From NCBI GenBank assembly GCA_002816875.1, contig MUCP01000046.1, forward strand, positions 1 to 37,409: a stretch of 37,409 bases of DNA, in the 5' to 3' direction. The notes beneath the pieces were generated by a model, which saw only the letters and a list, made by a program, of their open reading frames with translations, made no database searches and had not been told where the DNA came from. Shown in pieces: positions 1 to 37,409 of the stretch (position 1 is the first letter of the stretch; each line of letters starts with the position of its first letter). The translations under genes were made by a program, and so were the position numbers. The stretch comes from SAR202 cluster bacterium Io17-Chloro-G2. GTDB lineage: Bacteria > Chloroflexota > Dehalococcoidia > Lucifugimonadales > UBA3495.

Positions 1-793
1 CGAAACCCAAGTCGCCCAGCTTTACCCGGCCCAGCAGGGCGTTCATGTTGGCCCCATCCCCGTAGACCAGCCCACCGGCCTGGTGCACCACTCGGCAGAC
101 TTCCACGATATTGGTGTCGAACAGGCCCAACGTGCTGGGCAGAGTGATCATCACCCCTGCGAGATCATCACCGGCAACCTCGTGCAGCGCCTCCAAGTCC
201 ACGTTTCCGTCTGCATCTGAGGCCAATTCAACGACGTCGAAACCCGCCATGGCTGCCGATGCCGGGTTGGTGCCGTGGGCGCTGTCTGGTATGGCCACTT
301 TTAGACGCCCGGTGTCGCCCCGGGACTGATGATACGCCCGGATCATCAACATGCCGGCCAGCTCGCCGTGGGCCCCCGCCAGTGTGGACAGGCTGACTTC
401 GGTCAGGCCGGTGATCTCGGCCAGGAATCCTTGAAGGCGGTGCAGCAATTCCAGCGCGCCCTGGGATTCTTCAACCCCCTGCAGTGGATGGGCGGTGGCA
501 AAGCCGGGCAGGAAAGCGACCTCGTCGTTGATCTTGGGGTTGTACTTCATGGTGCAACTGCCCAAGGGGTAGAAGTGGGTGTCGATGGAGAAGTTACGTT
601 GGCTCAGGTTGGTGAAGTACTGGACCACCTCCGGTTCTGATACCTCCGGCAACGAAAGATCGGTACGCAGCAATGATGCGTCGGGCAGAGGCTGGGGAGG
701 AACGTCGGGGACGGGCAAGACCGCCCCAGTCCTTCCCGGTATGCTGCGCTCCATCAGGAGCTTGGAGATATCACGCCCCGGTCCCGCCGCCAT
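1..793 (-). CDS. gcvPB: Glycine dehydrogenase (decarboxylating) subunit 2, P-protein beta half, partial
   Basis: Pyridoxal-phosphate subunit of the split P-protein, which decarboxylates glycine and loads the aminomethyl group onto lipoyl-GcvH. The 264 readable codons begin MAAGPGRDISKLL and contain the family segments FYPLGSCTMKYNPK, HPLQGVEESQG, SAHGTNPASAAMAGF and GDGANMNALLG. The window ends just before the expected PLP-binding lysine, so the catalytic part lies beyond the left edge. The ATG at 793-791 overlaps the gcvPA stop by one base (TGATG), and GAGAGGT lies just upstream, which suggests translational coupling. Identity is secure; only the C-terminal half is missing. Confidence 0.96.
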   Translation of the reverse strand, partial: MAAGPGRDISKLLMERSIPGRTGAVLPVPDVPPQPLPDASLLRTDLSLPEVSEPEVVQYFTNLSQRNFSIDTHFYPLGSCTMKYNPKINDEVAFLPGFATAHPLQGVEESQGALELLHRLQGFLAEITGLTEVSLSTLAGAHGELAGMLMIRAYHQSRGDTGRLKVAIPDSAHGTNPASAAMAGFDVVELASDADGNVDLEALHEVAGDDLAGVMITLPSTLGLFDTNIVEVCRVVHQAGGLVYGDGANMNALLGRVKLGDLGF

Positions 794-2124
794 CAGTTGA
801 CCTCTCCCAGCGCTGCCACCAGGGCATCGATCTCCTGACGTGTGTTCATCTCGGTGACGCAAATCAACATGGGATTGGTCAACTCGGGCGCGTCGCCGGT
901 GAGGTCTAGACCGCCCAGTATGTTTTTCTCCATGAGCTTGCGGTTGATGTCAGCCGGCGGAGCGGGGCACTGGGCCACGAATTCCTGGAAGAAAGGCCCA
1001 TCGACGGGCAGGGAATAGCCGGGCAGTCCGGCGATCTGGGAAGCGGCGTAATGGGCTTTCTGATAACAAAGTTCCGCCACTTGGCGCAGTCCTTGTTTGC
1101 CCAGGGCCGCCAGATAAATGGTAGATGCCAGGGCATATAGGGCTTCATTGGTGCATATGTTGCTGGTGGCGCGTTCCCGGCGGATGTGCTGCTCACGGGT
1201 TTGCAGCGTCAGAACGTAACCGGTTCGTCCCTGGCTGTCCACGGTGCGGCCTGACAGCCGGCTGGGCATCTGACGGATGTATTCTTGCTTGGTGGAGAAG
1301 AGCCCCACATAAGGTCCGCCGTAGCTCACCGGGATGCCCAGGGGCTGCCCTTCGCCGGTGACTATGTCGGCGCCGTAGTGGCCCGGTGGTTGGAACATGC
1401 CCATGGCGGTGGGATCGGCGGAAACCACCAGTAGCGCTTCCTGCCGGTGGGCGGCGGCTGACAGCCGGTCTATGTCCTCGATGTACCCATAAAAGTTAGG
1501 GTACTGCAGCACCAGGCAGGATGTCTGGACATTTAGGTCCGGGGCATCGGTTGAAACAACGTCCACCTGGATTCCCTGGGACTGGCAATAGGTCTGGATC
1601 ACCCTGCGGTAGGTGGGAGAGACGGTGGAGGCGACGGCCACCTGCGCCCGGCGGGTCACCCGGCAGGCCATCAAGACGGCTTCAGCCAGACTGGTAGCGC
1701 CGTCGTACATGCCTGCGTTGGCCACATCCATATCGTAAAGGTTGGCGACCAGGGTCTGGAACTCGTAGATCACCTGAAGGGTCCCCTGGCTGGCCTCGGC
1801 CTGGTAGGGTGTGTAGGCGGTCAGAAATTCGCCACGGGTCATCAGCGCTTTGACGACCGCCGGAATGAAATGGTTGTAGGAACCGGCGCCCAAAAATGAA
1901 GGTCCGCTGCTCATCGGGCGGTTCTTGCCCGCCAGACTGGCCAATTCTTGCTGAATCTCCAGCTCCGAGAGGGGGTCAGGCAGGTCCAGGGGCGGGTTTC
2001 GGTGTTCCTCGGGTATATCCAGGAAGAGCTCGTCGATGGAGGATATTCCCAGGGTGGCCAACATAGCGGCCTGCTCTTCCTGGGTGTTGGGAATGTAGTG
2101 GGACTGGAAGTGGGTAGTAGTCAT
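793..2124 (-). CDS. gcvPA: Glycine dehydrogenase (decarboxylating) subunit 1, P-protein alpha half
   Basis: Partner of GcvPB in the two-subunit P-protein typical of many non-proteobacterial lineages. At 443 residues it has the usual length. It shows the family signatures YIPNTQEEQ near the N terminus, SFLGAGSYNHFIPAVV (about residues 96-111), AYTPYQAEASQGTLQ, a glycine-rich YGGPYVGLFS and TSNICTNEAL. It is third in the operon, 43 bases after gcvH and overlapping gcvPB by one base. The ATG at 2124 has no clear Shine-Dalgarno sequence, but it matches the family N terminus. The fold is PLP-type; the cofactor lysine is on GcvPB. Confidence 0.96.
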   Translation of the reverse strand: MTTTHFQSHYIPNTQEEQAAMLATLGISSIDELFLDIPEEHRNPPLDLPDPLSELEIQQELASLAGKNRPMSSGPSFLGAGSYNHFIPAVVKALMTRGEFLTAYTPYQAEASQGTLQVIYEFQTLVANLYDMDVANAGMYDGATSLAEAVLMACRVTRRAQVAVASTVSPTYRRVIQTYCQSQGIQVDVVSTDAPDLNVQTSCLVLQYPNFYGYIEDIDRLSAAAHRQEALLVVSADPTAMGMFQPPGHYGADIVTGEGQPLGIPVSYGGPYVGLFSTKQEYIRQMPSRLSGRTVDSQGRTGYVLTLQTREQHIRRERATSNICTNEALYALASTIYLAALGKQGLRQVAELCYQKAHYAASQIAGLPGYSLPVDGPFFQEFVAQCPAPPADINRKLMEKNILGGLDLTGDAPELTNPMLICVTEMNTRQEIDALVAALGEVN

Positions 2125-2167
2125 ATGCTATCAGCGGTCAGCCGGTGGTATGTGCCGCGGGATTCCG

Positions 2168-2557
2168 TCACAAGCCGCCGATGAATGCCTCGTATTCTTC
2201 GGCGTTCATCAAAGACTCCAATTCTCCGGGATCGGCTATGGATATCCGTATCAGCCAACCCTGTTCAAATGGATCCTCGTTAGCCAGCTCGGGGTGGTCC
2301 ATCAATTTTTCGTTAGCTTCCAATACTTCGCCGCTGACCGGGGAATAAAGGTCCGAGACAGCCTTCACCGACTCGACCTCCCCCATCTTTTCCAATTGCT
2401 TGACCGAATCGCCGACCTTGGGGAGTTCGAAATATACGATGTCGCCCAATTGGTCTTGGGCGTATTCGGTAATCCCGGTCAAAGCCTGGCCGCCAGCCGA
2501 GTCATCTAACTTGATCCACTCATGTTCCCGGGTGTATTTACGGTCGGTTGGATTCAA
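2168..2557 (-). CDS. gcvH: Glycine cleavage system H protein
   Basis: Lipoyl carrier that shuttles the aminomethyl intermediate between the P, T and L proteins. The 129 residues show the N-terminal YTREHEWIKLDD and a lipoylation motif around K65 (ESVKAVSDLYSP). The C-terminal half has ELANEDPFEQGWL, as in the family. The start chosen is TTG at 2557, with GGAGG about ten bases upstream; no ATG or GTG gives a normal N terminus. It lies 35 bases after gcvT and 43 before gcvPA, so it is almost certainly cotranscribed. The L-protein (lipoamide dehydrogenase) and lipoyl synthase are not in the window. Confidence 0.96.
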   Translation of the reverse strand: MNPTDRKYTREHEWIKLDDSAGGQALTGITEYAQDQLGDIVYFELPKVGDSVKQLEKMGEVESVKAVSDLYSPVSGEVLEANEKLMDHPELANEDPFEQGWLIRISIADPGELESLMNAEEYEAFIGGL

Positions 2558-2592
2558 CTGGTTCAGTCCTCCGGATCCTGCTAGGGAAGAGC

Positions 2593-3717
2593 CTATTTAG
2601 GCTTGGTATAAAAGGGTAACTCGACGATTCTGGCTGGAACGGTGCGCCCGCGGATGTCCAGGTCAACCACCTGCCCTGGGCTGGCGTGGCGACCCAAAAC
2701 GTAGCCCATGGCGATGCTGGTGTCAAGGGTTGGTGAGTAGCTGCCGCTGGTGACCTGGCCAATGATCTCACCCTGATGCAAGATGGGATACTCGGCCCTG
2801 GGGGCACTTCGTCCTTCCACTGTGAGGCCTACCAGTTTCCGATCCGTCCCTTCTTCGTTTTGTTTTGCCAGGACCTCGGAGCCCACGTACTCTTTATCGA
2901 AACGCACGAAACGGTTCAGCCCCGCCTCGATGGGCGTGGTTTCTTCGTCAATCTCATGCCCGTGTAGTGGGAGACCAGCTTCCAACCGGAGGACGTCCCG
3001 AGCGCCCAGTCCGCAGGGAAGGGCGCCCTGGTCCATCAACGCTCTCCAGATAACAGCGGCGTCCCGAGCTTGGCAGACAACCTCAAACCCGTCCTCTCCG
3101 GTATAACCAGTGCGGCCGATCATCACAGGTTTGTCCGCCAGATTCACTTCCGTCCATGCGAAAGGGCGTAAGGTGGAGGCAGCGCCGCCGCAGAGGGAGT
3201 CCACGATTTGGGGCGCATCCGGTCCCTGACAGGCGATCAAGGCGGTGGATTCGGTGCGGTCTGCCATTGAAACAGCGGGTGAAATAGCCGGGTCCGTACC
3301 CGGCATGCCGGAAAATTTCTGGTCTATCCAGTCCTGAAACCAGTCCACGACGGCGGCACGGTTGCCCGCGTTGGGAATCAAAAGGTACCTATCCTCTGCC
3401 AGGCGGTAGAAGATGGTGTCGTCGATTACGCCGCCGGAATCGTTGCAGATCATGCAGTAGCGGGCCCGGCCCACCCTCAGGGTCGCCGCCGAGCCGGTCA
3501 GCACCCAGTCCAAGAACTGGGTGGATTGGGGGCCGGAGATGTATAGGCGGCCCATGTGGGACACGTCGAACAACCCGGCGGCCGTCCGGACCGCTTTGAC
3601 TTCGGCCAGGATGCCCGAATATTGCACAGGCATGTCCCAACCGCCGAAGGGCACCATGCGCGCCCCTAGGTCCAGGTGAACCGGATGAAGCACTGTTTTC
3701 AAGTCTGCGGTAGTCAA
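2593..3717 (-). CDS. gcvT: Aminomethyltransferase, glycine cleavage T protein
   Basis: Transfers the methylene group from aminomethyl-lipoyl-GcvH to tetrahydrofolate, releasing ammonia. With TTG at 3717 the protein has 374 residues, close to the family norm. It begins with the usual LHPVHLDLGARMVPFGGWDMP, followed by GLFDVSHMG, RTGYTGEDGFEV and a C-terminal barrel with VTSGSYSPTL and AMGYV. The reading frame stays open upstream to 3903 (436 residues), but that extension is not family-like and covers the ribosome-binding site of the divergent SDR. A promoter-like TTGCGC-17-TATTAT lies directly upstream of the TTG, which favours the short form. First gene of gcvT-gcvH-gcvPA-gcvPB. Confidence 0.93.
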   Translation of the reverse strand: MTTADLKTVLHPVHLDLGARMVPFGGWDMPVQYSGILAEVKAVRTAAGLFDVSHMGRLYISGPQSTQFLDWVLTGSAATLRVGRARYCMICNDSGGVIDDTIFYRLAEDRYLLIPNAGNRAAVVDWFQDWIDQKFSGMPGTDPAISPAVSMADRTESTALIACQGPDAPQIVDSLCGGAASTLRPFAWTEVNLADKPVMIGRTGYTGEDGFEVVCQARDAAVIWRALMDQGALPCGLGARDVLRLEAGLPLHGHEIDEETTPIEAGLNRFVRFDKEYVGSEVLAKQNEEGTDRKLVGLTVEGRSAPRAEYPILHQGEIIGQVTSGSYSPTLDTSIAMGYVLGRHASPGQVVDLDIRGRTVPARIVELPFYTKPK

Positions 3718-3726
3718 AGCTGTAGC

Positions 3727-3755
3727 ATAATAACTTCGTTGTGAGTAGCGCGCAA
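3727..3755 (-). promoter_or_regulatory. Predicted sigma70-type promoter of the gcv operon
   Basis: On the minus strand a -35 box TTGCGC (3755-3750) is followed by a 17-base spacer and a -10 box TATTAT (3732-3727). The predicted transcription start is near 3720, three bases before the TTG chosen for gcvT, so the mRNA would have almost no leader. No glycine riboswitch fold was recognised upstream. Confidence 0.5.
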
Positions 3756-3902
3756 GGGGCGCCACCCGGAAGTACACCCGGTGGTATCCGTAGGTATTTT
3801 GTGGAGACTGGGGCCGGGTGGATGCGGCCAATGCCTGTGCTAAGATGGGCGCACGCCGCAGGCTTGGGGACATCTTATTAGCGGACAGCGTCAGGAGAGG
3901 CA

Positions 3903-4667
3903 ATGGCGGGACGACTGGAAAACAAGGTGGCCATCGTGACCGGCGGCGGTTCCGGGATCGGCCGGGCCACCTGTCAACGGTTCCTGGATGAGGGCGCCAA
4001 GGTGGTCATAGCCGACCGCAACGTGGCCGGCGCCGAAGCCACCCGGGCGTTGTTGGAGGGTGGCGACGACGACACCGCGATCTCCGTAGTGAATATATCC
4101 GACGCCGGGCAGGTCCAACGCATGGTCGACGACACAGTCTCCCGGTTTGGCAAGCTGGACGTGCTGGTGAACGGCGCCGCCATTCTGATCAGGACGCCGC
4201 CTCTGGCGGAAGTCGAAGAGATCGACTGGGACTTGACCATGGACACCAATCTCAAGGGCCTGTTCTACTGTTGCAAGTACGCTATCCCGCCGATGATTGC
4301 CAACGGGGCCGGGTCCATCGTCAATATCGCTTCGATGTCGGGGGTCCGAGGTATAGCCTATTCGGTTCCCTACGCCGTGAGTAAGGCTGGCGTCATCCAT
4401 CTGACCAAGATCGCGGCGGGACAATACACATCTCAGGGCGTTCGCATCAATTGCATTGCCCCCGGCGGCATCGACACTCCCCAAATGCGGGGCAGCACCG
4501 CCAGCGCCGAGGCCTTCCAGGGCCGGGAAGGCGGACACCCCATGGGCAGGGTGGGCCGCCCCGAAGAGATAGCCAACCTGATATTGTGGCTGGCCTCCGA
4601 TGAAGCATCATACGTCAGTGGCAGCACCTACATCGCCGACGGCGGTTCCTGGGCCACGGCTGAATAA
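3903..4667 (+). CDS. SDR family NAD(P)-dependent oxidoreductase
   Basis: Classical short-chain dehydrogenase of 254 residues with a Rossmann fold. The nucleotide-binding motif TGGGSGIG is at 13-20, and an aspartate at 38 after the second strand suggests preference for NAD over NADP. The catalytic set is N116, S144 (NIASMSG), Y157 and K161 (YAVSK). The usual NNAG is NGAA here (90-93). The C-terminal SDEASYVSGS and DGGSWATAE are standard for 3-ketoacyl or polyol-type SDRs. AGGAGAGG sits a few bases before the ATG. It is divergent from gcvT and followed after 26 bases by a small gene. The substrate cannot be read from sequence. Confidence 0.9.
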   Translation: MAGRLENKVAIVTGGGSGIGRATCQRFLDEGAKVVIADRNVAGAEATRALLEGGDDDTAISVVNISDAGQVQRMVDDTVSRFGKLDVLVNGAAILIRTPPLAEVEEIDWDLTMDTNLKGLFYCCKYAIPPMIANGAGSIVNIASMSGVRGIAYSVPYAVSKAGVIHLTKIAAGQYTSQGVRINCIAPGGIDTPQMRGSTASAEAFQGREGGHPMGRVGRPEEIANLILWLASDEASYVSGSTYIADGGSWATAE

Positions 4668-4693
4668 TCGGCGGTAAGAGGAAAGACATCCTG

Positions 4694-4927
4694 ATGGACA
4701 AGGTAATTGAGATCACCAACCGGGCGGTGGCGGATTACGGCTTTCGCCAGGCGGTGATGTACGGGGCCCAAGACATAGGCCGGCGTTGGGGCCTGACCGA
4801 GGCGGAGCAGGACGCCTTGGAAGGGACGGCGTTGGATTTGCTGATGGCCCTGCCGGTGCCGGTCCCTCCGGCGGATATACCCCCGGAGCAAGCCCGCCTT
4901 GAGGCTTTGATTCGAGCGGCGGGTTAA
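4694..4927 (+). CDS. Small protein, 77 aa, possibly related to Os1348/Franean1_4349-type proteins
   Basis: Follows the SDR on the same strand and has AGAGGAAAG upstream of its ATG, so it is probably translated. It has an N-terminal helical half (AVADYGFRQAVMYG), then WGLTEAEQDALEGTALDLL and a proline-rich PVPVPPADIPPEQA tail. The arrangement FRQAV, short linker, G-L-T-E-x-E-x-x-A-L resembles small NHLP-clan proteins of the Os1348/Franean1_4349 families, some of which are RiPP precursors or nitrile-hydratase-like leaders. That resemblance is by eye, and no RiPP maturation enzyme lies nearby. It may equally be an accessory subunit of the adjacent SDR or the CoA-transferase. Confidence 0.6.
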   Translation: MDKVIEITNRAVADYGFRQAVMYGAQDIGRRWGLTEAEQDALEGTALDLLMALPVPVPPADIPPEQARLEALIRAAG

Positions 4928-4934
4928 GAACCGG

Positions 4935-4965
4935 GTAGCCCCAAGTTCGGGAAAGCCGGGGTTAC
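4935..4965. terminator. Hairpin between convergent genes
   Basis: GTAGCCCC (4935-4942) pairs with GGGGTTAC (4958-4965), with one G-T pair and a 15-base loop. It lies between the small gene and the end of the CoA-transferase gene and overlaps that gene's stop codon. There is no T-tract, so a terminator role is only plausible. Confidence 0.3.
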
Positions 4966-7649
4966 ACGGAACCGCCCTCTGCTAGGGCCGCCAATTCCTC
5001 CTTGGATAGCCCTAATTCCCCGCACAGGACCTCTTCGTTGTGTTCCCCGATCAGAGGCGCGCGACGGGATATTCTCCAAGGTGAGCCGTTGAATATGGCC
5101 GCTGGGCCAGTGTGCCGTAATGTCTTGCCGATTTCGGGATACTCCACATCTGTCCAGAACCCCCGGTCCTCCAGGTGCGGGTCTTGCATGACTTCATCAG
5201 GAGAGCGGACCGCCCCTGTGTTGTAGCCGCGCTTCTGCAGGCCGTGGTAGGCTTCGTCGCGGGTGATGTTTCCCAGGAATTTCACCAAAAGTTCCCGAAT
5301 GTGCGGATGACTGTTAGCGATCACCGCTGGGTCCCGGTATTTCTCATCCAATAGGTCCCCCGCCAATCCGTACTCAGCCATCCAATCCGCCATCGCCGGC
5401 ACCCGCTCGGGGGTCACCTGATTCACGTTCACGTATTTTCCATCCTTGCATAGCACCTGCGGGTTGGGTCCTCTGTCCGTGTTGCCCCCTCCAGTTCTGC
5501 GCGGAACGACATTTCCGGTGTATATGTACTGGTTGACGTGGCCCTCGGTGGTAAGGGCGCAGGCGTCATGTACCGAAGCATCTATGTATTGCCCGCGGCC
5601 CGTCACGGACCGGCTGACCAGCGCCGCGGAGATGGCGATGTAGGCGTAATGACTCCCGATGTGCCAGGCTTGCCCTCCTCCAGGTGCAATGGGCGGTGAA
5701 CCCGGCACGACCTCGTCGTCATATCCACACCGGGCCATCTGTCCGCCCGCCGCCAGGTGCAGCAGGTCGCTGGTCCGGTAATCCTTCCACGGCCCCGTCT
5801 GCCCAAAGGGAGTCAGTGAGCACATGAGCAGCGCTGGGTTGTGTTTTTTTAGATCTTCATACCCCAGCCCAAGGGAGGCCATATAACCGGGCCTGAAAGT
5901 CTCTAGTATCACGTCCGCCTTCTCCGCCAGCCGGCGGAACAGCCCGCGCCCTTCGTCAGTCTCCAAGTCCAGGGTGATCCCCCGCTTGGAGGTGTTGTAG
6001 TGCCAGAAGTAAAGACTCCTCTCCCTGTCCGGAATGTCCTGGTAGAAGGGCCCCACGTTGCGGGCCGCCTCGCCGCCGGGCGGCTCTATCTTGATTACAT
6101 CCGCTCCCATGTCAGCCATCTGCTTGCCGCACCACTGACCCATCTCGTCAGCTAACTCCAATACCCGCAGCCCCCCAAAGGCACCGTCGGAGTCCTTGCC
6201 CGGAGTCCGCGCCGGTGCCGGACCTGGGTTCGCTATCGGTTCATTCCCGTTCCACTGAACGGGCCGGGCATCTTCCATCATGTCCTTGAAGTACGGATAT
6301 TCATCCAGGCTGAGGCCCTTTGGCCAGAAAGCGCCTTCCTCGAAGCCGTCCAACAACTCCTGGTGGCTGATGCCCAACAACCCTTCGAACACCTCTTTGT
6401 TGTGTCCGCCTATCAGCGGCCCGGGACGGCTGTTGAACGCCGGCGTCTCCGACATCTTGAAAGGGGCGTTCTGAAGGGGCCAGGCCCCCAACGCCAGATG
6501 CTCCATTTCCGTCAAGATCTCTCTATGCTCGAGCTGTGGATCGTTCTCCACCCGGTCCTGGCTGTTTTGAACGGGCATAGCTGGCACCCCCGCCGCCTGG
6601 CACCGCTCCATGATCTCGTACTTGCCCAGGGTCTTGGTCCACGCCTCTATTCCCTGGTCCATCTCTTCCTGGTGCTTCAGGCGGCCTTCCAGGGTGGCAA
6701 ACTTCCCGCCGACGGCCCAACTGGGAGAGCCCATCACTCCGATCAACCTTTGCCACTCATCGTCGGTGAAGCAGCCTATGGCGCACCAGTCGCTGTACTC
6801 CCCCGGACCGGTCTTGTATGCGTTATGTGGCGCCACGGTTTGGCCACGGTAGTTGTTCACCAGCGGCGTGCCGGGCCAGTGGGCCCGGTTGCCCGGCGGG
6901 TAACCCTCCCGCATGGTGGATCGATTGTTGGCCTGGATGTCGAGAAAAGCGGCGCCGTTAAGAGGGACACCGATGATCCACTGGGAACTGTCGACATGCT
7001 GCCCCTGGCCGGTCATGTTTCGATGATATATCGCGCTCAGGGCATACATGGCCCCATACAGGCCGCCGGTGTCGTCCAAGTAGGACCAGCCCCAACCGGC
7101 GGGCGGCTTGTCCGGCAGGCCCGACGTGAAGGTCATACCTGACAGGGCTTGGGCGATGGCTCCCATGGTTTGATAGTCCCGGTCCCGTCCCGTGTGGCCG
7201 AAGCCGGACATCGATAGGTAGATGATGTCGGGGCGGAGCTTCTTCATATCCTCGTAGCCCAGACCCCACCGGTCCAATACACCGTAGGCGAAGTTTTCGA
7301 TTACGATGTCGGACATGGCCACCAAGCGCCGGGTAAGGTCGATGCCCCGGGGCGTGCGGGTGTTCAGGGTGACGCTCCGCTTGTTGGCGTTGGTGTCGCT
7401 GAAATGGCCGTTGGTGTTCAGGTTGGCGGGAAAGCCTTGGGGCGTGCCCGCTCCATTGGCGATATTTTCGCCGCGAGTATTGGGTCTCTGAGGCCACTCG
7501 ACCTTGATTACCTCGGCGCCCAGCGCCCCCAGCCATCGGGTGCACCATGGGCCCGCCCGGACCCAGGTGAAGTCCAATACTCGGACCCCTGCCAAAGCTC
7601 CAGGTTTAACTACCCCTCTACCTTCTGTCTGCGCCGTTGAATCACTCAT
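4962..7649 (-). CDS. Fused double-domain CaiB/BaiF (class III) CoA-transferase
   Basis: At 895 residues, about twice the length of a usual class III CoA-transferase (about 400). Two family copies are joined by a proline-rich linker near 460-490. Copy 1 (about 20-440) begins GVRVLDFTWVRAGPW and has the conserved SMSGFGHTG, TGQGQHVD and a C-terminal PLIGGHNKEV. Its D192 in YLDDTGG lies at the spacing of the catalytic aspartate of formyl-CoA transferase. Copy 2 (about 492-895) begins GLRVLELADEMGQWCG and has TPFGQTGPW, TGRGQYID and APLIGEHNEEV. The aligned position there is W662, and no acidic residue is near. Copy 1 is probably catalytic and copy 2 structural or CoA-binding. The family moves CoA between carboxylic acids. 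Confidence 0.92.
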   Translation of the reverse strand: MSDSTAQTEGRGVVKPGALAGVRVLDFTWVRAGPWCTRWLGALGAEVIKVEWPQRPNTRGENIANGAGTPQGFPANLNTNGHFSDTNANKRSVTLNTRTPRGIDLTRRLVAMSDIVIENFAYGVLDRWGLGYEDMKKLRPDIIYLSMSGFGHTGRDRDYQTMGAIAQALSGMTFTSGLPDKPPAGWGWSYLDDTGGLYGAMYALSAIYHRNMTGQGQHVDSSQWIIGVPLNGAAFLDIQANNRSTMREGYPPGNRAHWPGTPLVNNYRGQTVAPHNAYKTGPGEYSDWCAIGCFTDDEWQRLIGVMGSPSWAVGGKFATLEGRLKHQEEMDQGIEAWTKTLGKYEIMERCQAAGVPAMPVQNSQDRVENDPQLEHREILTEMEHLALGAWPLQNAPFKMSETPAFNSRPGPLIGGHNKEVFEGLLGISHQELLDGFEEGAFWPKGLSLDEYPYFKDMMEDARPVQWNGNEPIANPGPAPARTPGKDSDGAFGGLRVLELADEMGQWCGKQMADMGADVIKIEPPGGEAARNVGPFYQDIPDRERSLYFWHYNTSKRGITLDLETDEGRGLFRRLAEKADVILETFRPGYMASLGLGYEDLKKHNPALLMCSLTPFGQTGPWKDYRTSDLLHLAAGGQMARCGYDDEVVPGSPPIAPGGGQAWHIGSHYAYIAISAALVSRSVTGRGQYIDASVHDACALTTEGHVNQYIYTGNVVPRRTGGGNTDRGPNPQVLCKDGKYVNVNQVTPERVPAMADWMAEYGLAGDLLDEKYRDPAVIANSHPHIRELLVKFLGNITRDEAYHGLQKRGYNTGAVRSPDEVMQDPHLEDRGFWTDVEYPEIGKTLRHTGPAAIFNGSPWRISRRAPLIGEHNEEVLCGELGLSKEELAALAEGGSV

Positions 7650-7655
7650 ATTGGG

Positions 7656-7684
7656 ATGTTATGTCGCTGGAGATTGATTGTCCA
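7656..7684 (-). promoter_or_regulatory. Predicted leaderless promoter of the double CoA-transferase
   Basis: Minus-strand TGGACA (7684-7679), a 17-base spacer and TAACAT (7661-7656) lie directly before the gene. The expected start base is 7649, the A of the ATG, and there is no Shine-Dalgarno sequence between the -10 box and the ATG. Predicted by eye. Confidence 0.45.
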
Positions 7685-7925
7685 CCATTTAAAAGCGGCG
7701 CTCCACGAAGGGGTATCAGCCACCATATCTACTAAAGCTGTACCGGCCGAAGCCGTTTCTGATGCCGCTCTACGTCGATCGGGTACATAGCGGCGGTTGC
7801 ACTAAGATATAGTCGAGCGTTGATTCTTTGAGGGACTAGATTTGCTTCCAGTCCTCCATTGTGAAGGCCTGCAATTCCTGAGGCGGTCCTTGAGCCGGAA
7901 CCCGTGAGAAACGGTTACGCTATGA
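7662..7925. other. Intergenic stretch without recognised gene
   Basis: Apart from the CoA-transferase promoter at its left end, I see no gene, structured RNA or repeat here. The minus-strand reading frame that enters it from 8005 is an out-of-frame shadow of the lipoprotein gene. Confidence 0.5.
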
Positions 7926-9080
7926 CTAAGGTAAACGCGCCTCCGGCGGGACCTTGTCGTACCCCACCAGCTCCACGAATCCTTTGCCAGTGATTTTGTC
8001 CCCATGTTTGGTTCCTGATATGGCGACGGCTCCCTCCCAGTAAGCGATGGGCACGTACAGGCTGTCGCCGAATTCGGCGTTCTCCTGGATTGGGACCAGG
8101 TTGACCGCTAGTTCTAGGGATGAAACTTCCAGGAGCCAGCCCGATGGATACTCCACCCCGGTGGCGGGGCTGCGCCAAGCGTCTTTTGAGGTCAACGAGA
8201 TGGCATCGCCGGGCAAATGCCGAGACATGGATGACGCGCCGACGGTGGATTGCCCTACAATCTCGCCTGGGACGTAGGTGCCGTAGCTGGTGATCGGCTC
8301 ACCGGTGGACGAATCCCATACCAGGGAAATCATCAACTCCGAGCCGTCGTCCATCTGAAGACTGGCCCAATCCCAACCGATGGGCAGGGTGTTTAGGTCG
8401 CCCCATTGGTGGTCCATCCATGCCTTGCCTGCTACCTGGACCGGCATTCCGTTCTGGGTCAGCGTACCGGAGATGTCCAGCTTGGGCCTGGAATAGTAAT
8501 AGGTCTTACCGGCACGGCCCAGGTCAACCAGTCCCTCTTCTTGATGCAAAACGGCAGGACTTTGGGATTTGGCGGCCAAGTCCAGCGTGTAGCCGCCAGC
8601 GTTGAAAACGAGTTCGTAGGCGCTCTCAACTCCGGTTACGGCGCCGCTCATATGCCATTCCTCAATGTCGAAGGTAAAAAGGCCTTTCGTTGGTTGCAGG
8701 TTGTTGACCAGGGCAGGCATTTCATCCGTTAGATAGAGCCCTGCTCCATGATCGGCCAGGCTCAATTGCATCAATTGAGGTATTTGGCCATCGCTGGTGA
8801 CGATGATGAAGGTGACGAAGTGAAAGCTGTACCGGTTGCCATTGGAGCCGTCCAGGTGGCCGTTGAAATACCACCACTCCACCGGAGCCAGGTGGATGCC
8901 TTCATCATCGGGGAGGTTGACAGTACCGAGGTGGGCTGCCGCCTGCGGGACTGGAGAATGGGTGGGTAGGGGGGTTGGAGTGGGGGTAGGAGTGGAGCCC
9001 GGCCCGGCGCAGGCCGCCGCAAAAAAAAATAATACCCAAGCCACGGCAACTTGTTGAATCACTAGAAGGGGAATTCTCAT
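7926..9080 (-). CDS. Lipoprotein with CrtC/AttH-like lipocalin fold
   Basis: A 384-residue secreted lipoprotein. The signal peptide runs to C24 (FFFAAAC), followed by a threonine-proline linker with TPTPTPTP. The body starts near residue 55 with the family motif APVEWWYFNGHL and later has KAWMDHQWGD and WDWASLQMDDGSELM, which mark the carotenoid 1,2-hydratase/AttH superfamily of two lipocalin-like halves. In photosynthetic bacteria CrtC hydrates carotenoids. Secreted members elsewhere have no assigned reaction, and no carotenoid genes are near, so I do not infer hydratase activity. AGGAA lies upstream of the ATG. The signal peptide is encoded partly by a run of nine T's. Confidence 0.88.
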   Translation of the reverse strand: MRIPLLVIQQVAVAWVLFFFAAACAGPGSTPTPTPTPLPTHSPVPQAAAHLGTVNLPDDEGIHLAPVEWWYFNGHLDGSNGNRYSFHFVTFIIVTSDGQIPQLMQLSLADHGAGLYLTDEMPALVNNLQPTKGLFTFDIEEWHMSGAVTGVESAYELVFNAGGYTLDLAAKSQSPAVLHQEEGLVDLGRAGKTYYYSRPKLDISGTLTQNGMPVQVAGKAWMDHQWGDLNTLPIGWDWASLQMDDGSELMISLVWDSSTGEPITSYGTYVPGEIVGQSTVGASSMSRHLPGDAISLTSKDAWRSPATGVEYPSGWLLEVSSLELAVNLVPIQENAEFGDSLYVPIAYWEGAVAISGTKHGDKITGKGFVELVGYDKVPPEARLP

Positions 9081-9158
9081 GTTGCCGGTATTCCTGGGCC
9101 GAACCTCATCGCCGATGGTGACCGTGGGAGTTTTACGGGCTATCCGCCAAACTTGCGC

Positions 9159-9878
9159 CTATGATTGGGAGAGGACCTGGTCCGCTGATGGCCGGTGAGT
9201 TTCCAGCGCCGAGGCAACCCCGGAGAAAAGGCTAAGGGCCAACCAATTTGGAAAGTCCCGAACCAAGGACGTAGGCCCCTCTATTTCAATCAATTCTTGC
9301 CGCAGGGCGTCGGCCCATTTCAACTTGCCCATCCAAAGCCGGTGCATGGCGATGGTGTCGGTGTTGATAAACAGGTCCACGTCGAACCCCGGCGGTTGTA
9401 AACATACCGACGGTTCCGGGTGTTCCAGCACCAGCCAGTAAGTGCCCTCGCGGGCCCCGTGGAAGTCGAACTGGACTACCACCCTCTGTTGCGGCAACCG
9501 GTCCATGTGGATGCGCCGCCGCATGTCCCACATAAGCAATCCGGGGTCCAAATCCTCTAACCCTACGTCGTGGTTAACCCAGCGTTGCCCCCACTCCCCC
9601 AAGCCCTTCACTATCGAAAAAAGTTCCGCGCCTGCCGTGGTCAGGTTATACCTGGGCTTCCGGCCATTGGGGTCCTGCTTTCGTTCCACTACTCCGGCGT
9701 CTTCAAGTGACCTTAGTCTCTGCACCAGTAACGATCTTGGGATGTGGGGCAGGCCCATCTCCAATTCGCTGAACCGGTGGCACCCCATGAGCAATTCACG
9801 GATTATCAAGGGGGTCCACCGTTCGGCGAATATCTCTGCCGCCTTGGCAACCGGGCAGAATTGACCGTAAGTTTTCAT
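9159..9878 (-). CDS. HxlR-family winged-helix regulator with C-terminal sterol-carrier-like region
   Basis: 239 residues. The N-terminal 100 are an HxlR DNA-binding domain: CPVAKAAEIF with the conserved early cysteine (C8), ERWTPLIIRELLMG, FSELEMGLPHIPRSLLVQRLRSLEDAGVVER and the wing KPRYNLTTAG. HxlR proteins bind as dimers, and some sense electrophiles or metabolites. The remaining residues, including a segment around GFDVDLFINTDTIAMHRLW, resemble an SCP2-type lipid-binding extension. It is divergent from the acyl-CoA dehydrogenase gene with 189 bases between the starts, so control of that gene is likely. There is no ribosome-binding site; see the promoter directly upstream. Confidence 0.9.
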   Translation of the reverse strand: MKTYGQFCPVAKAAEIFAERWTPLIIRELLMGCHRFSELEMGLPHIPRSLLVQRLRSLEDAGVVERKQDPNGRKPRYNLTTAGAELFSIVKGLGEWGQRWVNHDVGLEDLDPGLLMWDMRRRIHMDRLPQQRVVVQFDFHGAREGTYWLVLEHPEPSVCLQPPGFDVDLFINTDTIAMHRLWMGKLKWADALRQELIEIEGPTSLVRDFPNWLALSLFSGVASALETHRPSADQVLSQS

Positions 9879-9884
9879 GTTCCA

Positions 9885-9912
9885 AATCTATCATACGAGG
9901 CCGAGAACGCAA
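9885..9912 (-). promoter_or_regulatory. Predicted leaderless promoter of the HxlR regulator
   Basis: Minus-strand TTGCGT (9912-9907), a 16-base spacer and TAGATT (9890-9885) precede the gene. The predicted +1 is 9878, the A of the start codon. The six bases between the -10 box and the ATG contain no ribosome-binding site. Confidence 0.45.
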
Positions 9913-10067
9913 CTCCATTTTTCGGACTATTTTTTCTGTGGGCAATCTTTAAGCTATCAATCAACACCGGATCGATGACCAGCAGACGAAGCCGGCAGAT
10001 GGAAACACCGCCGCTCGCTCTGGTAAGAATAATCGGCAATCTTGAGACCAAGGAGGGACGAAGGGAA

Positions 10068-11222
10068 ATGACTACCACAATGATTTCAAGTAACCAAAGT
10101 AAGGTCAACCAAGACTGGGAGGCGGTGGCCCGGGAGTTGGGCCCAGCCTTCGCCAGCCGGGCAGCGCAACACGACGTTGAAGGCTCATTCGTAGCTGAGA
10201 ACTTCGAGATGATGCGGGAACGCAAGTTATTTTCGGCGGCGGTCCCTGCCGAGTTAGGCGGCGGGGGCGCTTCCCACCTGCAGATGTGCAATATCCTTAG
10301 GGAAATGGCCGCATATGACGCCTCCACTGCCCTTGCTTTCTCCATGCACTCCCATCTGTTGGCTATGCTGGTCTGGCGGTACCGGCACAACCTGACTCCA
10401 TCGTCTGAGCCCGTTTTGCGGAAGATCGCCGCTGAAGAATTGGTGTTGATAAGCACGGGCGGTTCAGACTGGCTGGATGGCTCCGGGGTAGTTGAAAAGG
10501 CGGATGGGGGCTATCGGCTAAAGGGGCGCAAGATATTCGGCAGCGGGTCACCCGCGGGGGATCTATTATTGACCATGGGTGTCTACGATGACCCACAGGA
10601 AGGCCCCACAGTGTTCCATTTCGCCATCAATCTGAAGGATCAAGGCGTATCGATCCTTGACGATTGGGACACCTTGGGCATGAGGGGCACGGGGTCCAAC
10701 AACATCGATATCGACAACGTTTTCTTCCCCGAAGCCGGCGTCTCTCTGCGCCGTCCGCAGGGTAAATGGCACGGGTTTTTCGACATACTATCGCCCATCG
10801 CGTTTTCGCTGATAATGTCGGTGTACGTGGGGATTGCAGAGTCGGCCCGGGAAATAGCGGTGACTCAGGTGACAAAAAAGAAGGGCGATCAGATCGTCCA
10901 AGAAGCCATCGGGGAAATGGAAACGGACCTCCTAGGCGCCCAGGCAGCGCTCAAGGGAATGCTAGACATAGCCACCACCGATTTCAAGCCCAGCATCGAA
11001 TATTCAAACTTGATCTGCCGATACAAGACTCTCGTTGTTCGCTCGGCGATCAGGACGGTGGAAAAGGCCATGGAGGCTGTGGGAGGAACCGCCTACTTCA
11101 GGGGGCTTGGATTGGAGAGATGCTTCCGCGACGTGCAAGCAGCCCGGTACCACCCGATCCAAGAGCGCAACCAATACCTGTTCAGCGGCCGGATAGCCTT
11201 GGGGCTTGATCCGGTCGAGTAG
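10068..11222 (+). CDS. Acyl-CoA dehydrogenase family protein
   Basis: A flavoprotein of 384 residues, the usual length for the family. It would oxidise an acyl-CoA to the enoyl-CoA and pass electrons to ETF. The N-terminal helical domain has AAVPAELGGGGA; the middle beta domain has LKGRKIFGSGSPAGDLLL and DTLGMRGTGSNNIDIDNVFF; the C-terminal helices have EAVGGTAYFRGLGLERCFRDVQAARYHP. The common YEGT glutamate site reads ARYHPIQERN instead, so the catalytic base differs or sits elsewhere. The ATG at 10068 has AAGGAGG upstream. The frame is open back to 9744, but that part is antisense to the HxlR gene and not family-like. Confidence 0.92.
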   Translation: MTTTMISSNQSKVNQDWEAVARELGPAFASRAAQHDVEGSFVAENFEMMRERKLFSAAVPAELGGGGASHLQMCNILREMAAYDASTALAFSMHSHLLAMLVWRYRHNLTPSSEPVLRKIAAEELVLISTGGSDWLDGSGVVEKADGGYRLKGRKIFGSGSPAGDLLLTMGVYDDPQEGPTVFHFAINLKDQGVSILDDWDTLGMRGTGSNNIDIDNVFFPEAGVSLRRPQGKWHGFFDILSPIAFSLIMSVYVGIAESAREIAVTQVTKKKGDQIVQEAIGEMETDLLGAQAALKGMLDIATTDFKPSIEYSNLICRYKTLVVRSAIRTVEKAMEAVGGTAYFRGLGLERCFRDVQAARYHPIQERNQYLFSGRIALGLDPVE

Positions 11223-11238
11223 GCTGGCAAGCCTTGTG

Positions 11239-11257
11239 CCTTCCCTCATCAGGAAGG
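11239..11257. terminator. Hairpin between convergent genes
   Basis: CCTTCC (11239-11244) and GGAAGG (11252-11257) form a six-pair stem with a seven-base loop just after the acyl-CoA dehydrogenase stop and before the convergent esterase. A T-run is absent, so this is a weak bidirectional terminator candidate. Confidence 0.3.
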
Positions 11258-11321
11258 AAGCTTGGGGCGGTGGGCATCGTCTTTGGATTGGCCGATGGAA
11301 GCGTTGAAGGGCGCGACTGGT

Positions 11322-12014
11322 TCAGTCAGGCGCCTCGTCTATTGGCGGCAGTACCCTGGCCATCCACGGTATCAAGTCTTTCAGTTCGTCGTTGCTAATC
11401 TCGTGGCCCATATCGTACTCGTGGTACTCGGGCGAATAACCGGCTTCTTCCAGGAAATCCTTGGCCGCTACAGCCCGGTCGACGGCTATGGTGGGGTCTA
11501 GCAGCCCGTGGGCGATGAATATCTGCTGGCTTCGGGATTGCGGCAGCTTGGCGGCCAGCAGATCGCGGTCGGGAAGAGTTGCGCTGAGAGCAGCCAACCC
11601 GGCGAAGGCCGAGTCCCGTTCTAGTCCGCACCGGTAGGTCATTCCGCCGCCCTGGGAAAATCCCATCAGCAAGGCTCTCCCGGGTTCCACGTTGAATTGT
11701 TGGAACACCTTGTCGAAGAACCCGCCCAGCAGGTCTTCGGCGTTTTGAATGTTCTCAAGCGTGGCGTCGGCGCCCCGCGGCGTCCAACCCCAGCCGGTGT
11801 ATCCACCTCCCAAGTCGAAGGGAAGGGGGGCGTTGGGGAAGGCGTAAACGTATCCCCGCTGGTTGATGTTGGGGGCCAGACCCGCCAGGTCTTGCATGTT
11901 GGCGCCAAACCCATGGAGCATGATCACCAGGGGATAGCGGGTCCCGGGATCGTACCCCTCGGGTAGTACGGTCAGATATTTTAGGCCGTCGCCTTCGTGC
12001 CGCTCTGCCTGCAT
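11322..12014 (-). CDS. Phospholipase/carboxylesterase-type alpha/beta-hydrolase
   Basis: Member of the carboxylesterase/thioesterase (abhydrolase_2) family, 230 residues from the ATG at 12014. It shows LVIMLHGFGANMQDL (the oxyanion region), AFPNAPLPFDLGGGYTGWGW as in bacterial esterases of this group, nucleophile S120 in GFSQGG, D173 in HGLLDPTI and H204 in MGHEIS, so the catalytic triad is complete. GGAG lies about 11 bases before the ATG. The frame extends upstream to 12107, but those residues are unlike the family. It is cytoplasmic, as no signal peptide is visible. The likely reaction is hydrolysis of short acyl esters. It converges with the acyl-CoA dehydrogenase. Confidence 0.92.
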   Translation of the reverse strand: MQAERHEGDGLKYLTVLPEGYDPGTRYPLVIMLHGFGANMQDLAGLAPNINQRGYVYAFPNAPLPFDLGGGYTGWGWTPRGADATLENIQNAEDLLGGFFDKVFQQFNVEPGRALLMGFSQGGGMTYRCGLERDSAFAGLAALSATLPDRDLLAAKLPQSRSQQIFIAHGLLDPTIAVDRAVAAKDFLEEAGYSPEYHEYDMGHEISNDELKDLIPWMARVLPPIDEAPD

Positions 12015-12252
12015 CTTCCTTATTACTCCAGTAGCCGAGCTTAACCGTTTTGCCGCACCAATCCTACCATCGCCAAGCGGCGATTTCCAGGCACAAACTT
12101 GGTTCATAAAACGTAGGACTTAGAACCGTGGGGGTAGGATCTAAAGCTTTCAGTTCTACCGGGGCCGCCAGTTCGCCCCAACGCGCGTCACCACGCTACA
12201 ATGGCGTTGGCAAGTCTACCCGGCTTTATTGAACCGCTGGGCTTGGAGGATT

Positions 12253-12591
12253 ATGTCCATCATATTTCACTTGACCAACCAAGCCGATTGGGAGTCTCGC
12301 GACCCTAACCAGGGATATGTAGCCCCCAGCTTGGCGTCGGAAGGGTTCATCCATTGCTCTGAAGACGAAACCCAGTTGATAGAAGTGGCACATCGGCTAT
12401 TCGCGGGGGAGACCGGGCTGCTGGCCTTGGAGGTCGATACAGACCTTCTAACGTCCCCGTTGAAAAGGGAACCCAGCCGGTCGGGAACGATCTATCCCCA
12501 CATCTACGGCCCGATAGATCTAGATTCCGTGGCAGGGACCCGCAAGGTTTCGGCGGGGGCCGATGGGGCGTTTTACCTGGAACGCGGCTGA
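12253..12591 (+). CDS. DUF952 family protein
   Basis: A 112-residue protein matching the DUF952 pattern: IFHLTNQADWE at the N terminus, a central GFIHCSEDETQLIEVAH, GLLALEVDTDLL and a late YPHIYGPIDLDSV. The fold resembles ADP-ribosyltransferase-like small domains, but no activity is established. The start is the ATG at 12253 with GGAGG five bases upstream; the upstream TTG at 12229 lacks such a site. A TACAAT -10-like box lies at 12197-12202 without a good -35. It appears monocistronic and ends 195 bases before the convergent oxidase operon. Confidence 0.9.
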   Translation: MSIIFHLTNQADWESRDPNQGYVAPSLASEGFIHCSEDETQLIEVAHRLFAGETGLLALEVDTDLLTSPLKREPSRSGTIYPHIYGPIDLDSVAGTRKVSAGADGAFYLERG

Positions 12592-12786
12592 GGGGTTGAC
12601 GCCGTCTTTAGGTAACTGGGCGCGGTGCGGTGAATCTGGATGAAAGACACGATTGGGGATTACGAGGCGTATTTGGCGGAGATTTGATTCCAGACAACCG
12701 CCAGCCTGTTTATTGCCAACAACGGCCGGTTGAAGGTGGTCTGCTGGTTAGTGAGGGCACTGGCAATATTGGAGTTGCCTGGGGAG

Positions 12787-13608
12787 CTACTTCTGAGCCA
12801 GAAGGAAATCCACCAGGGCGTTTACCTCGTCGTCGCTCAAACCCGCGGTGACCGCGGCGGTCATAATGCCGGGAATGGCCCTGTCCACGCCGGTGGCCAC
12901 GAATGCCTGGGGGTCTCGTATCGATTCGAAGATGTAATCTTCGGCCGACGTGCCTGGTTTACGGCTGGCGGCTTCGGTTCCCAGGTGGGAGAGGTCCGGA
13001 CCTACCAACCCCTGGCTGACGCCGTCAACGGCGTGGCAGGCCCCGCATCCGCCGCTTCCCAGGAAAATCTCCTGTCCATCCAAACCGGCAGGCTTGCTCG
13101 CGGGTTCCGAAGCTTGGGTGGGAGTGTCTGCCATAGCCTCGGCTGGGGTGGCATCAGGAGCTGGCTCGGTAGGCATGGGAGTGGCCTCAGCAGCTTCGGC
13201 AGCCCTTTCTTTGGCCTTTTCCTTTGCTAGTTCCACGGCATGTTCGTCGTAGGGTATCGCCCTCTCCAGCGCGTAGGCCCGTGGCTCACCGCCTAAGGAC
13301 AGGAACAAAGTTAGAAGCGCCACACCCACACCGAAAGCCAGGAACAGCCCGGCCAAAAACACCCATGTGAACAGACGGTGGTCGAACTTGAGGTGCATGT
13401 AGAACGCAATGACGATGGCGAATTTGATTGCCGACAGGATCGCGAGAAGCGGTATCTTGGAGTATCCCAAACTATCGACAACGCCCGCCCTTGGCCAGAT
13501 CAACAGGAACTCGACGATGGTTATGGCAAAAAGGATAGTAGCCACCAACACGTACTGTTTGAAGGTGGGGTGGTGGCCCTGCTGTCCTTCCTGGTGACTA
13601 CTGCTCAT
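12787..13608 (-). CDS. Cytochrome c oxidase subunit IV fused to a cytochrome c domain
   Basis: 273 residues. Residues 15-104 form the three membrane helices of a prokaryotic COX4-type subunit IV (about 20-38, 53-73 and 80-104), with KFAIVIAFYMHLKF. A charged helix, a proline/threonine/alanine linker (about 140-175) and a class I cytochrome c domain follow. Haem is bound at CGACH (188-192); M249 in IPGIMTA is the likely sixth ligand, and the last helix is DDEVNALVDFLLAQK. It is the last gene of ctaC-D-E-IV; AAGGAG precedes the ATG. Family subunit IV is usually about 100 residues without haem, so the fusion adds a second tethered electron carrier besides the one on CtaC. Confidence 0.92.
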   Translation of the reverse strand: MSSSHQEGQQGHHPTFKQYVLVATILFAITIVEFLLIWPRAGVVDSLGYSKIPLLAILSAIKFAIVIAFYMHLKFDHRLFTWVFLAGLFLAFGVGVALLTLFLSLGGEPRAYALERAIPYDEHAVELAKEKAKERAAEAAEATPMPTEPAPDATPAEAMADTPTQASEPASKPAGLDGQEIFLGSGGCGACHAVDGVSQGLVGPDLSHLGTEAASRKPGTSAEDYIFESIRDPQAFVATGVDRAIPGIMTAAVTAGLSDDEVNALVDFLLAQK

Positions 13609-13646
13609 GCACCGAACTCCTTAGAGATGAGGACCGGAAACGGATA

Positions 13647-14285
13647 TCAACCACCGGAGGCCGGCGCCGGTCCGGCGTCGAAGCCGCCGATGAGGTACAG
13701 CAATGTAAAGATGACGATCCAAACGATGTCGACGAAGTGCCAATACAGACCGAGGATCTCCACGTCAAGAGCGGTGGCGGGCCCCACCCGGCCTTTGACG
13801 GCAAGCACAAACATTCCCAACAGCCAGATGATGCCCAAGGTCACGTGGGCGCCGTGGAAGCCGGTCAGGGTGAAGAAACTGGCGCCGAATAGGTTAGCGC
13901 CGAGGGTCAACCCTTCGTTCTTGAATGTATTGAACTCGACAACCTGGAAACCGATGAATATCGCCCCCAGGAATGCGGTGGCCAGCAGCCAGATCTTAAT
14001 TCCCCTCTGGTCGTTTTTGTTGGTTGCGGCCAGCGCCTGGACCATGCTGAAACTGCTGCATAGAAGCACGAACGTGCTGATGGTGGTCACAGGCACGTTG
14101 ATGATATCTATGGGGTAAGGCCCGTTCAGGCTCTGGCCCCTATACACCATGTAGGTGGCGATGAGGGCGCCAAAAAACATACAGTCGGAACCCAGGAAGA
14201 CCCACATCAGCAGCTTCCTATGATTTAAGCCGGTGGTGGTATATTCCTCTTCGGCGTGGTGTGCCGTCTCTACCCCGTGGGCCAA
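13647..14285 (-). CDS. ctaE: Cytochrome c oxidase subunit III
   Basis: 212 residues with about five to six membrane helices, the short form found in caa3 and related oxidases. Landmarks are KLLMWVFLGSDCMFFGALIATY, FHGAHVTLGIIWLLGMF and a final YWHFVDIVWIVIFTLLYL, the conserved subunit III end. It binds no redox centre and stabilises subunit I. The start is TTG at 14285 with AGGAG nine bases upstream. It sits 12 bases after ctaD and 38 before the subunit IV fusion, in one operon. Confidence 0.95.
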   Translation of the reverse strand: MAHGVETAHHAEEEYTTTGLNHRKLLMWVFLGSDCMFFGALIATYMVYRGQSLNGPYPIDIINVPVTTISTFVLLCSSFSMVQALAATNKNDQRGIKIWLLATAFLGAIFIGFQVVEFNTFKNEGLTLGANLFGASFFTLTGFHGAHVTLGIIWLLGMFVLAVKGRVGPATALDVEILGLYWHFVDIVWIVIFTLLYLIGGFDAGPAPASGG

Positions 14286-14297
14286 AGTTTGTAACTC

Positions 14298-16136
14298 CTA
14301 GTGATCCGATTCGGCGGCGGCCGGCTCATTTCCCCAGCCCACCACACCCGCGAAGGCTATGATGCCTCCGGCGAAACTCAGGGCGTAATGGGTCAAAAGA
14401 CCACCGGCGATCCACGTTACCCCAAAGGCGATGACAATGGGCCAGTATGACGGGCTAGGCATGTGGATCGTGCGTTCGTCCACGTGGGCTTCGCCCGGTG
14501 GCGTCCCCTGGCCAGCCTCCCTAGCCTGCTCCTTAACGATCCAGTAATGGTCGCGGCCCAGGACCTCGGGAATCACCGCGAAGTTATAAGCGGGAGGAGG
14601 AGAGGAAATGGACCACTCGATTCCAGGGGCGTCCCAGGGGTCGTGGCCCGCTTCAGCTCCATTTTTGGAACTCCGCAGGTAGTTGACTATGAATACCACG
14701 AATCCGATGAACAAGACGATGTACCCCAGGGACGAAAGCGAGTTCAGCAACTGGAAACCTGACTCGGCGGGGTAGGTGTAAACCCGGCGAGGCATGCCGT
14801 TCATTCCAACGAAGTGCATGGGGAAAAAGGTGAGGTTCATGCCGATGAATATCAACCAGAAGTTGAGTTTACCCAGCCCTTCGCCCAATAGTCTTCCAGT
14901 GAACTTGGGACCCCAATAGTAGATGCCGGCAAAGATGCCAAATATGGAACCACCGAACAGGACGTAGTGGATGTGGGCCACTATGTAATAGGTGTCTTGC
15001 TGCTGGTTGTCGGCGGGCGCGACGGCATGGGACACGCCGCTGAGGCCGCCGATTATGAACAGAAAAACGAAGCCAACGGCGAAAAGCATTGAGGTTTTAA
15101 ACTCGATAGCCCCGCCCCACATGGTGCCGATCCAGTTGAATATCTTCACCCCCGTGGGCACGGCGATGAGCATGGTAGTGATGGTGAACACCGAGTTGGC
15201 CACCGGTCCCAGTCCCACGGTGAACATATGGTGGCTCCACACAGCCCAACTCATGATGCCTATGGTGATCCCGGAAAACACCACAAAGGGATAGCCAAAC
15301 AACGGTTTCCTGGAAAAGGTGGGAAGCACCTCCGACACGACTCCCATGGGAGGCAGAATCAGAATATAGACTTCGGGGTGGCCGAATACCCAGAACAAAT
15401 GCTGCCACAATAGAGGGTCGCCTCCTCCGGCAGGCATGAAGAAGTGGGTCCCAAAGTTCCGGTCCATGGTGAGCTCGATCAGGCCCACGGTAATGACCGG
15501 AAATGCCAGTATCAATAGGATGGATGTGATCAGCGTCATCCAGATGAATACAGGCATGCGCATCAGGCTCATGCCCGGCGCTCGCATATTGATTATCGTT
15601 ACGGTGAAGTTCAAGGCCGCCGCCACTGACGAAGTACCCAACACCAGTAGACCCAGGGCCCAGAAATCCATACCTGCGTTGGCGCTATAGGGTTTCTCCG
15701 TCAGGCTGGCGTAGGAGAACCAGCCGGCATCGGGCGCCTGGTTCTGCAGGAACCCGGCATGTAGCAGCAGGGTGCCGAAAAGGAACAGCCAATAGCTTAG
15801 TGCATTTAGGCGCGGGAAGGCCACGTCCCTAGCGCCGATGGCCAGGGGAACTATCAGGTTGAAGAAGGATGCGCTGAGAGGCATGATGACGTTGAACACC
15901 ATGGCAGTGGCGTGCATCGTGAACATTTGATTGAAAACGCCGGGACTGACCAAGTCGCTGTCCGCCGTCGCCAATTGGGCGCGCATCACTCCAGCTTCGA
16001 CGCCCGCGATCAACAGCATGGCAAAGGCGGTGAAGCCGTAAAGGATGCCGATGCGTTTATGGTCAACGGTGGTTATCCAGCTCCACACACCGGTGTAGCC
16101 GGAGGGTCTGGCCAGTACTCCTGTTAGTGTCGCCAT
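14298..16136 (-). CDS. ctaD: Cytochrome c oxidase subunit I (haem-copper oxidase, type A1)
   Basis: Catalytic subunit reducing oxygen to water and pumping protons; 612 residues, twelve or more membrane helices. Metal ligands are visible: H75 (TMHAT, low-spin haem), H253 with the cross-linked Y257 in GHPEVY, H302 and H303 (CuB), H388 (high-spin haem) and H390. E255 in GHPEVY is the D-channel glutamate that defines type A1. A C-terminal extension of about 100 residues includes WSISSPPPAYNF and two more helices. GGAGG lies upstream of the ATG. It lies between ctaC (82-base gap) and ctaE (12-base gap). Confidence 0.97.
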   Translation of the reverse strand: MATLTGVLARPSGYTGVWSWITTVDHKRIGILYGFTAFAMLLIAGVEAGVMRAQLATADSDLVSPGVFNQMFTMHATAMVFNVIMPLSASFFNLIVPLAIGARDVAFPRLNALSYWLFLFGTLLLHAGFLQNQAPDAGWFSYASLTEKPYSANAGMDFWALGLLVLGTSSVAAALNFTVTIINMRAPGMSLMRMPVFIWMTLITSILLILAFPVITVGLIELTMDRNFGTHFFMPAGGGDPLLWQHLFWVFGHPEVYILILPPMGVVSEVLPTFSRKPLFGYPFVVFSGITIGIMSWAVWSHHMFTVGLGPVANSVFTITTMLIAVPTGVKIFNWIGTMWGGAIEFKTSMLFAVGFVFLFIIGGLSGVSHAVAPADNQQQDTYYIVAHIHYVLFGGSIFGIFAGIYYWGPKFTGRLLGEGLGKLNFWLIFIGMNLTFFPMHFVGMNGMPRRVYTYPAESGFQLLNSLSSLGYIVLFIGFVVFIVNYLRSSKNGAEAGHDPWDAPGIEWSISSPPPAYNFAVIPEVLGRDHYWIVKEQAREAGQGTPPGEAHVDERTIHMPSPSYWPIVIAFGVTWIAGGLLTHYALSFAGGIIAFAGVVGWGNEPAAAESDH

Positions 16137-16218
16137 CTCCTGCCTCCGCCGTCCCAGATGCGGGACCGGCGCTCCACGGATCGGGCTTGCTACCGACGCA
16201 GGCCGAACCTGTAATAGT

Positions 16219-17331
16219 CTACTTTAAGCTTATTAGATACTCAATGACGGCGGATATGTCGTCATCGCTAAGGGTGATTTCCCCGTCCTGGTAAAAGGGC
16301 GCTCTCGCTGACATGTAGTTTCCGGGTTTGATGTCGTCAGGTTTTTCCAGCCATGATCGAAGGTTGTCCTCGTTCAAATCCAAAAGGCCAGCGGCGAACT
16401 TCTGGCGGGTCGCCAGGTCGGTAAGGTTGGGAGCGGGGGCAATGTTGCCTCCGGCCAGGAAGCCGGCCACCCTGCCGTCCACCAACGCGGCGGCATCGGC
16501 CCCGGTGGCGGTGTGGCATGAGGAGCAATTTGCGTTGAAAACGTTCTGTCCCTGCTGCGCCTGGGGAGACAATGCCGACGGTTGCCCGTAGGCCTCCACC
16601 CACGCATCGTAATCGTCTTGCTCCATGACTGTTACTTCAAACTTCATCAAAGCATGGGAGAGCCCGCAAAACTCAGCGCACTGCCCCAGGAATGTGGCCG
16701 GCAGGGTCTCTATCTTGTTTGAGTCTGCTTGAAACCACAGGCGGTTGGTATGGGTGGGAATCATGTCCACCTTGCCGGCGAGCCTGGGGATCCATAAGCT
16801 GTGAATCACGTCGTCGCTTTCCAGCCACACCTGCACCGGTGTGTCCACCGGCACGCGAAGCTCGTTGGCGGTCGTGATGGTTTTGCCGCCTCCGGCGTCG
16901 GCGTATTCGAACTCGAACCACCATTGGTGACCGGTGGCGGTCACTTCCAAGACGTAGTCGGCCGAGGCGGGAGGCTTGTCTAACTGCCAAAGGGCGACGA
17001 CAGACCATATACCTAGGCCCATGATCAAAATAGTGGGGATGACGGTCCAGGCGATTTCCAAGGGCAGGTTTCCGTGGACCTGGCTGGGCCTTTCTTGGCC
17101 GGGACGGGCGCGGAATCGTATTGCCGCGTAAATCAGGACACCTTCCACCAAGATGAAAGTTATCGCCATGATCCAGACCAATACGTTGAACAGCAGAAGC
17201 TGTTTATCCGCCACGGGTCCAGCGGCATTCCAAGTGGATCGATCACCTTGCGAACAAGCTACGGTGAGGACTAACAGGACCGCGGAGATGGCCAGGGATT
17301 TGATAAACTTGCTTCTGGGCGGGTTGGGCAC
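16219..17331 (-). CDS. ctaC: Cytochrome c oxidase subunit II with fused cytochrome c (caa3 type), lipoprotein
   Basis: 370 residues from the GTG at 17331, which has a strong GGAGGGAGGGAGA upstream. A lipoprotein signal ends at C26 (VLTVAC); two membrane helices follow, then the CuA cupredoxin domain with H177 (IHSLWIP) and C218, C222, H226 and M229 in GQCAEFCGLSHALM. A C-terminal class I cytochrome c carries CSSCH (269-273). CtaC takes electrons from a donor through haem c to CuA and then to CtaD. The frame continues upstream to 17397, but those residues are not signal-peptide-like. Its own promoter lies upstream. Confidence 0.95.
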   Translation of the reverse strand: MPNPPRSKFIKSLAISAVLLVLTVACSQGDRSTWNAAGPVADKQLLLFNVLVWIMAITFILVEGVLIYAAIRFRARPGQERPSQVHGNLPLEIAWTVIPTILIMGLGIWSVVALWQLDKPPASADYVLEVTATGHQWWFEFEYADAGGGKTITTANELRVPVDTPVQVWLESDDVIHSLWIPRLAGKVDMIPTHTNRLWFQADSNKIETLPATFLGQCAEFCGLSHALMKFEVTVMEQDDYDAWVEAYGQPSALSPQAQQGQNVFNANCSSCHTATGADAAALVDGRVAGFLAGGNIAPAPNLTDLATRQKFAAGLLDLNEDNLRSWLEKPDDIKPGNYMSARAPFYQDGEITLSDDDISAVIEYLISLK

Positions 17332-17461
17332 TCTCCCTCCCTCCCTAGAAACTAACTCGTTGCGCCGTCTCGCGGATCCCCGGGGGTTGAACCCCATTTA
17401 CAGACTCCATTGTCGCGGTTTTAACCGGTGGTTAGTGCAATTTTTCACTATCCGGTGGGAC

Positions 17462-17489
17462 ATTATCACAGGCCCATCGACACTGTCAA
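17462..17489 (-). promoter_or_regulatory. Predicted sigma70-type promoter for ctaC-ctaD-ctaE-IV
   Basis: Minus-strand TTGACA (17489-17484), a 16-base spacer and GATAAT (17467-17462) lie between ctaB and ctaC. The predicted start is near 17455, leaving a leader of about 120 bases before the GTG of ctaC. It would let the structural subunits be made independently of the haem genes ctaA and ctaB. Confidence 0.55.
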
Positions 17490-17544
17490 TGTGATCCGGC
17501 TCCCCGGTGACGGGTGTTGGGATGCCTGTTGTAATCTGGGAAAG

Positions 17545-18462
17545 TCATAACCCGATGGTGGTGTCGGCAATCATAGCCACGAACAAAAGCGCGAGATACA
17601 GAAGGGAATACAGGTACAACTTTCTCGCCCGGGGCCTTGAGTCGTTTCGTTTCAACTGCCAGGCAAATAGGAGGAATATCGTGCCCAGTGCCGCCGCGCT
17701 GCCCAGGTAGATCCATCCCACCGTAGAGATCAAAGCGAACACCAAGGTCAAGGGTATGAGCACCACCGAGTAGAGAAATATATTCGCCACGGTAGTTGGC
17801 CGTCCGGCTACCACCGGCAGCATGGGGATCCGTGCCTGGGCGTAATCTTTCTCAATCAGCAATGCCAAGGCCCAAAAGTGGGGAGGAGTCCAGAAAAAAA
17901 TTATGGTGAACAGGTACAGGGCGGGCAGGCTCAAGCTGCCGGTTACCGCCGCCCAGCCCACCAGCGGCGGAATGGAGCCTGCGGCTCCGCCTATGACAAT
18001 GTTATGGGGAGTGTTGCGTTTCAACCAGCTGGTGTAGACCAACACGTAGAATAACGTCGCGGCCATGGTCAAGGACGCCGCCAGCACGTTGACCCAGAGT
18101 GCCAGCAGCGCAAAAGCCAGGCCATTCAATAACACGCCAAACGCCAACGCGGCGCGGGGAGGGATACGTTTCCCGGGGACGGGCCTTTGCCGGGTCCGGG
18201 ACATCAACGAATCTATATCTTGTTCGAGGTAGTGGTTCAGGGCGTTGGCCCCTCCGGCGCCTAAGGAGCCTCCTACGCAAACCAGAATCACCAAGACCAA
18301 CGGCGGCGGACCGCCGGCGGCCAGAAACATTGCCCCCAAAGCGGTGATCACCAACAAAATGATGATGGGCGGTTTGGTCATGCTCAGGTAATCGCTGGCC
18401 AGGCTTATGATCGAACCGCCTTTAACAGCCTGGGACCCCGCCACCCCCGGCTGATCAATCAT
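17545..18462 (-). CDS. ctaB: Protohaem IX farnesyltransferase (haem O synthase)
   Basis: UbiA-family membrane prenyltransferase that adds a farnesyl group to haem B to give haem O. The 305 residues have about nine helices. The first aspartate-rich motif is in NHYLEQDIDSLMSRTRQRP and the second in EKDYAQARIPMLPVV, both diagnostic for CtaB. TPPHFWALAL is also typical of haem O synthases. The ATG at 18462 overlaps the end of ctaA by eight bases, so the two are translated from one message, and product passes to CtaA. It lies upstream of the oxidase subunits. Confidence 0.96.
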   Translation of the reverse strand: MIDQPGVAGSQAVKGGSIISLASDYLSMTKPPIIILLVITALGAMFLAAGGPPPLVLVILVCVGGSLGAGGANALNHYLEQDIDSLMSRTRQRPVPGKRIPPRAALAFGVLLNGLAFALLALWVNVLAASLTMAATLFYVLVYTSWLKRNTPHNIVIGGAAGSIPPLVGWAAVTGSLSLPALYLFTIIFFWTPPHFWALALLIEKDYAQARIPMLPVVAGRPTTVANIFLYSVVLIPLTLVFALISTVGWIYLGSAAALGTIFLLFAWQLKRNDSRPRARKLYLYSLLYLALLFVAMIADTTIGL

Positions 18463-19426
18463 GGGAGAGGTCCCTGGACCGCTCCGGGTACTGGAAAGGA
18501 GAAGTGGCGTGGACCAGGACGGCCAACCCGGCCACGAAGCCCCAGAGAGCGGTGGCTAGAGAAAGGTGAAGCGCCCTCAACCAGATGGCAAAGTCCAGCC
18601 AGACGGTGGCCGCCCCGGCGGCTACTTGAAGCGCGAATATGGTAGATGCTGCCATTGCAAGGAATCTTACTCCCTTCGGCCTGTCCTTGCCACGAATCCC
18701 TAAGTGCAATGAATAGAGCACGAATAGTCCGAAACCCAGCGTTGCCAACCGGTGTCCCATGTGGATTGCCTGCAGCGTGGACTGGGGAAATACATTCCCC
18801 TGGCAAAGTGGCCATGTGGTGCAGGCGGCGGTGGCGCCTGCCGCGGTGACGAAGGAACCCGTGAGGATCAATGCGTAGACGGCCACGGCCGCCGCCAGCA
18901 TCGATTTTGGGAATTTGCCAGCCCCTTCAATCCCGCCGGTCTCATCGATCTCATCGGTGGTTCTGCCCCAAATGAACGGTCCCCGGTGGGAAACCACCAG
19001 CAATAGGATGAGCGTGCCAAGTAACGCCTGAGCCAAGGCCAAGTGGGCAGCAACGATCCCGCCTGGAAGCTCGGTTAGCACCGTGACGCCGCCCAGCAAC
19101 GCCTGGCCGATGAGCAGCACGACGGCCACGGTGGCAGGGACCACGATCCACCGGTCTCGCCGGTGGGTCATCCAAGCCGCGATGCAAGTCGCTAATACCA
19201 ACGGTCCCACCAGGGCGGAGGCGACCAGCCGGTGGCTGTATTCGATCACCGGCTGAAGTTCCAAGGGCGGAAATATTCCTCCGTGGCACAATGGCCAGTC
19301 GGGACAGCCAAGGCCGGAGCCGGTGACTCTCACAACGCCACCCAGCACCACCAATGCCCCAACGGTCAAAACAGAAAGCCAGCACAACCCCTTGAACCAG
19401 GGCTTGGGCTGTGATGTCAATGCCAT
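18455..19426 (-). CDS. ctaA: Haem A synthase
   Basis: COX15/CtaA family integral membrane protein of 323 residues and about eight helices, in two homologous halves. It oxidises the C8 methyl of haem O to the formyl group of haem A. Each half has an extracytoplasmic cysteine pair: CPDWPLCHG early and CTTWPLCQG later, the arrangement seen in cysteine-containing CtaA proteins. Haem-ligand histidines are present in EYSHRLVAS, AHLALAQ, MGHRLATLG and ALHLSLA. The ATG at 19426 lacks a clear Shine-Dalgarno sequence. First gene of the ctaA-ctaB pair, divergent from the ABC transporter genes. Confidence 0.95.
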   Translation of the reverse strand: MALTSQPKPWFKGLCWLSVLTVGALVVLGGVVRVTGSGLGCPDWPLCHGGIFPPLELQPVIEYSHRLVASALVGPLVLATCIAAWMTHRRDRWIVVPATVAVVLLIGQALLGGVTVLTELPGGIVAAHLALAQALLGTLILLLVVSHRGPFIWGRTTDEIDETGGIEGAGKFPKSMLAAAVAVYALILTGSFVTAAGATAACTTWPLCQGNVFPQSTLQAIHMGHRLATLGFGLFVLYSLHLGIRGKDRPKGVRFLAMAASTIFALQVAAGAATVWLDFAIWLRALHLSLATALWGFVAGLAVLVHATSPFQYPERSRDLSHD

Positions 19427-19761
19427 GAAGATCCGATGAGGGATTCCGGGGTTAGAGAATCGAATTTAGACATAGCCCAGAGTTGGGGGCGGCCATAAAT
19501 TGGACCGTTGAGGAAAGCCGCCTCGACTTCTTGATATTCTGCTGTGACAGTGTGTAGTGGTAGACGTCCGCGGCGGGGTTGGGAGGCTCATGAAGAGGGG
19601 TCAGCAGGCCGCCGAAGATCAACCGCCCAGGAACGTAACATAGGGGTATTTTGATGTCAACGAGAGGGCACTTGCAGGGCGCGCAGTGGGCAATCCAGCC
19701 GGTCCGAGTTAAGCTACCAGCGTGATACAATTCTTCGGGTGCCTCAGCAGACGTGGTTTTG
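19427..19761. other. Divergent intergenic region between ctaA and the ABC transporter
   Basis: This must hold promoters in both directions. On the plus strand a TACAAT box lies at 19726-19731, with a predicted start near 19738, but no convincing -35. I could not find a good promoter for ctaA. The long minus-strand frame crossing this stretch is the antisense shadow of the ATPase gene. No structured RNA was recognised. Confidence 0.45.
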
Positions 19762-20691
19762 ATGGAAGACGCGGTCCTAGTCGATTCTTTAGTCAAACGT
19801 TTTGGTTCAGTCAACGCGGTCGACGATATTTCGTTTAACGTCCAGCGGGGCGAGATATTTGGCATCTTGGGCCCCAACGGAGCGGGGAAAACCACCACCC
19901 TGGAGATAATCGAGGGGCTCCAGTCCCCGACCCAGGGAAGCGTCTCGGTTCTTGGCATGGACATCCGGCGGCAGGGCGCCCAAATAAAGGCCAGGATCGG
20001 CGTCCAGCTCCAATCCGCCGCCTACTTCGACTACTTGTCACTCCACGAGATCCTAGCCCTGTTGGGGACCTTCTACCCCAAATCGGTGCGGCCGCCGGAA
20101 CTTTTGGACCAGGTTGATCTGGCCGGCCAGGCCAAGATGCGGCTCAATCAACTTTCCGGCGGGCAAAAGCAACGATTCACCATAGCTGCCAGCCTGGTCA
20201 ACTCTCCCGAATTGGTGATACTGGACGAGCCCACCACCGGGCTGGACCCTCTAGCCAGGCGAAACATTTGGGGGCTGATCCGGCAGATCCACCAGCAGGA
20301 CGTGACCATCGTCCTGACCACTCACTACATGGAAGAGGCCCAAAACCTCTGTCAAAGATTGGCGATCATGGATCAAGGCCGCTTGGTAGCGGTAGATACC
20401 CCGGCCAATCTCATCTCCCGGCTGGGCGCCGCCTATAGTGTGAAAGTGGTTCTGGCCCATCCTTTGACCGACGCCCAGATCGCCGCTTTTGACGCCGGAG
20501 TGGAGGTGGTCCAGGGCCAGTTTCAAGACCAAAACACCTATTTGCTGCGCTTGAACGACCATTCCAAGTCGTTGGGGCCGGTGTTGGACCAGATCAGCAA
20601 GAACGGGGCCGGTCTGGAACACATGGAAGTCACCCCGGTGACCTTGGAAGACGTGTTCCTTGAGCTCACCGGCAAGGAACTAGTGGACTAG
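19762..20691 (+). CDS. ABC transporter ATP-binding protein
   Basis: ATPase of an ABC-2-type exporter, 309 residues from the ATG at 19762 (a GTG at 19753 would add three). Walker A is GPNGAGKTT at 37-45, the signature LSGGQKQR starts at 131, and Walker B LVILDEP is at 151-157, followed by the H-loop in LTTHYMEEAQ. The roughly 100-residue C-terminal region is typical of drug or polysaccharide/lipid exporters of the CcmA/DrrA group. No clear Shine-Dalgarno sequence precedes either start. The permease gene follows after 16 bases, so the two form one exporter. The substrate is unknown; its place next to cta genes is suggestive but not decisive. Confidence 0.94.
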   Translation: MEDAVLVDSLVKRFGSVNAVDDISFNVQRGEIFGILGPNGAGKTTTLEIIEGLQSPTQGSVSVLGMDIRRQGAQIKARIGVQLQSAAYFDYLSLHEILALLGTFYPKSVRPPELLDQVDLAGQAKMRLNQLSGGQKQRFTIAASLVNSPELVILDEPTTGLDPLARRNIWGLIRQIHQQDVTIVLTTHYMEEAQNLCQRLAIMDQGRLVAVDTPANLISRLGAAYSVKVVLAHPLTDAQIAAFDAGVEVVQGQFQDQNTYLLRLNDHSKSLGPVLDQISKNGAGLEHMEVTPVTLEDVFLELTGKELVD

Positions 20692-20707
20692 CCGTGGAGG
20701 ACCAGCT

Positions 20708-21823
20708 GTGGTAGCGCTGACCCTGGCCAATCTGAAGATGATGAGCCGCAACCGGCAAGCGGCGTTCTGGGCATTGTTTTTCCCCCTGCTGTTGGTGGTG
20801 GTCTTTGGCCTTTTTGACATTGATGGCGTGGGTCCGGGCGGGTTGTCGGTCTTGGACCTGTCGGGTTCACCTGTTTCCCATCAAATACGTGAGGATTTGG
20901 AGGCCATCAACCTCCTGACGGTTGGGGAATTTGGAGACGGCGAAGCTCAAGCCCGGAGCGCCGTGGCCAGCGGAGACCTGGATTATCTTTTGATGATCCC
21001 CTTGGGAATCGACGACCCGGACAAGTTGCGAGACCCTGACAGCCGGTTGGCGGTGAAGCTGGTTTACGGTTCTGGCAACCCAGGCAGGAATCAATTAGTG
21101 GATGGAACGGTGCGCAGCGTGGTCGCCCGGGTCCTGGCGGAGATGCCGGGTGTGCCCTACCTGGGATTGGTAGAGTCCCAAGTGGTTGAGTCTGAAGAGG
21201 TGGCGGTTGCCCAGGTGTCCTATTTCGATGGCGTGTTGATGGGCTTGGTGGGCCTGGGCATAATGACCAACTCAATCATATCCATAGCGGTGCGTATAAG
21301 CACCTACCGCAATTCGTCCATATTGAAACGGCTCTTGGTCACGCCGTTGCCAATTTGGAAATACTTTGTGGGAGAGGTGGCGGCTCATGTGGTGTTGGCG
21401 TTGATCCAGGCGGCCCTTATCCTGGCCGTGGGGGTCTTTGTTTTTGGGGCGCGCATCCAGGGTAATCTGCCGGGCAACCTGCTGGGCATATTCGCCATTG
21501 TCGCCCTGGGAAGCATGGTGTTCTTAAACATCGGTTTCATCGTGTCCGCCTGGTCACGGACCCCCGCCGCCGCTTCGGGCATGGGCAACGCGATAGCCCT
21601 TCCCATGATGTTCTTCGCGGGTACCTTTTTCTCCACCGCCGCCCTTCCTTGGGTGCTGCCATACGCCGCCCAGGCATTGCCTTTGACACCCATGCTGTTG
21701 GCCATGCGGGAGGTGGCGAATGCGGGCCAACCTCTGTGGACTACCTGGCCCCAACTGGCCATCCTGGCCGGGTGGGCGCTTGCCACCGGAGTGGCCGCCA
21801 CCCGGGTGTTCAAATTCAATTGA
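20708..21823 (+). CDS. ABC-2 type transporter permease
   Basis: Membrane partner of the preceding ATPase; 371 residues. One N-terminal helix (AFWALFFPLLLVVVFGLF) is followed by a large extracytoplasmic domain (about 40-170) and a cluster of five helices from about 175 on, including GLVGLGIMTNSIISIAV and ALIQAALILAVGVFVFG, the layout of ABC-2 permeases. It starts with GTG at 20708, with GGAGG exactly seven bases upstream. Its TGA overlaps the ATG of the next gene by one base. The export substrate cannot be predicted. Confidence 0.93.
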   Translation: MVALTLANLKMMSRNRQAAFWALFFPLLLVVVFGLFDIDGVGPGGLSVLDLSGSPVSHQIREDLEAINLLTVGEFGDGEAQARSAVASGDLDYLLMIPLGIDDPDKLRDPDSRLAVKLVYGSGNPGRNQLVDGTVRSVVARVLAEMPGVPYLGLVESQVVESEEVAVAQVSYFDGVLMGLVGLGIMTNSIISIAVRISTYRNSSILKRLLVTPLPIWKYFVGEVAAHVVLALIQAALILAVGVFVFGARIQGNLPGNLLGIFAIVALGSMVFLNIGFIVSAWSRTPAAASGMGNAIALPMMFFAGTFFSTAALPWVLPYAAQALPLTPMLLAMREVANAGQPLWTTWPQLAILAGWALATGVAATRVFKFN

Positions 21824-22227
21824 TGGGCCGATCTTCCCTCAATCCCAGCGCGCCTGTGTCTGGTTCCCTGAGTGGGGTCCCCTGCAGGCTCCCCGGAATG
21901 AATGCCGCGGGGGCCGTCATTTTCTCGCTGGCCCTTATTTTCGCAGTTGCCTGCGGCGAGCCTGGATCCCGGCTAACGGGTCAAGAGCCGCGGCAGGTGG
22001 CTGGGATGGTGGTGGAAGTGGTGGCCCGGGATATCGATGAAGTAGAGACCTTGCGGATCAGAGACAGCGCCGGGAAGGTTTGGACCTTTACGACCGAAGG
22101 TTACGCGGGGTTTACCCCGGCGCATCTTAGAGAGCATCAGCTATTTGGCGACGCCGTGACCGTCACATATCAAGAAAGAGATCGCTTGGAAGGACTGGTC
22201 CTGGTAGCGTCGTTGATCGCCGATTAG
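21823..22227 (+). CDS. Small lipoprotein of unknown function
   Basis: 134 residues if it starts at the ATG overlapping the permease stop (TGATG). An internal ATG at 21898 gives a cleaner lipoprotein signal, ending FAVAC at C22 of that form. The mature part, about 85 residues, is all beta by appearance: GMVVEVVARDIDEVETLRI, KVWTFTTEGYAGFTPAHLRE, then GDAVTVTYQERD and LVLVASLIAD. It looks like an OB-fold-like domain; I know no named family for it. Coupling to the permease suggests an accessory of the exporter or an envelope protein. It ends six bases before the convergent thioredoxin-like gene. Confidence 0.75.
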   Translation: MGRSSLNPSAPVSGSLSGVPCRLPGMNAAGAVIFSLALIFAVACGEPGSRLTGQEPRQVAGMVVEVVARDIDEVETLRIRDSAGKVWTFTTEGYAGFTPAHLREHQLFGDAVTVTYQERDRLEGLVLVASLIAD

Positions 22228-22233
22228 CGGACA

Positions 22234-23250
22234 TCAAAGTAGGTCCAGCAAGGCCGCTTCGATCTCTTGGGCGGTGGTGAATTGCTCGAACTTAGCCCGA
22301 ACCCGGCCTTCACCGTCGATGACGAATGTCCAGGGTTCCGTGGGCAGGTTCCATTCTGTCACCGCCGGTACCGTCCCGCCCACTGGCCTTCCGCCTTCGA
22401 TAAGATGCGGGTCCTTGAAAACTTCTACGTGAATGAAGTTGGCCCGGTCTTGATACTTTTCTTTTACCTGGGAGATCACTTCCACCTGGGGGCCACAGGT
22501 CGCGCTTGCGCAAAAAGCGGGAGTGGAAAAGACCAGCACCAAAGGCTTGCCCGAATCCAGCGCTTCGTCCACCGACAGCCGGTACAGGTCTGGGTCCGGC
22601 GGATTGGCGCTGGTGATCGTTGCCAGGTCATTGGCTGTGTCTATCGTGAGAGTCACGGTGCGGGGCGCTGCTTGGCCCACCGCAGGTGTATCCGAGACAC
22701 CTTTGACTTGGAACGCGCCTCTGGCGTTGATGGCTGTACCGTCAGCTGCGGTGGCCTCGACGTTCAATCGCCAGAACCCTGGTTTGTCTAGAGACAATTC
22801 GGTGGTGAGCACTCCCTGGTCGCCCACCGGCCATTCTTGGAAGCGTGCCATCGATGTTGCGCGGACATCGGCTGTTTTTTCCTCGGGGTCTAGGAAAACC
22901 GCGTTGACCTGGGCCTCGCCAGGCCGAACCGGCATACCTTCCCTGTCCACCAGGCCGAACACGACCCGGTTGGGCCCCACGGCCAGATCGGTGGTTATGA
23001 TCACCGCGCTGAATTGCGGGCCGCCCATCTCACCGGCACCCGTTTCCGAGAGCCGTGTGACCGGGGGCGCGGACGTAAGGGCATCTCCCGAAGAACACGC
23101 GGCGGCCAGCAGCACGGCAGCCAGCATCGCTGTCCCCGCAATACCCTTGATGAGGCGCGGGACAAGGTATGGGACGAAGGATGGCCAAAAGCTCTTCAAG
23201 CCGAGTTTAGGGGAACTTGGGCGGGTTCTTAGCATCGGCTGGAGAGGCAT
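22234..23250 (-). CDS. Thioredoxin-fold lipoprotein with N-terminal Ig-like (YtkA/FixH-type) domain
   Basis: Secreted protein with a lipobox LLAAAC (Cys 52 from the ATG at 23250). After it comes a beta-sandwich domain, with VVFGLVDREGMPVRPGEAQV and KPGFWRLNVEAT, that resembles YtkA/FixH-like domains. A C-terminal thioredoxin fold follows, with PLVLVFSTPAFCASATCGPQ, where the cysteines are four residues apart (CxxxxC) rather than CxxC. The late VPAVTEWNL has the cis-proline position and WTFVIDGEGRV ends the domain. The wide cysteine spacing argues against simple disulfide exchange; it could bind metal. The start is uncertain (GTG 23289, ATG 23250 or 23232, TTG 23199), and none has a good ribosome-binding site. 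Confidence 0.85.
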   Translation of the reverse strand: MPLQPMLRTRPSSPKLGLKSFWPSFVPYLVPRLIKGIAGTAMLAAVLLAAACSSGDALTSAPPVTRLSETGAGEMGGPQFSAVIITTDLAVGPNRVVFGLVDREGMPVRPGEAQVNAVFLDPEEKTADVRATSMARFQEWPVGDQGVLTTELSLDKPGFWRLNVEATAADGTAINARGAFQVKGVSDTPAVGQAAPRTVTLTIDTANDLATITSANPPDPDLYRLSVDEALDSGKPLVLVFSTPAFCASATCGPQVEVISQVKEKYQDRANFIHVEVFKDPHLIEGGRPVGGTVPAVTEWNLPTEPWTFVIDGEGRVRAKFEQFTTAQEIEAALLDLL

Positions 23251-23382
23251 GTTCAGTCCGAAAAGTTGTGGTGGCAATATCTTAATCACGCCTGTACAGC
23301 AATGTAGTACGGGGAGCGCTGCCCCGCGGATGTTTTGCCTGGGGGCAGGGCAGTGAGAACTCCGACTTCCAGGGGATTTGAC

Positions 23383-24798
23383 CTACTCCCGCACGCAAAG
23401 TTGAATCAGAGGGTCCACCCTGAGCGCCTGATCCAGATTTGACACTGCTTCGACGATACCCAGGAGTTTATGCTTAGGCCACTCCATATCGTCGAAGAGG
23501 GCGGTGACTCGCTGGGTCTCCGTGGCCAGGTCCCATTCCAACTCATTGCCCCGGAACTCGCCTTGATAGGTGGTGCCGCCCAACATTCGTATGGTGATGC
23601 GCGGGGCGAAGGCGGGCCGGTCTTTGTGGCCGATGATTTCCACCCGGTTCAGCAGCGCCATGACCAGTTGGTCGTCAACCGGCCCGGTGGGAGCCGCTGC
23701 GTGGCCGGGGTCGATGCGGGGTTTCAGGGGCGGATAGCTGCCGTGGGCGCAGGTGTAAGCGGTGAAGTAGTGTGTGCTCCCCACCCCCGGCGCGCTCCGC
23801 TGGGTATTGGGAAAGGCCGGTGAAGGGTATGAGGTTTCCAGCCAGTTCATGTCCACCGTGATCTTTTCCACCTCCGCGGGGTCTAGGGCGTGGCTAGAAC
23901 GGATCTGCGTCATCAACTCGATGACAGGACAGTTGTATCCCGCCGTCTGGTAGATCTTGGGTGTGACATGCATGATCTCCCAGCGCTGTCCCAGGTCCTC
24001 GCCCACGGCGGCAACCGACGTTTCCAATGGACCGGTGAATACGTAAGAAAGTTTGCCTTGGTTGTTGCCGGTGAAAGCGTTGTAAAAGCCGGCATCGCCC
24101 TCAAGGGCATATTCCGACCCTTTCACGTTCTCCCGGGCCAGCAGCGCGGCCGTCACCCCGCTCCGGGTGGAGTTGGGCTCGTGATACATCATTTCGTTGC
24201 CGCCGGCCCTGGCGCCTTCGGTGGTTCCGCCGGTGAAGGTGGCCGCCAGCGCCAGGGAGGCCACCACTTCGTCTTCGGTCAGGCCGATGAGCTTTCCCGT
24301 GGTAACCGCCGCTCCCAGCGTCCCGTATACCGGGCTGGAACGGAATCCCCGGGCCTGGGTGGAAGGGATGAAATCGCCGGCGATTCGGGCTTCTAGTTCG
24401 TAACCGAGCACCAAGGCGGTGAGCAGGTCCCGCCCGGTAGCTCTGGTCAACTCGGCAGATGCCAGGCCGGCCGGGATCACACATGCTCCGGGATGGATCA
24501 GCATCCGGTAGGAATCCGACTGGTTGGTGGCATGCATCAGCTTACTGTTGGCGAAGACAGCCCCGCTGCGGGTGGCCCGGCTTCCGTCCACCAATATGGT
24601 GGCCCCATCGGGTTTGGGTTCTTCGGTTTTGGCGAACTCGATGGCCGCCTTTCCGTGGCCGGTGCCGGCGCCGATGATGGCAATGATGAGTTGATGAAGT
24701 AAAGACGCTTTGATCTTGTCGACCACTTGAGGAGGGAGCGCTTCGTAATCCAGCGCATGGGCGAACCGGGCTAGGGTCCTGCTCAAGGAATCGGCCAA
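23383..24798 (-). CDS. MmgE/PrpD family protein
   Basis: 471 residues, the usual length for the 2-methylcitrate dehydratase-like family. The helical N-terminal domain includes LLHQLIIAIIGAGTGHG, SGAVFANSKLMHATNQSDSY and TALVLGYELEARIAG, followed by PVYGTLGAAVTTGKLIGL and the smaller C-terminal domain (ITVDMNWLETSYP). Members dehydrate or isomerise carboxylic acids such as 2-methylcitrate and aconitate, but distant ones like this cannot be assigned. I chose TTG at 24798 because AGGAGGT lies seven bases upstream; the 37 further residues possible upstream are not family-like. Last gene of the leftward catabolic cluster. Confidence 0.9.
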   Translation of the reverse strand: MADSLSRTLARFAHALDYEALPPQVVDKIKASLLHQLIIAIIGAGTGHGKAAIEFAKTEEPKPDGATILVDGSRATRSGAVFANSKLMHATNQSDSYRMLIHPGACVIPAGLASAELTRATGRDLLTALVLGYELEARIAGDFIPSTQARGFRSSPVYGTLGAAVTTGKLIGLTEDEVVASLALAATFTGGTTEGARAGGNEMMYHEPNSTRSGVTAALLARENVKGSEYALEGDAGFYNAFTGNNQGKLSYVFTGPLETSVAAVGEDLGQRWEIMHVTPKIYQTAGYNCPVIELMTQIRSSHALDPAEVEKITVDMNWLETSYPSPAFPNTQRSAPGVGSTHYFTAYTCAHGSYPPLKPRIDPGHAAAPTGPVDDQLVMALLNRVEIIGHKDRPAFAPRITIRMLGGTTYQGEFRGNELEWDLATETQRVTALFDDMEWPKHKLLGIVEAVSNLDQALRVDPLIQLCVRE

Positions 24799-24933
24799 TT
24801 TTGCACCTCCTGGGCGCGTCCGGTCGAAGCGGTACGGGGACGTGGGGGATTGTATGCGGTCCCCACAGAATATGGTCAACTGGAAATGGGTCAACACCCG
24901 GGCGGTCACCGCCCGCCAAACTAGGTCCCTATG

Positions 24934-25734
24934 CTAGACCGTTGCCAAACTCCGGGCGAAATCAAGCCAAACTCGGGCGCAGGGCACCGGGAGAATGTGT
25001 TGAACGAACCCCGATACGCCGGGGAAAACAACCAGCCGTCCGTTGGGAAACAGGTCCGCGGCGCTCCGAAAATCGCCCAGGACCTCTTCCCGCAACGCGG
25101 CGGCGGCCAATATCAGCGTGGGGGTCTGAACCGAAGACAACTGGGGGCCAAGGTCTCCAGCGGCATTTCGTTGGAAGCCGCTAACCACGTGGGCCGGCGT
25201 CGCGGCCATCTGGCCGGCGTACCACCGGATGTAGGCCGGGTCCACTATCTGGGGGTCGAGCCGGCGGGTGATGGTGCTTTCCACCCATGCCGCCACGCCT
25301 TCCTTTTCGATGAGGTCCGCACTCTCCCCGTGGTGGGGATCGTTGAAGCTGGTGGGGGAGGTGCATGCGGTGAGGGAAAGCAACCTTTCCTGGTGCAGGG
25401 TGGCGAACCGCATGGAAATGGAACCGCCGACGGTCTCGCCCACCAGGTGCACCTTTTCCAGCTCAAGCTTGTCCATGAACCCCAACAGGTCGGCGGCGAA
25501 ATTGTCAACCGACCAGGAATAACCCGGCTGGGGGACTGAAGACTGGCCCATGCCCCTCATGTCGAAGCGGATCACCCGGTAATGCCTGGCTAGGATGGGG
25601 ACCCAGCCGAACCACAGCTTGTGATTTTTGGCCATACCGTGGTGAAGGACCACCGTCTCGGGCTGGGTCCAAGGGTCGGTGAAATCGTCGATTTTATAAA
25701 AGAGTTCCGTCCCGTCATCCAACCGGGCTTTCAT
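24934..25734 (-). CDS. Alpha/beta-hydrolase with altered catalytic residues
   Basis: 266 residues with the alpha/beta-hydrolase layout: LHHGMAKNH (oxyanion region), RFDMRGMGQSS, the nucleophile elbow VHLVGETVGGS and a late helix. The elbow should read G-x-S-x-G, but the nucleophile position is T101. The strand that normally ends with the catalytic aspartate reads PTLILAAAALREEV with no aspartate, while a histidine remains in SGFVQHILP. It is therefore either a hydrolase with a threonine nucleophile or a non-hydrolytic member, such as some cofactor-independent lyases and dioxygenases. AGGAG precedes the ATG. It lies 10 bases after the CMD-like gene. Confidence 0.88.
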   Translation of the reverse strand: MKARLDDGTELFYKIDDFTDPWTQPETVVLHHGMAKNHKLWFGWVPILARHYRVIRFDMRGMGQSSVPQPGYSWSVDNFAADLLGFMDKLELEKVHLVGETVGGSISMRFATLHQERLLSLTACTSPTSFNDPHHGESADLIEKEGVAAWVESTITRRLDPQIVDPAYIRWYAGQMAATPAHVVSGFQRNAAGDLGPQLSSVQTPTLILAAAALREEVLGDFRSAADLFPNGRLVVFPGVSGFVQHILPVPCARVWLDFARSLATV

Positions 25735-25744
25735 GGCTCCACTC

Positions 25745-26548
25745 CTAAGTGTTCAGACCTTGTTCGACGAATACCGAGCGGGCTACCCGCATGGCGGTGC
25801 GGGTGGTGAAATATCCGCCGTAGAGCGTCACCTGTATGAAGACCTCCATGATCTCTTGGGGCGACATGCCGACACGCAACGCCCCTTCGATGCGGCGGCG
25901 TATCTGCCGGTCGTATATACCCAGGACGGTCATCGCGGAAAGGGCGCAGATCGCCCGGCTCTTCTCATCAAGATTGGGGCGGGTGTAGATGGCGCCCCAG
26001 TGGTACTCGTTGATCAACCGCTCCAACTGCATCTCCTGGGAATCGGGGTCGTCCGAGGTTTCAGGAACGGTAAGTTCACCCATATGTTGAAGGTGGGTGC
26101 TTACGCCGGCTTGGTAAAGGTCGTCGGTGGATTGACCGGAATCGTAGACCACGGTGGGAGTGAAGGAGATGCCGCGCTCTTCGAAGATCTCCTTGGTGAT
26201 CCGCATGGCGGTCTCAACCGCGGGCACGCCCACGTAGAAGGTCAGTTGGATGAATACCTCAACCACTTCGTCGGGGGTCATTCCCAGGTTCAGGCACCGC
26301 TCGATGTGGCGCCGCAGCAAGGGCAACTGGCCCAGAGCCATCAACGCTGATACGGTGCAGATGCACCGGTGACGGATGTCCAGTTGCGGCCGGGTCCAAA
26401 TCGACCCGAACAACGCCTCGTCGATGATTCGCTTCAGATCTGGGGCTAACTGGTCGATGCCCGGCAGGGTAAAGTGGCTGGGGTCTCCGCCGGCCATGGA
26501 TGAGCGCATGGCCTGGCCTTTTGCAAACCGTTCGTTTAGCGTCGTCAA
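25745..26548 (-). CDS. Double-domain carboxymuconolactone decarboxylase-like protein
   Basis: 267 residues made of two similar CMD-type helical domains. Domain 1 (about 25-130) has SIWTRPQLDIRHRCICTVSA and GMTPDEVVEVFIQLTFYVGVP. Domain 2 (about 160-265) has AIYTRPNLDEKSRAICALSA and GMSPQEIMEVFIQVTLYGG. Neither carries the CxxC of AhpD-type peroxidases, so the protein is of the gamma-carboxymuconolactone decarboxylase type. The reaction is unknown; the family includes decarboxylases and isomerases of aromatic breakdown. Start TTG at 26548 with GGAG upstream. It sits between the luciferase-like enzyme and the hydrolase. Confidence 0.92.
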   Translation of the reverse strand: MTTLNERFAKGQAMRSSMAGGDPSHFTLPGIDQLAPDLKRIIDEALFGSIWTRPQLDIRHRCICTVSALMALGQLPLLRRHIERCLNLGMTPDEVVEVFIQLTFYVGVPAVETAMRITKEIFEERGISFTPTVVYDSGQSTDDLYQAGVSTHLQHMGELTVPETSDDPDSQEMQLERLINEYHWGAIYTRPNLDEKSRAICALSAMTVLGIYDRQIRRRIEGALRVGMSPQEIMEVFIQVTLYGGYFTTRTAMRVARSVFVEQGLNT

Positions 26549-26580
26549 CTTCGATTCTCCAAAAAATCCGGCTCCGAGAT

Positions 26581-26586
26581 ATTATA
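26581..26586 (-). promoter_or_regulatory. Perfect -10 box before the CMD-like gene
   Basis: Minus-strand TATAAT lies 33 bases before the TTG start, giving a predicted transcription start near 26574 and a leader of about 26 bases. A second TATAAT lies at 26624-26619. Neither has a convincing -35 box, so this is a weak internal promoter candidate. Confidence 0.3.
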
Positions 26587-26637
26587 TCTACCCGGTTTCA
26601 ATTCGGGTCCAGCGAGGAATTATAACCCAGCGGGCGG

Positions 26638-27588
26638 TCAATTTTTAGTGATGATCTCTTCTGCGAACCAGGCCATCCGGTCGGTGGTCTGGTTCAGATC
26701 CGAGCTCCGTATGTCAAAAATGGTGTGGGTGACACCCACGTCTGCGTAGGTTTGGATGTCCTGGAGTATCTGCTCCGGCTGTCCTGAAAAACGGCGGCGG
26801 GCGCTGCTCGAAGGCGAACCAGGCAACCCCGAATCGTATAAAGGGGCCTTGATAGCCACGTCCAACTCGCCGGGGTCCCGGCCTGCCGCCTCGGCGTACC
26901 GGTTCAGGGAAACCAAATCGCCGGCCAAGTCCTCGGGTTCTAAAGGCGCAGCCGGGATCGCCCCAACGGGATGCCATCCGTTGCCCAACTGGGCGGCCCG
27001 GCGCATGGCCCTGCGGCTTTGCCCACCGACCCAAATGGGCGGATGGGGTTTTTGCACCGGCCGGGGCAGGAAGTTGATGCCGGAGAATTGATAGTATTTG
27101 CCGTCGAACGAGGGATTATCGCTGGTCCAAAGCTCTTTGAATATCCGCAGGTATTCGTTGGTCACCTCTCCCCGTTCGGCAAAAGGCGCCGTATCCAAGG
27201 CTACGAATTCCTCTTCCATCCAACCCACGCCCACGCCCAGGGTCAGCCGTCCGTTGGAGAGCACGTCCAGGGTGGCCAGCATCTTTGCCGCCAGTAACGG
27301 GTTGCGGTAAGGCACGATCATCACGCTGGGCACCAGCCGGATCTTTTGGGTGATGCCGGCCAAAAAGGTCAGCAGGGTCAACTGCTCCAGGTACTCGCCG
27401 GTCTCTGCGCCGGGAAACTCACCACTCACCGTATAAGGGTAGGGTGAATCGATTTTCTCTGGCACCAGTACGTGGTCTCCCACCACCATGGAGTGGAAAC
27501 CCAACGCGTCACCGCGTTTAGCGATCTCGGCCAGAGCATCGGGTTGGGCCGTGGGGCCGTTGTTGGGAAGGTAAAAGCCGAACTCCAT
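26638..27588 (-). CDS. LLM class (luciferase-like) oxidoreductase, probably F420-dependent
   Basis: 316-residue TIM-barrel enzyme of the bacterial luciferase superfamily. The N terminus MEFGFYLPNNGPTAQP, GFHSMVVGDHVLVP, LTLGVGVGWMEEEF and PHPPIWVGGQSRRAMRRAA match the F420-dependent branch. An F420 or FMN cofactor can only be inferred. Members oxidise or monooxygenate diverse organic substrates. The start is the ATG at 27588 with AGAGG a few bases upstream, not the earlier GTG/TTG options up to 27654. First gene of the leftward set LLM, CMD, hydrolase, MmgE/PrpD; its promoter is directly upstream. Confidence 0.93.
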   Translation of the reverse strand: MEFGFYLPNNGPTAQPDALAEIAKRGDALGFHSMVVGDHVLVPEKIDSPYPYTVSGEFPGAETGEYLEQLTLLTFLAGITQKIRLVPSVMIVPYRNPLLAAKMLATLDVLSNGRLTLGVGVGWMEEEFVALDTAPFAERGEVTNEYLRIFKELWTSDNPSFDGKYYQFSGINFLPRPVQKPHPPIWVGGQSRRAMRRAAQLGNGWHPVGAIPAAPLEPEDLAGDLVSLNRYAEAAGRDPGELDVAIKAPLYDSGLPGSPSSSARRRFSGQPEQILQDIQTYADVGVTHTIFDIRSSDLNQTTDRMAWFAEEIITKN

Positions 27589-27652
27589 TATCTGCCTCTT
27601 TGGAGCGTCTGAGATTTTTCGATCTTGTGGCCGTTGTTTTGTAAGGCAATTC

Positions 27653-27682
27653 ACTATAGCTCTCTGGCCGGGGCATGTTCAA
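27653..27682 (-). promoter_or_regulatory. Predicted promoter of the leftward LLM gene
   Basis: Minus-strand TTGAAC (27682-27677), an 18-base spacer and TATAGT (27658-27653). The predicted start is near 27646, giving a leader of about 58 bases. It faces away from the MaoC promoter at 27880-27908. Confidence 0.55.
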
Positions 27683-27724
27683 CCCGTGGGCATCAGCCGC
27701 CGCCGGACCGCCTTTAAAACCGGC

Positions 27725-27766
27725 CGAGAATCCTTGGCCAAGAATCGTTGGTCAAGAATCGTTGGT
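27725..27766. repeat. Three tandem copies of a 14-base unit
   Basis: The unit CAAGAATCGTTGGT occurs twice without change (27739-27752 and 27753-27766) and once with three mismatches just before (27725-27738). The array lies between the two divergent promoters. It could be a set of regulator sites or simple tandem duplication. Confidence 0.7.
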
Positions 27767-27799
27767 ATGGGTCTTGGGCGTGGTGGGGTTGCAGGAATG

Positions 27800-27827
27800 G
27801 TAGGGGCAGGTTTAAAACCTGCCCTAC
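27800..27827. repeat. 28-base imperfect inverted repeat
   Basis: GTAGGGGCAGGTTT (27800-27813) is the inverse complement of 27814-27827 apart from one extra G in the left arm, with TTTAAAA in the centre. Short palindromes of this GTAGGGGCAGG type occur as dispersed elements in many genomes. It could also be an operator. Only one copy is in the window. Confidence 0.7.
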
Positions 27828-27879
27828 GCGGTTCGCTAAAACAGACAATGGCAAGGAACTGTCCCGTAATGGAACGCCA

Positions 27880-27908
27880 TTGACACCCTTTTATGCGGCT
27901 TGTAGACT
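27880..27908 (+). promoter_or_regulatory. Predicted sigma70-type promoter of the MaoC/SDR operon
   Basis: A consensus -35 box TTGACA (27880-27885), a 17-base spacer and TAGACT (27903-27908). The predicted start is near 27915, with a 24-base leader to the GTG of the first MaoC gene. This is the best promoter match in the window. Confidence 0.6.
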
Positions 27909-27938
27909 TGGCCTGCGCGTTGGAAGAGAGGTGTAACG

Positions 27939-28397
27939 GTGACTACACAGGCATCATTTCTAACCGAGGAAATGCGCCAACAGGCCATCGGTCTGGAAGG
28001 ACCTCCCACCACTACGGAAGTGGAAAAAGGGGCGATAATCAAGTTCGCCCAAGCCATCGGGGACGATAACCCCGTATTCAATGATGAAGAGGCCGCCCGC
28101 GAGACCCATTACGGCGGAATCATCGCGCCACCCACGTTTCTACGTTCGGTGGACTCATCCCGTCCCGTTCTTCCCTTTGATTTTCCCTTCAATAGGCGGC
28201 TGGACGGCGGCAGCGAGTGGGAATACTTCGAGCCTATTCGCTCCGGGGACCGCATCACGGCGGTGGCTCGCATCGAGGACATCTCCGAGCGGACGGGACG
28301 TTTGGGCTTGATGGTCATCATGTCCACCGTGACCACATACCGGAACCAATTCGATCAAGTGGTGGCGACCCAAATCACCACTGGAATCGCCTACTAG
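27939..28397 (+). CDS. MaoC-like N-terminal half (FAS1-like dehydratase domain protein)
   Basis: 152-residue hot-dog fold protein of the MaoC_dehydrat_N type. Features are GAIIKFAQAIGDDNPVFND, GGIIAPPTFLRSVDS and WEYFEPIRSGDRITAVARIED. The hydratase D-x4-H pattern is not complete, since phenylalanine and asparagine stand where the histidine would be, as is usual in the N-terminal, non-catalytic half of hydratase 2 dimers. It probably pairs with the next gene product. The GTG start has AGAGGTG upstream. First gene of the rightward operon. Confidence 0.9.
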   Translation: MTTQASFLTEEMRQQAIGLEGPPTTTEVEKGAIIKFAQAIGDDNPVFNDEEAARETHYGGIIAPPTFLRSVDSSRPVLPFDFPFNRRLDGGSEWEYFEPIRSGDRITAVARIEDISERTGRLGLMVIMSTVTTYRNQFDQVVATQITTGIAY

Positions 28398-28424
28398 CAG
28401 CGGTTACAACAAGAGGAAGCAGAC

Positions 28425-28853
28425 ATGGCACAGCAGATCTACTGGGAAGACGTGACCGAGGGAATGGAGCTAACGGCGTTAGTGAAGGAGCCAACCACTC
28501 AGCAGTTGGTCAAATACGCCGGAGCATCGGGGGATTATTACCAGATCCATTACGATAAAGACTTTGCGGCAGGCAACAACCTTGACGGGGTCATACTCCA
28601 CGGCGCTTTGAAAAACGCCTTTTTGGGCCAGTTGATGACCCAGTGGATGGGTCCTGAAGGCATGTTAAAGAAGCTATCTTGCCAGTACCGGGGCATGGAT
28701 TTCCCAGGACAGACCATCACGGGCAAGGGGACCGTCACCCGCAAATATCAGGAGCAAGGTCAGAACCTGGTGGATTGCGATATCTGGCTGGAGAACCCCA
28801 AAGGGGAAAAAACCACCCCCGGCGCCGCTACAGTGGCGTTGCCCTCCCGCTGA
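28425..28853 (+). CDS. MaoC family hydratase (catalytic half)
   Basis: 142-residue hot-dog protein with the R-hydratase dyad D37 and H42 in GASGDYYQIHYD, and GVILHGALKNAFLGQLMTQW as the following strand-helix. Such proteins add water to trans-2-enoyl-CoA to give (R)-3-hydroxyacyl-CoA or catalyse the reverse. Together with the preceding N-half it would form the two-hot-dog unit of hydratase 2. Gap of 27 bases to the previous gene; AAGAGGAAG is the ribosome-binding site. 154 bases later comes the first SDR. Confidence 0.92.
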   Translation: MAQQIYWEDVTEGMELTALVKEPTTQQLVKYAGASGDYYQIHYDKDFAAGNNLDGVILHGALKNAFLGQLMTQWMGPEGMLKKLSCQYRGMDFPGQTITGKGTVTRKYQEQGQNLVDCDIWLENPKGEKTTPGAATVALPSR

Positions 28854-29007
28854 TTCGCGGGATTCTCTGTCTGCCAACGCGGTTTTCATCGAAGCTGCAT
28901 CACCATTCGTGTTCGGAATTCGATCTGGTCTGAACTCCGGTTGATCAAGATTGCGGCCACCGGGGATTTCGGGAATATTATTCGCACGCATTTTTTGGAG
29001 GAGATCC

Positions 29008-29931
29008 ATGCCAGACACGTTACAAGGCAAGGTCGCCATAGTCACCGGCTCAGGGCGAGGCATCGGCCGGGGAGTGGCCAAGATGATGGCGGAGGAAGGG
29101 GCCAAAGTGGTCGTGGTGGACCCAGGGGTCAATGTAGACGGAACAGGCGCCGACCAGTCCATTGCCGAGCAGGTGGTGGCGGAAATTACCAGGGCCGGAG
29201 GAACCGCCGTGGCCTGCCTGGAGTCGGTAACCAGCATGGCCGGGGGAGAAAGGATCGTCCAGACAGCCATAGATAATTATGGGCGGCTGGACATCGTGGT
29301 CACCTGCGCTGGCATCCTGCGCGACCGGATGGTGTTTAACATGACCGAGGAGGAGTGGGACGACGTCATCGCGGTGCACTTGAAGGGCACCTTTACGGTT
29401 GTAAAACACGCTTGCATCCTGTTCCGGCAGCAGCGCTCGGGGCGGATCATAACCTTCAGTTCCCAGTCGGGATTGGTGGGAAACTCGGGCCAAGCCAACT
29501 ACGGCGCGGCCAAATCCGGTATCGCCGGATTCACTAAGGTGGTGGCCCGGGACATGGGCCGCTACGGAGTGACCTGCAACTCCATCGCGCCCCGCGCCCA
29601 GACACGGATGATTGGGGCTATCCCCGACAGCGCGGCGGAGATTCGAGCGCGGAGCGGTGTGGCGTCCCTCTCGGAAGGCAACGAGTTGGAACAGCTGGAC
29701 CCGGATCACATCGCGCCCTTCGTTTGCTACCTGGCCAGCGATTATACGGACACGGTCAACGGGCAGACGTTCCTAGTCTACGGCGACACGGTATCCCTGA
29801 TGTCTCAGCCCAGACCCCAGCAGACAATCTATGAGCCCGGCGGGCACTGGGACCTGGCCAACCTGAGTCCCCTTGCCAGAGATGTTCTCACCAAAGGGAT
29901 AACTAACCCGGCCCCGCCGGCCCAGCGATAG
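29008..29931 (+). CDS. SDR, (R)-3-hydroxyacyl-CoA dehydrogenase-like, copy 1
   Basis: 307 residues, longer than a classical SDR (about 250). TGSGRGIG at 13-20 and VVDPGVNVDGTGADQ (37-50) form the nucleotide-site insertion typical of the dehydrogenase domain of peroxisomal multifunctional enzyme type 2. AGILRDRMVFNMTEEEWDDV is also like that family. Catalytic residues are S152, Y165 and K169 (YGAAK). The last 70 residues are an extension ending with NPAPPAQR. The start is the ATG at 29008, with GGAGGAG upstream. The next gene encodes a close paralog. It likely oxidises the hydrated CoA ester made by the MaoC pair. Confidence 0.92.
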   Translation: MPDTLQGKVAIVTGSGRGIGRGVAKMMAEEGAKVVVVDPGVNVDGTGADQSIAEQVVAEITRAGGTAVACLESVTSMAGGERIVQTAIDNYGRLDIVVTCAGILRDRMVFNMTEEEWDDVIAVHLKGTFTVVKHACILFRQQRSGRIITFSSQSGLVGNSGQANYGAAKSGIAGFTKVVARDMGRYGVTCNSIAPRAQTRMIGAIPDSAAEIRARSGVASLSEGNELEQLDPDHIAPFVCYLASDYTDTVNGQTFLVYGDTVSLMSQPRPQQTIYEPGGHWDLANLSPLARDVLTKGITNPAPPAQR

Positions 29932-30012
29932 TTTTCAGTTTGGAGCGGGACCCACCCGCAACGAAACCAGAAGTTGAAGCATTTAAATAGACCCAAACGA
30001 GGTGTTCACTAA

Positions 30013-30939
30013 ATGGCCAATCTATTGCAAGACAAGGTAGCGATCGTGACCGGCTCTGGCCGGGGCATCGGCCGTGGCATCGCCATGTTGATGGCTGCGG
30101 AGGGAGCTAAGGTGGTGGTGGTTGACCTGGGCGTCAACGTCGATGGCACCGGCATGGACCAGTCCTTCGCCCAACAGGTGGTCAACGAGATAGCCGAAGC
30201 CGGCGGCGCCGCAGTCGCCTGCGTGGAGTCGGTCGCCACCATGAGCGGCGGCGAGACCATCGTCCAGACTGCCGTGGACAATTACGGCAAGTTGGACATC
30301 GTCGTCACCTGCGCCGGTATCCTGCGGGACCGTATGGTGTTCAACATGACCGAGGAAGAGTGGGACGATGTGATCGCCGTCCACATGAAGGGCACCTTCA
30401 GCGTGGTCAAAAACGCGTGCATCCTCTACCGGCAACAGCGTTCCGGCCGCGTCATCACGTTCAGTTCCACCTCTGGATTGTATGGCAATTCGGGGCAGGC
30501 CAACTATGGCGCGGCTAAGGACGGCATCGCCGGATTCACCAGGGTGGTTGCCAGGGACATGGGACGGTATGGTGTGACCGCCAATGCCATCTCACCCGCC
30601 GCCGCCACCAGAATGACGGGGTCCGTGCCCGACGAAGCCAGGGCTTTGCGGGCGGCCAGAGGCATCGGCGGAGCTTCCGCTACGGCGCCCCGCCTTCGCG
30701 GCGAGGGAGACGACGTCGCCCCATTCGTGACTTGGCTGGCCTCCGACGAGTCGGCCCACGTAAACGGCCGTGTCTTCCACGTGACCGAGGGCTTGGTCAG
30801 CATGATGAACGAGCCAGAGCCCGTCAAGACGATCAGCAAGGATGGTAAGTGGACCGTTGACGAGCTGGCCAGGGTGTTCCCCAGCACTTTGGGAATGGAA
30901 CTTTTCAATCCCGCTCCCAGCCAGGTGCGCGAGGAGTAG
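30013..30939 (+). CDS. SDR, (R)-3-hydroxyacyl-CoA dehydrogenase-like, copy 2
   Basis: 308 residues and collinear with the preceding SDR: TGSGRGIG, VVDLGVNVDGTGMDQS, a shared AGILRDRMVFNMTEEEWDDV, catalytic S152, Y165 and K169, and a similar C-terminal extension ending in NPAPSQVREE. The two differ mainly around residues 190-235, in the substrate-binding lid (AISPAAATRMTGSVPDEA here, SIAPRAQTRMIGAIPDSA in copy 1). GAGGTG lies upstream of the ATG. Tandem duplication with specialisation is likely; a heterodimer is also possible. Confidence 0.92.
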   Translation: MANLLQDKVAIVTGSGRGIGRGIAMLMAAEGAKVVVVDLGVNVDGTGMDQSFAQQVVNEIAEAGGAAVACVESVATMSGGETIVQTAVDNYGKLDIVVTCAGILRDRMVFNMTEEEWDDVIAVHMKGTFSVVKNACILYRQQRSGRVITFSSTSGLYGNSGQANYGAAKDGIAGFTRVVARDMGRYGVTANAISPAAATRMTGSVPDEARALRAARGIGGASATAPRLRGEGDDVAPFVTWLASDESAHVNGRVFHVTEGLVSMMNEPEPVKTISKDGKWTVDELARVFPSTLGMELFNPAPSQVREE

Positions 30940-31029
30940 CTTTTTCTGTCTCAAGCCTTGGCCCATGTCTGAGACCGGTTGCCGGTGCTTTGGCCAAACT
31001 ATCTTAAAAATGCCGGGGAGATGCCGGAA

Positions 31030-32190
31030 ATGATTAGAAGTTTCTCAGCGTCCTACGCGGGACATGTGGTGGATGACGGCCTGGGGTTTGGGGGAGTTCC
31101 CGCCAATGACCGGCACTATTCCAACGAAGTATTGGCTCAGTCCTTTTCCTGGGCGTTGGATATTGCCAAGCACCTGGAAACCCTGGGGTATGACGAATTC
31201 TGGATGGCTGAGCATCACTTTCAGCCGGAAGGTTATGAGTGCATCCCCAATCTCCTGATGCTAAACCTGTATCTAGCTAACCATACCAACCGCATCAAGT
31301 TTGGCTGTGGCTTCAACATCGCCCCCATGTGGCATCCATTGCGTTTGGCGGAAGATTTCGCCATGGCCGATATCCTCACCGGCGGCCGTGTCATCTTTGG
31401 CGTGGGCCGCGGCTACCATACCCGGGAGGTGGAGACATTTGGCTCGCCGATGCTGGATGGCGACGCCAACCGGGAGTTGTTCGAAGAGCAGATAGAGGTC
31501 ATTCTGACGGCGTTCCGGGAGGAGTCCTTCTCGTACCAGGGCAAACATTTTCAGATTCCGGCAGACGTGCCGTACCGCGGCTATCAATTGGAAAAGCTGA
31601 CGCTGGTGCCCCGGCCCATAAACCAGCCGGTGGAGGTTTGGCAACCTCTGGTCAGCGGCAATCCCCGGGGCATCGACTTCATGGCCAAGATGGGGATTCG
31701 GCCGTTGATGGCAAATACCCCAGAGCCGTCACTGGGTGAGAGAATGGCCCTTTACCGGGACGCGGCCGCGTCCCACGGCAGGAATCTAAAACTGGGAGAA
31801 GAAGTGGGTCTGGGTTACCGGTTCTTCATCGCCGAAACCCAAGACAAGGCCATCGAGATGGCCCGCCCTTATTTCGAAGAAGCTTTGAAGTTCGCCGCCC
31901 CCTTGGGTTTGACTGCTCTCAGTCCTGAGCAGATCGATGCCGTGGCGGACAGCCCGCTATCCAGAGGGGTGAAATTGCCCACGCTGGAAGAGGCGGTGGC
32001 TGGAGGTGGCTGGCTTTGCGGGCCGCCGGAACTCATCGTTGAGCATTTCGAGCGGGTAGAAGAGAAATACCCCGGCATAGAGCGGATCAACGTGGGCGCC
32101 GTGATGGGCATGCCCTTGGAAGTCTTCAAAGACCAGCTAACCCAGTTCGCCGAGGGTGTGATGCCCGAGTTCCTAGGCCGCTCCGGCTAG
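31030..32190 (+). CDS. LLM class flavin-dependent oxidoreductase (luciferase-like monooxygenase)
   Basis: 386-residue member of the bacterial luciferase superfamily, of the longer FMN-type branch. Landmarks are LGYDEFWMAEHHFQPEGYE, IKFGCGFNIAPMWHPLRLAED, GGRVIFGVGRGYHTREVETFG and VPRPINQPVEVWQPLVSG. Such enzymes usually use reduced FMN from a partner reductase and oxygen; no reductase gene is near. The start is the ATG at 31030, with GGGGAG upstream. Last gene of the rightward cluster. Its TAG overlaps the convergent dGTPase stop (shared CTAG). The substrate is unknown. Confidence 0.92.
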   Translation: MIRSFSASYAGHVVDDGLGFGGVPANDRHYSNEVLAQSFSWALDIAKHLETLGYDEFWMAEHHFQPEGYECIPNLLMLNLYLANHTNRIKFGCGFNIAPMWHPLRLAEDFAMADILTGGRVIFGVGRGYHTREVETFGSPMLDGDANRELFEEQIEVILTAFREESFSYQGKHFQIPADVPYRGYQLEKLTLVPRPINQPVEVWQPLVSGNPRGIDFMAKMGIRPLMANTPEPSLGERMALYRDAAASHGRNLKLGEEVGLGYRFFIAETQDKAIEMARPYFEEALKFAAPLGLTALSPEQIDAVADSPLSRGVKLPTLEEAVAGGGWLCGPPELIVEHFERVEEKYPGIERINVGAVMGMPLEVFKDQLTQFAEGVMPEFLGRSG

Positions 32191-33305
32191 ACCAGGGGCA
32201 CCCTGGAAAAGACGCCGCGGCTTATGCCTGGCTGCAGTTCCTCGGCTTGGCGGATGGCGAAGTGGTCGGTCATGCCCGATAGGTAGTCCACTGCTGCTTG
32301 GTTCTCATTCTCTTCGTGACGAAAGTACGCCTGCGGTATCTGCTCCGGACGCTCGGTGAATTGCCGGAACAACACCCGGATTATATCCCGGGCCACCTCC
32401 GACTCCTCGGTCTTACCCAGGGGCAGATAAACTTCTTGGAACATGAACTCCCGAAGCAGATTGGCGGCTTGGCGCACCGGGGGGCTCATCGTGATGGTGG
32501 GTGGACTGATGGTTGCCGGGTCCCCTTCGCCAGAGGCGTCCCAAGAGGCGTGGACTATATCCGTCACCAGCGTGTCGATGCGTTGCGAGTGGGTCGTGCC
32601 CAATGTGTCGTTCACTTCTTTGGGAAGCTCATCTACCCGCAAGATCCCAGCTCTGATGGCATCGGCTATGTCGTGGTTGAGGTAGGCCACCGAGTCCGCC
32701 ACCCTCAGGATTTGCCCTTCCAACGTCACCGATTCCGCCAGGTCTAGGTCTAGGAAATCTCCCCTGGGCTTGGAGTGGCAGACAATACCCTGGCGGACTT
32801 CCCAGGTCAAGTTTAACCCCTCGCCGTCTTTTTCCAGCCGCTCCACTATTCGCAGGCTTTGGACGCTGTGGGCAAACCCCGAATCTGAAAGCTGGTCCAC
32901 GGCCGCTTCGCCGACGTGGCCGAAGGGAGTGTGACCTAGGTCGTGGCCATGGGACATGGCTTCAACTAGGTCTTCGTTCAGGTTCAGCGCGCGGGCGATG
33001 GTGCGGCCGATCTGGGCTACTTCCAGGGTATGGGTCAGCCGGGTTACGTAGTGGTCGCCGGTGGGGGCGATAAAAACCTGCGTTTTGTGCTTGAGACGTC
33101 GAAAGGCCTTAGTGTGTATGATCCGGTCCCGGTCTCGCTGGAATTCGGTCCGCAAGGGGCTGGGGGCTTCCGGGCGCTCCCTGCCTTGGGAGCGATGGGA
33201 CCTGCTGGCATACGGAGAGAGACGCTCTTCAAGCATCTCCAGCCGTCGTCTGACGCTGGCCAAATCCCAGTTGCCGGTCTGCTCTGCCTTAGTTAATCCC
33301 GCCAC
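32187..33305 (-). CDS. dgt: dGTPase-like HD-domain triphosphohydrolase
   Basis: 372 residues with a short Dgt-type layout. The arginine-rich RTEFQRDRDRIIHTKAFRRLKHKTQVF opens the catalytic domain, followed by H92 in THTLEV, H121-D122 in SHGHDLGHTPFGH and a distal aspartate in VADSVAYLNHD, the four metal ligands of HD hydrolases. Dgt enzymes remove triphosphate from dGTP and help hold dNTP pools. The GTG start has GAGGAGG six bases before it. It converges with the LLM gene, and the two stops overlap by three bases. Upstream on the same strand lies a small gene at 33347. Confidence 0.93.
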   Translation of the reverse strand: MAGLTKAEQTGNWDLASVRRRLEMLEERLSPYASRSHRSQGRERPEAPSPLRTEFQRDRDRIIHTKAFRRLKHKTQVFIAPTGDHYVTRLTHTLEVAQIGRTIARALNLNEDLVEAMSHGHDLGHTPFGHVGEAAVDQLSDSGFAHSVQSLRIVERLEKDGEGLNLTWEVRQGIVCHSKPRGDFLDLDLAESVTLEGQILRVADSVAYLNHDIADAIRAGILRVDELPKEVNDTLGTTHSQRIDTLVTDIVHASWDASGEGDPATISPPTITMSPPVRQAANLLREFMFQEVYLPLGKTEESEVARDIIRVLFRQFTERPEQIPQAYFRHEENENQAAVDYLSGMTDHFAIRQAEELQPGISRGVFSRVPLV

Positions 33306-33346
33306 CCCAACCTCCTCAGCGTTCCCGAAGGTCCCTATACGATGCT

Positions 33347-33565
33347 TTAGTCACGCAAGGGAATGATTCCCCACGTGATGGCGCTGGCATCGGCGGCCAG
33401 TCCCTTCTCTTGAGCCAGCTCCCGGATCTGCACCAGGGTGGCGTTTACCTCTGGGGTTAGGAACGCCCATTCAGGCTCTTCGGGAATCCAATATGGAGAA
33501 TTGATTCGCACGACTTTAGTTTCACCGGCGTTGAAATATATCCCGAACTTTGAGGCATGCTGCAT
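33347..33565 (-). CDS. Small conserved-looking protein, 72 aa
   Basis: Not recognised. The start at 33565 has GGGAGAAAC upstream and good context. It begins MQHASKFGIYFNAGETK and has a middle of SPYWIPEEPEWAFLTPEVN, then the helix ATLVQIRELAQEKGLAAD and a C terminus WGIIPLRD. There are no membrane segments or cysteines. The length and composition suggest a soluble small domain. It lies between plsC and dgt on the same strand. Function unknown. Confidence 0.7.
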   Translation of the reverse strand: MQHASKFGIYFNAGETKVVRINSPYWIPEEPEWAFLTPEVNATLVQIRELAQEKGLAADASAITWGIIPLRD

Positions 33566-33667
33566 TTTGTTTCTCCCATGTTGGTGTTCGATGTACTGTT
33601 ATTGAACCGTGCATTCGGATAGGCCGTGCCCGTGTCCCGTCCCTAACAGGCTTAGGGGTTTGGGGCA

Positions 33668-34357
33668 TCAGCCTCCGCTGGCGGCGCCGGCTTGCCGGCT
33701 GGCGCGTTGGGCTTGGCCGGGAGTTATCAATGGATATACTCCCCGGTATGCCGGAGGAAGCAACGCGGCGATTCGGCTCATCACCGTATCACGCATATTG
33801 TCCAGCACCTCTTTGCTGGGCGTCCCTTCCACATTTGGCAAGGTGAAGGGTTGGCCGATATTCACTCGAAATTTGGTCAGAGGGACAGGCATCCGCCAAG
33901 CGGAGATCTTCTCCGTACCGGTTATACCGATGGGCAGCACCGGAGCTTGCGACTTGAGGGCGATGTAGGCGGCTCCCGGCATCCCTTGTTGCAACGTATG
34001 GTCTGGGCTTCGGTGCCCTTCAGGGAATATCATCACCATACGGTCTTGGGCCAAAAGGCGCAACGCCAGCCTAGTAGCGTCGACCCCCAGGCCGGACCGG
34101 TCGTAGGGGTGCACGTTGAAACTCCGCATCAAAAAATTCCCTACAGGGTTGCCAAACAATTCCTTCTTACCAATGAAACTCAAGGGGCGGGGCATACTTG
34201 ACACCAGCACCGGCGGATCGTTGAATGACAGGTGGTTGGCCACCACCAGAAGCGGTCCATATGGCGGTACCGACTCCTTGCCTATGACTTCCAACCGTCC
34301 AAACGCGTTGAAGCAAAACTGGCCCAGGGTCTTGCCCAGCATATAGATCGCGTTCAT
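33668..34357 (-). CDS. plsC: 1-acyl-sn-glycerol-3-phosphate acyltransferase
   Basis: PlsC-type acyltransferase, 229 residues. The HX4D catalytic box is NHLSFND with H42 and D47, followed by FIGKKELFGNPV, then FPEGHRSPD (glycerol-phosphate binding) and APVLPIGITGTEKI. It attaches the second acyl chain in phosphatidic acid synthesis at the membrane. The ATG at 34357 overlaps the cmk stop by four bases (ATGA), which fixes the start. The 30 extra residues possible upstream would overlap cmk. Confidence 0.94.
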   Translation of the reverse strand: MNAIYMLGKTLGQFCFNAFGRLEVIGKESVPPYGPLLVVANHLSFNDPPVLVSSMPRPLSFIGKKELFGNPVGNFLMRSFNVHPYDRSGLGVDATRLALRLLAQDRMVMIFPEGHRSPDHTLQQGMPGAAYIALKSQAPVLPIGITGTEKISAWRMPVPLTKFRVNIGQPFTLPNVEGTPSKEVLDNMRDTVMSRIAALLPPAYRGVYPLITPGQAQRASRQAGAASGG

Positions 34358-35040
34358 CTTGGGGTTGCTCCGCCCAAGCAGTTCGCCCGGCTCAATATCA
34401 ATTCTACAACCTGATCCACGGTCAGGTCCGACGAGTCGACCATCCAAGAATCCTCAGCGGGCTTGAGGGGGGAATCTTGCCGCTGGGAGTCCAGCCGGTC
34501 CCGTTCCTGTGTTTCCTCAAGCACCAAGTTAAAGTCCCTGTCTTGCCCCCTGTCCTGTAGTTCTTGCCAGCGGCGTCGTGCCCTGTTATTTGCCGAAGCC
34601 GTCAGGTAGATTTTGAGTTCGGAACTGGGCAGAACCACGGTGCCAATGTCCCTGCCTACCATGACCATGTTGCCGTTTGCCGCCAGCGCCCTTTGCTGGT
34701 CCACCATGGCCCGTCTCACGCCGGAAACCTGGGAAACCAGAGAAACCTGGCTGTTCACTTCGGGCGTTCGGAGGCAGGTCCCCACGCGGTGGCCGCCAAC
34801 TTCGACCTCGTCTCCTTGGGGACTGGTTATCCGCACTGGATTCTCCAAGGCAAGTTCTTCCAGGGCGGCAGCATCTCCAATAGGGATATTGGACCTTATG
34901 GCCAACCAGGTGATGGCCCGGTACATATTGCCCGTATCCAGGTAATCAAATCCCAGGTGGCGGGCCAGGGTCCGCCCGACCACGGTTTTTCCGGCGGCCA
35001 CCGGTCCATCTATGGTGATGACATTCCGATAGCTGGTCAA
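34354..35040 (-). CDS. cmk: Cytidylate kinase
   Basis: (d)CMP kinase of 228 residues. P-loop GPVAAGKT at 12-19, then FDYLDTGNMYRAITW, the family's NMP-binding start, and VGRDIGTVVLPS, YLTASANNRARRRWQELQ. It phosphorylates CMP and dCMP for nucleotide synthesis. The start is TTG at 35040; AGGGA lies about ten bases upstream, and the P-loop position rules out later starts. It overlaps plsC by four bases, so the two are coupled. Divergent from the PAP2 gene. Confidence 0.95.
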   Translation of the reverse strand: MTSYRNVITIDGPVAAGKTVVGRTLARHLGFDYLDTGNMYRAITWLAIRSNIPIGDAAALEELALENPVRITSPQGDEVEVGGHRVGTCLRTPEVNSQVSLVSQVSGVRRAMVDQQRALAANGNMVMVGRDIGTVVLPSSELKIYLTASANNRARRRWQELQDRGQDRDFNLVLEETQERDRLDSQRQDSPLKPAEDSWMVDSSDLTVDQVVELILSRANCLGGATPR

Positions 35041-35091
35041 ACCGAATCCGTTCCCTCTATGCGGCTGGTTAGCTTGGCGTTAGCCACCGGC

Positions 35092-35097
35092 ATTATA
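35092..35097 (-). promoter_or_regulatory. Perfect -10 box before cmk
   Basis: Minus-strand TATAAT with a predicted start near 35085, about 45 bases before the TTG of cmk. The -35 region is weak (CGTCAA at 18 bases). It is divergent from the -10 box of the PAP2 gene at 35209. Confidence 0.4.
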
Positions 35098-35208
35098 GCA
35101 CCGAGAGGGATTCTCTTGACGTCCAGGATCGACGTGACAAGGCTGCCTGTCGACGTAGCCGCGGGCAGATGAGCGCCTTCCCTTTCCTGAGGATAGAGGC
35201 CCTTGGCG

Positions 35209-35214
35209 TATAAT
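35209..35214 (+). promoter_or_regulatory. Perfect -10 box, near-leaderless PAP2 promoter
   Basis: TATAAT at 35209-35214 puts the expected transcription start near 35221, three bases before the ATG at 35224. No strong -35 (TTCCTG at 19 bases) and no good ribosome-binding site were found. Confidence 0.4.
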
Positions 35215-35223
35215 GGGCAGGAC

Positions 35224-35856
35224 ATGGTTACCGGCAAGTCTTGGCGATTTTGGGCGTTCTTGATGGGCTTGGCGTTGACCGTTGCCCTGTTCATATTGGC
35301 CTGGGCCTACCCGAAATTTCCCGGCGACGATCAGGTCCTGCACAGCATCCAGGGTCTCCAGGCCACACAGACCACTTGGCTGGACGGCGTGGCGCGCTCA
35401 CTAGATTTACTGGGAGAATTACCGGTTGTTCTGGGCTTGGTGGGCGGGCTCACGCTGATCCTCTTCGCTGCTGGCCGGCGGGCCGACGCACTAATGGCGA
35501 TCGCGGCGCTGGTTTTCATGGCGGCCGGCCAAATTTTGAAGCCGGTCGTGGGCAGGGCCAGGCCGGACGATCTATTGGCAGGAGCGGAATCTGCGGGGTT
35601 TGGCTTTCCCAGCGGCCACTCGGTTTACGCCTTTCTTTTTGGGGGTTTGCTGATCTACTTTGCCGGCAGTCTCATCAGCAATATGTGGGTCCGGAGGATC
35701 GTGCAGGCCTCCATTTGCCTCTGGGTGGTGTTCATGGGGACGTCCCGCGTGTATCTGGGAGTTCATTGGCCTAGCGACGTGATTGGCGGCTTTATGTTTG
35801 GGACCATAGCGCTTGCGGTGATAATAACGTTGCGCAACACTTTGGGTTCTAGATGA
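35224..35856 (+). CDS. PAP2-family membrane phosphatase
   Basis: 210 residues with about five to six membrane helices and the three phosphatase motifs: K106-x6-R113-P114 (KPVVGRARP), PSGH (129-132), and S174-R175 to H181-D185 (SRVYLGVHWPSD). The active site faces outside. The family removes phosphate from phosphatidic acid, undecaprenyl diphosphate or similar lipids; which one cannot be told. The start is the ATG at 35224, not the earlier GTG/TTG at 35203, because the -10 box would fall inside the longer form. Possible functional link with plsC, both acting on phosphatidate. Confidence 0.93.
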   Translation: MVTGKSWRFWAFLMGLALTVALFILAWAYPKFPGDDQVLHSIQGLQATQTTWLDGVARSLDLLGELPVVLGLVGGLTLILFAAGRRADALMAIAALVFMAAGQILKPVVGRARPDDLLAGAESAGFGFPSGHSVYAFLFGGLLIYFAGSLISNMWVRRIVQASICLWVVFMGTSRVYLGVHWPSDVIGGFMFGTIALAVIITLRNTLGSR

Positions 35857-36036
35857 TGGCAGCCTGGGCTCGACCGCCGGCCCTTCGCCGCGGCGATTAA
35901 AGACTGGATACAAGGGTCAGATGGCAAAGTATGGTTAGGCATAAGCCCCCAGCGGCAAATCGGGTGGCCCGCCAAAGAGATTTAGCAAATCGGCCCTGGT
36001 ATTTCTTGACACTCCCTGGCGCCAAGGCGGTATGAA

Positions 36037-36654
36037 ATGAACTGGTTGGACTTTGTTATCCTGGCCGTCTGTGGCATTACCGCACTTTATGGCTTTCGCG
36101 TCGGCCTGTTGAGAATGCTGGTTCCCCTGGTGGTCGTCGTGGCGGGTTTAGCGCTGTCCAGCCGGATCTCCGAATCGGTTGGGAACCTGTTCGCATCGGT
36201 TACCACCAGCGAAAATATACAGACGATCATGGCCTTCTGCGCTATTTTCCTGGTGCTGCTCATGGCTAGCGTCATCGTGAGCTATTGGTTGCGGATGGTG
36301 CTCCGGTTCATACCCTTCTTCGGCATGGCCAATGGGTTGGCCGGGGCCGCGGTGGGGGTTGCCATAGGCTCTGTGCTATTTTCGGGGATCATAACTGGAG
36401 TCCAAAAGTTCCCCGTGGGGAATATCGATCAAACGATTGAAGAATCGCGCATGGGTCCGTTTTTGGCCGATAACTTTGGTGTGGTGATGCGAGCAGTCAG
36501 GTTGATCCCAGTGGACTGGGAGGCCAAGGTGGATGACCTGAAAGAGGCGCTACCGGAGAATATCCCCACCTCTATGCCTGAAGGTTTGCCCGGGTCCGTT
36601 CCGGATCTCTTCCCCAACATCAGTCCGCTAAACCACCCTGGCTCCAACCAGTAA
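36037..36654 (+). CDS. CvpA family membrane protein
   Basis: 205 residues. Four hydrophobic segments lie in the first 130 residues: WLDFVILAVCGITALYGFRV, LLRMLVPLVVVVAGLAL, IMAFCAIFLVLLMASVIVSY and a glycine-rich NGLAGAAVGVAIGSVLFSGI. The start WLDFVILAV.....YGFRVGLLR and this glycine-rich motif are typical of CvpA (colicin V production) proteins. A soluble C-terminal tail of about 70 residues has repeated proline-rich LPENIPTSMPEGLPGSVP. The role is unclear; it is linked to envelope function. AAGGCGG lies six bases before the ATG. Confidence 0.85.
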   Translation: MNWLDFVILAVCGITALYGFRVGLLRMLVPLVVVVAGLALSSRISESVGNLFASVTTSENIQTIMAFCAIFLVLLMASVIVSYWLRMVLRFIPFFGMANGLAGAAVGVAIGSVLFSGIITGVQKFPVGNIDQTIEESRMGPFLADNFGVVMRAVRLIPVDWEAKVDDLKEALPENIPTSMPEGLPGSVPDLFPNISPLNHPGSNQ

Positions 36655-37089
36655 ACGCGGACCATTCAACCCGGGGCCCATCGTCCGGCAATAGGGCGCC
36701 ACCGCGTCAACCTGCCAGCCATGGCAGAGAAGGGATGGTCGCCGTCGCTCTTTATGCTACTATTAGGGGCGTTGGGCTATCTGGTGATCACAAAAGCCCT
36801 ATTGCGAATCCGGAAACTGGCAAGGTTGGTTGATTTTCCTCCAAATGTTTGCTCAGTGATTCCGGATTTCACGGCCCAAAGGCTGGGAGATCCTCGGTAG
36901 TCCTGCAATCAATTCCTTGAGTTCGCGGCAGCCCTTCTGATCCTTTTGGCCTCCCTGAGATCGAGGGCATACCCGCTGGCGGAGCTAGGCATTCGAGCAG
37001 TGGTCAGCCAAACTCACAAGGGGAAATTCGCTGAGACGCCGCCGGGGACTGATGGTGTGGCAACCGATTCCCCCGTCTCCTCTGAATTC
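36655..37089. other. Region with no confident gene between CvpA and HNH genes
   Basis: Holds the weak 59-residue reading frame listed separately. From 36901 the HNH frame is open without a good start; those codons give a hydrophobic stretch (FAAALLILLASL) and could be an upstream extension. No tRNA, structured RNA or repeat was recognised. Confidence 0.4.
36721..36900 (+). CDS. Possible small membrane protein, 59 aa
   Basis: ATG to TAG with no in-frame stop. It begins MAEKGWSPSLFMLLLGALGY, giving one membrane segment (about 9-26), followed by a basic stretch ALLRIRKLARL and a short tail. No good ribosome-binding site precedes the ATG (only AACCTGCC). It is in the same frame as the HNH gene and ends just before it. 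A single hydrophobic helix plus positive charges is typical of small membrane proteins, but chance ORFs of this length are common. Confidence 0.3.
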   Translation: MAEKGWSPSLFMLLLGALGYLVITKALLRIRKLARLVDFPPNVCSVIPDFTAQRLGDPR

Positions 37090-37409
37090 GTGGTTAGGGC
37101 GCCGGTTTTAGTGCTCAACCTTAACTACGTCCCGGTCAACGTTTGCACGGTTCGCCGGGCGGTTGTGTTGCTGGTGAAAGAAAAGGCCGAATTGCTGGAG
37201 AATCACCGCGGCCAACTCCACACGGTGGACCGCATAATTGACGCGCCTTCAGTCATCCGGTTGGCCTATCTGGTCAAGCGGCCCTTTTTACCCCGAAAGC
37301 TGTCCAAGAAAGAGGTTTTTCTCAGGGACCGCTACACCTGCCAATATTGCGCCAAGAAATCCCCGGACCTAACCCTAGATCATGTGGTCCCCCGCCGCCA
37401 GCATGGCCC
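37090..37409 (+). CDS. HNH endonuclease, partial
   Basis: Runs off the right edge. The readable part from the GTG at 37090 starts VVRAPVLVLNLNYVPVNVCT, as in the bacterial HNH family found widely in Chloroflexota and Actinobacteriota (LVLNxxYxPLxV). It continues RRAVVLLVKEKAELLE and LSKKEVFLRDRYTCQYC, and ends in LTLDHVVPRRQHG. The CxxC (CQYC) and the DH pair begin the HNH metal site. The true start is uncertain: GTG at 37057 or 37000 is also in frame, and no strong ribosome-binding site was found. Such genes are often stand-alone chromosomal genes of unknown role. Confidence 0.85.
   Translation, partial: MVRAPVLVLNLNYVPVNVCTVRRAVVLLVKEKAELLENHRGQLHTVDRIIDAPSVIRLAYLVKRPFLPRKLSKKEVFLRDRYTCQYCAKKSPDLTLDHVVPRRQHG

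Follow-up and report, generated by a model that had tools for sequence, protein, structure and literature searches.

A second tethered electron carrier, haem or copper, predicted on subunit IV of the caa3-type oxidase in a family of SAR202-type Chloroflexota

Among bacteria of an uncultured and largely marine family, the caa3-type oxidase appears, from gene sequences, to bear a second tethered electron carrier on its subunit IV, in addition to the haem c of subunit II. This family-wide trait is new, and so is the exchange between haem and copper that the carrier has undergone among close relatives.

Results

The window, which is the whole stretch of 37,409 nucleotides that was analysed (contig MUCP01000046.1 of SAR202 cluster bacterium Io17-Chloro-G2), contains on its minus strand a ctaA-B-C-D-E-F operon running from 19426 to 12787, and all six products score above their Pfam cut-offs. 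The genes ctaA (18455-19426) and ctaB (17545-18462) encode a haem A synthase (COX15-CtaA) and a haem O synthase of the UbiA family. CtaC, the subunit II (16219-17397; COX2_TM, COX2 and Cytochrom_C), displays the CuA motif CAEFCGLSHALM within its COX2 domain, scores above the TIGR02866 CoxB cut-off and, as the earlier note had read it, ends in a cytochrome c domain of its own (Cytochrom_C at residues 281-391, with CSSCH at 291). CtaD, the subunit I (14298-16136; COX1), is of the cytochrome c oxidase type, with 700.1 bits for TIGR02891 CtaD_CoxA against a cut-off of 670.75, and ctaE (13647-14285; COX3) encodes subunit III. Judged by subunits I and II, this enzyme is a caa3-type oxidase (A family), with a putative haem a/a3 composition and oxidase activity; ctaA and ctaB are present. 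Scanning around the operon end in the window for promoters and terminators found nothing. Elsewhere on the same strand, two further genes were tentatively assigned by eye: an 895-residue open reading frame with two tandem CoA-transferase-like halves (4962-7649) and a putative lipoprotein resembling the AttH/CrtC lipocalin-like family (7926-9080; VEWWYFNGHL).

The last gene of the operon, ctaF, lies at 12787-13608, the position that the earlier note had given without a strand; it is on the minus strand, 38 nt after ctaE, with a ribosome-binding site AAGGAG upstream of its ATG. Its 273-residue product joins a subunit IV to a class I cytochrome c. The core of the membrane part is a COX4_pro domain (residues 21-92, 13333-13548; 36.0 bits for a cut-off of 28.9), and AlphaFold (AF2) places helices at residues 16-37, 43-72 and 77-104; the Pfam match and the three helices identify a prokaryotic subunit IV. 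According to hydropathy, the third hydrophobic segment ends at about residue 108 and is followed by an A/E/P-rich linker, which covers roughly residues 104-174 (13087-13299). Beyond the membrane helices, AlphaFold shows a helix at 122-141, predicted disorder at 143-172 (pLDDT below 50) and then a folded domain; AF2 confidence is moderate (pLDDT 67.8 and 64.1). This last domain (residues 177-271, 12796-13080) matches Cytochrom_C with 33.0 bits for a cut-off of 21.3 and has the marks of a class I cytochrome c, namely CGACH at 188 and the conserved Met249 as candidate distal ligand; its haem form gives a weak fold match. Wherever the motif can be read, haem-type CtaF proteins likewise have a CxxCH and a candidate Met 49-62 residues downstream. 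Two other identities were rejected, the sulfur-oxidation cytochrome SoxX (TIGR04485, 36.8 bits for a cut-off of 61) and the cbb3 oxidase subunit III-type cytochrome (Cytochrome_CBB3, 21.9 bits for a Pfam cut-off of 27). Pfam, hydropathy and motifs thus bear out what had been noticed at first sight, a 273-residue protein with three helices, a linker and a CGACH cytochrome c with M249; together with that of CtaC, the oxidase has two separate tethered haem c domains, unlike the textbook caa3.

The GTDB family of the window is represented by 36 genomes in a sample of its order, and 35 of them encode CtaF and a C-terminal electron carrier in one open frame. By motif, the carrier is a cytochrome c in 27 of these fusions and a copper domain in the other 8. 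The only oxidase of G157, the one genome without the fusion, is distant (CtaD 40% identical), and this genome also encodes a free lipoprotein-like cytochrome of the CtaF kind. The carrier domain is under strong purifying selection, with dN/dS values of 0.014-0.2, mostly below 0.2, in the close-relative pairs where they could be computed. The linker, which ranges from about 30 to 65 residues among CtaF proteins, is less constrained than the domains in most of these pairs. Beyond the family, cytochrome-type fusions occur in families f15, f12 and f10, and a copper-type fusion in one genome of f20 (G071). The earlier note had proposed to search the Chloroflexota for proteins combining COX4 and cytochrome c; the combination proved to be family-wide, whereas outside the window's order a 400-genome sample of the phylum showed no fusion in one frame, nor did the best-scoring hits when 294 genomes of the class were searched with a profile. 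Other phyla were sampled by one peptide-seeded scan of genome contigs, and the named relatives with the fusion in such a scan are SAR202 and Dehalococcoidia MAGs. One genome (G122) possesses two oxidase operons, on contigs C4 and C8 (L134 and L133), with a fused CtaF in both; the haem motif of its second oxidase is hidden behind ambiguous letters (X) in the contig.

In the domain tree, the cytochromes of CtaF and the free lipoprotein-type cytochromes share a clade with support 100, from which those of CtaC are well separated; this tree has few columns and its inner branches are unsure. Because the two kinds fall in separate clades, the CtaF cytochrome is not a recent copy of that of CtaC, and an origin by duplication of the CtaC haem domain is not supported. 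On this tree, the haem domain of CtaF derives from a lipoprotein-type cytochrome. Some genomes of g5 have free copies of the CtaF-kind cytochrome directly 3' of ctaF. Family f47 belongs to the same class but to a different order. There, ctaF is plain, and a lipoprotein-type cytochrome of this kind has a gene of its own within about a dozen bases downstream, the layout that one would expect before fusion. Within f47, this separate cytochrome is dihaem in L219, and CtaF carries an N-terminal pair of CxxC zinc-ribbon-like motifs in L219, L220, L221 and L222.

The copper-type CtaF proteins of the family are found in genus g7 (six genomes) and in G183 and G193, where an azurin/auracyanin-like domain replaces the cytochrome. 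Pfam Copper-bind confirms this carrier, and the type-1 copper ligands His, Cys, His and Met (HN, CTFPGH, Met) are present in 9/9 copper-type CtaF sequences; together with the cupredoxin fold, they characterise a type-1 copper domain of the azurin/auracyanin kind with a predicted copper site. By sequence, the nearest solved structure is auracyanin A (E 1.4e-25), and by fold the domain matches the auracyanins 6kol and 2aan (E about 3e-13 and 4e-13). The haem c of CtaC is retained in all 32 of the same-family CtaC sequences that were read. Two side cases concern other placements of copper domains. In G173, a CtaF of 443 residues (L132:8860-10188, plus strand) has two tandem azurin-like domains. 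In G036, a CtaC of 484 residues (L172:5002-6453, plus strand) combines the CuA domain, a cytochrome c and an extra C-terminal cupredoxin, so that the additional carrier is put on subunit II and not on subunit IV.

A concatenated tree of the oxidase core places the window inside an 11-genome clade (support 100/99) that mixes haem and copper types. A topology that unites the copper types in one clade is rejected (p-AU 0.0004), so the carriers were swapped. The same test does not reject a copper clade enlarged by genus g8, with the window outside (p-AU 0.138), and the CtaF of g8 has a divergent cytochrome. The simplest history would be that the ancestor had a haem form, which the window retains, that copper replaced it once, and that the copper domain later gave way to another cytochrome in g8. 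There is also a hint that the cell's free carrier is matched by the tethered one: a free copy of the same cupredoxin is encoded in 7 of 8 copper-type genomes versus 2 of 19, a difference that comes from just two phylogenetically independent pairs and is not significant, which leaves a strict rule equating the tethered with the free carrier unproven.

As for the possible electron donor, NrfD proteins of alternative complex III (ACIII) were found in 31 of the 32 genomes examined, against 1 of 32 for cytochrome b, bc1 being almost absent from these genomes. In several relatives we read ACIII operons encoding five-haem ActA-like and monohaem ActE-like proteins. The genome to which the window belongs is 56% complete and gave no match for ACIII or CcmF.

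Discussion

The conservation of the CxxCH and Met, and the fact that a blue-copper domain can take the place of the cytochrome, support a redox-carrier role for the CtaF domain. In this respect, the earlier reading of a redox carrier on an oxidase with two haem c holds, although it had missed that the trait is family-wide, that copper is an option and that the haem domain is of lipoprotein-type origin. COX4-type subunits such as CyoD span the membrane with three helices, so that the N-terminus is on the inner side and the C-terminus on the outer side. With such a topology, the third transmembrane helix would put the CtaF carrier outside the membrane and therefore alongside CuA, where the partly disordered linker could let it swing. 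We think that CtaF probably holds a tethered mobile carrier that passes electrons from complex III to CtaC. It would accept them from ActE of the alternative complex III and hand them to the haem c of CtaC, from which they would proceed to CuA, haem a and the haem a3-CuB site; the arm would thus replace the diffusing or lipid-anchored carrier from which it was made. Precedents exist for both ends of such a path. ActE donates electrons directly to caa3 in Rhodothermus marinus (PMC5928083), and it transfers them to auracyanin in Roseiflexus castenholzii (PMC8552683). By analogy, either a haem c or an auracyanin on CtaF would fit an oxidase-anchored slot between ActE and CtaC.

On the other hand, one could imagine that the CtaF carrier is a second entry port, CtaF and CtaC drawing on different donors so that one oxidase would serve two pathways. 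The haem domains of the two subunits do belong to different families, as expected of different partners, and some genomes have free cytochromes of the CtaF kind. However, no specific second donor gene was seen travelling with the fusion, and haem gave way to copper without a visible change in the gene content of the operon, which makes this explanation rather unlikely. We give still less weight to a static two-step wire, in which the CtaF carrier would stay docked by the CtaC haem c and merely lengthen the electron path. Against it stand the length of the linker, which varies from about 30 to 65 residues, and its less constrained sequence; the docking partner would also have to accommodate a cytochrome and a blue-copper fold alike. 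In its favour, the predicted topology should bring both domains of a complex to one side of the membrane. A device for docking or assembly, with the domain mainly joining complex III to the oxidase and its redox function incidental, is improbable: wherever the motifs can be read, haem and copper sequences alike have intact redox ligands, and what takes the place of the haem domain is another redox protein, although supercomplexes of ACIII and caa3 are known (PMC5928083). Finally, a sequencing frameshift, which the earlier note had named as what would refute it, or a fortuitous union of two genes, either of which a fragmented, incomplete assembly might invite, can be dismissed because the same architecture stands in one open frame in 35/36 family members, recurs in named MAGs and is under purifying selection (carrier dN/dS 0.014-0.2).

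Altogether, what is seen in the relatives speaks rather for a mobile carrier that is tethered and works between complex III and the oxidase. This reading can be extended, with chances that we estimate a little short of even: in oxidases of this lineage, subunit IV may bear a modular, exchangeable electron arm, built from the cell's own carrier, as a second, mobile shuttle between alternative complex III and the haem c that is fixed on CtaC.

A parallel can be drawn with several known systems. The caa3-type oxidases of Rhodothermus, Thermus and Bacillus likewise have a CtaC with CuA and one haem c, the subunits CtaD, CtaE and CtaF, and ctaA and ctaB in the operon, but their subunit IV is devoid of a carrier, whereas the oxidase of the window has its second carrier there. 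In Flavobacterium johnsoniae, the ActA of the ACIII-aa3 supercomplex bears an additional haem c domain (PMC5928083, PMC8552683), which seems to stand in for the haem c of subunit II of the oxidase (PMC5928083). The likeness lies in an extra tethered cytochrome c between complex III and oxidase; the extra domain of Flavobacterium is nevertheless on complex III, apparently instead of that of subunit II, while in the window it is on subunit IV, besides that of CtaC. Auracyanin, the mobile blue-copper carrier of Chloroflexus and Roseiflexus to which the copper-type CtaF carrier is nearest among solved structures, accepts electrons from ACIII in Roseiflexus (PMC8552683). There it serves the photosynthetic reaction centre and is no part of an oxidase subunit, whereas the copper-type CtaF carrier is tethered to the oxidase. 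The oxidases of L061 and L107 also have two haem c, but both on CtaC, and their CtaF is plain; these CtaC proteins, at L061:5353 (plus strand) and L107:5173 (minus strand), are of 617 and 536 residues with two CxxCH motifs each.

We found no paper in the open-access literature that discusses an oxidase with a carrier-fused subunit IV. Table A3 of a 2022 paper on nitrite reductases of Chloroflexi (PMC8756737) contains two open reading frames, PKB63614.1 and PIQ26724.1, given as 'COX IV' plus a related C1 cytochrome. They came from a search with another cytochrome and stand as an appendix entry without discussion; going by the description in the table, they apparently have the same COX4 plus cytochrome c architecture, and their operon, function, distribution and copper variant are all left undiscussed.

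It is an open question why carriers are free in some respiratory chains and tethered in others. The family described here offers close relatives with either a haem or a copper carrier tethered to an otherwise matching oxidase, so that the roles of tethering, metal and docking become directly comparable. The SAR202-type Chloroflexota in which this is observed are an uncultured group whose oxygen respiration has been little studied.
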